In this document: positions 1-64,000 of the stretch, in pieces
Layout of the letters: every line of letters starts with the position of its first letter
Position numbering within the stretch: the stretch's first letter is position 1
Assembly (NCBI GenBank): GCA_021794275.1
Contig: JAJYRD010000071.1
Coordinates: forward strand, 1 to 64,000
Source: Pseudomonadota bacterium
Lineage (GTDB): Bacteria; Pseudomonadota; Gammaproteobacteria; Acidiferrobacterales; Acidiferrobacteraceae
Length of the DNA stretch: 64,000 bases
Direction: 5' to 3'
Translations under genes and position numbers: made by a program
The notes under the pieces: model-generated
What the model saw: the letters and a program-made list of their open reading frames with translations, nothing else
Told to the model about the DNA's origin: nothing
Database searches by the model: none

Positions 1-135
1 AAGCGCGACCGTGACCTGGGCGACAAGGAACGGTTGTCGCTCCCCGGCTGGACATCGAACGACCCCGAACTCGGTGAGGCGTATAGGCTCAAGGAAGTGT
101 TCTACGGCATCTATGAAGGCATGGGTAGTGCTGAC
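1..135 (+). pseudogene. possible ISL3-like transposase remnant, cut by window edge
   Basis: Reading frame 1 from the first base gives a peptide containing ELGEAYRLKE followed by an aromatic/basic stretch. This resembles the segment near the C-terminus of ISL3-type DDE transposases, where an AY-LKE-type motif recurs. Similarity fades after about residue 45, and the frame runs on to base 312 with no recognisable content. No terminal inverted repeat or target duplication is visible. I read it as a decayed insertion-sequence end; the family assignment rests on one short motif remembered from the family. An unrelated gene fragment is possible. Confidence 0.35.
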
Positions 136-413
136 CAAACCTTGGCCCGCGACGTGGCTTGGCACCGGGGAGATCGTACGGCATTATGCGGGGAGTCAGG
201 GGACCCGGCAAAAGCCGCGCAAAGGCAAGCAGCCTGCTCGACCCTTCCTGGCCTTACGGCCCAGAGGAAGGGGGATGCGCGGGCACATGTTCAACACGGG
301 CGAGGCTCATAGAGGAAGGCAAGCTCTGAGCCTCTCTCCATAGCCAAATCCGGATACCCCCAATAAACATGCCGTGGCGCTCGCTCACGCCCGCAAGGCC
401 TGCGCCGGCCCCA
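136..413. other. intergenic stretch, no gene recognised
   Basis: The listed ORFs here (11..343 and 34..312) overlap each other in different frames, and neither product looks like a known protein beyond the transposase-like start. The stretch is probably decayed insertion-sequence DNA plus the 3' flank of apaG. I see no convincing intrinsic terminator for apaG. Confidence 0.4.
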
Positions 414-800
414 TCAATGAAGTGTCCGTGGGATGCTCAACGTGAAGGGCGGGATGTCCGCGTCAAAGCAGGTTCCGTCGTCCGCCACCATCTGATAGCT
501 GCCACGCATGCTTCCAACGGGGGTTTCTATCATCGCGCCGCTCGTGTACTCGAAGCTCATGCCCGGTTCCAGGTAGGGTTGCTCCCCGACCACGCCATCG
601 CCGCGCACCTCCTGAACCTTGTTGTTGGCGTCCGTTATGATCCAGTGGCGCGTCAGGAGTCGGGCCGGCACGGTCCCAGTATTGGTGATCGTAATCGTGT
701 ACGCGAATACATAGCGATTGGCCTCAGGGGCCGATTGATTGTCCAGATAAGCGGTCTTCACGCCTACCTCGATACGATGCGCGTCTTTGCTCATGTCCAA
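414..800 (-). CDS. apaG: ApaG domain protein (DUF525)
   Basis: The 128-residue product has the length and all-beta sequence of ApaG (about 125 residues). It includes the family's YTITITNTG strand and the [10 protein letters not shown] segment, followed by [14 protein letters not shown]. ApaG is a small fibronectin-III-like protein of uncertain biochemical role that is usually encoded beside apaH, as here, 3 nt downstream. A second in-frame ATG (MSKDA) lies two codons after the listed start, so the start may shift by 6 nt. It is the last gene of a pip-apaH-apaG operon. Identification is secure; the function is not known from sequence. Confidence 0.93.
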
Positions 801-803
801 ACC

Positions 804-1619
804 TCAGGCCCTGCCACCGTCGCAGGGTATCGAAAAAAAATGGGAATCCTCGAGCCGCAAGGCGGTAAGCGTGCCTCCCCAGAGGCAGCCGCTGTCGAGG
901 CAGATGGCATTTCCGAAGGTATGGCGACCCAGGCTCGACCAATGACCAAACAGGATACGCGTTCCTTGGCTTAGGCGGTTCGGTGCCTCGAACCACGGGA
1001 CGAGCCCAGGAGTCTGGGTTCCCAGGGGACCTTTGTCGCGCATATCGAGCCGTCCCTGGGAGTCGCAGTAGCGAATGCGGGTCAACGCGTTCGCTATGAA
1101 ACGAAGCCGCTCAGGACCTGCGAGTTCGGGGCTCCAGAGGTCGGGAAGGGGGCCGTAGAGGCTCCCCAGCGCGCGACATAGGCCGGGTCCTCGCAGCGCC
1201 TCTTCAAGTTCGGCCGCCCGTGCCCGCGCCTCGTGAATATCCCATTGGGCTGGGAGGCCTGCATGCACCATGGCGACGCCCCGTTGTGTGTCATGATACA
1301 GGAGGGGCTGCTTTCTTATCCAGTCGAGGAGTTCGACGCGGTCCGGTGCCGACAGTATCGCCCCCAGTGTGTCATCTTCGCCGATGCGCCGCGCGCCGCA
1401 TGCGACCCCCAGCAGATGGAGGTCGTGATTGCCGAGCACGATCACGGGATCGGTCAGCGCACGCAGAAACCGCAGGGTCTCTAAGGATTCTGGGCCGCGA
1501 TTGACGAGGTCGCCTGTGAACCATAAACGGTCCACGCCGTCTCGGTAACGAATGTGCTCGAGAAGGGCCTTGAGGGACCGAAAGCAGCCCTGCAGGTCGC
1601 CTATAGCGTAGGTGGCCAT
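804..1619 (-). CDS. apaH: Symmetrical bis(5'-nucleosyl)-tetraphosphatase
   Basis: ApaH hydrolyses Ap4A to two ADP and belongs to the PPP-type metallophosphatases. The 271-residue product matches the usual length of about 280. The dinuclear-metal motifs are in order: GDLQG near residue 7, GDLVNRG near residue 36, and GNHD near residue 64, with a later histidine in the VHAGLPAQW segment. The Asn in GDLVNRG is the normal ApaH variant of the general GDxxDRG motif. The gene overlaps the 3' end of pip by 19 nt and lies 3 nt before apaG, so the three are probably one transcript. The ApaH family is also tied to removal of Np4 caps from RNA. Confidence 0.95.
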   Translation of the reverse strand: MATYAIGDLQGCFRSLKALLEHIRYRDGVDRLWFTGDLVNRGPESLETLRFLRALTDPVIVLGNHDLHLLGVACGARRIGEDDTLGAILSAPDRVELLDWIRKQPLLYHDTQRGVAMVHAGLPAQWDIHEARARAAELEEALRGPGLCRALGSLYGPLPDLWSPELAGPERLRFIANALTRIRYCDSQGRLDMRDKGPLGTQTPGLVPWFEAPNRLSQGTRILFGHWSSLGRHTFGNAICLDSGCLWGGTLTALRLEDSHFFSIPCDGGRA

Positions 1620-2566
1620 GGGGTGCTCTTCAGAAAGGAGTCTGTGGCCCGCACGAGTGCGCTTGTGATACCGGGCTCGCTCGCCGAATGAGCGGCGTCA
1701 GCCACGACCTCCAGCGCCGCATCTGGCCATGCCCTGTGGAGGTCCCAGGCGCTGCGCATGGGGCAGATCAGATCGTATCGCCCCTGCACTATGACCCCCG
1801 GGATCCCTTTCAAGCGATCTGCATCCGCAAGGATCTGATCTCTGCGCAGGAAGGCGTCGTGCATGAAGTAGTGGCATTCGATGCGCGCGAGCGAGAGCGC
1901 CGTGTCGCTGCGGCCAAAGAAGTCGACGACGTCCTTTTTCGGGCTCAGGTTGGCCGTACGACCCTCCCACAGGGCCCACGCGTGCGCGCAACGCCGCCGC
2001 TCGTCTTCGTCGGGGCCCGTAAGCCGGCGATAGTAGGCCCTCACCATGTCATGTCGTTCGGGTTCCGGTATAGGGGCGACAAAGTCCTCCCAATAGTCGG
2101 GGTAGACCCAGCTTGCGCCCTCCTGATAGAACCAGCGGATCTCTGCGTTCCGACACAAAAAAATACCGCGCAGGATGAGCCCCAGAACCCTCTCCCGGTG
2201 GGTCTCGCCATACACGAGCCCGAGCGTTGCGCCCCACGAACCGCCGAACACGAGCCAGCCCTCAATCCCAAGATGCTTCCGTATGGCTTCCATATCGCCC
2301 ACAAGGTCGCCGGTGGTATTGCCGGCGAGCTCTGCGTGCGGCGTCGAGCGCCCCGCGCCACGCTGATCGAAGAGGACGATGCGATAGTGTTCGGGATCGA
2401 AGAATTGCCGATGGTAGGGTTCGCAGCCTGCGCCTGGTCCGCCGTGAAGAAACACCACCGGCAGGCCGTGGCGATTGCCGCACTCCTCGACGTGGAGGAT
2501 ATGGGGGGGCGCCACCGCGATCCGGTGTTCCGCGTAGGGCTTGATGGGTGGATAGAGTGTGGGCAT
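1601..2566 (-). CDS. pip: Proline iminopeptidase (alpha/beta hydrolase, S33)
   Basis: The product removes N-terminal proline from peptides in the cytoplasm. Counting from the second Met of the ORF, it is 321 residues. The oxyanion-hole motif HGGPG is at 41-45 and the nucleophile elbow GGSWG has its Ser at 110. The acidic residue in RYDLICP and the His in [10 protein letters not shown] complete the triad. The upstream Met in the ORF track adds only MRSC, and I prefer [11 protein letters not shown], which is typical for the family. The 19-nt overlap with apaH suggests translational coupling. The gene diverges from prfC across an 86-nt gap. Confidence 0.92.
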
Positions 2567-2652
2567 GCAACTCCGCATTATACCGGCCTCGCGGCGACAG
2601 GCGAAGCGACGCTGGTCTTGGCTGCGCCCGACGTGTATCCTTGCGCGCTCCC

Positions 2653-4229
2653 ATGTCCTCCCACGCGACAGAGATTGCCCGGCGGCGAACCTTTGCGATC
2701 GTCTCGCATCCCGACGCCGGAAAAACGACCCTGACCGAGAAGCTTCTGCTCTTCGGGGGCGCTATCGTGCTCGCGGGCGCCGTCAAGGGGCGTAAGGCGG
2801 CGCGTCATGCCACTTCGGACTGGATGGCGCTCGAGCGCGAGCGCGGCATCTCCGTGACCTCGTCAGTAATGCAATTCCCCTATGGCGACGCGGTGGTCAA
2901 TCTTCTCGACACGCCTGGTCACCAGGACTTTTCGGAGGACACCTATCGAACGCTTACCGCGGTCGATTCCGTACTCATGGTGATAGATGCGGCCAAGGGG
3001 GTCGAGGCGCAGACCGTGAAGCTCCTCGAGGTGTGCCGGATGCGCAACACCCCCATCATCACCTTTGTGAACAAGCTGGACCGCGAAGGCCGGGAGCCGC
3101 TTGAGCTGTTGGATGAGATCGAGCGTGTCCTGGATATCAGCTGCGCCCCGGTCACCTGGCCGCTCGGCATGGGTCAGCGCTTCCGCGGGATCTGTAGGCT
3201 CGCACAGTCCGAGGCGCGGCTCTTACCGCAGGGCCGCAGCGAACGCATCCGGGAGGAGCGCGTGCTCGCCTTGAATGATCCAGAGCTGAGGGCCATCTTG
3301 GGCGACGAGCATGAGCGGATTCTTCAGGAGATCGAGCTTGTGCGTGGGGCCGCCCCTCCCGTGAACGTCGACTCTTATCGCGCCGCTCGCCAGTCCCCGG
3401 TGTTCTTTGGGTCGGCGCTCAATAACTTCGGCGTCCAGGATTTGCTGGATGCCTTCATCGCGCTCGCCCCGCCCCCTTTGCCGCGGCCCACCGTAAGTCG
3501 GGTGGTTGCGCCCGGTGAGGAGGCGTTTTCCGGCTTTGTCTTCAAGATCCAGGCGAACATGGATCCGCAGCATCGCGACCGCATGGCCTTTATCCGTATC
3601 TGCTCAGGCCGCTATCGGCGCGGCATGCGCCTTTATCACGCGCGGGAGGGGCGCGAGATCAACGCCGCCAATGCCCTGACCTTCCTCGCCAATGAACGGT
3701 CCATGGCCGACGAGGCCTATGCAGGCGACATTCTGGGTTTACCTAATCACGGCACGATCCGTATAGGGGACACCTTTACCGCGGGCGAGGATCTGCGCTT
3801 TACCGGGGTTCCCAATTTCGCGCCGGAGCTCTTCCGACGCGTGGTCTTGCGGGATCCCCTGAAGAGCAAGGCATTGTCGCGGGGGCTGGAGCAGCTCACC
3901 GAAGAGGGGGCGACCCAGCTCTTTCGGCCGCTTGCAGGTCACGAAATGATCCTAGGTGCGCTCGGGGCCCTGCAGTTCGAGGTCGTGACCTACAGGCTGC
4001 GCAACGAGTATGGGGTGGAGGCGGATTTCGAGCCGGCACCGGTCGTTGCTGCCCGCTGGATCGAGGCCGACCCGGGTACGCTCGACGAGATGCACAAGCG
4101 GCTCGCGGGCCATCTTGCGAAGGACGCGGACGGCGCGCTCGCCTATCTCGCGCCGTCACGCTCGCACCTCGACCTCACCGCGGAGCGCTTCCCCAAGGCC
4201 CGCTTTCACGCCATACGCGAGCAGGCCGC

Positions 4230-4233
<4 letters not shown>
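2653..4233 (+). CDS. prfC: Peptide chain release factor 3
   Basis: RF3 is the GTPase that recycles RF1/RF2 from the terminating ribosome. From the ATG at 2653 the product is 526 residues, against 529 in E. coli. The ORF-track start adds 35 residues of no family likeness. G motifs are clear: SHPDAGKTT at 18-26, DTPGHQDF at 86-93 and NKLD near 143. The [17 protein letters not shown] switch region separates RF3 from EF-G and BipA. No Shine-Dalgarno is obvious before the start. The last four bases are shared with the converging typA gene (TTAG holds both stops). Confidence 0.97.
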
Positions 4234-6044
<1,811 letters not shown>

Positions 6045-6185
6045 AGGGACGCAGGGGGAAAGAGGCGCGCAGTATATAGGCAACACCAGAGGTGATGCTA
6101 TAAGGGCGACGCTCGGTTGGGTGTCGGACCGGCGCATTGTACTGGCCTCCCCGGTCCGGGGGAAGAGCGGGACGTGAAAACTCCG

Positions 6186-6437
6186 CTAGCGTCGCATAAA
6201 TAACGCGCCCACGACAGTCCCGAGGACCGCCCCCAAGATAAGGCCGGCCGCCATTTCATTGAACGAGCGTTCGGCAAGCGGAATCAGCAGGCGGTTCAGG
6301 CCGTGCAGGTTGGAGCCGCGCGTGAGCACGATCGACAGCGGCAGCTGCTCCCCGAAAACGTCAGACGGTCGCAGCAGAAAGCCCGTCAGGGCGCCGGCGG
6401 TCGCGAAGACCGCCACGAGGGGTGTCACAATCTTCAC
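6186..6437 (-). CDS. small two-TM membrane protein, unknown function
   Basis: I chose a GTG start at 6437 because a strong GGAGGA lies 6 nt upstream on this strand; the ATG of the listed ORF has no such site. The 83-residue product has a hydrophobic helix at about 4-22, a polar middle (LTRGSNLHGLNRLL) and a second glycine-rich helix at about 61-80, ending MRR. This suggests a two-pass inner-membrane protein with a glycine-packed second helix. It diverges from the tetR gene across about 100 nt, so the TetR protein might also control it. I do not recognise the family. Confidence 0.6.
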   Translation of the reverse strand: MKIVTPLVAVFATAGALTGFLLRPSDVFGEQLPLSIVLTRGSNLHGLNRLLIPLAERSFNEMAAGLILGAVLGTVVGALFMRR

Positions 6438-6505
6438 ATCGTCTCCTCCGCTCGAGCGGGACCAAAAGTACATCATTGCCCGCAGCCGAACGCAAGGCGC
6501 GCTCC

Positions 6506-6533
6506 TTGACAGATACATACCGGTTGGTATCAT
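6506..6533 (+). promoter_or_regulatory. tetR promoter with overlapping palindromic operator
   Basis: A consensus -35 (TTGACA, 6506-6511) is followed after 16 nt by TATCAT (6528-6533). The inverted repeat ATACC-GGTT-GGTAT (6517-6530) lies in the spacer and overlaps the -10. This position suits autorepression by the TetR protein. The predicted transcript start falls on or next to the ATG at 6540, so the mRNA would be leaderless. Spacing and sequence are read directly; the binding protein is inferred. Confidence 0.65.
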
Positions 6534-6539
6534 GGACCC

Positions 6540-7139
6540 ATGGAGCTCGTACATGTCTCTGACGAAACCCGCAGTCGGCTACTGCAAGCGGCCTTCGCCG
6601 AGATCTATCGCCAGGGCTTCCAGGCGGCGGGGCTTGCGGCGATCCTGCACGACACGGGGTTTACAAAAGGCGCCCTTTATCACCATTTCCCGAGCAAGCA
6701 CGCACTCGGTCTTGCGGTCATAGACGAGGTGATCCAGGGCCGGCTCGCGGAGAACATATTCCGGCCTCTCGAAGCTGCGGAAGACCCCTACGAGGCCTTG
6801 CTCACCCTCCTCGATCAGCGCGTGCGCGGCGTGGACGATGAGACTATCAAATGGGGTTGTCCGCTGAACAATCTGGTGCAGGAGATGAGCCCCATCGACC
6901 CCGATTTCCGCGAACACCTATCCGCCATCCTGGCGCGTTGGCAAGACGTCATGCACGCCGCCCTCGCCAAGGCTCAAGCACAGGGTCGCGTTCGTGCGGA
7001 CGTCGACTGCGAGGCCGCCTCGCTCTTTTTGGTGGCCGCCTGGGAAGGCTGCTGGGGTATTGCCAAGAGTCGCCAGTCGGCAGCGGTCTTCCGCCAATGT
7101 CTGCGCGAGCTTCAGGACTACGTCCACGGATTGGCGTAG
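6540..7139 (+). CDS. TetR/AcrR family transcriptional regulator
   Basis: This 199-residue protein is a one-component repressor. The N-terminal helix-turn-helix is at about 27-50 (GLAAILHDTGFTKGALYHHF, close to the TetR consensus), and the remainder is the helical ligand-binding and dimerisation domain. The first transcribed neighbour, 45 nt downstream on the same strand, is a carboxymuconolactone-decarboxylase-family protein, its likely target. The palindrome over its own -10 suggests autorepression. No Shine-Dalgarno precedes the ATG, in keeping with a leaderless message. The inducer cannot be told from the sequence. Confidence 0.92.
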   Translation: MELVHVSDETRSRLLQAAFAEIYRQGFQAAGLAAILHDTGFTKGALYHHFPSKHALGLAVIDEVIQGRLAENIFRPLEAAEDPYEALLTLLDQRVRGVDDETIKWGCPLNNLVQEMSPIDPDFREHLSAILARWQDVMHAALAKAQAQGRVRADVDCEAASLFLVAAWEGCWGIAKSRQSAAVFRQCLRELQDYVHGLA

Positions 7140-7184
7140 ACCATTCGCCCATGACCCCGTTCTTTCACCCGAGGAGCTCATCTC

Positions 7185-7718
7185 ATGACCTTACTGACCA
7201 CGCAAACCCCCGAGGCTGCGACCGGCGCCGTCGCCGAGACCTATGAGGCCGTTGCCAAGCTCTTTGGTCGCGTCCCCAATGCCGTGCAGTTTTATAGCAG
7301 CAGCCCCGCGCTCCTCACCCAGCAATGGGATAGCATTCGCTACTACCGCAATCACCCGGCTCTTTCCGCCGCACTGCTGGCGTCGATCCGCATGCTGGTA
7401 TCGAAGAACAACGACTGCGAGTATTGCGTGGGTTTCAACGAGGCCCTGCTCATCAACGCGTGCGGCCAGACGCCCGATGAGGTAGCGGCCACCAAGGAAG
7501 ATCCCAAGGCCACGCCATTGGCGGAGAAGGACCGCGCGATGTTGCTCTTTGTTTTGAAGGCCATGGCCACGCCGCATGCCGTGAGTGCGCCCGATCTCGA
7601 TCACCTGCGCGGGCTTGGATGGACGGATGGCGACATGCTTGACGCGGTGGCCCACGGAGCGCGCAACACGGCAGTTGACATCCTCTTCAACACTTTCAAG
7701 ATTGAGCGGGATTTCTGA
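7185..7718 (+). CDS. carboxymuconolactone decarboxylase (AhpD-like) family protein
   Basis: This 177-residue all-alpha protein belongs to the CMD/AhpD superfamily. The signature region reads SKNNDCEYCVGFNEALL near residues 72-88. It keeps the CxxC redox pair, but Asn stands where AhpD-type peroxidases carry the His of CxxCxxxH. A GAGGAG ribosome site lies 8 nt before the ATG. It follows tetR in the same direction, so the pair is probably a repressor-controlled stress or detoxification unit. Substrate is unknown. Alkylhydroperoxidase-like or peroxide-linked activity is possible, but the His substitution argues for caution. Confidence 0.85.
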   Translation: MTLLTTQTPEAATGAVAETYEAVAKLFGRVPNAVQFYSSSPALLTQQWDSIRYYRNHPALSAALLASIRMLVSKNNDCEYCVGFNEALLINACGQTPDEVAATKEDPKATPLAEKDRAMLLFVLKAMATPHAVSAPDLDHLRGLGWTDGDMLDAVAHGARNTAVDILFNTFKIERDF

Positions 7719-7955
7719 TCGCGGATATTACACGACCGCTTGCCCTGAGGCCGCGACCCCTCGCCCGTCGGGATGGATGGCCTTCCCACCAAAAGCGTGG
7801 GTGACACAAGACTTGGGGAATCACGACGAGATCACAACGGCGCGGACGGGACGAGGGAGCGAGGATGGGATCGCCTCCGTTGCAGGCGTTCCGTCCGGCC
7901 TATCAGTCGGATGACGAAATCCACTCGCGTCCCGACGGTCGCCTGGGCCCAGTGC

Positions 7956-8597
7956 TTAGGCCAGCAATTTTGCGAGCACCGCCATCGTCAATGCGAGATT
8001 GAATCCGACCATCCAGCGCAGGAGGGAGATTTGGGCATTTGTGGCTTGCAGTGCCTGCCATATGTTCGCCATCTCCCGACGCACGTCGGCAAACTCCCGC
8101 GCCACCGCCTCCTTGAACTCACCCATCTCCCGACGCACGTCGGCAAACTCCCGCGCCACCGCCTCCTTGAACTCACCCATCTCCCGACGCACGTCCGTGA
8201 ATTCTTGCGCTACCGCCTCCTTGAATTCCCCTATCTCCCGACGCACGTCGGCAAACTCCCGCGCCACCGCCTCCTTGAACTCACCCATCTCCCGACGCAC
8301 GTCCGTGAATTCTTGCGCTACCGCCTCCTTGAATTCCCCTATCTCCCGACGCACGTCGGCAAACTCCCGCGCCACCGCCTCCTTGAACTCACTCGTTTCT
8401 TGGTGAGCATCGGCGAATTCCTCCGCCACCGCCTCCTTGACCTCGTTTTTTGCCTCGACGACGTCAAGCTTGGTCGCCGTGAGGCTGTTTACGGCGTCGT
8501 AAAGGGCGGCCGCCTGCGTCTCCGCCTGCTCTTGGGTGAATCCGACACCCCGCAGCCTTTTGGCATACGCTAATGTATCGAGCATTTCCCGACCCAT
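7956..8597 (-). CDS. DUF1640-like coiled-coil protein with C-terminal membrane anchor
   Basis: From the ATG at 8597 the product is 213 residues. It opens with MLDTLAYAKRLRGVGF-type sequence and FTQEQAETQA, as in DUF1640/CCDC90-like proteins. It continues through a long charged coiled coil and ends in a hydrophobic helix (about 190-213). The coiled coil consists of an 18-residue unit (EFKEAVAREFADVRREMG and variants) present six times, with a diverged seventh. Bacterial DUF1640 proteins usually have a shorter, less regular coil, so this one looks expanded. Function is unknown; a membrane-tethered spacer or scaffold is a reasonable guess. The start could also be at 8585. Confidence 0.75.
   Translation of the reverse strand: MGREMLDTLAYAKRLRGVGFTQEQAETQAAALYDAVNSLTATKLDVVEAKNEVKEAVAEEFADAHQETSEFKEAVAREFADVRREIGEFKEAVAQEFTDVRREMGEFKEAVAREFADVRREIGEFKEAVAQEFTDVRREMGEFKEAVAREFADVRREMGEFKEAVAREFADVRREMANIWQALQATNAQISLLRWMVGFNLALTMAVLAKLLA
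8070..8393. repeat. six tandem 54-bp repeats inside the DUF1640-like gene
   Basis: The unit beginning CATCTCCCGACGCACGTC recurs every 54 bp six times, with a diverged copy continuing to about 8447. Two variants (ending TCGGCAAACTCC or TCCGTGAATTCTTG) alternate over four units, giving a 108-bp higher-order period. Because 54 is a multiple of 3, each unit adds 18 residues without a frameshift. Near-identity at the DNA level indicates recent expansion or gene conversion. Confidence 0.95.
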
Positions 8598-9122
8598 TTT
8601 GTGGATGCTCCGCAAGTGTAACGCGCGCCACCCGTCCTCACAAACAGAAAGGGTTTGCAAGGCCTCTCGCTCGCCCGGCGCGCGACAATGAAAGCTTACC
8701 GGGCTCTCCGGTCGGAAGGAACCCGGCGTTTCGCGGGATTTAAGGTAAGGGAGTCCACGCTACCCGAGTCCCGCCACGCCACGATATCAGCGCTGCTGGC
8801 TGACGGATCCGTGAGCCAGGCGCATGAGTGCTCGGGGCTGGCCGCAGGAGCAAGCCTGCCGTCTCGCGACACGCGCGTCTTATGTGGTTACGACCGCGCC
8901 CAATATCGATGCGGGCGAGCCCTTGCGTCCGGTAAGCGTTTTGCGAATCGCGTGGAGGCTCGGCCACGCGCCTGAAGCGTGCTGGCGATCAAGACGGCCG
9001 ACGCTATGCGGCATGGTGGTCTTGTCTTGGAGAGGGCGTGCGGCTCACGTCCACATCCGATGCAGTATCTGCGGCCCATGGGGACTGATCCCTGGCGCGC
9101 GCAGTTCCGATTCAGGATGGGC
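8598..9122. other. 525-bp region without a recognisable gene
   Basis: It lies between the start of the DUF1640-like gene and the 3' end of metF. ORFs 8655..8975 (+), 8740..8967 (-) and 8824..9180 (+) have compositions like frame shadows and no motif I can name. One plus-strand frame has QACRLATRASY, faintly like an IS3 OrfB start, but nothing around it supports this. The promoter of the DUF1640-like gene should be within this stretch. Otherwise I see nothing. Confidence 0.5.
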
Positions 9123-9968
9123 TTACAATCCGAGACGCTCCCAGATGATGCTGGAGGCGGCGGCCTTGTTGAGGGTGTAGAAGTGGAGCCCCGGGGCGCC
9201 GGCGGCCAAGAGTTCGGCGCACAGCGCGGTGGTGACGTCGAGGCCAAAGGAGCGTATCGATTCGGCATCGTCGCCGAGATCTTCCAGTCTCCGACGGATC
9301 CAGCGCGGCACTTCCGCCCCGCAGGCCTCGGAGAAGCGCAGCAGTTGGCGATGATTCGTGATCGGCATGATGCCGGGCACGATCGGGATCGCAAGCCCCC
9401 GCGCCTCGCAGGCGTCGACGAACCAATAGTAGGCGTCGGCGTTGTAGAAGTACTGGGTGATCGCGGAATTGGCGCCGGCCTCGACCTTTTCCTGGAAGTG
9501 CCTGATGTCGTCCTCGGCGCTTGTGGCCTGGGGGTGCACCTCGGGATAGGCGGCCACCTCTATGTGAAAGTGGTCTCCGGTCTCCGCGCGTATGAAGCGC
9601 ACGAGTTCGGAGGCATAGCGGAAATCGCCGGGATCGACCATGCCCGAGGGCAGGTCGCCGCGCAGCGCTACGATATGGCGCACGCCGAGCGCCTTGTAGG
9701 TGCCCAATATCTCGCGAACGCCCTCGCGCGTCGAGCCGATGCACGAGAGGTGCGGGGCGGCTGCCTTACCGCGGTCCGCAATCTCGCGGACGGTCTCAAG
9801 CGTCCGTTCCCGCGTACTCCCCCCGGCCCCGAAGGTTACCGAGAAGAATCGCGGGTCGAGTGGCGCGAGCTGCTCCAGGGCGGCGTGGAAGGCCGCGCGC
9901 GCCTCCTCGCTCTTTGGCGGAAAGAACTCGAAACTGAAGACCCGCCCGTGGCGCTGTTGCGACTCCAT
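9123..9968 (-). CDS. metF: 5,10-methylenetetrahydrofolate reductase
   Basis: MetF reduces methylene-THF to methyl-THF with FAD, supplying the methyl group for methionine synthesis. The product is 281 residues, slightly shorter than E. coli MetF (296). It opens with FSFEFFPPKSEE and carries VTFGAGGSTRERT, LRGDLP and QYFYNADAYY, all MTHFR hallmarks of the TIM-barrel flavin site. It is the third gene of metK-ahcY-metF, starting 3 nt after ahcY, so methyl-group supply and SAM recycling are transcribed together. No Shine-Dalgarno or riboswitch is visible within the operon. Confidence 0.96.
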   Translation of the reverse strand: MESQQRHGRVFSFEFFPPKSEEARAAFHAALEQLAPLDPRFFSVTFGAGGSTRERTLETVREIADRGKAAAPHLSCIGSTREGVREILGTYKALGVRHIVALRGDLPSGMVDPGDFRYASELVRFIRAETGDHFHIEVAAYPEVHPQATSAEDDIRHFQEKVEAGANSAITQYFYNADAYYWFVDACEARGLAIPIVPGIMPITNHRQLLRFSEACGAEVPRWIRRRLEDLGDDAESIRSFGLDVTTALCAELLAAGAPGLHFYTLNKAAASSIIWERLGL

Positions 9969-9971
9969 CCT

Positions 9972-11285
<1,314 letters not shown>

Positions 11286-11294
11286 GTCTCTCTC

Positions 11295-12479
11295 CTACCG
11301 CAGGGACTGGACCTTCTTGCCTTCGACCGCCGCGCGCAGGGCGTCGGCCTTGTCAGTGCGTTCCCACAGGAACTCGCTCTCGGTGCGCCCGAAATGGCCG
11401 TAGGCGGCCGTTTTCGCATAAATCGGGCGCAACAGGTCCAGGGTTTGGATGATGGCCTTGGGTCGCAGGTCGAAGTGCTCGGCGACCAGTTCCGCGATGC
11501 GGCTGTCACTCACCACCCCGGTCCCAAAGGTCTCGACCCGGATCGACACCGGTTGCGCCACCCCGATCGCGTATGCGACCTGGATCTCGCAGCGGGCGGC
11601 CAGTCCCGCGGCCACGATGTTCTTGGCGACATAGCGGCCGGCATAGGCCGCTGACCGGTCGACCTTGGATGGGTCTTTCCCGGAGAACGCCCCTCCCCCA
11701 TGGCGCGCCATGCCGCCGTAGGTGTCGACGATGATCTTGCGGCCCGTGAGCCCGCAGTCTCCGACTGGGCCACCCACCACGAAGCGGCCCGTCGGGTTGA
11801 TGAAGTAGCGCGTCTCCTTCTTGAGCCAGCCCTCAGGCAGCGAGGGCTTGATGATCTCCTCCATGACCGCTTCCTTCAGGTCCTCGTAGCTCACCTCGGG
11901 GTCGTGCTGCGTGGACACGACGATGGTGTCGATTGCGGCCGGGATGTCGTTCTCGTAGCGTATGGTCACCTGGCTCTTGGCATCCGGCCGCAGCCAGGGC
12001 AGGCGCCCGGAGCGGCGTACCGCCGCCTGTCGCTGCATGAGCGTATGCGCGAAGGTGATGGGCATGGGCATCAGCGTCTCGGTCTCGTTCGTGGCGTAGC
12101 CGAACATGAGGCCCTGGTCACCCGCGCCTTGCTCCAGGTCCAGGCCCTCGCCTTCGTTGACCCCTTGCGCGATGTCTGGCGACTGCTTGTCCATGGCGAC
12201 CACCACGGCGCAGGCGTCTCCATCGAAGCCCATGCGCGCGTCATAGCCGATGCGCCGTATGGTCGAGCGCGCGATCTCGGTGAAGTCGACGATCGCTTTG
12301 GTGGTGATTTCCCCTGACAACACCACGAGCCCCGTATTGACGAGCGTCTCGCACGCTACGCGTCCATGGGGGTCCTGCGTCAGTACGGCGTCAAGCACCC
12401 CGTCCGAGATTTGGTCCGCGATCTTGTCGGGGTGACCTTCGGATACCGACTCGGACGTAAAGAGATAGGTTTTCGACAT
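11295..12479 (-). CDS. metK: S-adenosylmethionine synthetase
   Basis: MetK makes SAM from methionine and ATP. The 394-residue product has the expected length. The methionine/ATP-site hexapeptide [12 protein letters not shown], the N-terminal [16 protein letters not shown] and the P-loop-like [16 protein letters not shown] are all intact. A GGGAG ribosome site lies 6 nt upstream of the ATG. It leads the SAM-cycle operon. The 168-nt gap to the divergent ttcA-like gene holds a leader of roughly 100 nt. I looked there for SAM or SAH riboswitch cores and found none that I could support. Confidence 0.98.
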
Positions 12480-12612
12480 GATGGCTCCCGGTGTTTTAGG
12501 GTGAGGTCCTTAAAGAAAGTGAGATTACGCCGAAATCGGGCGAGGGCTAGTTTGCTAGAAACCGACACCATAACATAGCTTTCTCGTTAAAAGACAGTCG
12601 GCGACCGCGTTT

Positions 12613-12641
12613 TTGGCAAGACGCCGCCTAACGGCTAACAT
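12613..12641 (+). promoter_or_regulatory. promoter of ttcA-like gene, leaderless geometry
   Basis: TTGGCA (12613-12618) and TAACAT (12636-12641) are separated by 17 nt, a near-ideal sigma-70 arrangement. Only six bases separate the -10 from the ATG at 12648, so transcription should start at or within a base of the start codon. No Shine-Dalgarno could fit. Confidence 0.6.
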
Positions 12642-12647
12642 ACCCGG

Positions 12648-13394
12648 ATGTCGCCCATTCCCCCAAGGCCATTGTTGAGATTGACAGGCCAGGCAATTTC
12701 TGATTACGCGATGATTCGCGAGGGCGATCGCGTGTTGCTCGGCGTGTCTGGTGGCAAGGATAGCCTGAGCCTTCTGCACGTGCTGCGTCACTTGCGGAAA
12801 AAGGCCCCCGTGGTCTTTGATCTCGGCGTCGCGACCGTAGACCCGGGGATAGAGGGCTTCGACCCGGCGCCGCTCATACCCTATATGGAGACGCTCGGCG
12901 TCCCATATTTTTACGAGCGGCAGGCCATCGCCGATCGTGCCCGGACCACGCTCGGCAACGATTCGTTCTGCAGCTACTGTTCGCGCATGCGGCGCGGGAC
13001 CTTGTATCGCGTCGCGCGCGACCACGGTTACAACGTCTTGGCGCTTGCCCAGCACCTCGACGATATCGCCGAATCCTTCCTTATGAGCGCCTTTCATGCC
13101 GGGACCTTGCGCACCATGCGCGCCCATTATCGGATCGACGCCGGGGATCTGCGCGTCATCCGGCCGTTCGTCTACGTCCGTGAGCGTCAGCTCCGCGATT
13201 TCGCGCGAAACGCCGCGCTGCCTGTGATCGCTGACAACTGTCCGGCGTGTTTCCGTAAGCCGACCGAGCGGGCCGCGATGAAGGCCCTTTTGGCCGCCGA
13301 GGAGTCGCGGCACAAGGTGTTGTTTCGCAATCTCCTTAAGGCCGTGCGTCCCCTGCTCGGTACCGTCGAATCCTCTGACGTCGCCACGCCATGA
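12648..13394 (+). CDS. ttcA: TtcA-family PP-loop tRNA thiolation protein
   Basis: TtcA adenylates C32 of certain tRNAs and inserts sulfur to give 2-thiocytidine. This 248-residue protein has the N-type ATP-pyrophosphatase PP-loop SGGKDS near 34-39, and FCSYCSRMRRG, equivalent to the CxxC Fe-S ligand region of TtcA. A further Cys pair (NCPACFRKP) follows near the C-terminus. E. coli TtcA is about 310 residues, so this is a short member, and a different sulfur acceptor cannot be excluded. It appears to be transcribed from its own leaderless promoter, ahead of three acyltransferase genes. Confidence 0.82.
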   Translation: MSPIPPRPLLRLTGQAISDYAMIREGDRVLLGVSGGKDSLSLLHVLRHLRKKAPVVFDLGVATVDPGIEGFDPAPLIPYMETLGVPYFYERQAIADRARTTLGNDSFCSYCSRMRRGTLYRVARDHGYNVLALAQHLDDIAESFLMSAFHAGTLRTMRAHYRIDAGDLRVIRPFVYVRERQLRDFARNAALPVIADNCPACFRKPTERAAMKALLAAEESRHKVLFRNLLKAVRPLLGTVESSDVATP

Positions 13395-13428
13395 CCGACG
13401 CGATCCGGTTCTGGCACAATGCGCGCCC

Positions 13429-14367
13429 ATGACCGCGGCCTTCGATCTTGCCGGCGCCCATCGCGCGCCTTTTCGCTGGCGCCTGCTCGCGCCTCGTCAC
13501 TGGCCCTCCTGGGCGGCCGTGGCCTTCCTGCGCGCAAGCCTCTTTCTGCCGCTCGCCATGCGCGCGCGCATGGCCCACGTTCTCGGCCGCCTCTACTATC
13601 GCGGCAACCCGAAGCGGCGGCGCATCGCCGCGATCAATATAGCGCTCTGTTTCCCCGACTGGAGCGTCGAACGCCAGGCGCATGCGGTGCGGGAGCATTT
13701 CCGCTTGGCGGCGCTTGCGCTCTTCCACATGGCGGTCCTCTGGTGGGGCAACGAGCGAACACTCGATTGTTGTCTGCGTGTAACGGGGCTTGAGCATTAC
13801 GAGGCGGCGCGCGCCGCTGGTCGCCGGGTCATCGTTCTCCATTGCCATTGCGTGGGTCTCGAGGCAAGCCTCGCCTTGTCCCGCTACTTCCCTTACGTGG
13901 GATTCGTGAAGCCCCTGAAAGACCCGGTCCTGGATTTCGTCATGACGCGCGGGCGCGAGCGATTCGGGGGTCGGGTGTTCGCGCGCGAGGCCGGGGTACG
14001 CCCCTTGATACGCGCCGTGAAGGCCGGCTATGGCGCGTCTTACGTGCCGGACGAGGACCTCGGGCCCAAGGAGTCGGTGTACGCCCCCTTTTTCGGGGTC
14101 CAGGCCGCGACCCTGCCGACCCTCGGGCGTCTTGCGCGATTGACGAACGCCGTGGTCATACCATGCTTCACGCGACTCTTGCCGCGCGGCGGTTGCGAGC
14201 TGTGGCTTGAGCCGCCGCTCGCCGATTTCCCGACCGGGAGCGAGGTCGGGGACGCGACGATCATGAACGCGACCATAGAGCGGGCGGTCTTAAAGATGCC
14301 GGAGCAGTACCTCTGGACCATGAAGCGCTTCAAGACCCGCGATGACGCGGCCTCCCCCTATGACTGA
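13429..14367 (+). CDS. LpxL/HtrB-like lysophospholipid acyltransferase, copy 1
   Basis: This 312-residue protein belongs to the LpxL/LpxM/LpxP family, which transfers an acyl chain to Kdo2-lipid IV-A or related lipids at the inner membrane. The catalytic H-x4-E is HCVGLE at about 140-145. The family ending MPEQYLWTMKRFKTR is present. It is the most divergent of three tandem copies: the segment around the catalytic His has extra Cys/His residues (HCHC) instead of PHF. The gene overlaps copy 2 by 8 nt through ATGACTGA. The acyl donor and position cannot be read from the sequence; roles in other acyl lipids are possible. Confidence 0.88.
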   Translation: MTAAFDLAGAHRAPFRWRLLAPRHWPSWAAVAFLRASLFLPLAMRARMAHVLGRLYYRGNPKRRRIAAINIALCFPDWSVERQAHAVREHFRLAALALFHMAVLWWGNERTLDCCLRVTGLEHYEAARAAGRRVIVLHCHCVGLEASLALSRYFPYVGFVKPLKDPVLDFVMTRGRERFGGRVFAREAGVRPLIRAVKAGYGASYVPDEDLGPKESVYAPFFGVQAATLPTLGRLARLTNAVVIPCFTRLLPRGGCELWLEPPLADFPTGSEVGDATIMNATIERAVLKMPEQYLWTMKRFKTRDDAASPYD

Positions 14368-15250
14368 GCGACTCCGATGGCGGGAGCGAGTGGTCGTGGG
14401 GCTCTTGCGGGGGCTCGCGGCCCTGCCTTGGCCGTTGCTCACGATGATCGGGACCGGTCTCGGCGCGCTGGCCTACGTGCTCGCGGTGCGTCCGCGCCAC
14501 ATCGCGCGCGTCAATATTGGCCTCTGTTTCCCGAAACTCCCGGCGGCCGCCCGTGAGCGTCTGGTGCGCCGCCATTTCCTGGCCCTGGGACAAAACGCGT
14601 TCGCGACCCTCCGCGTCTGGTGGGCGTCGGAGGACGAATTGCGCCGGCGCGTGCGTGTCGTTGACCGGGGGTCCTACGACGAGGCACTCGCCGGTGGCCG
14701 GAACATCATCCTTCTAGCCCCGCACTTCCTGGCCCTGGAGGTCGGGGGGCTGTGGGCCTCCAGCCTCGGCCACTGCATCAGCATGTATCGCGCCCCGGCC
14801 AGCGTCCTCGAGCATGCCTTGCTTTCGCGGCGCACGCGGTTCGGGGCGACGCTCTGGCGCCATGACGCGCCGCTGCGCTCGCTCATTCGCAGCATAAGGC
14901 AGCGCACGCCCTTCTATTACTTGCCTGATCTGGATCCGGGTGATGCCGAGGCGGTCGCCGCACCCTTTTTCGGGATACCGACCCCGACGCTCACCGCGCT
15001 CGCGCGCATCGCTCGTCTCACCGACGCCGTGGTGTTGCCCTGCTATACCCGCAAGTTGCCGGGGGCGGGCGGGTATGAGGTCGAGATCCGTGCGCCACTC
15101 GCACCCTTCCCGACGGATGACCCGCTCGCAGACGCTGCGCGCATGAATGCTGCCATCGAGGAGGGAATCCGCCTGATGCCCGAGCAATATCTGTGGACAT
15201 ACAAACGTTTCAAGCGTGTGCGTCGGGAGGGGGGATCCCTTTATGACTGA
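14360..15250 (+). CDS. LpxL/HtrB-like lysophospholipid acyltransferase, copy 2
   Basis: From the ATG at 14360, which overlaps the stop of copy 1, the product is 296 residues. It has a hydrophobic N-terminal helix (about 11-42), the canonical catalytic motif PHFLALE with His 122 and Glu 127, and ends near MPEQYLWTYKRFKR. The ORF-track start six codons earlier lies within copy 1. It is more like copy 3 than copy 1 around the active site. Tandem position with copies 1 and 3 suggests sequential secondary acylations of lipid A, each by a specialised paralogue; that is inference. Confidence 0.9.
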   Translation: MTERLRWRERVVVGLLRGLAALPWPLLTMIGTGLGALAYVLAVRPRHIARVNIGLCFPKLPAAARERLVRRHFLALGQNAFATLRVWWASEDELRRRVRVVDRGSYDEALAGGRNIILLAPHFLALEVGGLWASSLGHCISMYRAPASVLEHALLSRRTRFGATLWRHDAPLRSLIRSIRQRTPFYYLPDLDPGDAEAVAAPFFGIPTPTLTALARIARLTDAVVLPCYTRKLPGAGGYEVEIRAPLAPFPTDDPLADAARMNAAIEEGIRLMPEQYLWTYKRFKRVRREGGSLYD

Positions 15251-16139
15251 GCGCACAGGCAGCCTCGGACAGGCCGTCGCGCGGGTGGCCTTGGTGGTTT
15301 TCCGGGGTCTGAGCCATCTCCCCCTGCCGGTGTTGGCCTTTTTCGGTCGGCGTTTGGGAGGGCTTGCCTATCTATTGCTCGGCTCGCGTCGGCGGGTCGT
15401 GGCCACGAACCTCCGCTTATGTTTCCCCGAGCAGAGCGAACTCTGGCGCAAGCGCCTGGCGCGCGCCCACTTCGCATCGTTGGGCCAGGGGTTTTTCGAT
15501 GTCATGATCGCTTGGTGGGCGACCCCCGCCCGTCTGTCGCGCCTGGTCACCTTTCGGGGCCGCGACCATTACGATCAGGCCCTGGCGTGCGGCAACGTGA
15601 TCTTGCTCGTCCCCCATTTCGCGGCGCTCGAGATAGGCTGCGTCCTGTCGACCGAACGGCCCATGGCCAATGTTTATCGGCGTCTGCCCAACCCGGTCTT
15701 CGAGGCCGCCTTTCGTCGCGGTATCGGGCGCTTCGGGGCAACCATGATCACCCAGCAAGAAGGCGTGCGGCCGGTCATGAAGGCCTTGAGGGAGGGGCGC
15801 GTCCTCTATTATTTGCCCGATCAGGATTTCGGCGAGCGTTCCAGCGTCTTCGCGCCGTTTTTCGGGGTGCCCACGATCACCCTGCATGCGGTCGGCAGGC
15901 TCGCTCGTGCGGTTTCGGCGCAGGTCGTCCCCTGCTATGTATGGCAGAAGCCGCGCGGCCAGGGCTACGAGATCGCCTTCGCCCCCCCGCTTGTCGATTT
16001 TCCGAGCGGCGACGCCTTGACCGATGCCGCGGCGACCAATCGCGCCATCGAGGAGGGTGTGCGCGAGCGCCCCGAGCAGTATTTCTGGGTTCATAAGCGC
16101 TTCAAGACCCGGCCCCCCGGAATGCCACCCGTCTACTGA
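15243..16139 (+). CDS. LpxL/HtrB-like lysophospholipid acyltransferase, copy 3
   Basis: The 298-residue product starts at an ATG inside the stop region of copy 2, with the same ATGACTGA overlap. The catalytic motif PHFAALE has His 125 and Glu 130. The ending RPEQYFWVHKRFKTR matches the family. The junctions between all three copies are the same, which fits stepwise tandem duplication of a unit that included its translational coupling. It ends 30 nt before the converging TPR gene. Confidence 0.9.
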   Translation: MTERTGSLGQAVARVALVVFRGLSHLPLPVLAFFGRRLGGLAYLLLGSRRRVVATNLRLCFPEQSELWRKRLARAHFASLGQGFFDVMIAWWATPARLSRLVTFRGRDHYDQALACGNVILLVPHFAALEIGCVLSTERPMANVYRRLPNPVFEAAFRRGIGRFGATMITQQEGVRPVMKALREGRVLYYLPDQDFGERSSVFAPFFGVPTITLHAVGRLARAVSAQVVPCYVWQKPRGQGYEIAFAPPLVDFPSGDALTDAAATNRAIEEGVRERPEQYFWVHKRFKTRPPGMPPVY

Positions 16140-16169
16140 CCGGGGGGCGGGCGCGACGGCACGGCAGGC

Positions 16170-16487
16170 TTAGCGTGCGGCCTTGTCGAGGCGCTTCAGG
16201 AAGACCTCCATTTCGCGCGCCGCCTGCACGTGCCCGCCGGCCTGGGCGGCGCATATGCCGCTCTGATAGGCCCTGCGGGCGTCATCAGGGCGCCCGCAGG
16301 CGGCGAGCGCCTTGCCGAGAAGCTTCCAGGCGCCGGCGTGCTTCGGGTCGAAGGCTGTGGCCGCTTCGAGGTGCGTGACCGCTTTGTCGTATTCCCCGCG
16401 ACGCACGTATTCGCCCCCCAATCCGAACCGCAAGAGCAGGTTGTCCTGCCCCCGCGCCAGCATCTTTTCCAAGGCCTCGGTATCCAT
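16170..16487 (-). CDS. small TPR-repeat protein
   Basis: From the ATG at 16487, preceded by GAGGAG, the product is 105 residues. It is made of tetratricopeptide-like helices (RFGLGGEYVRRGEYDKAVTHL, then AWKLLGKALAACGRPDDARRAY) and a basic C-terminus. The pattern of small and aromatic residues fits two to three TPR units, a protein-protein interaction fold. It is the last gene of the def-fmt-rsmB operon, 20 nt after rsmB. Related short TPR proteins occur in other gammaproteobacteria without a defined partner. The long N-terminal part of the listed ORF lies within rsmB and is probably not translated. Confidence 0.8.
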   Translation of the reverse strand: MDTEALEKMLARGQDNLLLRFGLGGEYVRRGEYDKAVTHLEAATAFDPKHAGAWKLLGKALAACGRPDDARRAYQSGICAAQAGGHVQAAREMEVFLKRLDKAAR

Positions 16488-16507
16488 GGCAGATCTCCTC
16501 TCAGCCG

Positions 16508-17788
16508 TCAGGGCCGCCGCACGAGGCGTGCATAGTAGAATCCGTCCATCCCGGCCTCCCCGGGCAGGAACTGCCAGCCCGCGCGACCACAGCGACCCGC
16601 TCCGAAGCTCCACGGCTCTTCGCGCGCGTCGGGTGTGCGTTCAAGGAACTCCAGTATCTGGTCCTCGTTCTCCTCGGGCAGCACCGAGCAGGTCGCGTAG
16701 ACCATGGTGCCTCCGGGCGTCAGATTTTGCCAGAGCCGGTCGAGAAGCCGCGCTTGCGCAAGCCGCAGAGGCGGGAGGTCGCTTGCCCGCCTATGTAGCT
16801 TGATGTCCGGGTGGCGACGGATCACGCCCGTAGCCGAGCACGGCGCATCGATCAAGATCCGCTGGAAGAGGTCTGCGAGCGTATCCGAGACGAGGTCTTG
16901 GGTCAGTACCCGGATCCGTGCGCCGCAGCCGAGGCGCTCCACGGTCTGCCGCAGTCGCGCAACCCGCGCCGGATCGTTGTCGACGGCAGTCACGTGGGCC
17001 TCTGGCGCGCTTTGGGCGATATGTCCGGTCTTGCCGCCGGGCGCCGCGCAGGCGTCCAGCACCGCGTCGCCCGCGCCGGCGGCGAGGAGGGGCGCCGCCA
17101 GTTGCGCCGCGGCGTCCTGAACCGATACCAGTCCTTCGCCAAACCCAGGAAGCCCCGGTACCTGCGTGCCGTGGTCGAGGACGACCGCCGTGCCAACCAG
17201 GGGATGGGCATGGGCGGAGACCCCGGCTGAGGCGAGCCGCTGCAAGTATTCGGTCCGCGCGATCCGTTTCGTATCGACGCGTAATGTGAGCGGCGCGCGC
17301 TCGTCGTTGGCCGCCAAGATCGAACGCCACGCGTCAGGCCACGCGGCCTTGAGCCGCGCAACCAGCCACTCCGGATGGTTGAGGTCGTCCCGGGCGCTGG
17401 CGTCGCCTTTAGCGGCGGCGCGCAGCACGGCGTTCACGACTGCCTTGGCCCAGGGTTTGCCCAGGGCCTCGGTGGCCGCGACCGCCTCGGACACCGCCAC
17501 CGGGGTCGGCGTCGCCATGAAGCGCGCCTGATAGAGACCAATGAGAATCAGCGCCTGCAGGTCCTGGTCGGCCTTCCGAAACGGGCGCTTGAGGAGTGGT
17601 GTCGCAGCCGCGAGGAGGCGCGGCGTGTGGCGGACCGTTCCTATCACCAATTCCTCCACGAGCCCATGGCGGCCATGCTGCGCGCGATCTTCATCGAGCG
17701 CCGCATCGAGCGCGCGCCCGGCGAGCACGGTGGCGACCACATGCGCGGCCCGCGCCCTAAGTGTCAAGGCGTGGCGAGTTTCAGCCAA
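16508..17788 (-). CDS. rsmB: 16S rRNA (cytosine-C5)-methyltransferase RsmB
   Basis: RsmB (Sun) methylates C967 of 16S rRNA. The 426-residue product has a helical NusB-like N-terminal RNA-binding domain (about 1-140) and a Rossmann-fold methyltransferase domain. The SAM motif is DACAAPGGKTGHIAQ. The two functional cysteines are in DAPCSATG and YATCSVLPEEN. The first residues overlap the end of fmt by 8 nt, so the pair is probably translationally coupled. The def-fmt-rsmB order is the widespread one. Confidence 0.95.
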   Translation of the reverse strand: MAETRHALTLRARAAHVVATVLAGRALDAALDEDRAQHGRHGLVEELVIGTVRHTPRLLAAATPLLKRPFRKADQDLQALILIGLYQARFMATPTPVAVSEAVAATEALGKPWAKAVVNAVLRAAAKGDASARDDLNHPEWLVARLKAAWPDAWRSILAANDERAPLTLRVDTKRIARTEYLQRLASAGVSAHAHPLVGTAVVLDHGTQVPGLPGFGEGLVSVQDAAAQLAAPLLAAGAGDAVLDACAAPGGKTGHIAQSAPEAHVTAVDNDPARVARLRQTVERLGCGARIRVLTQDLVSDTLADLFQRILIDAPCSATGVIRRHPDIKLHRRASDLPPLRLAQARLLDRLWQNLTPGGTMVYATCSVLPEENEDQILEFLERTPDAREEPWSFGAGRCGRAGWQFLPGEAGMDGFYYARLVRRP

Positions 17789-18704
17789 TCCGGTCCCCAG
17801 GGCGCAGGGGGTGCGCCTGCAGAAAGCTTGCCGCAGGCTGCGCGCGGCCGTTCGGCGCCTGCAGACTCGTCAAGGAAAGCGCCCCGTGGCCGGTACCGAT
17901 CAAGAGATCCGGCTTGACCCGGAGCACCACGCCCGGGGCGGGCTCCCCCCCTGCCTCCACGGCGCGCGCCGCGCACACCTTGGTCGCGATGCCGCAGATC
18001 ATGGTGCGGGCCTGGGGCCACGGCGTGAGTGCTCGGATCTGCCGGTCCAGGGCGAACGCCTCTCGTCGCCAGTCGATAACCCCCTCCTCTTTGCGGAGCT
18101 TGCGCGCGTAGGTCGCGCCGGTGGCCGGCTGCGCGACCTCCTGCAAGGATGCACCGCGATCGAGAGCATCGAGCACGGGGAGCAAGGCCGCAGGTCCGAG
18201 CTGCGCCAGTCGATCGGCCAGGGTCGCTGTGGTATCCGTAAGCCCGATGTCCATGGTGGCGTGGGCCAGCATGGGGCCCGTATCCAGACCTTCGTCCAGA
18301 CGCATGATCGTGACACCGGTTTGCTGATCGCCCGCCTCGATTGCACGGGCAATGGGTGCCGCCCCGCGCCAGCGCGGGAGCAGCGACGCGTGAATGTTCA
18401 GGCACCCGAATCGCGGGATGGCCAAGAGGCTTGCGGGCAGGATAAGGCCGTAGGCTACTACCACGACCACATCGGGGTGATACTCCTTCACGACTTGTTC
18501 GGCCCCGGCTCCGTTCTCGGGTGTATGGACCGGGATACCAAGTTTGGCCGCGAGCATTGTGACCGGGGTCGGGGTAAGCTTGCGTCCGCGGCCGGCCGGC
18601 CGATCAGGCTGCGTGAGCACCGCGACTACGGGATAACCCGCCCCCTTCAAGGCCTCCAGGGTCGGACAGGCGAAGGCCGGCGTGCCGGCGAAGACGATCC
18701 TCAC
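17781..18704 (-). CDS. fmt: Methionyl-tRNA formyltransferase
   Basis: Fmt formylates initiator Met-tRNA using 10-formyl-THF. The 307-residue protein has the formyltransferase core: NIHASLLPRWRG carries the catalytic Asn and His and the SLLPxxRG loop, and TGVTIMRLDEGLDTG supplies the catalytic Asp. The C-terminal OB-like tRNA-binding domain follows from about residue 205. It starts 7 nt after def. It is distantly related to the ArnA formyltransferase encoded at 57.3 kb in this window, which has the same core motifs but a sugar-nucleotide substrate. Confidence 0.97.
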   Translation of the reverse strand: MRIVFAGTPAFACPTLEALKGAGYPVVAVLTQPDRPAGRGRKLTPTPVTMLAAKLGIPVHTPENGAGAEQVVKEYHPDVVVVVAYGLILPASLLAIPRFGCLNIHASLLPRWRGAAPIARAIEAGDQQTGVTIMRLDEGLDTGPMLAHATMDIGLTDTTATLADRLAQLGPAALLPVLDALDRGASLQEVAQPATGATYARKLRKEEGVIDWRREAFALDRQIRALTPWPQARTMICGIATKVCAARAVEAGGEPAPGVVLRVKPDLLIGTGHGALSLTSLQAPNGRAQPAASFLQAHPLRPGDRIG

Positions 18705-18711
18705 AACCGGC

Positions 18712-19215
18712 TCACATCGCCAGCCGCTGTTGCTTTTCGAGCTTCTTGCGGATGCGTTGTTGTTTCAGGCGTGAGAGGTAGTCGACGAAGACCTTGCCGT
18801 CCAGATGGTCGATTTCGTGCTGAATGCATACCGCCAACAAGTCCTCTGCGACCAGTTCGAACGGCGTGCCATGCTGGTCTTGCGCGCGCACCGTGACCTT
18901 CTGGGCGCGTTCGACCTCCTCGAATACGCCCGGTACGGACAGGCAGCCCTCCTCCACGCCAAAGACCCCCGATCGTTCGCTGATGACGGGATTCACGAAG
19001 ACCCTGAGGTCCTTCCGATCGGCGCTCACGTCGATGACGATGACGCGCTTGGCCACGTCTATCTGGGTCGCGGCGAGGCCGATGCCCGGGGCCTTGTACA
19101 TGGTCTCGGCCATGTCTCGTACGAGATCCTGAATTTCTTTGTCCACGCGCGCGACCGGCAGCGCTTTTTTGCGCAGCCTGGGGTCCGGATAACGAAGGAT
19201 TTCGCGCAGTGCCAT
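18712..19215 (-). CDS. def: Peptide deformylase
   Basis: Def removes the formyl group from nascent proteins and is the counterpart of fmt just downstream. The 167-residue protein has the three metal-site motifs: GIGLAATQ at 45-51, EEGCLS with the metal-ligand Cys 91, and HEIDH with His 133, Glu 134 and His 137. It is the first gene of the operon and diverges from the lysM gene across 83 nt, where both promoters must lie. Confidence 0.97.
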
Positions 19216-19262
19216 GAAGCCGGATTATACCGGAATCCTGTACCGGGCGCTCCTCCGGCAGG

Positions 19263-19291
19263 TGGACGATCGCCGAATCACCCTCTACACT
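19263..19291 (+). promoter_or_regulatory. probable lysM promoter, near-leaderless
   Basis: TGGACG (19263-19268) and TACACT (19286-19291) are 17 nt apart. Seven bases separate the -10 from the ATG at 19299, so the predicted message starts at the start codon. The -35 is only a 4/6 match, so this is a weaker case than the ttcA or tetR promoters. Confidence 0.4.
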
Positions 19292-19298
19292 CCAACGC

Positions 19299-20336
19299 AT
19301 GCGTCGAGTTCGCTTAGGTCTTCTACTGGTGGCGGCCCTGTCGCCCGTCGCGTGGGCGGGTCGCTTGGTCGTGCCCCACGTCCCCCAAACTTATGTCGTT
19401 CGCAAGGGCGACACGCTCTGGGGTATCGCGAACCACTTCTTTCGCGACCCGTGGCGGTGGCCCGGGATATGGAATCGCAACGTCCAGATCCGGAATCCCG
19501 ATCTCATTTATCCGGGCGATGTCATCGCGCTTCGCTACGCCCACGGCAAGCCCTATCTGGTCGATGAGGGGCCGGTCCAGGTCGTGGCCGGCCGTTCCCG
19601 CAATACCACCGTGTTGAGGCCCGCGGTCCGATCGCACGCCCTGGTCGGCGCCATCCCCACCCTGAGTCCGAATGTCATAGGGCCCTTCTTGCAGCGCCCG
19701 CTCGCGCTGTCGCGGCGCAGCTTTCGGCGTCTAGGCTATGTGGCGGGGGCGGTTCATCGGCATACCTTTCTCGGCCCCGTGGGTCGCTTCTACGCCCGCG
19801 ATCTCGGCGCCCATCCGACCAAGATCTACGAAATCTATCGGCGCGGTCCGGCGCTGCGCGACCAGGACGGGGATTTTCTGGCCTACGAGACGAAATACGT
19901 CGGACGCGCCAAGCTCGTGCGGCGCGGCCGCCTGCCGGAGCTCGAGGTCCTCTCCTCGATCCGGGAGGTGCAAGCCGGCGACCGCCTGATTCCCTGGAAA
20001 CCGCAGCCGCCTACCCCCTACTACTATCCGCGCGCCCCCAAGAAGCGTATCTACGGCGCCGTCGTGGCGGCCACGCACGACAACCTGAACCTTGGCACTT
20101 ACGCCGCGCTTGCTATCAATGTGGGCAAGAACGCCGGCATCCGCCGGGGCTACGTGTTGCGTATCTATAGCCGCCCGCGCCGTTTCTACGACCCTGTCGC
20201 ACACGAGACGGTGCGCGGCCGCAGGCAACCGTTGGGGCTCCTTATGATCTTCCGGACATTCTCGCGGGTGAGCTACGGCGTCATCATGCAGGCGCGCCGC
20301 GAGATCCACGTGGGCGATACCGTGGCGACCCCGTAA
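19299..20336 (+). CDS. LysM-domain envelope protein
   Basis: The 345-residue product has a signal peptide (MRRVRLGLLLVAALSPVAWA, cleavage after AWA) and one LysM domain at about 32-78 (YVVRKGDTLWGIANHFF). The rest is long, beta-rich and unfamiliar, with several Arg/Tyr-rich segments. LysM binds the glycan of peptidoglycan, so the protein probably sits in the periplasm. A lysM gene between def and smg/topA is a conserved arrangement in gammaproteobacteria, where dprA normally follows; dprA is missing here. Confidence 0.88.
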   Translation: MRRVRLGLLLVAALSPVAWAGRLVVPHVPQTYVVRKGDTLWGIANHFFRDPWRWPGIWNRNVQIRNPDLIYPGDVIALRYAHGKPYLVDEGPVQVVAGRSRNTTVLRPAVRSHALVGAIPTLSPNVIGPFLQRPLALSRRSFRRLGYVAGAVHRHTFLGPVGRFYARDLGAHPTKIYEIYRRGPALRDQDGDFLAYETKYVGRAKLVRRGRLPELEVLSSIREVQAGDRLIPWKPQPPTPYYYPRAPKKRIYGAVVAATHDNLNLGTYAALAINVGKNAGIRRGYVLRIYSRPRRFYDPVAHETVRGRRQPLGLLMIFRTFSRVSYGVIMQARREIHVGDTVATP

Positions 20337-20428
20337 GATTGACCTTGACCGCGGTTTGCTCCATGCTCTCAGTCAAAGGCGCCACGCGCCCCAGCTCAGG
20401 AGCGGACCGTAGAGTGCAAGATCCTGAA

Positions 20429-20911
20429 ATGAAAGAAAACGTCCTCGACGTCCTCATGTATCTGTTCGAAAACTATATGGACGAGGGGCCCGATTTCCAA
20501 CCCGACCAGGAGTCCCTGGTCGATGAATTGGCGCAGGCCGGCTTTCCGAAGGCCGAGATCGTCAAGGCTTTCGCTTGGCTCGAGGGACTCGCGGCTCTGA
20601 GGAACAACCAGGCGGTATTGCCTACCAGCGCGTCCCTGAAGTCCCTCCGGGTGTACTCGGAGGACGAGCACAAGAAGATGGATACGTCGGCGCGAGGCTT
20701 CCTCCTGTTCCTGGAGCAGGGCGGGGTGCTGGACGCTGCGGCGCGCGAGCTTGTCATCGACCGCGTCATGGCCCTTGAAACCGATGAGATGGATCTGGAG
20801 CAGCTGAAATGGATCATTCTCATGGTGCTCTTCAATCAGCCAGGCCAGGAGCAGGCTTACGCCTGGATGGAGGACCTCGTGTTCAACGAAACCCAAGGCG
20901 CCCTCAATTAG
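20429..20911 (+). CDS. smg: Smg family protein (DUF494)
   Basis: From the ATG at 20429 the product is 160 residues, matching E. coli Smg (157). VLDVLMYLFENY at the N-terminus, RGFLLFLEQGGVLD and the ending KWIILMVLFNQPGQEQAYAWME are family-typical. The extra 30 residues of the listed ORF have no counterpart. Smg is small and helical, with no established biochemical function. It is conserved next to topA and dprA. Here it lies between lysM and topA with a 92-nt leader, and dprA is absent from the interval. Confidence 0.93.
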   Translation: MKENVLDVLMYLFENYMDEGPDFQPDQESLVDELAQAGFPKAEIVKAFAWLEGLAALRNNQAVLPTSASLKSLRVYSEDEHKKMDTSARGFLLFLEQGGVLDAAARELVIDRVMALETDEMDLEQLKWIILMVLFNQPGQEQAYAWMEDLVFNETQGALN

Positions 20912-20996
20912 CGGTTCCTCCCCCAGGAAATCGCCGGGTGGCGTTTGCATCCTCCAAGGCCCATAGTGCGCCCAACTCGTTTGCTGCTTAAGACAC

Positions 20997-23291
20997 ATGC
21001 CTAAGAACCTCATCATTGTCGAGTCGCCCGCCAAGGCCAAGACGATGAGCAAATACCTTGGTAAAGGATTTACCGCGCTTGCCTCGTACGGGCATGTGCG
21101 CGATCTCGTCCCGAAGAAGGGTGCGGTCGACACCGATCGCGATTTCGGCATGAAGTACGAGGTCATCGAGAAGAACCGCAAGCACGTCGACCTCATCATC
21201 AAGGCGATGAAGAGCGCTGACGCCTTGTACCTTGCCACCGATCCGGATCGCGAAGGCGAGGCAATCTCCTGGCACCTCTATGAGATCCTGAAAGACGAGG
21301 GCCTTATCGCCGACAAGCCCGTGCATCGCGTCGTGTTCCACGAAATCACGAAGCGGGCCATCCAGAAGGCGGTGGCCGAACCGCGTGCGCTCTCGGAGAA
21401 TCTGGTCAACGCGCAGCAGGCACGGCGGGCCCTTGATTACCTCGTTGGTTTCAATCTCTCGCCCCTGCTCTGGAAGAAGGTGCGCCGGGGTTTGTCGGCG
21501 GGCCGTGTGCAGAGCCCGGCCCTGCGCCTGATCGTCGAGCGCGAAGAAGAGATCGAGCGCTTCGTCGAGCGCGAGTATTGGACCATAGAATCGGAGATGG
21601 AGGCCGACGGGCAGGCCTTCCGTGCCAAGCTCACGACCCTTTCCGGGACCCGACTCGACCAATTCGCGGTGCCGGATGGCGACCGGGCGGCGGAAATCGA
21701 GGGGCGCCTCAAGGCGGGCGCGGCGGACGGCCGTTACCGCGTGCTCGCGGTCGAGCGGAAGCAGCGCAAGCGCAATCCGGCGCCGCCGTTCACCACATCG
21801 ACCCTCCAGCAAGAGGCCTCGCGCAAACTCCACTTCACCGCCCAACGCACGATGCGCACGGCGCAGCAGCTCTACGAGGGCGTACCGATCGAAGGCGAGA
21901 CCGTGGGTCTCATCACATATATGCGTACGGATTCCTTCACTCTGGCGCAGGACGCGCTCGCTGAGATCCGTGCGACGATTCAGGAGCGATTCGGGGCTGA
22001 CAATGTGCCGCCCGCCCCCCATGTCTACAAGACGCGCTCGAAGAATGCGCAAGAGGCCCATGAAGCCATACGGCCGACCTCGGCCGCGCGTTCGCCTGAG
22101 GCCTTGCGGGCCCTCCTGACCCCCGACCAATTGAAGCTCTACGACCTCATTTGGCGACGCACGATGGCGTGTCAGATGATCCCCGCGGTGCTCGACACCA
22201 TGGCGGTCGATCTCGAGGCCGGCCCCGGCGACGTCTCCCGGGCGACGGGTTCGGTGGTGCTCGTGCCGGGCTTCATGGCCGTGTACCAAGAGGACCTGGA
22301 TGACAAGAAAGGGGACGACGATGAGGCCGACCGCTTGCTCCCGGATATGCGCGAGAACGATCGCATCACTCTCATGGAGATCCATAAGGAACAGCACTTC
22401 ACGGAGCCGCCGCCGCGCTATTCCGAGGCGAGCCTTGTGAAGGCCCTGGAGGCGTTCGGGATCGGACGCCCCTCGACCTACGCGACCATCATCTCGACTT
22501 TGCAGCAGCGCGAATATGTTGTTTTGGACAAGCGCCGCTTCAAACCCACCGATGTCGGGCGGGTCGTCAACAAATTTCTTGCTCAGCACTTCGAACGCTA
22601 TATCGATTACGATTTTACGGCGCGTCTCGAAGATGACCTCGACGCGGTCTCCCGCGGCGAAAAGGAATGGATCCCGTTGCTGCGCGATTTTTGGGGTGAA
22701 TTCCACCGCCAGGTCAGTGACAAGGAGGATGCGGAGCGGCCTGGCGTCGAGGTCTTGGCGGAGACCTGCCCCCAGTGCCAGAAGCCGCTGTCCAAACGGC
22801 TCGGGCGCAATGGCTACTTCATAGGCTGCACCGGCTACCCCGAGTGCGACTATACGCGCAACCTAGGCGAGGAGGCCGAGGCGCCGGCGGCCGAGGTCAT
22901 CCCCGATCGCAGCTGCCCCCTCTGTGCGAGCCCGCTCGTCATCAAGCGCGGCCGTTACGGTCGCTTCGTGGGCTGCAGTAATTATCCGACCTGCAGACAT
23001 ATGGAGCCCTTGGAGAAACCGACGGACACGGGGGTGGTTTGCCCGGAATGCCGGCAAGGAGCGCTTCTCAAGCGGAAGTCGCGCTACGGAAAGCTCTTTT
23101 ACTCCTGCTCCCGCTACCCGGACTGCAAATATGCGGTGTGGAACCCGCCGCTTGCCGAGCCGTGCCCGCAGTGCGGCCACCCCATCCTCACCGTGAAGAC
23201 CACCAAGCGTCGAGGTACGGAGAAGGTCTGTCCGCAAAAAGAGTGCGGTTACGCCATTCCCTGCCCCGAGTGCGCGGAGGGCGGGTCATAG
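20997..23291 (+). CDS. topA: DNA topoisomerase I
   Basis: TopA relaxes negative supercoils. The 764-residue protein begins with a TOPRIM domain (IIVESPAKAKTMSKYLG; acidic DPDREGEAI). The catalytic Tyr is in LITYMRTDSF near residue 311. The C-terminus has four Cys4-type zinc-ribbon modules: CPQCQKPL, CPLCASPL, CPECRQGA and CPQCGHPI, the last followed by CPQKECGY and CPEC. E. coli TopA is about 865 residues with three zinc modules plus ribbon-like domains, so the C-terminal end is arranged a little differently. A 572-residue ORF on the opposite strand is a shadow. Confidence 0.97.
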   Translation: MPKNLIIVESPAKAKTMSKYLGKGFTALASYGHVRDLVPKKGAVDTDRDFGMKYEVIEKNRKHVDLIIKAMKSADALYLATDPDREGEAISWHLYEILKDEGLIADKPVHRVVFHEITKRAIQKAVAEPRALSENLVNAQQARRALDYLVGFNLSPLLWKKVRRGLSAGRVQSPALRLIVEREEEIERFVEREYWTIESEMEADGQAFRAKLTTLSGTRLDQFAVPDGDRAAEIEGRLKAGAADGRYRVLAVERKQRKRNPAPPFTTSTLQQEASRKLHFTAQRTMRTAQQLYEGVPIEGETVGLITYMRTDSFTLAQDALAEIRATIQERFGADNVPPAPHVYKTRSKNAQEAHEAIRPTSAARSPEALRALLTPDQLKLYDLIWRRTMACQMIPAVLDTMAVDLEAGPGDVSRATGSVVLVPGFMAVYQEDLDDKKGDDDEADRLLPDMRENDRITLMEIHKEQHFTEPPPRYSEASLVKALEAFGIGRPSTYATIISTLQQREYVVLDKRRFKPTDVGRVVNKFLAQHFERYIDYDFTARLEDDLDAVSRGEKEWIPLLRDFWGEFHRQVSDKEDAERPGVEVLAETCPQCQKPLSKRLGRNGYFIGCTGYPECDYTRNLGEEAEAPAAEVIPDRSCPLCASPLVIKRGRYGRFVGCSNYPTCRHMEPLEKPTDTGVVCPECRQGALLKRKSRYGKLFYSCSRYPDCKYAVWNPPLAEPCPQCGHPILTVKTTKRRGTEKVCPQKECGYAIPCPECAEGGS

Positions 23292-23362
23292 ACAGCATTC
23301 GCCCGCCCATCGGAGATTGGGAATAAGGCGGCCCCGGCGTCGTCTTTATATAGTGAGAGACG

Positions 23363-25165
23363 GTGAGCGAGCGGGACCCCATGGTCAGGCGAGCAGTTCT
23401 AATAGTAGTGATGCTTCTGTTGGGCGCGCTCGCGGCCGCATCGGCCCGCCCGTTGGCCCCCAATCAGGCCTTTCGTTTCCACGCGGCGGTCGCCGATGGC
23501 AAGCTTGTGGTGCGTTGGACCGCCGCACCTGGCTATCACCTCTACCGCAGTCGCATCCATCTGGCGGTCGGGCCGCGCAAGGTTCACCTCGCGCCTTTCG
23601 TGCTCCCCAAGGGGCGCTGGGTCAATGATGCGGCTTTCGGGCACCAACAAGTCTACGAAGGCCGAACCGGTCTTGCGATCCCGTTTGCCGCGCCCCGTGC
23701 CGTCTCCACGATCCAGGTGACGGCGCGCTACCAGGGCTGCGCCAATGCGGGCATCTGCTATCCGCCGCTCACGAAAACTGTCATCCTGAAGGCGCCGCCG
23801 AGCGGTTGGCCGCATGCGGGCGGGCTTGAGCGCGTCGCGTCTGTCACGCCGCCGCCGGCCAAGGGTGCCCCACCCTGGACGACTCTGGCCCTGTTTCTGG
23901 TGGCCGGGCTCGGCCTTGCCTTCACGCCCTGCGTCTTCCCGATGATCCCGATCCTGTCGGCTACCGTGGTCGGCCAATGCCGGGGGCGCGCCCGCCCGTT
24001 CACCCTGTCGCTCGCCTATGTGGCTGGCATGGCCGCGACCTATACGGGCGCTGGTATCGTCGCTGCTCTCACCGGACACTATGTGCAGGCTGCCTTCCAG
24101 AGTCCCTGGGTGCTGTCGGCCTTCAGCGCCCTGTTCGTGGTGCTCGCGCTCTGCATGTTCGGGCTATACGATCTCCAGATGCCGCCAGCGGTGCAGGAGC
24201 GTCTGGGCCGCTTCGGCCAGGGCGGCCAGGTCTTCGGCAGCCTGATCTTGGGGGCCTTTTCCGCGCTGATCGTGGGGCCCTGTGTTGCCGCGCCTCTGGC
24301 TGGCGCCCTGTTGCTCATTTCACGTACGGGCGATGTCCTGTTCGGGGGTCTTGCCCTATTCGCCCTGAGCGTCGGGATGGGCCTCCCGCTGCTTGCCGTC
24401 GGGACCTCGGCGGGCCATTTCCTTCCAAAGGCTGGTCCATGGCTCAATAAGATTCGGGCCATCTTCGGTGTTGTGATGATCGGGGTCGCGATCTGGCTCG
24501 AAAGCCGCATCTTGCCAGGCCCGGTGACCCTGGGCCTCTGGTCCTTGCTTGCCATCATCGCGACTGTGGCCCTGGGCGCGCTCGAGCCCTTGCCCCCCAC
24601 GATGCCGGGCTACGCGCGTGTCGCCAAGGGGCTTGGAGTAGCTGTGCTCGGCTATGGGCTGGTATTGGGCGCAGGCGCCCTGTCTGGGGGTCGAAACCCG
24701 TTAGCCCCCCTCGCGCGTCTCGCGGGCGACGGCGCGGTATCGTCTTTGGGCCCGAAGCTTGTGTTTCAGACCATCCACAGCCAAAGTGGCCTGCGCCGGG
24801 TGCTTGCCACCGCCCGTGGACGGCCGGTTCTAGTGGATTTTTGGGCGTCCTGGTGTGTACAGTGCCGGCGTATGGAGAGGAACACTTTCCGTAACGCCCG
24901 AGTGGCTGCGGCCTTGAGTTCGTTTGTCCTGGTGCGTGCTGACGTCACGCGTGCCGATGGGCGCACCCGGCGTCTGCTCGCCCTCCTGCACGCCTTCGGC
25001 CCCCCCACCCTGGTCCTTTTGAATGGCCGAGGGGCGCGTATCGGACTCTGGCCAGGCTACGCCGGCCCACACGCGCTTCTCGCTCATCTTGCGGATCGCG
25101 TCCCTGCGGGAGGGATGGCGCGCACACAGCCGGCGGATTTGCGCCATAGCGAGGTCACAAATTGA
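23363..25165 (+). CDS. dsbD: Thiol:disulfide interchange protein DsbD
   Basis: DsbD carries electrons from cytoplasmic thioredoxin across the inner membrane to periplasmic oxidoreductases. The 600-residue protein has a signal sequence and an N-terminal immunoglobulin-like alpha domain with its Cys pair (GCANAGICYPP). The eight-helix beta domain has Cys in FTPCVFP and VGPCVAAPL. A C-terminal thioredoxin-like gamma domain has WCVQC (Cys 498 and 501). The listed start is GTG. The ATG at 23381 (MVRRAVLIVV) gives an equally good signal peptide and may be the real start. The next gene, a DsbG-like protein, is a likely client. Confidence 0.94.
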   Translation: MSERDPMVRRAVLIVVMLLLGALAAASARPLAPNQAFRFHAAVADGKLVVRWTAAPGYHLYRSRIHLAVGPRKVHLAPFVLPKGRWVNDAAFGHQQVYEGRTGLAIPFAAPRAVSTIQVTARYQGCANAGICYPPLTKTVILKAPPSGWPHAGGLERVASVTPPPAKGAPPWTTLALFLVAGLGLAFTPCVFPMIPILSATVVGQCRGRARPFTLSLAYVAGMAATYTGAGIVAALTGHYVQAAFQSPWVLSAFSALFVVLALCMFGLYDLQMPPAVQERLGRFGQGGQVFGSLILGAFSALIVGPCVAAPLAGALLLISRTGDVLFGGLALFALSVGMGLPLLAVGTSAGHFLPKAGPWLNKIRAIFGVVMIGVAIWLESRILPGPVTLGLWSLLAIIATVALGALEPLPPTMPGYARVAKGLGVAVLGYGLVLGAGALSGGRNPLAPLARLAGDGAVSSLGPKLVFQTIHSQSGLRRVLATARGRPVLVDFWASWCVQCRRMERNTFRNARVAAALSSFVLVRADVTRADGRTRRLLALLHAFGPPTLVLLNGRGARIGLWPGYAGPHALLAHLADRVPAGGMARTQPADLRHSEVTN

Positions 25166-25812
25166 GTTCTGTCCGCACCCTTACTACCAGAGGCTCGCTC
25201 CCTGGGCGCCCACACCCCGCCTCGATCCGGACGGCCTCCGCGTCGCTACGGATTCCTGTAGCGCTGCTCCTTGGCCTCTTCTGTGCGGCCGCATGGGCCC
25301 ATGGCGCGTCGGTCGGCGTCAAGCAGGCCCGGCGGCTCGCGCTCTACAGGGCATTGGCGGGGGCGACCGCCATCACCGAGGGGCACGGGCCGCGCGTGGT
25401 CTATGACTTTTTCGACCCTAACTGCCCCTATTGCCATATCCTCTACGAACGGCTGCGGGGTTTGATCGGGCCCTATCATTTGACTGTCCGTGAGATCCCC
25501 GTCGGGTATCTCACGCCCTCCAGCGTAGGCAAGGCGGCGGCCCTCCTTGAGGCGACCCATAAGCGCGCCGCCCTGCAAGCCGCCCAGGCCCATTACTCCT
25601 GGAAGACCGGAAGCTCGATTGCGCCGCGACCGCCGTCCCCCCTCGTCCGGCAGCAGCTCGCCCGAAACCTGAAGCTCGATACGCAAGCCGCGGGCTTTCC
25701 GCTCGTACCGATTCTCGTCTATCAGAAAACCGACGGCACGATCCGCATCGTGAACTCGGGCGCACCTCCGGTTTGGGCTTTGAAGCAGATACTGGCCAGC
25801 ATCAAGGGTTAA
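25162..25812 (+). CDS. DsbG/DsbC-like periplasmic thiol oxidoreductase
   Basis: This 216-residue exported protein has a hydrophobic signal segment at about 31-47 (PVALLLGLFCAAAWAHG). The thioredoxin-fold active site is DPNCPYC, Cys 88 and 91, with a cis-Pro region FPLVPILVY. The DPNCPYC context is like DsbG. The N-terminal dimerisation domain of DsbC/DsbG is very short or missing, so it may be monomeric. The start is TTG inside the dsbD stop (TTGA) with GAGGT just upstream, implying coupled translation. DsbD would keep it reduced as a disulfide reductase or isomerase. The last 4 nt overlap gpsA (TTAA). Confidence 0.85.
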   Translation: MSSVRTLTTRGSLPGRPHPASIRTASASLRIPVALLLGLFCAAAWAHGASVGVKQARRLALYRALAGATAITEGHGPRVVYDFFDPNCPYCHILYERLRGLIGPYHLTVREIPVGYLTPSSVGKAAALLEATHKRAALQAAQAHYSWKTGSSIAPRPPSPLVRQQLARNLKLDTQAAGFPLVPILVYQKTDGTIRIVNSGAPPVWALKQILASIKG

Positions 25813-26846
25813 GCGGTGATGCCGCAGGTTTCAGTCTTGGGGTCACGACTCAAAAGGGCCGCCACCGCGGCTTCGGGGCTGCGCCCAGCGAACAGGACCT
25901 GATAGACCTGTTCGGTGATGGGCATATCGATGTCGTTTTCACGGGCCAGGGCGTAAACCTCGCGGGCGCTCGCCACCCCTTCCACGGCCTGTCCGAGCTC
26001 GCCTGTGATGTCGCCAAGCGAACGCCCGCGCGCGAGCGCGAGGCCCACGCGCCGATTGCGCGACAGGTCGTCTGTGCAGGTCAAGACCAGGTCCCCCACG
26101 CCCGACAAGCCCATGAGCGTCTCGGTCCGGCCCCCGACCGCGACGCCGAGACGCAGGAGTTCGGCGAGGCCCCTGGTGATGAGGGCGGCGCGGGCGTTGG
26201 CGCCAAAGCCGAGTCCGTCGCTGATTCCGGCGGCGATCGCCAACACGTTTTTCACCGCACCGCCGATCTCGGCGCCGATGACATCGTCGCTCGTGTAGAT
26301 ACGCAGGCGTTCCCCTCGAAGCCAGGATGCCACGGTCTCGGCCGTCGCGAGATTATCCGACGCCACCGTGAGTGCCGTCGGAAGCCCGGCGGCCACTTCG
26401 CGCGCGAAACTCGGCCCAGTCAATACGGTGGCCGCTTTTCCAGGCCGCACCTCGGCGTGGATCTCCGACAGCCGCTTATGGGTCCCCGACTCGAGGCCCT
26501 TAGTGGCCCACGCCAGCACGGTCCGGTCGTCGCAGAGTGGCGCTAAGGCCCGTAGGACGGTCCTAAAGGCGCCGCTTGGGACCGCCACCATTAGCCCGTC
26601 GCTGGCCTGGCAGACGCGCTTTAGGTCGCTTTCGATCTCCAGGCTGTCGGGAAAACGGACATGCGGAAGGGCCGAGGTATGGACGCGTTCGTGCGCTAGC
26701 CGTGCCATCCGCGCCTCATCCGAGCCCCACAGCAGAACCCGGCGCCCGGGCCGCGCGAGGAGGATGGCGAGCGCCGTACCCCACACCCCCGCGCCCAGAA
26801 CCCCGAGCGTGTCCGACGGCCCAGACTCAGTGGGCGTTCGACCCAT
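25809..26846 (-). CDS. gpsA: Glycerol-3-phosphate dehydrogenase [NAD(P)+]
   Basis: GpsA makes sn-glycerol-3-phosphate from DHAP for phospholipids. From MGRTPTESG the protein is 345 residues. The Rossmann motif VLGAGVWGTALA, VPSGAF, the WATKGLE segment and the catalytic Lys in IGGAVKNVLAIAAG are all present. The start overlaps the 3' end of secB by 20 nt, typical of the grxC-secB-gpsA operon. The first four residues of the listed ORF are optional. It converges on the DsbG-like gene with a 4-nt stop overlap. Confidence 0.96.
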   Translation of the reverse strand: MGRTPTESGPSDTLGVLGAGVWGTALAILLARPGRRVLLWGSDEARMARLAHERVHTSALPHVRFPDSLEIESDLKRVCQASDGLMVAVPSGAFRTVLRALAPLCDDRTVLAWATKGLESGTHKRLSEIHAEVRPGKAATVLTGPSFAREVAAGLPTALTVASDNLATAETVASWLRGERLRIYTSDDVIGAEIGGAVKNVLAIAAGISDGLGFGANARAALITRGLAELLRLGVAVGGRTETLMGLSGVGDLVLTCTDDLSRNRRVGLALARGRSLGDITGELGQAVEGVASAREVYALARENDIDMPITEQVYQVLFAGRSPEAAVAALLSRDPKTETCGITA

Positions 26847-27294
26847 CTTGTGCTTCACCGTCTTGCTTTTGTTGGTAGAGCATCTCGAAGTTGACGGGAT
26901 TGATGAGCAGCTGCGGGAAGCCGCCCTTGCTCACGAGATCGTTCACGACCTCGCGGGCAAACGGCAGCAGGATGTTGGGGCACGCAATTTCCAGGACCTT
27001 CACGAGTTCCTCGTCGGGGACGCCCGTGATGCGGAACACCCCGGCTTGCTTGGTTTCCGTAAGGAACGCGGTGCGCTTATCCATGCGCGCGGTCACGGTC
27101 ACGGCCAACACGACCTCATAGAGTCCTTCGGCGGGGTTTATGGGGCTATGTTCGATCCCAAGCTGCATGTCGACTTCCATCGCCGCTTTTTCGAGAAAAA
27201 TGGCTGGGACGTGCGGGGCCTCAAAGGAGATGTCCTTCACATAAATCTTTTCGAGGCTGAAGACGATTTCCGGGTCCGCGTTTTGATCCGCCAC
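26827..27294 (-). CDS. secB: Protein-export chaperone SecB
   Basis: SecB is a tetrameric cytoplasmic chaperone that holds presecretory proteins unfolded and delivers them to SecA. The 155-residue product has the family N-terminus FSLEKIYVKDISFEAP and the C-terminal FPQLLINPVNFEMLYQ. It lies in the conserved rhodanese-grxC-secB-gpsA order. A ribosome site GGAGC precedes the ATG. Confidence 0.97.
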   Translation of the reverse strand: MADQNADPEIVFSLEKIYVKDISFEAPHVPAIFLEKAAMEVDMQLGIEHSPINPAEGLYEVVLAVTVTARMDKRTAFLTETKQAGVFRITGVPDEELVKVLEIACPNILLPFAREVVNDLVSKGGFPQLLINPVNFEMLYQQKQDGEAQDGSNAH

Positions 27295-27339
27295 GAGGGC
27301 TCCTTACTTTAAAGTGGTTGAAAGGCCGTTAACCGGGCG

Positions 27340-27597
27340 TCAGAGGCCCAGCAGGGGATCAAGCTCCCCCCTTAGGTCGAGTTGCGCAAGTTCCCGGTAG
27401 CCGCCTATGTGACGGTCACCAATGAATATCTGGGGGACCGTATTCACGCCATGCGCCCGATCGACCATTTCCTGCCGCCGCGTGGGTTCTTCGTCCACAC
27501 GAATCTTTTCGACCGCGACACCCTTTTTTTCGAAAAGGCGCGATGCCATCTGACAGTAGGGACACACGCGCGTAGTGTACATCAAGACCTTTGCCAT
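27340..27597 (-). CDS. grxC: Glutaredoxin 3 (GrxC)
   Basis: This is a glutathione-dependent dithiol reductase. From the ATG at 27597 it has 85 residues, with active site CPYC at Cys 12 and 15, the TVPQIFIG cis-Pro loop and GGYREL. The 26 extra residues of the listed ORF overlap the rhodanese gene. In E. coli the same order (yibN-grxC-secB-gpsA) is found. It supplies reducing equivalents for disulfide repair; in this setting it might also act on persulfides made by the rhodanese, which is inference. Confidence 0.95.
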   Translation of the reverse strand: MAKVLMYTTRVCPYCQMASRLFEKKGVAVEKIRVDEEPTRRQEMVDRAHGVNTVPQIFIGDRHIGGYRELAQLDLRGELDPLLGL

Positions 27598-27604
27598 AAG
27601 GACC

Positions 27605-28018
27605 CTACGATACTGTGGGGAGATTCGCGCTGCGCCATGCGGACAGGCCGCCGGCAAGGTTGCGCACGTCGGCAAATCCCTCTTTCCGCAGTATCGCCGC
27701 AGCCCGCGCTGACCGCGCGCCGCTTGCGCAACACACGATGATGGGCTTCTCCTTATATTTTTTCAGCTCCTGGCTGCGTGTCGCCACCTGCCCCAAAGGG
27801 ATGTTGATGGCTCGCGCGATGTGTCCGCTGGTAAATTCTTGAGGTTCGCGAACGTCCACGACCACGGCAGCTTTGCGGTTAAGGATCTGGACGGCCTCCT
27901 GCCCCGTCACCTTTTGGCCGCCCGAAGTCGCGTCGAGGGCGGTGCCCGCCACCAACAGGCCGCCCACGATAACCAACGCCAGAAAGAGGTACCAGTGTGC
28001 AATCACGAACGCAGCCAT
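27605..28018 (-). CDS. membrane-anchored rhodanese-domain protein (YibN-like)
   Basis: The 137-residue protein has an N-terminal transmembrane helix (about 5-27) and a single rhodanese domain from about residue 38. The active-site loop is CASGARS, with catalytic Cys 97 directly preceded by Cys 96. Other markers are VVVDVREPQEF and GHIARAINIP. Rhodaneses carry persulfide sulfur. It corresponds to E. coli YibN by gene position. Immediately upstream lies a two-cysteine ArsR repressor, which makes a role in reactive-sulfur handling more likely here than the position alone would suggest. Confidence 0.9.
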   Translation of the reverse strand: MAAFVIAHWYLFLALVIVGGLLVAGTALDATSGGQKVTGQEAVQILNRKAAVVVDVREPQEFTSGHIARAINIPLGQVATRSQELKKYKEKPIIVCCASGARSARAAAILRKEGFADVRNLAGGLSAWRSANLPTVS

Positions 28019-28027
28019 GACGGTCCC

Positions 28028-28372
28028 TCAGCGCGGATCGGGCAAGGTGCAGAAGGCCATGCGCATGGCCCCTATCAGTTGCAGGATGCGGGGGTCTGCG
28101 ATGCGGTAAAAGACCTTGTTTGCGTGTTTGCGCGACGCAAGGATGTCCTTGTCGCGTAAAATGGACAGGTGTTGGGAGATATTGCTCTGCGAAGTGCCCA
28201 CCTGGACTACGATATCTTGTACACTCACCTCCGTGGCGGCGCCCAGAATGCAGAGGATCTTCAATCGCAACGGATGCGCAATGGCCTTCAGCGCCCTTGA
28301 CGCGAGCTGGATGTCATCCTCGTTGGTGATAAGAATGTCCTCCAGCGGCTGGATGATCTCGGAAGGTACCAT
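28028..28372 (-). CDS. ArsR/SmtB-family repressor, candidate persulfide sensor
   Basis: From the ATG at 28372, with GGGAG 5 nt upstream, the protein is 114 residues. It is a winged-helix repressor with recognition region VGTSQSNISQHLSILR. It lacks the ELCVCDL metal site of ArsR/SmtB. It has just two cysteines, at 41 (ILCIL) and 108 (AFCTL). This spacing matches BigR/SqrR-type sensors, in which two Cys form a di- or tetrasulfide bridge in response to sulfane sulfur. It precedes the rhodanese gene by 9 nt and so probably controls rhodanese-grxC-secB-gpsA. The sensing role is inferred from Cys placement and context. Confidence 0.85.
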   Translation of the reverse strand: MVPSEIIQPLEDILITNEDDIQLASRALKAIAHPLRLKILCILGAATEVSVQDIVVQVGTSQSNISQHLSILRDKDILASRKHANKVFYRIADPRILQLIGAMRMAFCTLPDPR

Positions 28373-28449
28373 ATCGACTCCCTTAGGTCGTAAGGACGAG
28401 TTACGGCCCGGTAAGCCATTACCGGCCGGCTGTCGCCCGAAACAAAACA

Positions 28450-28463
28450 TTATACAATATAAG
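28450..28463. promoter_or_regulatory. AT-rich palindrome in arsR-gpmI divergent promoter region
   Basis: TTATA-CAA-TATAA (28451-28463) is an inverted repeat in otherwise GC-rich DNA. On the minus strand it contains TATAAT, a consensus -10 for the arsR operon (complement of 28450-28455). On the plus strand TACAAT or TATAAG could serve gpmI. An AT-rich dyad over the -10 is the kind of site bound by BigR/SqrR-like repressors. It is the only obvious candidate operator here. Confidence 0.55.
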
Positions 28464-28510
28464 TGGGATTTAAAAGACCGGACAACGGAATCCCGCCCGG
28501 AGCGCGTTTG

Positions 28511-30058
28511 ATGCCTTTTACACCGAAACCTCTTGTGCTTGTTATCCTCGACGGCTGGGGCCACAGCGATCGGACCGAAAACAACGCCATCGCAGCGGCC
28601 CGCAAACCGTGGTGGGACAAAACGTGGGCGTCTTCCAGCCACAGCCTCATCCAGGCCTCCGAGGCCGCCGTCGGTCTTCCATCGAAGCAGATGGGGAATT
28701 CCGAGGTCGGTCACCTGAATCTCGGGGCCGGCCGGGTCGTTTATCAGGAGTACACGCGGATCAACCGCGCGATCGCCTCAGGGGCCTTTTTTACGAATAA
28801 GACACTGACCGACGCCGTCGATCTGGCTCGCGACAGTCACAAGAGCTTGCATGTGCTCGGGCTGCTATCGCCAGGGGGGGTCCATAGCCACGAAGATCAT
28901 ATCCATGCCATGGTCGAGCTGGCGGTGACTCGTGGTCTGAATCAGGTCTATCTGCACGCCTTTCTCGACGGGCGCGACACGTTACCACAGAGCGCCGGCG
29001 CCTCGCTTACGGCCATGGAGGCCAAATTCGCGGCCCTCGGACGCGGGCGCATCGCCTCCGTCATCGGGCGCTACTATGCGATGGATCGCGACCACAGATG
29101 GCCGCGCATTCAGGCCGCCTACGATCTGCTGACCGCGGCCAAGGCTGACTATCGGGCAGCCACCGCCGCCGAGGCCCTCGCCCAGGCCTACGCGCGAGGG
29201 GAGACGGACGAGTTCGTCAAGGGGACGATCGTGGTCCCGCCGGGCGAGGCCCCGCGCCCGATAGACGACGGTGATGTGGTGGTGTTCATGAACTTTCGTT
29301 CGGATCGCGCGCGCCAGATCAGCCGGCCGTTCGTCGATCCGGCGTTCGACGGCTTTATTCCCACGGCGCGGCCGCGCCTCGGGCGCTTCGTGAGCCTCAC
29401 GGAATACCAGGCCGACTTCAACGTCCCCGTGGCCTTTCCGGCGGCGCGCCTTGTCAACGTCCTCGGGGCTTATCTGGCTGATCTGGGGAAGCGTCAGCTG
29501 CGTGTCGCCGAAACCGAAAAGTACGCGCATGTCACGTTTTTCTTCAACGGCGGGGAGGAGACGCCGTTTGAGGGCGAAGAGCGCGTCCTCGTGCCCTCGC
29601 CGACCGATGTGCCCACTTACAATCGCAAGCCTGAAATGAGCGCCAGCAAGGTTGCCGACGAGGTGATCCGGGCGGTCGCGGCCGGACGCCATGATGTCAT
29701 CATCTGCAACTTCGCCAATCCCGACATGGTCGGGCATACCGGCGATTTTGCGGCGACGGTGTGTGCGATAGAGGCGCTCGACAAATGCCTGGCGCGCGTG
29801 GCTGAGGCCGTGCGGGCGAAAGGTGGAGAGATGTTGATAACCGCGGACCACGGCAATGCCGAGCAGATGCTCGACGCCGAGAGCGGACAGGCCCATACCG
29901 CGCACACTACGAACCCCGTGCCGCTCCTTTATGTGGGGCGCGACGCGCGGATCAATCCGCAGGGCTCCTTGGAAGACGTGGCGCCGACCATGCTGCGCCT
30001 CCTCAACATCACGCCGCCGTCCGAGATGACCGGGCAAGCCCTGATCGAGCTGGCGTGA
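28511..30058 (+). CDS. gpmI: 2,3-bisphosphoglycerate-independent phosphoglycerate mutase
   Basis: GpmI interconverts 3- and 2-phosphoglycerate using two Mn2+. From the ATG at 28511, with GGAG upstream, the product is 515 residues, the family norm. VILDGWG near the N-terminus, the phosphoserine loop MGNSEVGHLNLGAGR, GRDTLPQSA and the metal site TADHGNAEQM are all present. The gpmI-envC-ctpA order facing the secB cluster is the same as in E. coli. If the palindrome upstream binds the ArsR protein, this glycolytic/gluconeogenic step could share its regulation. Confidence 0.97.
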   Translation: MPFTPKPLVLVILDGWGHSDRTENNAIAAARKPWWDKTWASSSHSLIQASEAAVGLPSKQMGNSEVGHLNLGAGRVVYQEYTRINRAIASGAFFTNKTLTDAVDLARDSHKSLHVLGLLSPGGVHSHEDHIHAMVELAVTRGLNQVYLHAFLDGRDTLPQSAGASLTAMEAKFAALGRGRIASVIGRYYAMDRDHRWPRIQAAYDLLTAAKADYRAATAAEALAQAYARGETDEFVKGTIVVPPGEAPRPIDDGDVVVFMNFRSDRARQISRPFVDPAFDGFIPTARPRLGRFVSLTEYQADFNVPVAFPAARLVNVLGAYLADLGKRQLRVAETEKYAHVTFFFNGGEETPFEGEERVLVPSPTDVPTYNRKPEMSASKVADEVIRAVAAGRHDVIICNFANPDMVGHTGDFAATVCAIEALDKCLARVAEAVRAKGGEMLITADHGNAEQMLDAESGQAHTAHTTNPVPLLYVGRDARINPQGSLEDVAPTMLRLLNITPPSEMTGQALIELA

Positions 30059-31221
30059 ACGCGGGGGGGCTCCGAAAGCGGCCGCTCACGAATTTGCTCG
30101 GCCGACTCGCCCTGGCCCTCCCCATTCTTTCTGCGCCTTGGGTCGCGTACGCCGGACCCCGACACGATCTGCGACTCCTGCGTTCGCGCGAGGCGGCATT
30201 GCAGCACCATCTCGATAAGACCCTGCGCGAACGCAGCAGGGCCCTCGACGCCTTGCGTCTCGCGGAGGACCGGGTCGCCCGTGCCGAACGGGCGCTCTTG
30301 CGCGCCCGGGCGGCCGTAAGCCGATCGCGGGAGAAGGTGCAGGCCCTCGCCGCGCGCGAGAGCGCCCTGCGCAAGACCGAGGCGCGCGAGCGACATGACA
30401 TCGATCGCCAGGCGCGAGCGGCCTATGCCGCCGGTCGCCAGGGGGCGGCCCAGATCGTCTTTAGTCAGAAAGACCCGCAATTCCTGGCGCGCATGATGAC
30501 CTACTACGGTTACGTCTTGCGCGCGCGGGCGCGGCGTCTTTCGGCCTTGCGGCACACGACGTCGGCCTTGCGGTCCGCGATGGTTGCCGATGCCGCACAG
30601 ACCGCCCGGTTGCGGCAGCGGGCCCGTGTGGAGGCCGGCCAAGCGCACCGTTTCGACGTGGCGCTCGCGCGCCGCTCCGCCGCCGTCGGCGCCCTCGACC
30701 GCCGAGCGCGCTCCAATCGCGCCCGATTGGTGGCCCTGCGCCTGCGCGCGCGCCGCCTGCGCGCCTTGGTGCGACGGCTCCGCCGCCTACCGGCTGTCGC
30801 GGGCCCGATCCCTGAGATGAAGGGCCCGTTCGTCAGATTCCGGGGGCGCCTGCCCATGCCGATTCCGGCGCCCTATCAGGCCCTGCGTGTCGAGAGCGGG
30901 CCCGGGGGGCTCGGCCGCTGGGGGGGCGTGCTCATACCCGGCCAAGCGGGAGAGCCTGTGCGCGCCGTGTTCCCCGGGCGCGTCGTTTACGCAAATTGGT
31001 TGCGCGGCTACGGTTTGTTGTTGATACTGGAAAACGGGGGCGGGTATATGACGCTGTATGGCCATAATCAGACCCTTCTGAAGCATGTAGGGGATGTGGT
31101 TCGCGCCGGGGAGACCATAGCTACCGTCGGAGACAGCGGTGGGTTCTCGCGGCCGGGACTATATTTCGACATCAGCCACGACGGCCAGCCGCTCAATCCC
31201 TTGCTGTGGTTGGCGCGCTGA
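30055..31221 (+). CDS. envC: Murein hydrolase activator EnvC-like protein
   Basis: EnvC activates the amidases AmiA/AmiB at the division site. The 388-residue protein has a signal peptide (ending AYAGP), a long Arg/Ala-rich coiled coil (about 38-240) and a C-terminal LytM domain. The LytM metal ligands are degenerate: the usual H-xH motif reads GLYFDI and the first His region reads ILENGGGYMTLYGHNQ. This is like E. coli EnvC and means it is an activator, not a peptidase. The start is GTG overlapping the gpmI stop (GTGA). The following gene is ctpA, as usual. Confidence 0.92.
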   Translation: MNAGGLRKRPLTNLLGRLALALPILSAPWVAYAGPRHDLRLLRSREAALQHHLDKTLRERSRALDALRLAEDRVARAERALLRARAAVSRSREKVQALAARESALRKTEARERHDIDRQARAAYAAGRQGAAQIVFSQKDPQFLARMMTYYGYVLRARARRLSALRHTTSALRSAMVADAAQTARLRQRARVEAGQAHRFDVALARRSAAVGALDRRARSNRARLVALRLRARRLRALVRRLRRLPAVAGPIPEMKGPFVRFRGRLPMPIPAPYQALRVESGPGGLGRWGGVLIPGQAGEPVRAVFPGRVVYANWLRGYGLLLILENGGGYMTLYGHNQTLLKHVGDVVRAGETIATVGDSGGFSRPGLYFDISHDGQPLNPLLWLAR

Positions 31222-31246
31222 GCGCATTTTGAGGAGACAGTTTGCG

Positions 31247-32572
31247 ATGAAGAAGAGCCTCACTCGCTACGCCCTGATCTTGCTGGCGGGCGTCTTCCTG
31301 GGGGCCGGTCTTACGATCGAGCGTGCCGTGCAGGCCGATCGGGCCGCGCATGAGCGTGCGACCCTCTCGCACCTCCCGCTGCGCGAGCTTCGAACCTTTG
31401 CCGAGGTTTTCAATATCGTCAAGGCCGAGTACGTCGTTCCTGTCAGCAGCCGCAAATTGATCGACAATGCCTTGCGCGGCATGGTCAACAATCTCGATCC
31501 CCATTCCCAGTACCTCGATCCGCGCCAGTACCGGCACCTCCGCGTCGACACCACCGGACGTTTCGGCGGTGTCGGTCTCGAGGTGACCGAGTACAAGGGC
31601 TTTCTGAAGGTCGTAAGCCCCATCCACGGCACACCTGGAGGGCGTAGCGGCATCAAGCCTGGCGACCTCATCGTTCGCATCAACGGCACCTTTATCCAGG
31701 GCCTGTCGTTGCGCAAGGCGGTCCGGCTTCTGCGCGGGCGCCCGGGATCCACGGTTTCGCTCACGGTCTTGCGCAAGGGGCAGGCCCAACCCCTCACGTT
31801 CCGGCTTAAGCGCCAGATCATAAAGATCCACAGCGTCGCGGGCCGCCTGCTCGCGCCGGGCTACGGCTACCTGCGCATCTCGGAATTTCAGGGAGACACC
31901 GGCCGGGGCGTGACCCGCACCCTAACCCATCTCATCGCCGAGAATCATGGGCCCTTGAAGGGGCTCGTGCTCGATCTTCGCGACAACCCAGGCGGCGTAT
32001 TGAACGCCGCGGTGGCAGTTTGTGACGATTTCATGAATCGTGGCGTCATCGTGAGCACGCGTGGGCGCATCCCGAGCTCGGATGTCGTGTTCCGCGCCCA
32101 CGGGCCGGATTTGTTGCACGGCGCGCCCATGATCGTGCTCGTGAACGGGGGTTCGGCGTCGGCCGCCGAGATTGTTGCGGGTGCGCTCCAGGACAATCGG
32201 CGGGCGGTTGTCATGGGTACCAAGACCTTCGGCAAGGGCAGCGTCCAGACGATCATGCCCATGGGTAACGGGGGCGCCCTGCGTCTCACAACGGCCCGCT
32301 ACTTCACACCCAATGGCCACTCGATCCAGAATCTTGGTATTGCCCCCAATATCGTGGTTCACGAAGGCAAGTACGTGCCGGGCACGCCCAGCGGGTTCCT
32401 GCGCGAGACCAACTTGCCGGGGCACCTCGCAAACCCCAACCCACCGAAGGCATCGCCGAAGGCGCACGCGCTTTCGCCGGTCACGCGCAAGCTGCTCGAT
32501 GAGGACTATCAGCTGCGCGAGGCGTTCGACCTGCTGCAGGGAATATCGGTATTTCGACACTTCAAGGGATGA
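31247..32572 (+). CDS. ctpA: C-terminal processing peptidase (S41, CtpA-type)
   Basis: The 441-residue protein has an N-terminal signal or anchor segment (MKKSLTRYALILLAGVFLGA), a PDZ domain near 90-165 (GVGLEVTEYKGFLKV) and an S41 protease domain. The nucleophile Ser is in NGGSASAAEI and the general-base Lys is in TFGKGSVQT. It is a periplasmic Ser/Lys-dyad protease that trims C-termini of envelope proteins. GAGGAG precedes the ATG at 31247. The listed ORF adds 36 residues that overlap envC in another frame. Confidence 0.95.
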   Translation: MKKSLTRYALILLAGVFLGAGLTIERAVQADRAAHERATLSHLPLRELRTFAEVFNIVKAEYVVPVSSRKLIDNALRGMVNNLDPHSQYLDPRQYRHLRVDTTGRFGGVGLEVTEYKGFLKVVSPIHGTPGGRSGIKPGDLIVRINGTFIQGLSLRKAVRLLRGRPGSTVSLTVLRKGQAQPLTFRLKRQIIKIHSVAGRLLAPGYGYLRISEFQGDTGRGVTRTLTHLIAENHGPLKGLVLDLRDNPGGVLNAAVAVCDDFMNRGVIVSTRGRIPSSDVVFRAHGPDLLHGAPMIVLVNGGSASAAEIVAGALQDNRRAVVMGTKTFGKGSVQTIMPMGNGGALRLTTARYFTPNGHSIQNLGIAPNIVVHEGKYVPGTPSGFLRETNLPGHLANPNPPKASPKAHALSPVTRKLLDEDYQLREAFDLLQGISVFRHFKG

Positions 32573-32576
32573 CGTC

Positions 32577-33053
32577 ATGGCACGCAAGGACGGTTTGCCG
32601 ATCAAGATCCGACCACTCCATCCCACCGATCTCCCGGGGGTGATGTTGCTCCATCGGGAGCTCGGGTGGAATCCCGCTTTCAAGGCCGATGGAAGCACGC
32701 TCGGTCAACGCCTAGCCGCGCTGATCACTGAGGAAAACGCGCTCTTGCTCGTGGCTGAGCATGACCGCGCGGTGGTCGGTTACGTCCATGGCGAGATCGT
32801 CACCCATCTCCTCTTCGCCGGCCGCGAACTCTATGTGACGGAGCTTTTCGTCATCGCGGAGGCGCGTGGGCGAGGAGTGGGAAAGGCGCTCATGGCAGCG
32901 ATCGAGAGCGAGGCGGCAGCCCGTAAATGTTTCCGCATAAGCGTCCTGAATAGCCGCGAACGCGACTCCTATCGGCGCGGCTTTTATCCTTCGCTCGGCT
33001 ACGAAGAGCGGCCGAGCGTGGCGAGCTTCACGAAGCGGCTGGACTGGGGCTGA
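32577..33053 (+). CDS. GNAT-family N-acetyltransferase
   Basis: From the ATG at 32577 the protein is 158 residues, starting MARKDGLPIKIRPL. The acetyl-CoA loop is RGRGVGKAL near 98-106, preceded by YVTELFVIAEA, the standard GNAT strand 4. It lies 4 nt after ctpA and is probably cotranscribed. The substrate cannot be predicted. The long listed ORF 32172..33053 starts in an internal frame of ctpA and is not the likely start. Confidence 0.85.
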   Translation: MARKDGLPIKIRPLHPTDLPGVMLLHRELGWNPAFKADGSTLGQRLAALITEENALLLVAEHDRAVVGYVHGEIVTHLLFAGRELYVTELFVIAEARGRGVGKALMAAIESEAAARKCFRISVLNSRERDSYRRGFYPSLGYEERPSVASFTKRLDWG

Positions 33054-33447
33054 GCAATTCGTCGGCCCAGCATAGCCCTCGGCATGGGCATGGGCCCTCC
33101 AGCGCCTCTGCCTGCTCCGTCGATCGTAACGGTGTGGTCGCTGCTTCAACACCTTGCGGGCGGTCGCGCCGCCCTCTGTGTGCCTTGATGAGGCAGCCAA
33201 TGGGCCGGATCCACGGCCCAACAGTTTTGCCTTAGTTCCGTCGATCGAACCGGCGGCCACGCCCTCTAGGCCCGTATGACCGCATTCCGCGTCCGGTCCC
33301 TCCCACGAAGGTCACGTCCGACCGGGTTGCGCCCCGCAGATAACCGTTCCTGCCGCGTCTGCTATGCTGAAAGGGTGGCGCGGCCTCGGTTCGCGCTCGT
33401 CGCCCGCGACGAAAGGGGATGACTTTTCTTTGGAGGGGGAGCAAGAG
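33054..33447. other. 394-bp intergenic stretch
   Basis: It lies between the GNAT gene and the outer-membrane protein gene. I see no convincing ORF: a Gly/Arg-rich minus-strand frame ending at 33232 has no start of its own. TATGCT at about 33362 might be the -10 of the outer-membrane protein gene, and GGAGGGGG near 33432 is its ribosome site. The direct repeats of CCGTCGATCG at about 33119 and 33239 (each followed by A/T) may be coincidental. Confidence 0.5.
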
Positions 33448-34131
33448 ATGGGTATGTGGAGGCGAAGCGCGGGCGCCCTTGCGGTGCTCGTGGGCGCGGT
33501 CGTGGCGGTTCCGGCGGGGGCGCACCCGGTCAATCTCTCGGTGGGGGCATCGACTCTGGGTTATGGCGTGCAGGTCTCGACCGCGCTCATCCCGGGGACC
33601 CTGGATCTGGCCGTAGGCATCAATCACCTGAGCCAGAGTCGCTCGGGGACCTACACGAATTCGAACAACAGCATCCCCTATCAGGGGACCATGCGGCTTC
33701 AGACCATACCCGTGCTGTTCAATTATTACCCATTCTCGGGCGTGTTCCGCATCACGGGTGGCGCCATGATCAACGAGAATCGGGTGACGGCCTATTCCTC
33801 GGATCCCACGGGGACGTATGTGATCAACGGACACTCCTACCTGGGGGCCGAGGTCGGCACTTTTGCCGGCAAGGCCACTTATCGACGCCTCGCGCCCTAT
33901 CTTGGCATAGGCTGGGGGAGCAAGGCTTCGCGTCACTCGGGCTTTTCCATGGGTTTCGACATCGGCGTGCTTTTTACCGGGAGCCCCAACGTCCAGTTCA
34001 GCGCGAGCAATGCCAGCGCCAATCCACGGCTGGCCTCCGATGTCGCGGCCGCGCAGGCGCAGGCCAATGCGCGCGCGAGCCGCTATAAACTCTGGCCGGT
34101 GATAGGTCTGCGCATAGGCTACGACTTCTGA
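33448..34131 (+). CDS. outer-membrane beta-barrel protein, unknown function
   Basis: From the ATG at 33448, with GGAGGGGGAG upstream, the product has 227 residues. It has a signal peptide (cleaved near AGAHP) followed by alternating hydrophobic/polar strands. The ending IGLRIGYDF has a terminal Phe, the outer-membrane insertion signal. The sequence is rich in Gly, Ser and Thr with YPFSGVFRITGGAM and APYLGIGWGSKA, typical of small OmpW/OmpA-like eight-strand barrels. I cannot place it in a named family. It stands alone, converging on ubiB. Confidence 0.8.
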   Translation: MGMWRRSAGALAVLVGAVVAVPAGAHPVNLSVGASTLGYGVQVSTALIPGTLDLAVGINHLSQSRSGTYTNSNNSIPYQGTMRLQTIPVLFNYYPFSGVFRITGGAMINENRVTAYSSDPTGTYVINGHSYLGAEVGTFAGKATYRRLAPYLGIGWGSKASRHSGFSMGFDIGVLFTGSPNVQFSASNASANPRLASDVAAAQAQANARASRYKLWPVIGLRIGYDF

Positions 34132-34177
34132 GGATTGGGGGCTTGGTAGCTTACGCGTCTCGCTCCTGGAGTTCTGT

Positions 34178-35842
34178 TCACTCGGGCCTGCGCCCGAGAT
34201 CGAACAAGGACCAGGCGAGCAGCACGAAGCCCGGCACGCCGATCGCGATTTCGAGGACGTCCAGGTAGCGGGCGACGAACGCGGGGTGTGTCACGCCGAA
34301 GATCGCAAGTCCGGTGGCCGCGAGGGTTCCACCGAGGAGTCCAATCATGATGCGACGATGGCGCACACGCATGTCGAGCGCCAGGCGGTCGATCTCGTCG
34401 GACTGTCCGCGCACCAAAAGCTCCCCGTCTTTGGCCTGTCGGAGCGTCGCACCCAGGTAGCGTGGGATCTCCGGGAGTATGTGGATCCAGTTCGGGTACT
34501 CCTTGCGGATGGCGTTCCATACCGCTCGCGGGCCGAGCTGCTCGCGCATCCAGCGTTCCAGGAACGGTTTGGCGGTGATCCACAGATCGAGGTCCGGATA
34601 GAGGCGCCGGCCGAGCCCCTCGATGTTGAAGAGGGTCTTCTGGAGTAGCACGAGCTGAGGCTGGACCTCCATATTGAACCGGCGGGCGGTCTGAAAGAGA
34701 TTCAGGAGCAGACGGCCAAACGAGATATCTTTGATGGGTTTCGCGAAGATAGGCTCGCACACCGTCCGGATCGCGCCCTCGAGTTCGTCCACGCGGGTGC
34801 CTTTGGGCACCCAGCCGGCGCGTACATGGGCCTCGGCGATACTGCGATAGTCCCGGTTCAGGAAGCCCAGAATGTTCTCGGCGAGGTAATATTTGTCGTC
34901 CGCGCTCAGCGTCCCCATGATCCCGAAATCCACCGCTCGGTACTGGCCGCTGAAGGATACGAAGATATTCCCGGGGTGCATGTCGGCATGGAAAAACCCG
35001 TCGCGGAATGCCTGCGTGAAGAATATCTCCACCCCGTCGTGCGCGAGCTTGCGAAGATCGACGCCGTTTGCGATCAAGGCCTCGCGGTTTGAGATCGGTA
35101 CGCCCGTGATCCGCTCCATCACCATCACCGAGCGGCGCGTGTAGTCCCAGAAGACCTTCGGCACATAGAGGAGCGTTGAATCCTTGAAGTTCGTGCGCAA
35201 TTGGCTCGCGTTGGCCGCCTCGTGGGCCAAGTCCATTTCGTCGTGCACGACCTTCTCGTACTCTTTCACCACCTCGAGCGGCCGCAGCCTGCGGGCGTCT
35301 GGCCAATAGCGCACGGCGAGCTGCGCCAAAGTCTGGAGTAGCGCGAGATCACGCCTCAAGATGACCTCTATACCCGGTCGTAGCACCTTGACGGCCACCT
35401 CGGTCCCGTCGTGCAAAGTGGCGAAGTGGACTTGTGCGACCGATGCAGAGGCTATGGGCGTCATGTCGAAGGTGTGGAACGACTGGGCGAGAGGCGTGCC
35501 GTAGGCGGCCTCGATGAGGGCCACGGCCTCTTCGCTCGAAAACGGCGGCACACGATCCTGTAGGCGGGCGAGCTCGACTAGGATGTCGTCGGGTATGAGG
35601 TCGGGCCGCGTCGACAGCATCTGCCCGAACTTTATGAAGATGGGTCCCAGCTCTTCTAGAGCGCGCCGCAGCCGCTCGCCACGGCTCGCGGTCGTCGGTC
35701 GCCACCGCCAGGGCGCGAGCCGCATGACGTAGGCGTAGGGCCTGAAGAGGTGGAGATTGACGACGAACTCGTCCAGGCCGTGGGAGATGAAGACCGCGGC
35801 TATCCGTAAAAGGCGGCGCGCGCGCCCGAAAGTCAGCATCAC
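34178..35842 (-). CDS. ubiB: Ubiquinone biosynthesis kinase-like protein UbiB
   Basis: UbiB is an ABC1/ADCK atypical kinase-like ATPase needed for ubiquinone synthesis. The 554-residue protein has the KxGQ motif in FIKFGQMLSTRPDLIP, the Ala-rich nucleotide loop ASASVAQVHF, the catalytic HADMHPGN and the metal-binding DFG in VDFGIMG. Two C-terminal transmembrane helices (about 500-550) anchor it in the inner membrane. It starts 4 nt inside the end of ubiJ. It is the last gene of a DUF971-ubiE-RDD-ubiJ-ubiB operon. Confidence 0.96.
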   Translation of the reverse strand: MMLTFGRARRLLRIAAVFISHGLDEFVVNLHLFRPYAYVMRLAPWRWRPTTASRGERLRRALEELGPIFIKFGQMLSTRPDLIPDDILVELARLQDRVPPFSSEEAVALIEAAYGTPLAQSFHTFDMTPIASASVAQVHFATLHDGTEVAVKVLRPGIEVILRRDLALLQTLAQLAVRYWPDARRLRPLEVVKEYEKVVHDEMDLAHEAANASQLRTNFKDSTLLYVPKVFWDYTRRSVMVMERITGVPISNREALIANGVDLRKLAHDGVEIFFTQAFRDGFFHADMHPGNIFVSFSGQYRAVDFGIMGTLSADDKYYLAENILGFLNRDYRSIAEAHVRAGWVPKGTRVDELEGAIRTVCEPIFAKPIKDISFGRLLLNLFQTARRFNMEVQPQLVLLQKTLFNIEGLGRRLYPDLDLWITAKPFLERWMREQLGPRAVWNAIRKEYPNWIHILPEIPRYLGATLRQAKDGELLVRGQSDEIDRLALDMRVRHRRIMIGLLGGTLAATGLAIFGVTHPAFVARYLDVLEIAIGVPGFVLLAWSLFDLGRRPE

Positions 35843-36435
35843 TGCGCCTTAAGGCGTCGCACGCGCTGACTGAGCCGCTCCACGTCGTCCCTCAGGGTGT
35901 CCACGGCCGCCAGGAACTCGTCCATTTCCCAAGGGCGCGGGAGGGCGCGTTCCTCGTCTTGCAGGAAGGCGACCGCATTTGCAGCAAGGCGCGTGGCGGC
36001 GTATTGCAGGGACCCCCGGACGCTACGTAGACCGCGCGTCACAAACTGCGCGGGAACGTCGCCCATGACGTTTGCGAGCGCCTCTTGCCAATCCACCGGT
36101 GCGTTTTCAAAAAGCCGCTTCATGGCGAGCGCAGTGTCGACGTCTCCCTCCATCTTGAGCCCAGAGGCGACGATCTTCTGGGTCTGCTCGGGCTTTGCGC
36201 GCATGAGCGCCAAGAGCTGCGCAGCCGACCCACGTACCGTGACGTCGCAGGCATCACTGGGCGCGCGGACCAGGATGCGATCGTTCGCGAACGCAAGATC
36301 GAAGGAGAGGGCGGGCGCCTTGAGCGCCACGCCCACCGACCGACCCTTGAGCGCGGCAAGGCCCGCACGCGCCTCCGGGTCCAGGCGGAATGGCGCGTTC
36401 AGTATCTGTTCCAGGGCGAAAAGTGCGACGCGCAC
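35839..36435 (-). CDS. ubiJ: Ubiquinone biosynthesis accessory factor UbiJ (SCP2 domain)
   Basis: The 198-residue protein has an N-terminal SCP2 lipid-binding domain (about 10-115, including VALKAPALSFDLAFANDRI) and a C-terminal coiled coil (LRDDVERLSQRVRRLKAQ). UbiJ organises the soluble Ubi complex around lipid intermediates in gammaproteobacteria. It lies between an RDD protein and ubiB and overlaps ubiB by 4 nt. The E. coli order is ubiE-ubiJ-ubiB; here an RDD gene is inserted between ubiE and ubiJ. Confidence 0.9.
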   Translation of the reverse strand: MRVALFALEQILNAPFRLDPEARAGLAALKGRSVGVALKAPALSFDLAFANDRILVRAPSDACDVTVRGSAAQLLALMRAKPEQTQKIVASGLKMEGDVDTALAMKRLFENAPVDWQEALANVMGDVPAQFVTRGLRSVRGSLQYAATRLAANAVAFLQDEERALPRPWEMDEFLAAVDTLRDDVERLSQRVRRLKAQ

Positions 36436-36437
36436 AC

Positions 36438-36932
36438 CTACCCCCGCTTGGCGCGGCGTGGCGCATAGAGCACCACTGAGCCCGCGATCTTGTCATGGAA
36501 GCCCTGCTTGCGCGCATCCCAGGCGATCCACAAAAACCCCAAGCCCAAGGTCGCGTAGGACACCAGGTATCCGAGGTTGCGCAAAAGCGCTTGGTTCACA
36601 CTGAGAGGGCCTAGGGTGCGCGCATCAACGAGGTGGCAGGCGAGGAGCAATTTCCCCGGCGTCCCAAGAAATTTCACCCAGAACACCACCGAGTACGCGA
36701 CCCCGAAGACGAGCCCAAGGAATTGGCGCAAGGGGTGTGCCGCCATGGCTTGAGCGAGCGCCATGACGGTCGGGTGCGTGGGCCAGCGTGATGGGGCCAG
36801 CGCCCCCATAACCGGCAGCAATACGATATTGTCGATCAGGTCCGCGGCCATGCGGCGCCAGAAGCCCGCATAGCACAGGCTCGCCGCCCTCTCATCCGAC
36901 CGCTTATCCACGGATGGAAGCGCGGCCGCCAT
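36438..36932 (-). CDS. RDD-family membrane protein
   Basis: The 164-residue protein has the RDD motif region RRMAADLIDNIVLL at its first transmembrane helix and two further hydrophobic segments. KFLGTPGKLLL and LWIAWDARKQGFHDKIAG are family-typical. RDD proteins are small, multi-pass membrane proteins, some linked to Na+/H+ exchange, but function is mostly unknown. It is inserted between ubiE (sharing one base) and ubiJ (2-nt gap), so it is cotranscribed with ubiquinone genes. Confidence 0.88.
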   Translation of the reverse strand: MAAALPSVDKRSDERAASLCYAGFWRRMAADLIDNIVLLPVMGALAPSRWPTHPTVMALAQAMAAHPLRQFLGLVFGVAYSVVFWVKFLGTPGKLLLACHLVDARTLGPLSVNQALLRNLGYLVSYATLGLGFLWIAWDARKQGFHDKIAGSVVLYAPRRAKRG

Positions 36933-37690
36933 CAGAGCTTGTAACCCCTGTGCACGGCCACGATCCCGCCTGTGAGGTTCCAGTACTCGACGCGCCCGAG
37001 TCCGGCGCCCTCCATCATGGTCTTGAGCCCCTCCTGGTCTGGGTGCTTACGAATGGACTCCACCAGGTATTGGTAGCTCTCCTCGTCCCGCGCGACATAG
37101 CGGCCGAGCTTCGGCACGATCCCGAAGGAGTAGGCATCGTATAGGCGCCCAAGCAACTGCGATCGGGGGTGGGAGAATTCGAGCACAATGCAGCGTCCCC
37201 CAGGCTTGAGCGCCCCGCGCATGGCCGCAAGCGCGCGCTCCTTACGGGTCACGTTCCGCAGGCCGAATCCTATCGTTATGAGATCGAAGCTGTTGTCCGG
37301 AAATGGCAGCGCCTCGGCATTCGCCTGGACATAGGTTACAGGGTCGGTCACCCCTTTATCGACGAGACGGTCGCGGCCCACGCCGAGCATGGCGTCGTTA
37401 ATGTCGCTCAGAACGACAAGACCCTTATCGCCGGTGCGGCCCGCCATGGCCGCAGCCAAGTCTCCCGTGCCACCGGCCAGGTCCAGGACGCGCTCGCCAG
37501 GTTTGGCAGCGGCAAGCCCCAAGGCGAAGGCCTTCCAGGCGCGATGCAAACCCCCTGACATGAGGTCGTTCATGAGGTCGTAGCGGGTGGCGACCGACCT
37601 GAAGACGCGTCCGACGAGCCGCCCCTTCTCGCTCTCCGAGACTTCGCGGTAACCGAAATGAGTGCTGGGCTCTGTCCGCTTGTCGTCCAT
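36932..37690 (-). CDS. ubiE: Demethylmenaquinone/ubiquinone C-methyltransferase UbiE
   Basis: UbiE methylates the quinone ring with SAM. The 252-residue product carries [18 protein letters not shown], the SAM-binding [11 protein letters not shown] and the C-terminal [14 protein letters not shown], all typical of UbiE. It lies 3 nt after the DUF971 gene and abuts the RDD gene. With ubiJ and ubiB downstream, this is a ubiquinone operon, consistent with an aerobic respiratory chain. Confidence 0.96.
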
Positions 37691-37693
37691 GCG

Positions 37694-38056
37694 TTAGCTC
37701 CGTCCGTGTCCGGCCTGTTTCAGGCGGTTCAGGTATTCGTTCCAGAGTTTGTCCTGGTGCACGCCCAAGTTATGGAGTAGATCCCAGGAGTAGATCCCGG
37801 TGTCATGGCCGTCATCGAAGCGCAGCACTACCGCGTAGGTCCCGACCGGCTCCACCCCGATGATATTGACCGACTCCTTGCCGACCTGCAGGACCTCTTG
37901 GCCTGGTCCGTGTCCCCGCACCTCTGCGGAAGGGGAATACACGCGCAGGTATTCGGCCGGGAACTCGAACCGGCTCCCGTCCGTGAATATCACCTCAAGA
38001 ATGCGGGATTTCTGGTGCAGCTTGATATCGGTCGGCCGGACCACGTTTTTGCGCAT
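37694..38056 (-). CDS. DUF971 / GBBH-like N-terminal domain protein
   Basis: From the ATG at 38056 the product is 120 residues. It starts MRKNVVRPTDIKLHQKSRIL and contains FPAEYLRVYSPSAEVRG and the His-rich DDGHDTGIYSWDLLH, as in DUF971, the domain also found at the N-terminus of gamma-butyrobetaine hydroxylase. The function is uncertain. DUF971 genes are often found before ubiE, as here. The listed ORF adds 78 residues antisense to phoB, which I reject. Confidence 0.9.
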   Translation of the reverse strand: MRKNVVRPTDIKLHQKSRILEVIFTDGSRFEFPAEYLRVYSPSAEVRGHGPGQEVLQVGKESVNIIGVEPVGTYAVVLRFDDGHDTGIYSWDLLHNLGVHQDKLWNEYLNRLKQAGHGRS

Positions 38057-38088
38057 GCGTCGAGGATCTCCTAGCGCCAGCGTTGCGC

Positions 38089-38122
38089 CTGACACAAAAG
38101 CGTCATACTGTTTGTGTTGAAT
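38089..38122 (+). promoter_or_regulatory. PHO box and -10 of phoB
   Basis: CTGACAC-AAAA-GCGTCAT (38089-38106) gives two half-sites close to CTGTCAY, 11 bp apart with an A/T spacer. TTGAAT (38117-38122) starts exactly 10 nt after the box, the geometry of a PhoB-activated promoter in which the box replaces the -35. It lies between the divergent DUF971 and phoB genes. The ATG of phoB is at 38142 with GGGAGG upstream. This implies positive autoregulation of phoB-phoR. Confidence 0.65.
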
Positions 38123-38141
38123 GGGCGACAGGGAGGACATC

Positions 38142-38831
38142 ATGCCTGGAAAGATCCTTGTTGTCGACGATGAGCCGGCAATCCGCGCCATGGTCCGGTT
38201 TGCCTTGAAGCAGGCCGATTTCAGCTGCGCCGAGGCGCAAGATGCCGAGGAGGCCCAGACGCGGTTGCTGGCCGATCTCCCGGACCTCATTTTGCTCGAT
38301 TGGATGCTGCCGGGCCTGGACGGGGTCGATTATGCGAGGCGGTTGCGCCGCGAGCGGCTTACCCAGAACATCCCGATTATCATGCTCACCGCCCGCACCG
38401 AGGAAGAGGATAAGGTCCGGGGCCTCAATACCGGCGCCGACGATTTCATGACCAAACCTTTCTCCCCCCGCGAGCTCATAGCGCGGGTGCGTGCCGTTTT
38501 GCGGCGTACGGCGCCCATGGCGTCGGATGATATCGCGGCGGTGGGCGGGCTTCTTCTCGATCCCGCCACCCACAAGGTTCTCGCCGACGACGAGCGCCTG
38601 ACCTTGGGGCCCACCGAATTTCGGTTGTTGCATTTCTTCATGACCCATCCCGAGCGCGTCCATAGCCGCGAACGGGTCCTCGATGCCGTGTGGGGGAGTA
38701 ACACGTATATTGACGAGCGAACGGTCGACGTGCACATTCGACGCTTGCGCAAGGCGCTCACGCCGAGCGGTTACGACCGTTACGTTCAGACCGTAAGAGG
38801 GGTTGGTTACCGATTTTCCGGAGATCCATAG
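38142..38831 (+). CDS. phoB: Phosphate regulon response regulator PhoB
   Basis: This OmpR-type response regulator has 229 residues from the ATG at 38142. The receiver domain has the acidic pocket VVDDEP at 8-12, the phosphoacceptor Asp 53 in LLDWMLPG and the Lys in TKPFSPREL. The winged-helix output domain has [14 protein letters not shown] and [23 protein letters not shown]-type sequence ([10 protein letters not shown]) is PhoB-like. The kinase phoR follows 2 nt later. A PHO box upstream and nearby pstB-phoU make the Pho assignment firm. Confidence 0.93.
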
Positions 38832-38833
38832 GC

Positions 38834-40156
38834 TTGCATCCCGAGTTGCGGCGCGATTTGTGGGTGGCTTTGTCAATCGCCACCGCGGGCGGCCTGTCGG
38901 GGTCGGTCTTCGGCCATCCCGCGGCCGGAGTTTCAGTCGCGCTAGGCCTCGTGGTCGTGCTTCTGCTTATCAAGCTGGCGCGCCTCCATCGCTGGCTTAT
39001 GCGGGGCCGGCCCTCGCCCATCCCGGAACTCGGTGGTCTGTGGGACGAGGTCATACGCGAGGTCCACAAGGGCGATCGGGCCAGCGAACGCCATAAAGAG
39101 CGCCTGACCGGGCTTTTTGACCGCCTGCAGGCGGCAGCGAGCGCCATGCCCGATGCCATGGTCGTCCTCACGCAGCGCGATGTCATAGAATGGGCGAACC
39201 CCCCCGCCGAGCGGCTCCTCGGCCTTCACGCCGAGCGCGATGCAGGCGCGCGCATCGTCCACCTGATCCGCGACCCGGCGTTCGGCGCCTATCTGGCCGC
39301 CGGCGATTACCATGAGCCGCTGATTTTAAAGGGCCCGGTCGACCCGCTCGCGGTCATCGTGCAGATCATCCCCTTCGGGGCCCGGGAAAAGCTCGTGATG
39401 GCGCGTGACATCACGCACTTGAAGCGGCTTGAGGAGATGCGCCGCCACTTTGTCGCCGATGTCTCGCACGAATTGCGCACGCCGCTCACGGTATTGCAGG
39501 GTTTTCTTGAAACCTTCGCGGATCTTGCCGAGGCCAAAGACGACGAGACGCGTTCGGCCATCGCGCTCATGCGCGAGCAGGTCGAGCGTATGCGACGGCT
39601 CGTCGATGATCTTTTGTCCCTTTCGCGGCTCGAAACGACGCCGGCTCGCGCCCACGACGAGGCGATCGACATGACGGCATTCCTAAAGAGCCTTGCGAAT
39701 ATCGCGGCGGCGCTCAGCGCCGAGCGCGCACACCTCATAGAGGTCGAGGTGGATGGCCCCGATCTCATCGGAAACGCGGAGGAGTTGCGCAGCGCCTTCA
39801 CGAATCTCGTCCAGAACGCTGTCCGTCACACCCCGGCGGGCGGCACCATCCGCCTTTCTTGGCGCGCCGACGCAATGGAGGGACGCTTTGCCGTGACCGA
39901 CACCGGCGAGGGTATAGCCGAGCGCCATATCCCGCTGCTCACGGAGCGGTTTTATCGCGTCGACAGCGACCGCTCGCGGGCGTCAGGTGGTACCGGCCTC
40001 GGACTTGCCATAGTGGCTCAGGTTCTTTTGCGTCACGACGCGCGCCTCGTGGTCGACAGCGCCCTTGGTCTTGGCAGCACATTCACATGTGTGTTTCCGT
40101 CAAGCCGACTTAGGCCCGGCCCTCCGCCCTCGCCCATCCCTTCGTCCGCGGTATAA
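38834..40156 (+). CDS. phoR: Phosphate regulon sensor kinase PhoR
   Basis: The 440-residue kinase has two closely spaced N-terminal transmembrane helices (about 10-50) with no sizeable periplasmic domain, as in PhoR. A PAS domain (about 95-190) precedes the dimerisation and phosphoacceptor region DVSHELRTPLTVLQG with His 212. N, G1 and G2 boxes (NLVQNAVRHT, DTGEGI, GGTGLGLAI) follow. The start is TTG, 2 nt after phoB. Lack of a periplasmic sensor fits control through the Pst transporter and PhoU rather than direct phosphate binding. Confidence 0.93.
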   Translation: MHPELRRDLWVALSIATAGGLSGSVFGHPAAGVSVALGLVVVLLLIKLARLHRWLMRGRPSPIPELGGLWDEVIREVHKGDRASERHKERLTGLFDRLQAAASAMPDAMVVLTQRDVIEWANPPAERLLGLHAERDAGARIVHLIRDPAFGAYLAAGDYHEPLILKGPVDPLAVIVQIIPFGAREKLVMARDITHLKRLEEMRRHFVADVSHELRTPLTVLQGFLETFADLAEAKDDETRSAIALMREQVERMRRLVDDLLSLSRLETTPARAHDEAIDMTAFLKSLANIAAALSAERAHLIEVEVDGPDLIGNAEELRSAFTNLVQNAVRHTPAGGTIRLSWRADAMEGRFAVTDTGEGIAERHIPLLTERFYRVDSDRSRASGGTGLGLAIVAQVLLRHDARLVVDSALGLGSTFTCVFPSSRLRPGPPPSPIPSSAV

Positions 40157-40157
40157 T
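40152..40157 (+). promoter_or_regulatory. TATAAT -10 just before mscS-like gene
   Basis: A perfect TATAAT ends six bases before the ATG at 40164. This is the same geometry as the tetR and ttcA promoters and predicts a leaderless message. I see no good -35 at the expected distance, and it lies just inside the 3' end of phoR, so the box may be fortuitous. Confidence 0.4.
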
Positions 40158-40163
40158 GGCGGC

Positions 40164-40787
40164 ATGCAGCTTGACGCCGTGTCCTACCACCGAGTCCTCG
40201 TCAACCTCTGGAAGCCCTTTCTGGTGTTGGTCGGGGGACTGTTCGTTCTGCGCTACCTAAAGCGTGGCCTATACCGTGCGCTCGTGCTTTTGCAGCGCAA
40301 CAGCCTTTTCTCGGTAAGCGCCCTGCATGCCATCGGGCGGTTTGTCACCGCCCTACTTTATATCCTCCTCCTGCTCGTCACTCTGCGGATCGCGGGCTTC
40401 CAGGTGAGCGGGGTGCTCGACACTTTCGCGGGATTCCTGGCGGTTCTGGGTGTCGGCATGGTCGCGGTGTGGACCATATTAAGCAATATCACGGCCACTT
40501 TATTTATGCTGATATGGCGTCCGTACCAGCTCGGCCAGCATATCGAGGTCTTGCCCGACGGCATCAAGGGCAAGGTCCTCGACAACAACCTTATGTACAC
40601 CGAGGTCGAGGAGCCCCAGGGGAGCACGGTGCTCATACCGAACAATCTGTTTTTTCAGAGATATGTGCGCCGCCTGCCATTGCCGGTCAAGTCGACGGTG
40701 ATGCTGTCCGCGCAGTTGCGCGCCGGAGTGGTTGGGACTGAAGGCGAGGGCGGGGCGTTCGAGCGCGGCTCGCCCGCGCGGGACTAG
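40164..40787 (+). CDS. small MscS-family mechanosensitive channel protein
   Basis: The 207-residue product, from the ATG at 40164, has transmembrane segments at about 13-30, 55-78 and 88-118. The pore-lining glycine-rich TM3 is GFLAVLGVGMVAVWTILSN, followed by the beta domain sequence WRPYQLGQHIEV. The C-terminal alpha/beta cage of MscS is mostly missing, so it is a short member of the family. It should open under hypo-osmotic stress, though short homologues may have other roles. It lies between phoR and a DUF481-like gene. Confidence 0.82.
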   Translation: MQLDAVSYHRVLVNLWKPFLVLVGGLFVLRYLKRGLYRALVLLQRNSLFSVSALHAIGRFVTALLYILLLLVTLRIAGFQVSGVLDTFAGFLAVLGVGMVAVWTILSNITATLFMLIWRPYQLGQHIEVLPDGIKGKVLDNNLMYTEVEEPQGSTVLIPNNLFFQRYVRRLPLPVKSTVMLSAQLRAGVVGTEGEGGAFERGSPARD

Positions 40788-40794
40788 CCTGACC

Positions 40795-41619
40795 GTGCAC
40801 CCGCCCGGCCGCGCCAGGACCCGTCCGTCTCCGGATTCCTCGCCGCGCCTGCGCAACGCGTGGGCACCGAGCATACGCCAAGCCCTCGCCAGTCGGGTCA
40901 TGCTATCGCTCATGCTCGGCCTCGCGGGGGTGGCGAGCGCGTACGGCAGCAAGGGACTTGCCGCACCCAAGCATCGCTTGAGTGCGCAAGCGGGGCTAGG
41001 TTACGAGGCGACGACAGGTACCAGCAACACGCGCACCCTGGATACCCGCGACCGGGTCCGCTACGGGCGGGCGCTCTGGCGTCTCACCGGGAGATTGAGC
41101 TACGACTACGCCTCGAGCCTCGGGCTCGTGAGTGCCAACCGCTTGGTCGTGAACTTGAAGGGCGCCCACTACTTCACCGGCGAGAAGGAAAACTTCCTGC
41201 TCCTCGCCCTACGCTACGATCGCAACCCCTTCGACGGCTACCAGCACTACCAGGTCGAGTCCGTGGGGGCGGGCCACCGTTTCCTGCGCCACGGCCCGAT
41301 GCGTCTCAAGGTCGATGGGGGCCTCGGTTTCCGCCAGAACTACTATCTTCTGGGCGGCCATGATAACGTCCCTTTGGTGCGGCTCGCCGCGGATTATCGC
41401 TGGCGCATTGGGAAAAAGAGCATATTCAGCCAAAGACTCGCGGTGCTCGCCGCGACCACGGGTACATTACTCACTTCGACTACGGGGCTCACCGCCCCCA
41501 TAAGCGGGAAATTCGCCCTTAAGGTCTCCGAGGTCGTCGATCACTACACGAGCACACCCCCGGGTTTCAAGCCCACGTCGACCTTCACGACGCTGAATCT
41601 CATATACTCTTTCCATTGA
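40795..41619 (+). CDS. YdiY/DUF481-like outer-membrane protein
   Basis: The mature part resembles DUF481 (salt-induced outer membrane protein) barrels: strands rich in Tyr/Arg (DRVRYGRALWRLTGRLSYDY), KLSAQAGLGYEATTGTSNT-like repeats, and a C-terminal LNLIYSFH. The start is uncertain. GTG at 40795 gives a long basic N-region before the signal helix SLMLGLAGVASAYG. ATG at 40900 gives a signal peptide without positive charge. The ORF-track start at 40732 overlaps mscS. It follows the channel gene by 7 nt. Function is not known. Confidence 0.7.
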   Translation: MHPPGRARTRPSPDSSPRLRNAWAPSIRQALASRVMLSLMLGLAGVASAYGSKGLAAPKHRLSAQAGLGYEATTGTSNTRTLDTRDRVRYGRALWRLTGRLSYDYASSLGLVSANRLVVNLKGAHYFTGEKENFLLLALRYDRNPFDGYQHYQVESVGAGHRFLRHGPMRLKVDGGLGFRQNYYLLGGHDNVPLVRLAADYRWRIGKKSIFSQRLAVLAATTGTLLTSTTGLTAPISGKFALKVSEVVDHYTSTPPGFKPTSTFTTLNLIYSFH

Positions 41620-41647
41620 CGCCACTTGAGCGCCGACCGCGACAGTT

Positions 41648-41977
41648 ATGTACAAACGCCGTGCCCGCCTGATTTTCGTGTCATCGACGCCGGATTTGGC
41701 GGCGCGCGCGGTACGCATTGCGGCCGCCCTCGGCGGCTCTTGGATCGAGGCGCGGGCCTGTCCCATGGGCACGGCACCCACGGACTGCGATCTTCTCGTG
41801 ACCCTGGACGCCACGGCCCTTGCGGCGCATCAGTGTGCCGTGCCCGGATATCGCCATGCGCACTGGCCGTTGTCGCCATCCAGCAAGGACGGCGACATCG
41901 CGTCTCATGTCGAGGGACTGATTGGAGGCATGCGCCTTCTTGCTCGTCTTGACGCATCGGGCGCCCCTGGCGCCTGA
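41648..41977 (+). CDS. hypothetical protein, possible degenerate low-MW phosphatase fold
   Basis: The 109-residue product starts MYKRRARLIFVSSTPDLAAR. It contains DLLVTLDATALAA and HAHWPLSPSS, segments that recall the low-molecular-weight tyrosine phosphatase / ArsC fold: a beta strand, a middle DLVVT and a late HWxxxDP. The catalytic CX5R loop is not there, because the matching position reads SSTPDLAAR with no Cys. So it is either a degenerate relative or unrelated. No Shine-Dalgarno is evident. It stands alone between the DUF481-like gene and the porin, and may not be expressed. Confidence 0.45.
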   Translation: MYKRRARLIFVSSTPDLAARAVRIAAALGGSWIEARACPMGTAPTDCDLLVTLDATALAAHQCAVPGYRHAHWPLSPSSKDGDIASHVEGLIGGMRLLARLDASGAPGA

Positions 41978-42160
41978 CGCGGTGCCCGCAACGGCTGCGG
42001 TAGCTATCCTGCGAAGGGATCGAGGCCTCTTCGATCGACATCCTCCTCGCCCCAAAGAGACGAGCTTCCTTCCCGCCAAGGCGGCCTTCCGGCACCGCTT
42101 CGATGCGCCCATTCCCTTGGGTTAGCGCCCGCTTCACAACCTATGCCGCGAAACAGACTG

Positions 42161-42178
42161 CCCCAGCGTAAGCTGGGG
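42161..42178 (+). other. stem-loop with GNRA-type tetraloop
   Basis: CCCCAGC-GTAA-GCTGGGG forms a perfect 7-bp stem with a GTAA loop, a GNRA tetraloop in RNA. The downstream bases AGAAAGG are not a U tract, so it is not a standard intrinsic terminator. It could stabilise the 3' end of the upstream transcript or be coincidental. Confidence 0.45.
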
Positions 42179-42277
42179 AGAAAGGAATCCTCGTCCTTAT
42201 GGCGCCTAAGCGCGAGAGGGCGAGGAGGATCAATTCATGGCCAAGCGGCCCCCCGCGTCGTGACAAAAGGGACATGC

Positions 42278-42311
42278 CTGTAACAGTCGTGTCACAAATG
42301 GCTCCTATGAT
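42278..42311 (+). promoter_or_regulatory. PHO box and -10 of OprD-type porin gene
   Basis: CTGTAAC-AGTC-GTGTCAC (42278-42295) matches two CTGTCAY half-sites (5/7 and 6/7) with an 11-bp period. TATGAT (42306-42311) starts exactly 10 nt after the box. This is the textbook PhoB-activated layout. The same layout occurs before phoB in this window, which strengthens both calls. Confidence 0.7.
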
Positions 42312-42375
42312 GGCGCCGATCGTCAGAGCAGGCTCGGGTCTGCCATCGGACTATTCACACAGCAGCGGGGGGAGT

Positions 42376-43632
42376 ATGAAACGCATTTCTCGAGCAACGC
42401 TTGCAGGTTTCGTCTTGGCCTGTGCGGGCATGGGCCAGGCCTATGCCGGAAAGGGATTCTTTGGCGGTATGAAGGTCAATGGTGATGTACGCGCCTATGA
42501 CTTCACGCGCCACTATAGCGGGCCCGTCGCCGGGCAGCAGGCGTTTTCCTTAGGGGGCGCCCTCAACGTCATGAGCGGGTCCGTGTATGGGTTCGGGGCG
42601 GGCCTCACGTTTTACACTGCGCACTCGCTCGGCATGAACAACTCGAACCCCGCGCTGGTCGACGGGACACTTGCAGGCTACGACGGCATCGATACGCTGG
42701 GCCAGGCATTCGTTCAGTATGAAAATCGCAAGGTCCTGGTGCGCGCTGGCGACCAGTCCATCGCGAGCCCTTGGGTGAACCCTTCGGATTCACGCATGAT
42801 CCCGGCCACCTACCAGGGCGTGTTGGCCGCCGTAAAGCCCATCAAGGGGCTTACGATCTCGGCTATGCGCATCACCCGGTTCAAGAGCCGCACCTCCAAC
42901 CATTTTTCGCAGACCGACCTGTATAACCCGAGAAATATCGGCGGCACCCCCACTCTAGCCCGGGGTACGAGAGAGCCAGGTACCGCTGCCGTAGGCGTTG
43001 CCTACCATGGCGCAGGTCTAAAGACCGGCGTATGGGGTTACCAGTTCTACAACCTCGCCAAAATGGCCTACGCCCAAGGTTCTTATACTCTGCCCGGCAC
43101 CGGCAGCATCAAGCCTTTCGTGGGTGCTCAGGCGCTCCGCGAAACCGGCTCCGGCCAGCAGTACCTGGGCCAGGTCGATGCTACGGTGTATGGCGCCGTG
43201 GCGGGGGTCAAGTACGCCGGGAGCCAGTTGAGCGTGGGTTACGATGATCTCCCCGCCCATCCCGGGGCCTTCGGAAACGGTGACGTCGTCTCGCCCTATA
43301 CCACGGGCTACGCGACCGACCCCCTGTACACGACCTCGATGATCCAGGGTATGGTCGACCGCAAGACCACCGGGCATGCCGTTAAGATTGCGGCCACCAC
43401 ATTTTTCCTCCAGCACAAGCTGCGCCTCATCGCGAGCTTTGCCGACTACTTCAACACCGTCTACAGCGGATACAGCTCGGCGCGCACCAACGAGGCGGAT
43501 TTGGACCTGACCTATTTCCTGGGCGGCCCCCTGAAGGGTCTGTCGGTTCGCGACCGCGTAGGTATCGCGCACAACCTGCCGGTCATCCGCCGCTTTGTCT
43601 ATAACCGCATCATGGTCGAGTACGATTTCTAA
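42376..43632 (+). CDS. OprD-family outer-membrane porin
   Basis: From the ATG at 42376 ([19 protein letters not shown]) the protein is 418 residues with a signal peptide ending AYAGK. It is a large barrel ending [23 protein letters not shown] in the N-terminal third is the OprD signature region, and the size fits (OprD about 420). OprD porins take up amino acids, sugars or small acids. Its PHO box and its place before pstB-phoU suggest induction by phosphate starvation and possible uptake of a phosphorus compound. The substrate is inference from regulation only. Confidence 0.85.
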
Positions 43633-43829
43633 GCGGAGCCGTCTGGGATGCGGGCCGGAACCGGCGGCCCGCACACCCGTTTCTCTCATCTCGCATCGGC
43701 CCGGGGGGTGCCATGGAGCCTTATACCGACGGTGCCGTCACTCGGAAGAGCTGTGGCATAATGGGCGGTATTCCCCCCATCGCTGGGGAGTCGTACCCAT
43801 TCGCCGAGGAGTTGGCAGGATCCCCATCA

Positions 43830-44600
43830 ATGGAAGCCGCGCAGAACGCCATCAAGATCACGATCCGCAATTTGCATTTCTATTACGGGAAGGAAGCGGC
43901 CCTCCACGACATCAATCTCTCCGTCGCTACCAAGATGGTGACCGCATTCATAGGGCCCTCCGGTTGTGGGAAGTCGACTTTGCTGCGCACCTTCAACCGC
44001 ATGTACGAGCTCTATCCAGATCAGAGGGCGACCGGCGAAATCCTGTTGGATGACCGGAACGTCTTGCTGCCAGGAGAAGACCTCTATCGTTTGCGCTCCC
44101 GTATCGGGATGGTTTTTCAGAAGCCGACCCCGTTCCCCATGTCGATCTACGAGAACGTGGCGTTCGGCATTCGACTCTACGAGCGTCTTCCCAAGGCTGA
44201 ACTTGACGACCGTGTCGAGGAGGCCCTGCGCCAAGTGGCCTTGTGGGACGAGGTCAACGCCAAGCTCGGTCAGAGCGGTACGAGTCTTTCTGGAGGGCAG
44301 CAGCAGCGACTGTGTATGGCCCGCGCGGTGGCCTTGAAGCCGGAGGTCCTGCTCTTGGACGAGCCGGCGTCGGCGCTTGATCCGATCTCGACCCTCAAGA
44401 TCGAGGAGCTTATCTACGAGCTGAAACAGGACTACACGATCGTTATCGTGACCCATAATATGCAGCAAGCGGCGCGCGTTTCCGACTATACTGCCTTCAT
44501 GTACCTGGGTCGGGTCGTCGAGTTCAGCGACACGAACACCATATTCACGAACCCGGCGTCGAAGCAGACGGAAGACTACATTACCGGGCGATACGGTTGA
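43830..44600 (+). CDS. pstB: Phosphate ABC transporter ATP-binding protein PstB
   Basis: PstB powers PstSCAB phosphate import. From [10 protein letters not shown] at 43830 the protein is 256 residues (E. coli 257). [19 protein letters not shown] is PstB-like. Walker A is GPSGCGKST, the signature is LSGGQQQRL and Walker B is [11 protein letters not shown] longer start at 43713 would add 39 residues of no family likeness. phoU follows after 19 nt. pstS, pstC and pstA are not in this window, so the other transporter subunits are encoded elsewhere. Confidence 0.95.
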
Positions 44601-44619
44601 TAAGCCAGGAGTAGTGACC

Positions 44620-46382
<1,763 letters not shown>

Positions 46383-46484
46383 TTACCGCGCTTGCGGTTG
46401 GGCGGGAAGGGGGGTGGTGAGTTCGTGACGAGATCGGCGCCGCACATGGCAGACGAGCCCTGGAGGGCCCGTCTGCCCAGACTT

Positions 46485-47612
46485 CTAGCGACGGCCTTTT
46501 TTGCCTTTCTTTTTTGGTGCGGCCTTCTTCACGGGCGCCTTCTTCTTGGCAGCCGTCTTTTTCGGTGCCGCCTTCTTTTTGGACACCACCTTCTTGGGCG
46601 CGGCCTTCTTCACCGCCGCTTTCTTCTTCGGCACTACCTTCTTAGGGGTCGCCTTCTTCTTCGCAGCCGACTTTTTAGGCGCCGCCTTCTTCATCACCGC
46701 TTTCTTTGTCGCAGCTACCTTTTTCGGTGCGGCCTTCTTTGTCGCAGCCGCCTTCTTGGGCGCGGCCTTCTTTGTGCTTGATTTTTTAGGGGCAGCTGCT
46801 GCCGCAGTGGTCTTCTTCGGTGCCGCTTTTTTCTCTGTCACGGCGTTTTGCGGGGCCGACTTTCCGGTCGCCGCGGCGCTGATCGGTTGCGGCTTGACGG
46901 TCACGGGCTTGGGCTTGGCCGCAAGAGGTGGCATCGTCACCGGGCGCAAGGTCGCCAAGGGGTGGATGTGACCCTCGATGATGCTGACGACGTTCCTGAA
47001 TATCTCCTGTACATCGCCTTCGCCTACCACCCTGCGCAGCTTGTTTTGGCTCTTGTAGTAGGCGATCAACGGGGCGGTTTGCTGTTCATAGACGTCGAGG
47101 CGTTTGCGTATCGTCTCTTCGTTGTCGTCCGCCCTCTCCTGTAGTGTGCCCTCGCACTTGTCGCAGCGCCCCGGCACCTTCGGCGCCTGGAAGTAGATGT
47201 TATACATCTGGCCGCACTCCGCGCACGTCCGCCGTCCGGTCAGGCGCTTCAGGAGGATCTCGTGGTTGACGTCAACGAGAAGCCCAAGTTGCAGGGGCTG
47301 GCCCAGGCGGGCGAGGAGTGAGTCGAGGGCCTGCGCTTGAGGATTATTGCGCGGAAAGCCGTCCAGAATGAAACCATTTTTCGCATCGGGTTGGCTCAGC
47401 CTGTCTTGGATCATCCCGAGCACGATCTCGTCGCTTACCAGTTGTCCGTTGTCCATCGCCGCCTTGGCCCGCTTGCCAAGCTCGGTGCCTGCGGCGACCG
47501 CCGCTCGGAGAAGGTCGCCTGTGGAGATTTGGGGAATCTTGTACTTTTCGACCAACAGTTTCGACTGCGTCCCTTTCCCGGAGCCGGGCGCTCCCAATAG
47601 CACGATTCGCAT
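46485..47612 (-). CDS. adk: Adenylate kinase with C-terminal histone H1-like Lys/Ala/Pro tail
   Basis: Residues 1-216 are a complete adenylate kinase: P-loop GAPGSGKGT at 7-15, NMP-binding STGDLLR, DGFPRN, and a zinc LID with Cys 130, 133, 150 and 153 (CAEC, CDKC). A typical Adk stops near 215-220. This ORF runs to 375. The extra part is a Pro/Thr linker (about 217-258) and then KKAAPKK-type repeats, with about 40 percent Lys in the last 115 residues and no acidic residue after about 261, ending KKGKKGRR. It looks like the histone-H1-like C-terminus of AlgP/Hc1-type proteins. The frame is continuous and there is no stop between the two parts. An internal start (Met 227 or Met 307) could also produce the tail alone. 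Its role is unknown; binding to nucleic acid or polyphosphate is a guess. Confidence 0.93.
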   Translation of the reverse strand: MRIVLLGAPGSGKGTQSKLLVEKYKIPQISTGDLLRAAVAAGTELGKRAKAAMDNGQLVSDEIVLGMIQDRLSQPDAKNGFILDGFPRNNPQAQALDSLLARLGQPLQLGLLVDVNHEILLKRLTGRRTCAECGQMYNIYFQAPKVPGRCDKCEGTLQERADDNEETIRKRLDVYEQQTAPLIAYYKSQNKLRRVVGEGDVQEIFRNVVSIIEGHIHPLATLRPVTMPPLAAKPKPVTVKPQPISAAATGKSAPQNAVTEKKAAPKKTTAAAAAPKKSSTKKAAPKKAAATKKAAPKKVAATKKAVMKKAAPKKSAAKKKATPKKVVPKKKAAVKKAAPKKVVSKKKAAPKKTAAKKKAPVKKAAPKKKGKKGRR

Positions 47613-47851
47613 GGTTGTCTCGCTTTAGTCTTCAATTGACCAGGTTGTGGTTCTTTATATGTTTTCCCTGAGCAGGGTCCGTCCCATATCGTAAGCTACA
47701 TTCTGCCCCTCTTGCCGTCAATGTTTTTAGAGAATCCGGTGATCGCAAAAAAAGTCTCCGACGCATCCTGTATTCCGGACCTTTTTGCGTTACGCTAGCG
47801 GCACTTTGCGGGGCAGGTTCCGGGGCCTCGCGTGCGGAGAGGTCCTTCTCG

Positions 47852-48208
47852 ATGCCAGGCATACCAGACTTCAACGACACGGAGCTGTGGGTGGCCCGGT
47901 CGGCGGTTGCGGAGCGCTACGGCAAGGCCGTGCCCCTGGAGCTTGCCGATAGCGAGCTGCGGCTCGATCCCGACTCGACGGCCTTGACCACCTGCCCCAC
48001 CCTCTTCTGGACCGAGCGCGGAGCGAGCTTCGTGGTCTTCAAGGTTGGCGAGGACCGCTACCGATGCCAGTTCTTCTATGGTCCCAACGAGCACTACGGG
48101 ACGGGTCGCGATGTGTATGGCGACATCGGCGAGTGTGTAACTCACCTCTTACAGCTGCAAGCCGACCACGAAGCCCGCCGTGACCCCTCTGCCCACCCGA
48201 ATACCTGA
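47852..48208 (+). CDS. hypothetical protein, 118 residues
   Basis: I do not recognise the family by name. The product MPGIPDFNDTELWVARSAVA is acidic and looks like a compact soluble protein, with a plausible mixed alpha/beta pattern (LFWTERGASFVVFKVGEDRYRCQFFYG) and a helical C-terminus. GGAGAGG lies upstream of the ATG. The minus strand has a competing ORF (47795..48145), but the plus strand has codon use more like its neighbours and a ribosome site. It is divergent from adk and 56 nt before pfp. Confidence 0.6.
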   Translation: MPGIPDFNDTELWVARSAVAERYGKAVPLELADSELRLDPDSTALTTCPTLFWTERGASFVVFKVGEDRYRCQFFYGPNEHYGTGRDVYGDIGECVTHLLQLQADHEARRDPSAHPNT

Positions 48209-48264
48209 AGCCATGGATTAAACCCTTCCCCTTTTCCATTCAGTCCGAGGAGCAGACGAAAGTT

Positions 48265-49530
48265 ATGGCAAAGCCCAAGAACGCGTTCTATGCCCAATCC
48301 GGCGGCGTGACGGCCGTCATCAACGCGTCGGCGTGCGGGGTTATAGAGGCCGCCCGTCGGTATAAGACGAAGATCGGCAAGGTCTATGCCGGGCGCAACG
48401 GCATCATCGGCGCCCTCACCGAGGACCTGATCGATACGAGCAAGGAGTCCGTCGAGGCCATCCGGGCCCTGCGCCACACGCCGGCCGGGGCGTTCGGGTC
48501 ATGCCGCTACAAGCTCAAAGGGTTGGAGGAGAACAAGGCCCAGTACGAGCGTCTCATCGAGGTTTTCCGCGCCCACGACATCGGCTACTTCTTCTATAAC
48601 GGCGGCGGCGATTCCCAAGATACCGCGTACAAGGTCTCGCAGATTGGCGAACGCCTGGGCTACCCGGTCGTGTGCGTCGGGATACCGAAGACTGTGGACA
48701 ACGATCTGCCCTTCACGGATTGTTCCCCGGGGTTTGGCTCGGTCGCGAAATACGTAGCAGTGGCGATCCGCGAGGCCGGTTTCGATGTCGCGAGCATGGC
48801 CAAGACATCGACCAAGATCTTCGTCATGGAGGTCATGGGGCGCCATGCGGGATGGATAGCCGCGGCGGGCGGATTGGCCGCCGAGAAGGCAGGCGACGCG
48901 CCCCACATCATCCTGTTTCCGGAACGCGTCTTCGACGAGCCGGCGTTCCTTGCACGCGTCGACCAGGCCGTCAAGGCTTATGGCTACTGCGCCATCGTGG
49001 TGTCCGAGGGCGTTAAGGGCAAAGACGGGAAATTCCTCGCCGAGAGCGGCCTCAAGGATGCCTTCGGTCACGCCCAATTGGGTGGCGTGGCCCCTGTCGT
49101 CGCCCAGCTGATAAAGAACAAGCTCGGGTATAAATACCATTGGGCGGTCGCCGATTATCTGCAGCGCGCCGCTCGCCACATTGCCTCCAAGACCGACGTC
49201 GAGCAGGCGTATGCGCTTGGCAAGCGGGCCGTGGAGTTGGCCCTGAAGGGGCATAACGCCGTCATGCCGATCATCGTTCGCAAGTCCAGTCGTCCCTATA
49301 AATGGGAGCTTGGCGTCGCGAATCTCGCGGACGTGGCGAACGTCGAGAAGAAGATGCCGGAGGACTACATCACCGACGATGGCTTTGGCATCACCAGGAA
49401 ATGTCGGACCTATCTCGAGCCGTTGATCCAGGGAGAAGACTATCCCCCCTACAAGAACGGTCTGCCTCAGTACGTGCGCCTGAAGAATGCACCGGTCAAG
49501 AAGAAGTTGGCGGGCGAGTTCAAGGTTTAA
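48265..49530 (+). CDS. pfp: PPi-dependent 6-phosphofructokinase
   Basis: The enzyme interconverts fructose-6-phosphate and fructose-1,6-bisphosphate with pyrophosphate. The 421-residue protein has GGGDSQDTA at 113-121, where Asp 116 replaces the Gly of ATP-PFK, and PKTVDND at 141-147, the PPi-type active-site Lys. VMEVMGRHAGWIAAAGG is also typical. In methanotrophs and chemoautotrophs this class can work in gluconeogenic direction and on sedoheptulose-7-P. A GAGGAG lies 13 nt upstream. orf71 and hppA follow, so PPi is both consumed and used for proton pumping from this locus. Confidence 0.95.
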   Translation: MAKPKNAFYAQSGGVTAVINASACGVIEAARRYKTKIGKVYAGRNGIIGALTEDLIDTSKESVEAIRALRHTPAGAFGSCRYKLKGLEENKAQYERLIEVFRAHDIGYFFYNGGGDSQDTAYKVSQIGERLGYPVVCVGIPKTVDNDLPFTDCSPGFGSVAKYVAVAIREAGFDVASMAKTSTKIFVMEVMGRHAGWIAAAGGLAAEKAGDAPHIILFPERVFDEPAFLARVDQAVKAYGYCAIVVSEGVKGKDGKFLAESGLKDAFGHAQLGGVAPVVAQLIKNKLGYKYHWAVADYLQRAARHIASKTDVEQAYALGKRAVELALKGHNAVMPIIVRKSSRPYKWELGVANLADVANVEKKMPEDYITDDGFGITRKCRTYLEPLIQGEDYPPYKNGLPQYVRLKNAPVKKKLAGEFKV

Positions 49531-49532
49531 CC

Positions 49533-49748
49533 ATGACAATTGACAAGGCCCGCGAGCTCTTGCAGGTGCAAGCTGATTTCGGGGGCTTTTATAACGGGAA
49601 CGCAGCCAAGATCATACTCTCGGAGGTCTTCCGCGAGCATGGGCAGGCTGCGGTCGACGGTTTGATCCGCGAGGTAGGATTGGATCGTGTTTTTGGGTTC
49701 GAGCCGGGTACCCGGTTCGAGGGAGGGTTGGCGCTCAAGAAGTCATAA
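49533..49748 (+). CDS. small conserved-looking protein between pfp and hppA
   Basis: The ATG at 49533 is 2 nt after the pfp stop, so translation is probably coupled. The 71-residue product MTIDKARELLQVQADFGG is helical with a central FYNGNAAKIILSEVFREHG and a C-terminal GFEPGTRFEGG. It has no transmembrane segment or Cys. I do not know a named family. Its position between two pyrophosphate enzymes hints at a link to them, but nothing in the sequence shows what it does. Confidence 0.7.
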   Translation: MTIDKARELLQVQADFGGFYNGNAAKIILSEVFREHGQAAVDGLIREVGLDRVFGFEPGTRFEGGLALKKS

Positions 49749-49810
49749 CATTACAGGCGCCCGCCCCGGGATTTGCCATTTTTTGATTATCATCCTAGGG
49801 GAGCCATAGC

Positions 49811-51859
49811 ATGTCTGTCGATCTTGCGGTCGTGTTCGTTTGTGCCCTTCTGGCACTGTTATACGGCGGTGTTTCCATTATGTGGGTTATGAAGCAACCC
49901 ACTGGCACGGCGCGCATGATGGAGATCGCGCAAGCCGTGCAGGAGGGCGCCCAGGCCTATTTGAACCGTCAATACCGCACTGTTGGTGTAGTCGGCGTTT
50001 CGCTTTTCGTTCTAATCTTCGTCTTCCTTCATTCCCTTACGGCCATCGGCTTCGCGATCGGCGCGATCTTATCGGGGCTTGCGGGCTACGTCGGCATGAA
50101 TGTCTCGGTCCGCTCGAACGTTCGCACGGCCGCCGCGGCCTCGGGCGGCATCAACCCCGCCTTGCGCGTCGCTTTTCGCGGCGGCTCGATTACGGGCCTT
50201 TTGGTGGTGGGCCTGGGCCTCTTGGGCGTGGCAGGCTACTTCGCTGTCCTGCTCGCGCTCACGCCGTCTTCGGGTCATATCGACGTCTCGCCGCTCGTGG
50301 GGCTTGCCTTCGGGGGCTCGCTGATTTCGATCTTCGCCCGCTTAGGCGGTGGAATATTCACCAAGGGGGCGGACGTAGGCGCGGACCTCGTGGGCAAGGT
50401 GGAGGCCGGAATTCCGGAAGACGATCCGCGCAACCCCGCCGTCATAGCTGACAACGTGGGAGACAACGTCGGGGATTGCGCCGGCATGGCCGCCGATCTT
50501 TTCGAGACCTATGCGGTTACAGTGGTCGCCACGCTATTGCTGGGCCATCTGGATTTTCCAGGCTTCCATGGGGCTCTTATCTACCCGCTCGCTTTGGGTG
50601 CCGCGTCCATCATAGCCTCGATCGTTGGGACATGGTTCGTGCGGGCACGCGAGGGAGGCAAGATCATGAACGCCCTCTACCGTGGTTTGCTCGTCACGGG
50701 CGTGATTGCCGCGGTCACTTTTTATCCGGTCACGGTGTGGCTCATGCACGCGGTCCCCGCCTATTCCGCGGGTGGCGCGCCCTTGTCGGTCCACGATATC
50801 TATTATTCGGCATTGACCGGGTTGCTCGTCACGGGCCTGCTCGTCGTCATCACCGAATACTACACGGCCACCGAGTACAAGCCGGTCCGCTCGATCGCGC
50901 AGGCATCGACGACGGGCCACGGCACGAACGTCATAGCCGGGCTCGCGGTGTCCATGAAGTCCACGGCGGCACCTGTGCTCGTGATCTGCGGTGGCATAGG
51001 TCTTGCCTACCACTTCGCCGGTCTCTACGGCATAGCGGTCGCTGCGACCGCCATGCTCTCGCTTGCGGGCATGATCATAGCGCTTGACGCTTACGGCCCT
51101 ATCACCGACAACGCTGGTGGTATTGCTGAAATGGCCAACCTTCCGCCCGCCGTGCGCGCGGTGACCGACCCCCTTGATGCCGTGGGGAACACCACCAAGG
51201 CCGTGACCAAGGGCTACGCCATCGGATCCGCCGGGCTTGCGGCGCTCGTGCTCTTTTCCGACTTTACGCATGAACTTACGGCGCGCACCGGTCGGGTCTT
51301 GGCCTTCGACCTCTCGAATCATATGGTGATCATCGGCCTGTTCCTGGGCGGGCTCGTGCCCTACCTGTTTGGTGCCATGGCCATGGAGGCGGTGGGCCGG
51401 GCAGCGGGCTCTGTCGTAGTCGAAGTGCGCCGCCAGTTCAAGGAGATTCCGGGCATAATGGACGGCAGCGCCCGGCCCGATTACTCGCGCGCGGTCGATA
51501 TGCTCACAAAGGCCGCGATTCGGGAAATGATCATCCCCTCGCTTCTGCCGGTCTTGGTGCCGGTCGCAGTCGGCACTCTGCTCGGCGCGCAGGCCTTAGG
51601 GGGCGTGCTGATGGGCAGTATCGTCACGGGGCTGTTCGTGGCGATCTCCATGACGACCGGCGGAGGTGCCTGGGATAACGCCAAAAAGTACATAGAGGAT
51701 AACCACTTCGGTGGCAAGGGATCGGACGCCCACAAGGCCGCCGTTACCGGAGATACTGTTGGCGACCCATATAAAGACACGGCGGGGCCTGCGGTCAACC
51801 CCATGATCAAGATCATCAATATCGTGGCGCTCTTGCTGGTTCCCTTGCTCCGCTTCTAA
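49811..51859 (+). CDS. hppA: K+-independent proton-pumping inorganic pyrophosphatase
   Basis: HppA couples PPi hydrolysis to proton export. The 682-residue, about 16-helix protein has the PPi-site motifs [27 protein letters not shown] and the C-terminal [32 protein letters not shown] has Lys where K+-dependent enzymes have Ala, so it should be K+-independent and H+-pumping. GGGGAG lies 8 nt upstream. It follows pfp and orf71. A strong stem-loop lies just after the stop. Confidence 0.96.
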
Positions 51860-51871
51860 AGACCCGTCGTT

Positions 51872-51905
51872 CCGGCCCCGCGGCCTGTGTGTGTCGCGGG
51901 GCCGG
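51872..51905 (+). terminator. 11-bp stem-loop after hppA
   Basis: CCGGCCCCGCG, a 12-nt loop (GCCTGTGTGTGT) and CGCGGGGCCGG form a perfect 11-bp, almost all-GC stem 12 nt after the hppA stop. No T-run follows (CCCCGCCCTTGAG), so it is not a canonical intrinsic terminator. It may block exonucleases at the 3' end or work with Rho. Confidence 0.5.
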
Positions 51906-51988
51906 CCCCGCCCTTGAGCCCGCCGAGGCACGCACTGCGCTTGCTTGCGAGGTGTCGGAGGTCGCTGAAGATTGCTAGACTCCCCCGC

Positions 51989-52513
51989 ATGAAGATCTGC
52001 GTCGTCTCCGACAGTCACGATAACCGCGAACTCCTGAACGCCGCCGTAGCCGAGGCCCGGCTCCTCGGGGCTCAATCCGTGCTCCACTGCGGCGATATCG
52101 TGGCCCCAAGTACCCTGCGCACCCTGCGCCGGCATGGCCTGCCGGTTCACGCCATCCACGGGAACAACACCGGCGACACCTTCCACATGTCGCGGCTGAG
52201 CCACGAGCCGGAGACTTTCGTGCGTTATTACGGCCAGGACGCCGACATAGGGCTCGGGGGCCGGCGCATCTTTCTCGTGCATTACCCGCACTACGCCTAC
52301 GCCCTGGCCTGCACGGGCGATTGGGATATCGTTTGTTGTGGGCACGATCACGTGGCCGAGATCAAATCGGTCCCCAACGTGAAGGGTGGCAAGACCACCA
52401 TGGTAAATCCCGGCACCGTGGGAGGCGTGGGCGCGGCAGCGACCTATGTCATGGCCAATCTCGAGGACATGACCTTTTCGATTCGCGAGGTGCCGCCGCC
52501 CAAGCCGCGTTAG
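51989..52513 (+). CDS. YfcE-type metallophosphodiesterase
   Basis: From the ATG at 51989 the protein is 174 residues. The calcineurin-like metal motifs are in order: SDSHDN, HCGDIV, GNNTGD (Asn-Asn-Thr at the GNxD position), VHYPHYA and GHDHVAE. YfcE-like enzymes hydrolyse phosphodiesters, with activity seen on artificial substrates; the true substrate is unknown. TAGACT lies 7 nt before the ATG, again a near-leaderless layout. The gene converges on a cytochrome c gene with a 4-nt stop overlap (TTAG). Confidence 0.88.
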   Translation: MKICVVSDSHDNRELLNAAVAEARLLGAQSVLHCGDIVAPSTLRTLRRHGLPVHAIHGNNTGDTFHMSRLSHEPETFVRYYGQDADIGLGGRRIFLVHYPHYAYALACTGDWDIVCCGHDHVAEIKSVPNVKGGKTTMVNPGTVGGVGAAATYVMANLEDMTFSIREVPPPKPR

Positions 52514-52962
52514 CGGGGCTTGCCGCCTATCATCACCCGTTGCCCATGGGCGAGCGACCCGAGATAGCTTACGAGGTCGGCCATGGTCTGGCTCCCGTAA
52601 GCCGGCGGATGTCCGAGCAGGCCGTTATGGACGCACGCGCGGATCTGGGTTTCTAGGGTGATGACCTTATGCATTTTGGGGTTGTAACGCGGGAAGATGG
52701 CCGCTGCGTTCACGAGGCTCGGGATCCTCTTGCCGTTGGGAAGGCGCCCCATGACCCGACCGCCGTCGATATGGCAGGTGGAGCAGGTCGTATGATGGCC
52801 GCTCGCATTGCGCTCATGGCTGCCAAAGCTGTCGGTATTGAAGATGTGCGCCCCTTTTTGGACGGCATGCGAGAGGGCCACTGAGGCCGGGGAGGCAAAG
52901 GCTGCCGTGGTCACCCCTAAGGCGACTGCGCCAACCAGTATTCTGATACGCGATTTTTTCAT
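52510..52962 (-). CDS. monoheme c-type cytochrome, TsdA/SoxA-like domain
   Basis: The 150-residue protein has a signal peptide (MKKSRIRILVGAVALGVTTA, cut near AFAS), so it is periplasmic. The heme site is CSTCH at 60-64. The surrounding IDGGRV, PRYNPKM, VITLETQIRACVHNG and ADLVSYLGSL follow the pattern of the cytochrome domain in TsdA and SoxA-type proteins of thiosulfate metabolism. Only one heme motif is present, unlike the two-heme TsdA. It may be an electron carrier or a small dehydrogenase subunit. No Sox genes flank it. It diverges from arnT. Confidence 0.85.
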   Translation of the reverse strand: MKKSRIRILVGAVALGVTTAAFASPASVALSHAVQKGAHIFNTDSFGSHERNASGHHTTCSTCHIDGGRVMGRLPNGKRIPSLVNAAAIFPRYNPKMHKVITLETQIRACVHNGLLGHPPAYGSQTMADLVSYLGSLAHGQRVMIGGKPR

Positions 52963-53133
52963 CGATCAAGGCTCCATTCATCGGTTTTTTTAACCGACTT
53001 AGGGTAGCGGACGGCGATAAACGGCGCAACCGCCCCGATGTCGCGAGAAAAAACAGGCCCGGCGGCAACACCAGTCTGCCTTATGCCCGGTATATGTGCT
53101 AACCTGCCGCCCAAATCCAGATCCCGTTGTGTC

Positions 53134-54810
53134 ATGTCTTTGACTCCCCATACCGCGTCGCCCCGTCGCTCCTGGTCGTCCGACGTCTTTCTCGTCGCCT
53201 TCGTGGCGGCGCTGCTCTTTGGCATCATGCTCGGGAGCCGAGAGCTCGGCGTGCCCGACGAGGCGCGATATTCCGAGATCCCGCGGCAGATGGTGGCGAC
53301 CGGCCACTACATCACTCCCCGACTGGACGGCGTACTGTATTTCGAGAAGCCGCCACTCTTCTACTGGCTGCAGACTCTATCAATCCGACTGCTCGGCCTG
53401 AGCGAGTGGTCCATGCGCTTTTGGACGGCCTTTTTTGCGGTTCTGGGCTGCGTGGCGGTCTATGTCGCCGGCCGATCTTTCTATGGACGACGCACGGGGC
53501 TTCTGTCCGCGCTGGTCCTCGGGACCTCCCTGCTCTACTTTGGGATGGGGCATGTCGTAACGCTCGATATGACGGTGTCGGTGCTTTTGTCCCTCACCCT
53601 CTTCGTCTTCATGTTTGCCCATCGCGAGCCTCCGGGGTGGCGCAGGCGACTCGGTATGTGGGCGGCATTCGTTTTGGCGGCGCTTGCCACGCTGACCAAG
53701 GGCCTGATCGGCATAGTCTTTCCGATGATGGCCATCGGACTTTGGATCATCGCGCTCTGGGATTGGTCGATCCTGCGGCGTATGTATTTGCCGACCGGTT
53801 TTGCCCTCTTCTTTTTGGTGGCCGCGCCGTGGCATATCCTCGTGCAGCTGAAGCACCCGACCTTCCTGCACTATTACTTCATCCGTCAGCACTTCGAGCG
53901 CTACCTCACGGATGTCGCGCACCGCTATCAGCCATTCTGGTATTTCCTGCCCATCCTGTTGGCGGGGATCCTGCCTTGGAGTGCATTCATCGTCCAAAGC
54001 CTGCGATTCAACTTGACCCCTGTATGGCGCGACCGGGCGGCGCATGCCGAGACGCTCTTGCTCGCCATCTGGGTCAGCTCGATCTTCGTTTTCTTCTCGG
54101 CGTCCGATTCCAAGCTCGTCCCCTATATCCTGCCCGTGTTCCCGCCACTCGCCATCCTGATCGGCCGCTACCTCGATGCGCGCTGGAATGAGCCACTAAG
54201 CCGTGGCGACCGGCGGGCGTTCCGGGCGATCGCGCCCGTGGGGGTCGCCTTGGGGGCCGCCGCGGCCTTCGTGGTTCCTGCCACCCGCCCGAGCCTGGAT
54301 CCTCATGCCATGGCCATTGCCATGGGGATGCTCGGCGCCACCCTGGCTCTGACGTCGGTCGCGGCGAGCTGGGCCGGCTTGAGGCGCGGATTTGCCGTCG
54401 GGGCCGTGACTCTCGCGGCCGGCTTCAGCCTCTTTTTGTTGGGTGTGAACGCCTCGGCCCCCTATCTCGACACGCGTAGCGTGAAGACGCTGGCCCTGAA
54501 GCTGCGGCCCTTGCTCACTCCGAAGGCGATCGTCGCCTGCTACGGGTGGTACTACCAGGATATGCCCTTCTATCTGCGCCGCCGCGTCGAGATCGTGAAC
54601 TACAAAGGCGAGCTCGGCTACGGCACGACGCTCGAGAAAACGCCCTGGGTCATGCGGGGCCCGGCGTTTTGGCGGCAGTGGGACAGCGGTCGAACCGTCT
54701 ATATGGTCACGAGCCGCCCGACCTACCAAAGCCTGCGTAAACGCGGCATCCGGATGTATATGGTGGCCGGCAACCATTTCAACGTCATCGTAGGCAACAA
54801 GGCCTCCTGA
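53134..54810 (+). CDS. arnT: Lipid A L-Ara4N transferase ArnT
   Basis: ArnT moves 4-amino-4-deoxy-L-arabinose from undecaprenyl phosphate to lipid A phosphate in the periplasm, lowering negative charge and giving resistance to cationic peptides. From MSLTPHTASP at 53134 it is 558 residues (E. coli 550). It is a GT83/PMT-type multi-pass protein with DEARYSEIPRQMVATGHYI in the first periplasmic loop, carrying the catalytic Asp/Glu, and FEKPPLFYWL. It leads the operon here, whereas in E. coli arnB leads and arnT is fifth. The ORF-track start adds 32 residues, which I reject. Confidence 0.93.
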   Translation: MSLTPHTASPRRSWSSDVFLVAFVAALLFGIMLGSRELGVPDEARYSEIPRQMVATGHYITPRLDGVLYFEKPPLFYWLQTLSIRLLGLSEWSMRFWTAFFAVLGCVAVYVAGRSFYGRRTGLLSALVLGTSLLYFGMGHVVTLDMTVSVLLSLTLFVFMFAHREPPGWRRRLGMWAAFVLAALATLTKGLIGIVFPMMAIGLWIIALWDWSILRRMYLPTGFALFFLVAAPWHILVQLKHPTFLHYYFIRQHFERYLTDVAHRYQPFWYFLPILLAGILPWSAFIVQSLRFNLTPVWRDRAAHAETLLLAIWVSSIFVFFSASDSKLVPYILPVFPPLAILIGRYLDARWNEPLSRGDRRAFRAIAPVGVALGAAAAFVVPATRPSLDPHAMAIAMGMLGATLALTSVAASWAGLRRGFAVGAVTLAAGFSLFLLGVNASAPYLDTRSVKTLALKLRPLLTPKAIVACYGWYYQDMPFYLRRRVEIVNYKGELGYGTTLEKTPWVMRGPAFWRQWDSGRTVYMVTSRPTYQSLRKRGIRMYMVAGNHFNVIVGNKAS

Positions 54811-54812
54811 GC

Positions 54813-55178
54813 ATGCGTTATTTGCCGCTCATACTCCTCGGCGTGTTCCTGAATGCGGCGGCGCAGCTTGTCCTGAAGGAGGGGATGCGTCGTATCGGTT
54901 ACTTTGCATTCGACTGGGCGAACATTATCCCCATTGGGCTTCGCGTCGCCTTCAACCCGTTCGTATTCGCGGGGCTCACGATCTACGTTATAAGTTTCGT
55001 GGTTTGGCTCCTGGTCCTGTCGCGCGTCCAGGTAAGCTTTGCCTACCCCATGTTGAGCCTCGGTTATATCATGAACGCGGTGGCGGGCTATTACCTCTTT
55101 CAGGAAGCGCTGACCCCCGTCAGGCTTGCCGGGATCGCGGTCATCGTTCTTGGCACCTACCTCATAACAAGGAGCTGA
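54813..55178 (+). CDS. EamA/SMR-like transporter, ArnE/ArnF-type flippase subunit
   Basis: The 121-residue protein has four hydrophobic helices in the small-multidrug-resistance pattern. AAAQLVLKEGM near the start and FAYPMLSLGYIMNAVAG later are like ArnE/ArnF, which flip undecaprenyl-phosphate-L-Ara4N to the periplasm. E. coli uses two such proteins, ArnE and ArnF; here there is one, so it may work as a homodimer. It starts 2 nt after arnT and ends 1 nt before arnB. Confidence 0.82.
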   Translation: MRYLPLILLGVFLNAAAQLVLKEGMRRIGYFAFDWANIIPIGLRVAFNPFVFAGLTIYVISFVVWLLVLSRVQVSFAYPMLSLGYIMNAVAGYYLFQEALTPVRLAGIAVIVLGTYLITRS

Positions 55179-55179
55179 C

Positions 55180-56346
55180 ATGCGTTATTCCGAGGAGGAG
55201 TTCCTTCCCTTTTCGCGTCCCACGGTGAGCGAGGAGGCGATCGCCGAGGTGGTCGCCTGTCTGCGCTCGGGGTGGATCACTACCGGGCCGCGGGTCAAGC
55301 AGTTTGAGGAGGCCCTGAAGGTTTACACGGGCGGCGGATTCGCGCTCGCCTTGTCGTCGGCCACCGCAGGCCTCCATCTCGCCCTCGCGGCCTTGCGCCT
55401 GCTCCCCGGCGACGAAGTGATCACCTCGCCCATGACCTTCGCGGCGACCTTGAATACGATCGTGATAGCGGGCGGCCGCCCTGTACTGGTCGACGTCGAA
55501 CCCGGCACCTATAACATCGATGTCACCAAGATCGAGGCCGCGATCACGCCCCGGACACGCGCCGTCGTGCCCGTGCATTTCGCGGGTGTCCCGGTGGATC
55601 TCGATCCCCTCTATGGGCTCGCGAAAAAGCATGATCTGCGGGTCATAGAGGACGCAGCTCACGCCATAGGCACGGAATATAAGGGCCGGCGCATCGGCGC
55701 GTTCGGCGATACGCAGGTTTTCAGCTTCCACCCCAACAAGAACATTACGACAGGAGAAGGCGGGGCGGTCATAACGACGGATGAGCGCCTAGCCGCCGAC
55801 GTCGCGCTCGCGCGCTTTCACGGCATGGATAGGGAGGCCTGGAACCGGTTCGGCAAGCAGGGATCGGCGCATTACGAGATCGTGGCGCCCGGGTTCAAGT
55901 ACAACATGATGGACATGCAGGCCGCGCTCGGACTTCACCAGCTCCCCGCCCTGGATGGTTTTATCCGAAGGCGCACTGAGCTCGCACAGCGTTATCTCGA
56001 GCGACTCGCCGCCTGGCCCCAATGGGAACTGCCGGGGGCGCCTTCCTATCCCCATCGGCCGGCCTGGCATCTGTTTGCGCCCTTGTTGAACCCCGAGGCA
56101 GCCGGCATGGATCGGGAGCGCTTCATGGCCGAGATGAAGGCCCGGAATATCGGCACGGCTATCCATTACCGCGCGGCGCATCTCTATCCCTACTATCGGG
56201 ACCGTTACGGGTATCAGGTGGGTGATTTCCCTCGCGCCGAGACCATCTCGGAGCGTATCGTGAGCCTGCCACTCTTTCCCATGATGTCGGACGCCGACCA
56301 GGACCGCGTCATTGCGGCCATGGCTGATGTGTTCGCAAAGGCCTGA
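55180..56346 (+). CDS. arnB: UDP-L-Ara4O aminotransferase ArnB
   Basis: ArnB is the PLP-dependent step that adds the amino group to UDP-L-Ara4O using glutamate. The 388-residue protein opens FLPFSRPTVSEEAIAEV and has the PLP-lysine segment FSFHPNKNITTGEGG. VIEDAAHAIGTEYKG supplies the cofactor Asp. It belongs to the DegT/DnrJ/EryC1 family. Close match at the N-terminus with known ArnB supports the assignment over other sugar aminotransferases, as does the arn context. Confidence 0.94.
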   Translation: MRYSEEEFLPFSRPTVSEEAIAEVVACLRSGWITTGPRVKQFEEALKVYTGGGFALALSSATAGLHLALAALRLLPGDEVITSPMTFAATLNTIVIAGGRPVLVDVEPGTYNIDVTKIEAAITPRTRAVVPVHFAGVPVDLDPLYGLAKKHDLRVIEDAAHAIGTEYKGRRIGAFGDTQVFSFHPNKNITTGEGGAVITTDERLAADVALARFHGMDREAWNRFGKQGSAHYEIVAPGFKYNMMDMQAALGLHQLPALDGFIRRRTELAQRYLERLAAWPQWELPGAPSYPHRPAWHLFAPLLNPEAAGMDRERFMAEMKARNIGTAIHYRAAHLYPYYRDRYGYQVGDFPRAETISERIVSLPLFPMMSDADQDRVIAAMADVFAKA

Positions 56347-56349
56347 CAG

Positions 56350-57291
56350 ATGCGCCCCTACCTGAGCGCCGTCGTCCCCGTTTACAACGAGGAGGAGAAC
56401 CTAAGGCCCCTCTTTACGCGCCTGGTCGCTGTCCTTGATGGCATGGGCCGGCCCTACGAGATTGTCTTCACGAATGACGGCAGCGCCGACCGCTCCGGCG
56501 AGATTCTGCGGGAGCTTTATCACGAGCGCCCGGAACAGGTGCGCGTGATCGATTTCAACGGCAATTTCGGCCAGCACATGGCGATCATGGCGGCCTTCGA
56601 ATACGTGCGCGGCGACGTCATCGTGACCCTTGACGCCGACCTCCAGAACCCACCCGAGGACATCCCCCGGCTCATCGAGAAGATCGAGCAAGGCTACGAT
56701 GTCGTCGGTGGCTACCGGCGTGATCGCCAGGACACATGGTTTCGCCGTAACGCCTCGCGCATCATCAATATGGTGCGGGCGCGCATCACGCGCATCGAGA
56801 TGCGCGATCAGGGATGCATGCTGCGCGCCTACCGCCGGCATATCGTGGACAATATCGCGACGAGTGGCGAGGTATCCACGTTCATACCAGCGCTCGCCTA
56901 CAGTTTCGCCGCCAAGCCGACCGAGATCGAGGTGGCGCACGCGCCGCGCGCCGCCGGGCACTCCAAGTACCACATCTACAACCTGTTGCGGCTGAACTTC
57001 GATCTCATGACCGGGTTTTCGCTGGTGCCGCTCCAGGTCTTTACCATGCTCGGGTTCGCGGTGTCGCTCCTGAGCGCCCTGCTCGTGATCTACCTCCTTT
57101 TGCAGCGGATCTTCGTAGGCCCTGAGGTTCAGGGTGTTTTCACGCTGTTTGGCATCATGTATTTTCTCGTAGGGCTTGGGATTTTCGGCCTCGGCATCAT
57201 AGGCGAGTACATTGGCCGAATCTATCTGGAGGTGCGCAAGCGGCCGCGCTTCGTGATCCGCGAGGTGATGCAGACGATCGATGACAAGTAG
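56350..57291 (+). CDS. arnC: Undecaprenyl-phosphate 4-deoxy-4-formamido-L-arabinose transferase ArnC
   Basis: ArnC loads Ara4FN onto undecaprenyl phosphate at the cytoplasmic face. The 313-residue protein is a GT2 glycosyltransferase with SAVVPVYNEEENL, the DxD motif in TLDADLQNPPED, and RDQGCMLRAYRR. Two C-terminal transmembrane helices (about 230-290) follow. It starts 3 nt after arnB and overlaps the formyltransferase start by 11 nt. Confidence 0.94.
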   Translation: MRPYLSAVVPVYNEEENLRPLFTRLVAVLDGMGRPYEIVFTNDGSADRSGEILRELYHERPEQVRVIDFNGNFGQHMAIMAAFEYVRGDVIVTLDADLQNPPEDIPRLIEKIEQGYDVVGGYRRDRQDTWFRRNASRIINMVRARITRIEMRDQGCMLRAYRRHIVDNIATSGEVSTFIPALAYSFAAKPTEIEVAHAPRAAGHSKYHIYNLLRLNFDLMTGFSLVPLQVFTMLGFAVSLLSALLVIYLLLQRIFVGPEVQGVFTLFGIMYFLVGLGIFGLGIIGEYIGRIYLEVRKRPRFVIREVMQTIDDK

Positions 57292-58198
57292 TGCGCGGGT
57301 CGTGGTCTTCGCTTACCACGAGGTGGGTTTCCGTTGCCTCGAGTGGTTGCTTGGGCGCGGTGTTGCGGTATCGGCGGTCTTCACGCACGAGGATAGTCCG
57401 GGGGAAAGGATATGGTTTCGCTCGGTCGCCGACCTGGCGCGGCAAGCCGGTGTACCGGTACTTGTCCCTCCGTCCTTGAAGGATCCGGCGCTAGTCGCAC
57501 GGATTCGCGAATGGCATCCGGATGTGATTTACTCGTTTTATTATCGGAATATGATCCCGCGCGAGATCCTCGCGATCCCGCGGCTGGGCGCTTTTAATAT
57601 GCATGGTTCCCTGTTGCCGCGCTACCGAGGGAGGGTGCCCATAAATTGGGCGATCATTCACGGTGAGCGGGAGACCGGTGCCACCCTTCACCATATGGTC
57701 GGGCGCGCCGACGCGGGCGACATCGTCGATCAGGAGGCCTGCGCCATAGGCCCCGACGAGACTGCGCAAGACGTTTTTTGGAAGGTCACGGACGCCGCTG
57801 TCAGGGTTCTCGCGCGCAGTCATGATGCGATCCTGGCGGGGCGCGCACCACGCCGCGCCCAGGACGAGAGCCAAGCCACGACCTTTGGCGGCAGGAGACC
57901 GGAGGACGGGCGCATCGAGTGGGATCGTGACGGGGCGTCGATATTCAATTTCGTGCGCGCGCTGACGGAGCCCTATCCGGGGGCCTTCAGCGAGGTGCGC
58001 GGCCTGCGTTTTGTGATCTGGTGGGGCCGACCCGTCGACCTCGCCGCAGGTGAACGGCCGGACCCCGGCCGCATCGTCTCGGTTGAGCCGCTCATCGTGG
58101 CGACTCGTGACGGTGGGTTTTGCATCGAAAGATTTGAATGGGCGAGTGCCGCCGCGCCCCAAAGCCGGCAGTTCATAACAGGCGAGCGCGTCGGTTGA
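57281..58198 (+). CDS. UDP-L-Ara4N formyltransferase (ArnA N-terminal domain, stand-alone)
   Basis: The 305-residue protein is the formyltransferase half of ArnA. It has the catalytic Asn/His in FNMHGSLLPRYRG, TGATLHHM and the Asp in RADAGDIVDQ. In E. coli this domain is fused to the decarboxylase in one 660-residue ArnA; here it is separate, with its own stop at 58198. It shares the fold with fmt at 17.8 kb. Formylation drives the unfavourable aminotransfer of ArnB forward, and ArnD later removes the formyl group. Confidence 0.92.
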   Translation: MTSSARVVVFAYHEVGFRCLEWLLGRGVAVSAVFTHEDSPGERIWFRSVADLARQAGVPVLVPPSLKDPALVARIREWHPDVIYSFYYRNMIPREILAIPRLGAFNMHGSLLPRYRGRVPINWAIIHGERETGATLHHMVGRADAGDIVDQEACAIGPDETAQDVFWKVTDAAVRVLARSHDAILAGRAPRRAQDESQATTFGGRRPEDGRIEWDRDGASIFNFVRALTEPYPGAFSEVRGLRFVIWWGRPVDLAAGERPDPGRIVSVEPLIVATRDGGFCIERFEWASAAAPQSRQFITGERVG

Positions 58199-58235
58199 TG
58201 GCAACCGCCCCCCGTCATTATTTTGGAGAAGCGTA

Positions 58236-59270
58236 ATGGCCCTGAAAGTCCTGATTCTTGGAGTAAACGGATTCATCGGTAACAGCTTGACGCAGACCAT
58301 CCTCGAGCAGAAGGACTGGGAGGTCTACGGCATGGACATGAACAACGACAAGCTCGAGGCCTGTCTCGGGAACCCGCGCTTCCATTTCGTGGAAGGCGAC
58401 ATCACGGTCAATCGTGAGTGGATTGAATATCACATAAAGAAGTGCGACGTCGTGCTGCCTTTGGTGGCCATTGCCACGCCCGCGACGTACGTGACCGACC
58501 CTTTGCGCGTCTTCGAGCTCGACTTCGAGGCCAACCTCGACATCGTGCGCAAATGCGTGCGTTACAAGCGGCGCGTGCTGTTTCCGTCGACCTCGGAGGT
58601 CTACGGCATGAGCGCGGATACGCCCTTCAATGAAGAAACGAGTCATCTGGTTCTGGGGCCCATCCACAAGCAGCGCTGGATCTACTCGTGCTCCAAGCAG
58701 CTCATGGATCGCGTCATTTACGCTTACGGAAGGGAAGGGTTGCCGTTTACGCTCTTCAGGCCTTTCAACTGGATCGGACCCAAACTCGACAATATCCTCG
58801 AACCCAAGGAAGGCAGCTCGCGCGTCCTGACCCAGTTCCTCGGCAACATCCTGCGCGGCAAGGACATACAGCTCGTGGACGGGGGTAATCAGCGCCGCAG
58901 CTTCACCTACATAGACGACGGTGTCGATGCCTTGTTGCGCATCATAGAAAATCGGGACGGGTGTGCCGACGGCCGCATCTTCAATATCGGCAACCCGCGC
59001 AACGATTGCTCGATCAAAGAGCTGGCGGATGCCCTCGTAAGCTTGGTCCGATCCTATCCGCGCTACGCCGCGCTTGCTGATCAGGTGAAGATCGTGGCGG
59101 TCAACTCGAAGGAGTATTACGGTGAAGGCTATCAGGACATTCTGACGCGCGTACCTTCCATAGAGAATGCCCGGAATTATCTGGGGTGGGAGCCGCGGAC
59201 CGATCTTACGACCGCGCTGCGCAGAACCCTTGATTATCATCTCGGGCGCCCTTCGCAGGAACTCCAGTAA
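58236..59270 (+). CDS. UDP-glucuronate decarboxylase (ArnA C-terminal domain, stand-alone)
   Basis: The 344-residue protein is the dehydrogenase half of ArnA, oxidatively decarboxylating UDP-glucuronate to UDP-L-Ara4O with NAD+. The Rossmann motif is GVNGFIGN, the PSTSEVYGM Ser/Glu pair and the YSCSKQLMDR Tyr/Lys pair are catalytic, and FRPFNWIGPKLD follows. It starts 37 nt after the formyltransferase with its own GGAG ribosome site. UDP-glucuronate is expected to come from Ugd, whose probable 3' end is at the right edge of this window. Confidence 0.94.
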   Translation: MALKVLILGVNGFIGNSLTQTILEQKDWEVYGMDMNNDKLEACLGNPRFHFVEGDITVNREWIEYHIKKCDVVLPLVAIATPATYVTDPLRVFELDFEANLDIVRKCVRYKRRVLFPSTSEVYGMSADTPFNEETSHLVLGPIHKQRWIYSCSKQLMDRVIYAYGREGLPFTLFRPFNWIGPKLDNILEPKEGSSRVLTQFLGNILRGKDIQLVDGGNQRRSFTYIDDGVDALLRIIENRDGCADGRIFNIGNPRNDCSIKELADALVSLVRSYPRYAALADQVKIVAVNSKEYYGEGYQDILTRVPSIENARNYLGWEPRTDLTTALRRTLDYHLGRPSQELQ

Positions 59271-59273
59271 GGA

Positions 59274-60188
59274 ATGCCCGACCTCGTTCTCGCCCTGAAA
59301 GTCGATGTGGACACCGAGCGCGGCACGCGGCTCGGTGTCCCGGCCCTCGCGCGCGTTTTCGACGAGTTGGGGATACGCGCAAGCTTTTTCTTCTCTTTGG
59401 GGCCCGATAACACGGGCCGCGCCCTGCGCCGGGTCTTCCGCCCGGGTTTCTTGAAGAAGGTGAGGCGCACGGGCGTGGTGAGCACCTATGGGCTCCGCAC
59501 CCTCCTAAACGGCGTGTTATGGCCGGGCCCGCGCATCGGCATGCGCCATGCCGGGCTTATGCGGGCGGTCCGAGACGCAGGCCACGAGGCGGGTATCCAC
59601 TGCTACGACCATATCCGCTGGCAGGACGGCCTGCATCGGATGCGCATAGGCGAGGTGCGCCGCGAATTCGGACGGGCCCGTGCGGAATTCGAGCGGGTGT
59701 TCGGGGCCCCGGCGACCTCCGCGGCGGCGGCTGGCTGGCAGGCGGACGCTCAGAGCCTCGCGGTCTACGACGAGGCGGGGCTCACTTACGCGAGCGACAC
59801 GCGCGGCGTCTGCCCGTTTTTCCCGACCGTTCGTGGCGAGCGGTTTCGAACCCTCCAGATCCCGAGCACGCTACCGACCCTGGATGAGCTCATGGGGCGG
59901 CCCGATTACCCCGACGAGTCACTCGCAGCCCACTACTTTTCCCTGCTGCGCCGCAACACCGTGAACGTCATGACTCTCCACGCCGAGATCGAGGGCATGG
60001 CCAAATCCGCCTGGTTTCGCGAGTTTCTGACGCGCGCTGTATCCATGCGCGTGCAGTTCGTTACCTTGGCGGAGGTGGCGCGCGCCGTGCTCGCAGACCC
60101 CGCCACCATACCGGCGCACGAGCTTATCCTGGCCGAGATCGACGGGCGCTCCGGCACGCTCGCAGTCCAGGGTAACGTCATCGCTTGA
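59274..60188 (+). CDS. arnD: Und-P-L-Ara4FN deformylase ArnD
   Basis: ArnD removes the formyl group from undecaprenyl-phosphate-Ara4FN. The 304-residue protein is a NodB-type deacetylase with KVDVDTERG near the start and GIHCYDHIRWQD (His/His metal ligands). The family identity with ArnD is clear from TFRTG-like GLRTLLNGVLWPGPRIG. It follows the decarboxylase gene by 3 nt and ends inside the start of hrpB (TTGA). Its presence after the flippase and transferase genes completes the pathway. Confidence 0.93.
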   Translation: MPDLVLALKVDVDTERGTRLGVPALARVFDELGIRASFFFSLGPDNTGRALRRVFRPGFLKKVRRTGVVSTYGLRTLLNGVLWPGPRIGMRHAGLMRAVRDAGHEAGIHCYDHIRWQDGLHRMRIGEVRREFGRARAEFERVFGAPATSAAAAGWQADAQSLAVYDEAGLTYASDTRGVCPFFPTVRGERFRTLQIPSTLPTLDELMGRPDYPDESLAAHYFSLLRRNTVNVMTLHAEIEGMAKSAWFREFLTRAVSMRVQFVTLAEVARAVLADPATIPAHELILAEIDGRSGTLAVQGNVIA

Positions 60189-62653
60189 GCGGTTTCGTGT
60201 CCGACCTGCCGCCGGTAGGCCAATGCCTGGGCGACCTCAAGGCGGCCCTCACACGCTACCCCGTAGTGGTTCTGTCGGCGCCGACCGGGAGCGGCAAGAC
60301 CACTTTTGTGCCGCCCGCCCTGCTCGACCTCACGTTTCTGGAGTCCCGCAAGATCCTCATGCTCGAGCCCCGTAGGCTCGCCGCACGACTGGCGTGCGAA
60401 TGGATGGCCGCGAGGCGTGGCGAACGTGTGGGGGCGACCATAGGCTACCGCACGGGCTACGAGACGGTCGTTTCGCGAGCCACACGCATCGAGGTCGTGA
60501 CGGAGGGCATATTGACGAGGCGCCTGCAGCGTGACCCGGGACTGGATGAAGTGGGTCTCGTCATCTTCGATGAGGTTCACGAACGGCATCTCGCCACCGA
60601 TCTCGGGCTTGCCCTGGTGCGTGATGTCCAGGCAAGCCTGCGGCCGGATCTGCGCGTCCTGCTTATGTCGGCCACTCTCGCCATGGACACCTTCGCGCAG
60701 CACTTCCCGGACGCGCCCCTCATCGAGTCAGAGGGCCGGCAGTTCCCGGTGACGATCGAGTATCTGCCCAGGACGTCCGATGTGCGCCTCGATCGCCTTG
60801 TCCGCGACGGCGTATTGCGGGTCATTGGCCTTACGCGCGGCGATGTCCTTGTGTTCCTTCCGGGAATGCGCGAGATCGCGTTGTGTGAGCGCGCGCTTTT
60901 GGGTGACGCCTCGAGTCTGGGGTTTGCGCTCCATCGTCTCCACGGAACCATGACCGCGGCCGAACAGGATCTGGTGCGCGAACATGCCGGGCGCCGACGG
61001 GTGATCCTCGCAAGCGCCGTCGCGCAGAGCAGCGTGACCCTGCCGCGGGTCGACGGTGTCGTCGATGCGGGTCTCATGCGCGCCGCCTCTTTCGACCGGA
61101 CGAGTGGATTGACGCGGCTCCTCACCTCCCCGGCAAGCCAGGACCTCGCGGATCAGCGCGCCGGCCGGGCCGGTCGCGTGCGCGCCGGCCATTGCTTGCG
61201 TCTCTGGACGGAGGGCGACCACCGGGGGCGCCCGCGATATGCCAAGCCCGAGATCGAGCAAAGTGATTTAAGCGGGCTTGCGCTCGATCTGGCGGCGTGG
61301 GGCACGCCTGACGCCACCGCCCTTAAGTGGCTCACCAAGCCCCCGCCCGCCGCGCTCGCTGCGGCGCTCACGCTTCTTCGCGACCTGGGGCTTGTCGATG
61401 CCCGCGGATCGGTCACCCCCGCCGGTCGCCGCACCGTCGAGTCGGGTTTCACGCCGCGCGCAGGCGCCATTTTGGCGCAGGCCGATCCTGCGCTCCATCC
61501 GCTCGTCTGCGCGCTCACAGTAGTCCTGGAGGAGCGCGACCTCGCGCGTGACCGGGATGACGCGTCGGTCACCACGCGCCTTGCGCTCTTGCAACAGCAC
61601 CCGCGTTCGGCGGCTGGCCTCAGGCTTCGGCGCCTCGCCCGAAGGATAGGCGTTGCGCCTTGGGACGGTACGGGTGCCACCGCCGAAGTCCTGGCATCGC
61701 TTCTGATCCCGGGCTACCGTGATCGCGTTGCCCTGCGGGTCGAGGGCGGGGAGGCCCCGGTCTTCAAGCTCGCCTGTGGGCCGCGGGCGCGCTTGCCGCT
61801 TACAGACCCCTTGAGTCGCGGGGAGGCGCTCGTCGCGCTTGTCGTCGAGGAAACCGCGGACGGTCCATGGATCCGCTTGGCGGCCCCCATACCGGGCCCC
61901 GTTTGGGCAAGACTGCAGGAGATGGCGGTCGAGCACCTCCATACGCGTTGGGACGAGCGGGCGCAGGCCTTTGCCGCGCACAGAGAGCGGGCGCTCGGCG
62001 CCATCGCTTTGAAGACCATTCCTGCCCCGCTGCCTGTGGATGCCGACTTCGCAAGCATTCTGGAAGCGGCGGTGAGGCGCGCGGGCCTTGCCGTGCTTCC
62101 TTGGGATGAGGAGGCGCGCAAGCTGCGCGCGCGGCTTCAGTGGCTTGGGTCGTCGCGGCCTGGGGACGGATGGCCCGACGTCGGTGACACGGCGCTTGGC
62201 GCCAACCCAGGGCGCTGGCTCGATGCGGCCATCGTGCCCGCGGGCCCTCGAGGTGTCGCGGTGGACGTGGGCCGCGGCCTTCGGTACGGCCTGCTGACCC
62301 CAGGCCAATGGGTGGAACTCGAGCGCCTGGCGCCCGAGACGCTTACCCTGCGTTCAGGCCGGCGCTATGCGCTGCGTTATTCGGATGATCGCGGGCCCGT
62401 GCTCGCCGCCCCCTTGCAGGAGTTTTTTGGAATGACCGAGGCCCCACTGCTTGCGGGCGGCCGGCTGCGCGTCACTCTAGAGCTGCTCTCGCCCGCGCGG
62501 CGGCCGTTGCAAGTGACATCCGACCTCCGCGGCTTTTGGCAGTCCGGTTACCTTGAACTCAGGCGCAGCCTCGCGGCACGCTATCCACGTCACGACTGGC
62601 CTTTGGATCCTCTGTCTCCCGCGCCCCTGAAGTCTCGGGGACGGAGGTCTTGA
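60185..62653 (+). CDS. hrpB: ATP-dependent RNA helicase HrpB
   Basis: HrpB is a DEAH-box helicase of 822 residues, its usual length. It has Walker [18 protein letters not shown] and SATLAM, then the helicase C domain ([17 protein letters not shown]) and the HrpB-specific C-terminal domain. The start is TTG overlapping the arnD stop; a GTG four codons on is an alternative. Role in the cell is not well defined, although some HrpB proteins act on mRNA processing. It is the last gene of the arn direction and overlaps bioB by 95 nt at the 3' end. Confidence 0.94.
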
Positions 62654-63569
62654 GGCCAAGTTTGGCGAACAAGGCCTGGTCGGCGGCCGCCTTGGGGTTT
62701 GGCGTCGTAAGCAGCACGTCGCCCGCGAAGATGGAGTTGGCGCCCGCGAAGTAGCACAGCGCCTGCAACTCCTCGCTCATGCCTTCGCGGCCTGCCGCGA
62801 TGCGCACGCGGCTCTCCGGCAGGCAGATACGCGCCACGGCGATCGTGCGCACGAACTCGAAGGGCTCTAGGCCGGCAGCCTCCCCAAGCGGCGTGCCCGG
62901 GACGCGCACGAGGAGGTTGATCGGCACGCTCTCCGGCGGCGGATCGAGCGCCGCGAGCCCTGCTATGAGGCCGGCGCGATCCCGTCGGCCCTCGCCCATA
63001 CCTACGATTCCTCCGCAACAGACCTTGAGGCCGGCCTTGCGCACGCGTGCCAGGGTTTGCAGGCGGTCGCCGTAACTGCGGGTACCGATCACTTCCCCAT
63101 AGAATTCCGGGCTTGTGTCCAGGTTGTGGTTGTAATAGTCGAGGCCAGCTTCCGCAAGTTGCTCAGCCTGGCCTTCCCGCAGAAGGCCCAGGGTCGCGCA
63201 GGTCTCAAGCCCCAGGTCGCGGATCGCCGCGATCATCTCTGTCACGCGCTTCAGGTCGCGTTCCTTGGGCCCGCGCCATGCCGCGCCCATGCAAAAGCGA
63301 CCCGCGCCGCTCGCCTTCGCGCGCCGCGCGGCCGCCACGACCTCATCGACACTCAACAGGGCTTGGTCATCGACGCCTGTGTCATAGCGTCGCGATTGCG
63401 GGCAGTACCCGCAATCCTCGGGACAGCCCCCCGTCTTTATCGATAGCAAGGTGCTGATCTGGAGTTCATTGGCATCGAAGTGCCGACGATGGGTCGAATG
63501 CGCCTCGAACAAAAGATCAAAAAAAGGCAGTCCGAATAGTTCTTCTACCGTGCTAACCGTATGCGCCAT
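62559..63569 (-). CDS. bioB: Biotin synthase
   Basis: BioB is a radical-SAM enzyme that inserts sulfur into dethiobiotin. From the ATG at 63569 it is 336 residues. The radical-SAM Cys motif CPEDCGYC has Cys 49, 53 and 56. [30 protein letters not shown] and the C-terminal [15 protein letters not shown] are all typical. The last 30 or so residues ([14 protein letters not shown]...) are variable and run antisense over the end of hrpB. AGGGG precedes the ATG. Other bio genes are not in the window. Confidence 0.95.
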
Positions 63570-63882
63570 AACCCCTGCTCTCAAAAAAGTGCGCCAATAG
63601 GCACGCGATTCTTTTCCTGCCCCGACGTGTCTTGCCGATCGTATTGCCTCTGGCAGGCATGACTTCCCCGGCCGTCGCAGAAGTCACCTCTGCCACGGTG
63701 CCGCCATTGCCGGTTGGCCTCGACACCGGTAGCGCAGTTACGGTTGCGAGCCTTTTGGCGGTTTGCCTAGCATCGACCTCGCGGTCAGACGCGCGCCGCA
63801 CCCCCGCCATCCCGTTCCCGACCGCTCAATACCGCCGCCTCGTTCCTCCGGTCACAAGAATGCTTGTCTCCGGGCAGCCACG
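63570..63882. other. 313-bp gap before the ugd fragment
   Basis: Between bioB and the stop of the ugd fragment. ORFs 63632..63931 (+) and 63553..63810 (-) overlap each other and have no recognisable features. The bioB promoter should be here. I see no hairpin I would call. Confidence 0.5.
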
Positions 63883-64000
63883 CTACGATGAGCGCCGCCT
63901 CTTGTCAACCTCGTGCGGCCTGTCCATTTGACGGAGATTGGAGCGGCCAATGCCTGTATATCGGAAGCCCATCTCGGCCAGTTGTTGCGGGTTGTACTGG
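63883..64000 (-). CDS. ugd: C-terminus of probable UDP-glucose 6-dehydrogenase (cut by window edge)
   Basis: The minus strand enters the window with QYNPQQLAEMGFRYTGIGR and continues for 19 further residues to a TAG at 63883. YNPQQ...GFRYTGIGR is the end of UDP-glucose/GDP-mannose dehydrogenases, where this segment closes the substrate-binding C-terminal domain and the spacing fits Ugd. It is too short for the ORF track. Ugd would supply the UDP-glucuronate used by ArnA, and its placement two genes from the arn operon supports the call. A related nucleotide-sugar dehydrogenase is possible. Confidence 0.65.
   Translation of the reverse strand, partial: QYNPQQLAEMGFRYTGIGRSNLRQMDRPHEVDKRRRSS

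Follow-up and report, generated by a model that had tools for sequence, protein, structure and literature searches.

A two-cysteine ArsR protein as candidate sulfane-sulfur-responsive repressor of a conserved yibN-grxC-secB-gpsA operon in Gammaproteobacteria

The analysed stretch of 64,000 nucleotides (hereafter the window) carries an ArsR-family gene that lies in an operon with a rhodanese gene and diverges from gpmI, which raises the question of what signal such a regulator would sense and which of the neighbouring genes it would control. The genes concerned are the following.

28028 to 28372, minus strand: arsR, ArsR-family repressor of 114 aa with an ATG start, Cys41 and Cys108
27605 to 28018, minus strand: single-domain rhodanese with a membrane anchor, at the YibN position, 137 aa, catalytic Cys97 of VCCASGARS
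27340 to 27597, minus strand: grxC, glutaredoxin (Pfam Glutaredoxin)
26827 to 27294, minus strand: secB, export chaperone (Pfam SecB, 165 bits)
25809 to 26858, minus strand: gpsA, glycerol-3-phosphate dehydrogenase, its ORF overlapping the end of secB
28511 to 30058, plus strand: gpmI, phosphoglycerate mutase, divergent from arsR, with its ATG at 28511

The arsR start codon at 28372 is preceded by a GGGAG ribosome site, and the order arsR-rhodanese-grxC-secB-gpsA is compact, with gaps of 9 nt, 7 nt and 45 nt followed by the overlap. The ORF coordinates thus agree with the first-pass annotation, which had placed the rhodanese 9 nt past arsR. The rhodanese has an N-terminal membrane segment. It had also been credited with a CC active site, of which the second cysteine (Cys97) stands, as this position is the canonical catalytic one and holds a cysteine in 124/124 sequences, whereas the residue before it is a cysteine in only 20/124, so that the CC pair was rejected as a special feature. 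YibN, a rhodanese of the envelope, interacts with YidC, and the Escherichia coli yibN-grxC-secB-gpsA operon consists of the same genes; as described there it is without arsR, whereas arsR is the first gene of the window operon (PMC12282094). Downstream, at 23363-25812 on the plus strand, two genes converge on gpsA: the first encodes a DsbD-like membrane protein whose C-terminal thioredoxin domain has WCVQC, and the next a thioredoxin-fold protein that has NCPYC.

The translation of 28028-28372 bore out the description of the protein as a two-cysteine ArsR lacking a metal motif. Cysteines occur at positions 41 and 108 only; no CxC metal motif is present in the sequence, the equivalent stretch reading EVSVQDI, and the last helix contains no His, so that the ligands expected of an ArsR/SmtB metal sensor (helix-3 CxC or a helix-5 His/Asp pair) are missing. 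In the AlphaFold2 model (pLDDT 88.5), Cys41 lies within helix 34-44 and Cys108 directly past helix 94-107, the last helix. Both cysteines were invariant in 128/128 aligned ArsR proteins and were kept in 40/40 further loci fetched across families. Past residue 93, in the variable C-terminal stretch, only L99, F107 and C108 were more than 95% conserved among the 128 proteins. Two Thiotrichaceae orthologs (L111, L119) carry two extra cysteines, at positions 11 and 59.

The PDB sequences nearest to the window ArsR were BigR, SqrR, YgaV, NolR and HlyU, and both of its cysteines align in BigR, SqrR, YgaV and HlyU. With a 66-sequence profile these five proteins scored 69-79 bits and were separated by a gap from metal sensors and other ArsR proteins, which reached at most 55 bits. 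They were also found within the first eleven Foldseek matches to the AlphaFold2 model, with NolR and HlyU leading. All known RSS sensors fall into one cluster of a similarity-network study, with cysteines in helices 2 and 5, and rhodaneses are named as neighbours of this cluster (PMC10509353). The window ArsR resembles this RSS-sensing group (SSN cluster 4) in its helix 2/helix 5 cysteine pair without metal-site ligands and in its rhodanese/sulfurtransferase neighbourhood. Identity with BigR itself was ruled out, as the NCBIfam equivalog model NF040642 gave 66.4 bits against a curated cut-off of 155, and the operon is rhodanese-grxC-secB-gpsA instead of the DUF442-ETHE1 dioxygenase operon of the BigR type. 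A small tree contained a branch with 99% support between six characterised sensors on one side and the window ArsR with its relatives on the other, a placement that is weak owing to long branches.

The arrangement is widespread. Of 60 relatives, 51 gave a match with E <= 1e-12; with few exceptions these are close orthologs, and nearly all keep the gene order of the window. A scan of GTDB species genomes yielded at least 580 relatives. The best 80 of these include Acidiferrobacterales, Thiohalobacter, Thiodiazotropha and the Solemya velum symbiont as well as Rhabdochromatium, Beggiatoa-like and Gallionella genomes. A rhodanese lies downstream in 76 of these 80 best named relatives, mostly directly after arsR (in two Gallionella loci it is about 2 kb away), and the linkage is kept in 38/40 family-spread loci; these relatives were collected by similarity, which favours intact copies. 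An ortholog was detected in 170 of 370 sampled gammaproteobacterial genomes (E <= 1e-30), and the operon order is kept nearly always among orthologous loci. SoxB is a marker of thiosulfate oxidation. Its gene was present in 131/170 arsR carriers, leaving 39 without it, versus 30/200 non-carriers, corresponding to an odds ratio of 19 on raw counts that ignore shared ancestry; the window genome has soxB. Taken together, sequence, predicted fold, invariant cysteines, synteny and soxB co-occurrence support the earlier assignment to a BigR/SqrR-like sensor type, and the window ArsR is best described as a probable dithiol repressor of the persulfide-sensing type that forms a clade of its own.

Several characterised systems share part of this design. 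One is YgaV-YgaP of E. coli, in which a two-Cys ArsR that represses its own gene is cotranscribed with a rhodanese and derepressed by sulfide (PMC9774250). YgaV matches the window ArsR in fold and cysteine positions, but its operon has no grxC-secB-gpsA and it belongs to a separate clade, whereas the rhodanese partner of the window ArsR is that of the YibN locus. BigR of Xylella/Acinetobacter was the best PDB sequence match (58 bits), its Cys42 and Cys108 aligning with the cysteines of the window protein, and it recognises the -10 region of its own operon (PMC5823870), similar to the position of the window element over the arsR -10 box described below; unlike the window ArsR it controls a sulfur dioxygenase/transferase operon. 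In SqrR of Rhodobacter capsulatus and SoxR/sHdrR of Hyphomicrobium, both from sulfur oxidisers, the paired cysteines form a sulfur bridge (PMC12423496), but their targets are sulfur-oxidation genes, unlike the window operon, and the SqrR clade is separate. HlyU of Vibrio, the best PDB profile match (79 bits), has persulfide-specific chemistry (PMC10509353), but it is a transcriptional activator of hemolysin and shares no operon with the window ArsR.

The intergenic region between arsR and gpmI contains the following elements.

28450 to 28462, no strand assigned: palindrome TTATA-CAA-TATAA, read from the sequence
28445 to 28458, minus strand: conserved promoter/operator core ATTGTATAATGTTT, recurring upstream of arsR, predicted operator
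28437 to 28462, minus strand: stretch that corresponds in the alignment to the 26-bp 12-2-12 operator seen across the class, its far arm (28437-28441) degenerate in the window genus
28449 to 28454, minus strand: predicted arsR -10 box TATAAT, conserved
28453 to 28458, plus strand: predicted gpmI -10 box TACAAT, overlapping the arsR -10 box by 2 bp
28430 to 28435, plus strand: predicted gpmI -35 box CTGTCG, 17 nt from TACAAT, a weak match to TTGACA

The AT-rich palindrome had been noted in the divergent promoter as a site of the kind that BigR and SqrR bind. It is indeed present at 28450-28462, where TTATACAATATAA is the sole match to TTATANNNTATAA in the window at <=1 mismatch (0.04 expected in shuffles), but it is not the conserved dyad. 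The exact palindrome was found in 15/195 related upstream regions, which with a single exception come from the window genus or from MAGs close to it; in the sister genus it is broken. The 5-3-5 palindrome was therefore rejected as a general operator; TTATA-TTG-TATAA, to which the palindrome first noted corresponds, is a lineage-specific form in the window genus, where the right arm is lost. The conserved element is instead ATTGTATAATGTTT, which recurs upstream of arsR across the order and well beyond.

An expectation-maximisation motif search in 160 non-redundant upstream regions, with symmetry imposed in the fit, returned a 26-bp palindrome, TATTAtTgtAta-AT-taTacAaTAATA, of 12-2-12 geometry. 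With symmetry not imposed, the 37 loci in which gpmI was not found divergent showed arms TATTA (0.76-0.95) and TAATA (0.59-1.00) spaced 16 nt apart, and self-complementarity was best at the TATTA-N16-TAATA centre, whereas in the 93 gpmI-adjacent loci, a set that differs from the former in taxonomy, the core was stronger, the arms were weaker and a GGCAG block lay downstream. The inverted repeat is thus clear class-wide and degenerate on one side in the window genus, where erosion of the far arm leaves no clean dyad at the window site. Upstream of arsR in two loci in which no adjacent gpmI was found (L050, L088), a near-perfect long inverted repeat, TATATTATTGTATAATTGTATAATAATATA, was observed.

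The element is tied to arsR. In the window genome a 15-nt version had one exact site, the second-best having 2 mismatches, and in 184 genomes 23 sites matched an 18-nt version with <=1 mismatch, 19 of which lie just upstream of arsR by coordinates; a genome-wide regulon of this site was rejected on these counts. Thirty rhodanese loci were taken from genomes without a close arsR, of which two keep a diverged arsR and 28 have none, and in these 28 the best matches to the element had 4-10 mismatches. Element match also differed between gpmI-adjacent loci with and without arsR (Mann-Whitney p 1e-4). Since the sites are found mostly at arsR and the element is missing from arsR-less loci, it behaves like a local site belonging to the regulator and not like a general yibN/gpmI promoter. 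This arsR-specific promoter element supports, at the level of sequence, the proposed local control of rhodanese-grxC-secB-gpsA.

Control of gpmI had been suggested with some reserve, and it is plausible. Core positions T5 and G7 were 0.95/0.94 conserved where gpmI is adjacent versus 0.65/0.68 where it is not, and the GGCAG block was conserved only in gpmI-adjacent loci. The core may therefore comprise two overlapping -10 boxes (TATAAT for arsR, TACAAT for gpmI) and GGCAG may be the gpmI -35 box, although the -35 matches are weak. In addition, arsR is divergent to gpmI without a rhodanese nearby at L034, L080, L115, L169 and L196, and in one genome (G024) the locus is split into gpmI-arsR (L034) and arsR-rhodanese-grxC-secB-gpsA (L048), with an arsR copy in each. 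The pairs without rhodanese and the split locus favour control of gpmI without proving it. In this genome the core element is kept at L034 and is weaker at L048.

We consider it fairly probable that the dithiol ArsR is a local autorepressor which is released by sulfane sulfur via a Cys41-Cys108 bridge and which controls its own operon and possibly gpmI; DNA binding, repression, control of gpmI and the nature of the signal are what we infer. Reduced ArsR would bind at about 28437-28462, over the arsR -10 box and probably that of gpmI, and would repress arsR-yibN-grxC-secB-gpsA and perhaps gpmI as well. With sulfane sulfur (polysulfide, glutathione persulfide) a polysulfide bridge would form between Cys41, a helix-2 residue, and Cys108, where helix 5 ends, upon which wing and recognition helix would shift, the DNA would be released and the operon transcribed. 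The role of rhodanese and glutaredoxin may then be to deal with this sulfur, and that of SecB and GpsA to tune export and phospholipid supply.

Other explanations were weighed against this. The same local repressor might be a general thiol-redox switch (peroxide, disulfide) or respond to electrophiles, since peroxide or a general oxidation of thiols can also be the signal for dithiol ArsR proteins; grxC and SecB would suit envelope redox stress, the DsbD-like and thioredoxin-fold genes adjoin the operon, and the arsR carriers without soxB fit as well. However, the cysteine pair is placed as in RSS sensors (helix 2/helix 5), the peroxide sensor RexT belongs to another cluster and uses two proximal helix-3 cysteines, and HlyU of the RSS-sensor cluster did not react in vitro with H2O2 or GSSG (PMC10509353), which makes such a switch unlikely. 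That the window ArsR senses a metal or metalloid in the manner of ArsR/SmtB proteins is very improbable. A generic metalloregulator subfamily is its best NCBIfam label above cut-off (84 bits), but, apart from the missing ligands and the position of both cysteines, no metal transporter is present in the arsR-rhodanese-grxC-secB-gpsA operon, and the contrast with another ArsR of the same genome, a probable metalloregulator with the helix-3 metal motif ELCVCDL (L004, contig C14, about 116511-116750), counts against a metal reading.

A different objection concerns the DNA. ATTGTATAATGTTT might represent only overlapping divergent -10 boxes, with ArsR acting elsewhere or binding weakly and the co-location reflecting inherited synteny. 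Conservation in gpmI-adjacent loci, including the window genus, does track the two -10 boxes more than the dyad, and the right arm is lost in the window genus. Against this, gpmI/yibN loci without arsR lack the element and the site becomes a symmetric 26-bp repeat where gpmI is not adjacent, and we regard this explanation as quite unlikely.

Known targets of sulfane-sulfur-sensing ArsR proteins are mainly genes of sulfur oxidation, detoxification, transport and virulence. No earlier report that links an ArsR persulfide sensor to secB, gpsA or yibN was found in the open-access literature, and judged from this literature a regulator of the window type seems to be undescribed. The sensor chemistry is already known; what seems not to have been described is the conserved pairing of the sensor with an export/lipid operon. 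A wider reading, which we hold only tentatively and at somewhat less than an even chance, is that an ancient sulfane-sulfur switch in about half of gammaproteobacterial species directly controls YibN (the YidC partner), SecB, GpsA and, through a single operator common to two divergent promoters that overlap, the glycolytic enzyme GpmI. If true, so deeply conserved a connection of sulfane sulfur with protein export and phospholipid precursors would make it easier to understand why yibN, grxC, secB and gpsA are kept in a single operon. The cluster could be tested through a single repressor, a short DNA site and a pair of cysteines.

The window genome encodes a further ArsR (L003, contig C79, about 5966-6205) that forms a fusion with a rhodanese domain within a single ORF, in which FEQLARVAKAVAQSNRLELLEAL... 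is followed by VIDVRPESEYQAGHV...CRGPYC.

Follow-up and report, generated by a model that had tools for sequence, protein, structure and literature searches.

Adenylate kinase (Adk) is an essential enzyme that balances cellular energy. The Adk encoded in the window, by which we mean the whole 64,000-nucleotide stretch of DNA analyzed here, carries a long C-terminal tail rich in lysine, alanine and proline that resembles histone H1. Sequence comparison suggests that this tail probably anchors Adk to polyanions, DNA or RNA for instance. Our main reading, to which we give a probability of roughly 0.5, is that the disordered polycationic tail keeps the housekeeping Adk tethered to nucleic acid, DNA being a somewhat likelier partner than RNA. 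There are good grounds for an anchoring role, since the fusion is ancient, has been selected to stay basic, and is similar to H1 and AlgP in composition.

The adk gene (47612..46485, minus strand) is a single frame of 375 amino acids running from ATG to TAG with zero internal stops, so that kinase and tail share one uninterrupted frame, as the first-pass annotation of this DNA had stated. Residues 1-213 (46974..47612, minus strand) form an adenylate kinase core of the zinc-LID type, assigned by Pfam and NCBIfam profiles, PDB alignment, invariant residues and AlphaFold2. In a family search of the 375-aa protein this core matched Pfam ADK (E 6e-57) and ADK_lid (E 3e-14); it also matched NCBIfam NF001380/PRK00279 over positions 1-213 of 216 (299.1 bits against a cut-off of 251) and TIGR01351 (256.5 bits against a cut-off of 168). 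Alignment of residues 1-214 with Adks of known structure (214-226 aa) runs from one end to the other. The P-loop (G7-T15), the arginines at positions 36, 88, 123, 160 and 171, and the four LID zinc cysteines (C130, C133, C150 and C153) are invariant across 19 tailed relatives, and the AlphaFold2 pLDDT of the core is about 80-90. The active site of the tailed Adk looks intact by these comparisons, bearing out the earlier recognition of a full Adk with P-loop and zinc LID. Since this is the single Adk detectable in its genome, it is the housekeeping enzyme. A 13-bp hairpin (46448..46477, minus strand) starts 7 nt after the stop codon of adk, inside the first 40 nt, and folds at -29 kcal/mol (z -5.2); it is not a classical terminator because a T-run is absent, and it possibly marks the transcript end. 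No Rfam matches were found within the window.

The tail spans residues 214-375 (162 aa; 31% Lys, 25% Ala, 12% Pro), with a pI of 12 and a net charge of +53. It begins with a linker rich in Pro, Ala and Thr (residues 214-261; 46830..46973, minus strand), seen in the translation and mostly below 50 in pLDDT, and continues as an H1-like Lys/Ala/Pro tail (residues 262-375; 46488..46829, minus strand), supported by composition, family conservation and codon use. Units of the KKAAPKK type recur along it, a KK pair comes about every 5 residues, and the protein ends in GRR. Lysine makes up 41% of the final 115 residues, where roughly 40% had been estimated. AlphaFold2 gives the tail a pLDDT of about 40-50 with no secondary structure, predicting a disordered tail on a well-folded core, and a Pfam search of the tail returned zero family matches. 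This C-terminus is H1/AlgP-like in being K/A/P-rich, strongly basic and predicted to be disordered. Two plus-strand open reading frames over the tail (46501..46971 and the end of 45786..46781) were rejected as reverse-strand shadows of the repeat.

Searching the same genome with the tail sequence at E<=10 gave only one other match, a free 87-aa Lys/Ala-rich H1-like open reading frame (G000:C33 66566-66829; L002:1537-1800, plus strand) that lies beyond the end of the window, roughly 19 kb away from adk. A gene for a DksA/TraR-type zinc-finger protein (L002:458-856, minus strand) lies near it. The free protein is possibly a source or a relative of the Adk tail.

The extension recurs far more broadly than the first-pass annotation had claimed. 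In the window's own family, each of the 17 genomes in which an Adk occurs encodes it in an open frame of 321-419 aa, a one-contig genome (G001) and a four-contig genome (G013) included; in two relatives the tail sequence is partly N. Because all these genomes have the tail, the one-contig assembly among them, an assembly or frameshift artefact is ruled out. Our gammaproteobacterial survey covered 276 genomes, from which 100 loci were fetched; about 60 of these loci encode Lys-rich Adk tails of 89-317 aa, and the first scan favours tailed matches since its queries were tail-derived peptides. The remaining fetched Adks end at 213-226 aa, two with short basic ends excepted. Overall we count about 83 tailed Adks in about 35-38 group-coded gammaproteobacterial families, the window's own included, and Chromatiaceae and Thiotrichaceae MAGs are among the named tailed records.

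On a tree of 131 Adk cores, built with the tail left out, tail presence needs 9 changes, as compared to 37.8 for shuffled labels. The tailed gammaproteobacterial Adks thus form what is essentially a single old clade, in which the tail was lost in places, plus a few cases apart from it. Within this clade, the untailed L184 and L192 retain short basic Arg/Lys-rich ends, and Gammaproteobacteria outside it are mostly untailed. Bradyrhizobium, Afipia and relatives have an Adk of the short-LID type that also carries a Lys-rich tail, in proteins mostly of 266-339 aa; in a survey of their order, Rhizobiales, most members were without long Adk frames. A separate Lys-rich tail occurs on the Adk of a Bacteroidota MAG (L077:3989-5128, plus strand).

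In the mechanism that we propose, Adk would be permanently joined to a disordered polycationic H1-like tail acting as an electrostatic tether, which would hold the enzyme on nucleic acid, at the nucleoid or, as a close alternative, on RNA and the ribosome. The tethered Adk would turn AMP from ATP-consuming machines back to ADP on the spot, and the neighbouring pyrophosphate (PPi)-dependent phosphofructokinase and H+-pyrophosphatase would consume the PPi. We infer nucleic-acid binding, localisation and metabolic benefit from the fusion together with its conservation, charge, disorder and neighbourhood. Against a tether stands the fact that an untailed enzyme suffices for the majority of Rhizobiales and of Gammaproteobacteria outside the clade.

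Since a polycation binds each of DNA, RNA, polyphosphate and acidic membranes, composition does not name the partner. Other proteins of tailed-Adk genomes carry similar stretches: DksA-like proteins extended at the N-terminus by a long K/A/P-rich H1-like segment (L208, L212 and L222), an AlgP/PhaF-like phasin (L211), a DUF2934-like protein (L221) and an RND-type transporter (L224, genome G132) whose Lys/Ala-rich H1-like stretch lies close to the C-terminus, all named by eye, as well as small free H1-like proteins (L002 and L223). In seven untailed genomes no convincing H1-like stretches were found. DksA acts on RNA polymerase. To judge from these sequences, the occurrence of such basic stretches on DksA, on phasin-like proteins and on free H1-like ones favours nucleic acid as the partner, and this company leans to the nucleoid.

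The genes around adk lean the other way, to translation. Downstream of adk lies hemB (45348..46373, minus strand), a neighbour in many tailed genomes, and further on pstB and phoU-like phosphate-uptake genes (43713..45351, plus strand), which are nearby across the family; these names come from sequence recognition. On the other side, a 118-aa protein without any Pfam or NCBIfam match (47852..48208, plus strand) is encoded between adk and pfp; its gene is found beside adk in other tailed loci and is conserved in many genomes of part of the tailed clade. The pfp gene (48265..49530, plus strand) encodes a PPi-dependent phosphofructokinase (NCBIfam PRK14072, 660 bits against a cut-off of 273; Pfam PFK), and hppA (49811..51859, plus strand) an H+-translocating pyrophosphatase (Pfam H_PPase, E 2e-269). 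In tailed loci pfp is always divergent from adk. It was present in the fetched adk region of 46 of 58 tailed versus 7 of 39 untailed loci, and hppA in 39 of 58 versus 3 of 39, a skew that may reflect shared ancestry since only two independent supported pairs underlie the association. Genome-wide, 23/24 tailed and 6/14 untailed genomes have a PFK-family gene. Loss of soluble pyrophosphatase was considered as a correlate of the tail and was not seen: PF00719 occurs in 35 of 38 genomes, tailed and untailed, often near adk. With adk and PPi enzymes side by side, the locus gathers enzymes for both products of the reaction ATP -> AMP + PPi.

This pairing of AMP recycling with pfp, hppA and often soluble ppa suggests that RNA (ribosome, tRNA or mRNA), and not DNA, might be what the tail binds, which would bring Adk to the sites of AMP and PPi release by aminoacyl-tRNA synthetases. 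The tailed adk of Bradyrhizobium, which sits between secY and rpsM in a ribosomal-protein operon, and that of the Bacteroidota MAG, flanked by genes for a phosphoribosyltransferase and an Obg-family GTPase, would fit as well. However, gene neighbourhood is a weak guide to localisation, and alphaproteobacterial adk lies in the ribosomal-protein operon whether tailed or untailed. In addition, tail relatives are described as DNA binders, the C-terminus of AlgP, of similar composition to the Adk tail, being one that binds DNA (PMC9239181). We consider binding to RNA to the exclusion of DNA rather unlikely.

The first-pass annotation had offered the nucleoid, the ribosome or a polyphosphate granule as possible anchoring sites. 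Its general idea of an anchor stands, in that the fusion is ancient, basic and H1/AlgP-like, but the polyphosphate granule does not hold as a general site. The full version of that idea is that the tail binds polyphosphate (polyP) and keeps Adk on polyP granules, where ATP would come from polyphosphate kinase (PPK) running backwards and Adk would transfer phosphate to AMP. Cooperation between PPK and Adk has been reported in E. coli, the window's own genome has PPK1, and pstB and phoU-like genes lie near adk. AlgP, with its similar tail, sits on polyP granules (PMC9239181), and Lys-rich stretches bind polyP in bacteria (PMC12345225, PMC12077175). Yet PPK1 and PPK2 are both absent from 4 of 24 tailed genomes (G088 and G132, each a single contig, G124 and G217), with PPK1 present in 13 of 14 untailed genomes. 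Because complete tailed genomes lack both kinases, polyP is not the general anchor. Moreover, the published Pseudomonas polyP matches have four consecutive lysines, and the longest lysine run in the window tail is three. PolyP binding may occur in the window species, whose own genome has PPK1; as an account of the tail we hold it to be unlikely.

The tail could also be a tolerated low-complexity expansion, or a feature of solubility, stability or charge without a specific partner. Its length (89-317 aa) and sequence drift freely, repeats expand and contract, and some relatives have lost it; what stays is basicity, with a median net charge of +58. Codon use in 77 tails speaks against mere tolerance. 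Of 10,966 tail codons, 4,640 encode Lys (1,484 AAA and 3,156 AAG) and 120 (1.1%) encode Glu. AAR to GAR is a single transition, the same as AAA to AAG. Lysine is thus protected in the tails, with Lys-to-Glu changes strongly depleted and synonymous AAA/AAG changes free. The seven KKAAPKK units of the window tail have six different DNA spellings, so the repeat is not a recent one at the DNA level. For the tail, pairwise dN/dS comes to about 0.07-0.34, versus 0.02-0.15 for the core; the tail values err on the low side, since residues of low-complexity sequence align with one another. Since the tail has in addition been kept over dozens of families and gained separately elsewhere, a partnerless expansion seems to us quite improbable. 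In five tailed Adks (L175, L187, L150, L171 and L193) the later part of the tail is charged and coiled-coil-like, or resembles the Lys repeat translated in a shifted frame, possibly through repeat slippage.

Release of the tail as a free H1-like protein, by proteolysis or from the two internal Met codons to which the first-pass annotation had drawn attention, is highly improbable: Met227 and Met307 do exist, and the genome does encode a free H1-like protein, but the two codons are missing in several close relatives, have no convincing ribosome-binding site, and would yield a kind of protein that is already encoded separately.

Returning to the nucleic-acid tether, its broader form is that in much of the Gammaproteobacteria Adk would be held on the chromosome or RNA by an H1-like tail, making adenylate balancing local beside PPi recycling, and that Bradyrhizobium and a Bacteroidota lineage arrived at this separately. 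We put this forward tentatively, at somewhat less than even odds. Textbooks treat Adk as a soluble enzyme that is assumed to diffuse and so keep AMP, ADP and ATP in equilibrium. A tail that was kept very long in dozens of families and regained elsewhere implies that the place of Adk in the cell matters, and subcellular adenylate gradients in bacteria thereby become a testable question. Occurring on Adk, DksA, phasins and small free proteins, H1-like tails may be a movable localisation module in these bacteria.

Our literature search, with most subscription journals outside its scope, found no Lys-rich or H1-like extension and no nucleoid localisation of a bacterial Adk. Linkage of pfp with hppA (and ppa) has been described in chemoautotrophs and methanotrophs; the window likewise has pfp and hppA, here adjoining a tailed adk, and a divergent H1-tailed adk is not mentioned in the part of that description available to us (PMC4287430). 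As a zinc-LID Adk (NF001380/PRK00279, TIGR01351), the window protein is a full-length, catalytically intact-looking member in its residues 1-213; solved enzymes of this type stop at about 214-226 aa, and the window protein adds its 162 basic residues beyond. The closest database model of comparable length is NF010381 (PRK13808), an Adk model of 335 positions that shares the Adk core and whose length suggests a comparable extension. The window protein matches it with 204 bits, far below the cut-off of 426 and only over model positions 1-127 of 335; the LID type differs, the tail sequence is unrelated, and the model states no tail function. NF010381 is probably the long tailed alphaproteobacterial Adk, and databases have therefore met long Adks without comment on the tail.

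The tail itself also has known counterparts. The histone H1-like model NF038053 (hist_H1_lk_Burk) matches residues 248-370 with an E of 5e-7 and 30.1 bits, below its 80-bit cut-off and driven by composition, and the Adk tail differs in being fused to an enzyme. AlgP and PhaF of Pseudomonas, like the tailed Adk, combine a folded domain with a K/A/P tail that is long and disordered; their partner domain is helical or phasin-type rather than an enzyme, and their units are KPAA as compared to KKAAPKK. The enzyme and the tail type are thus both known, and what is new is their combination, its spread and its separate gains.
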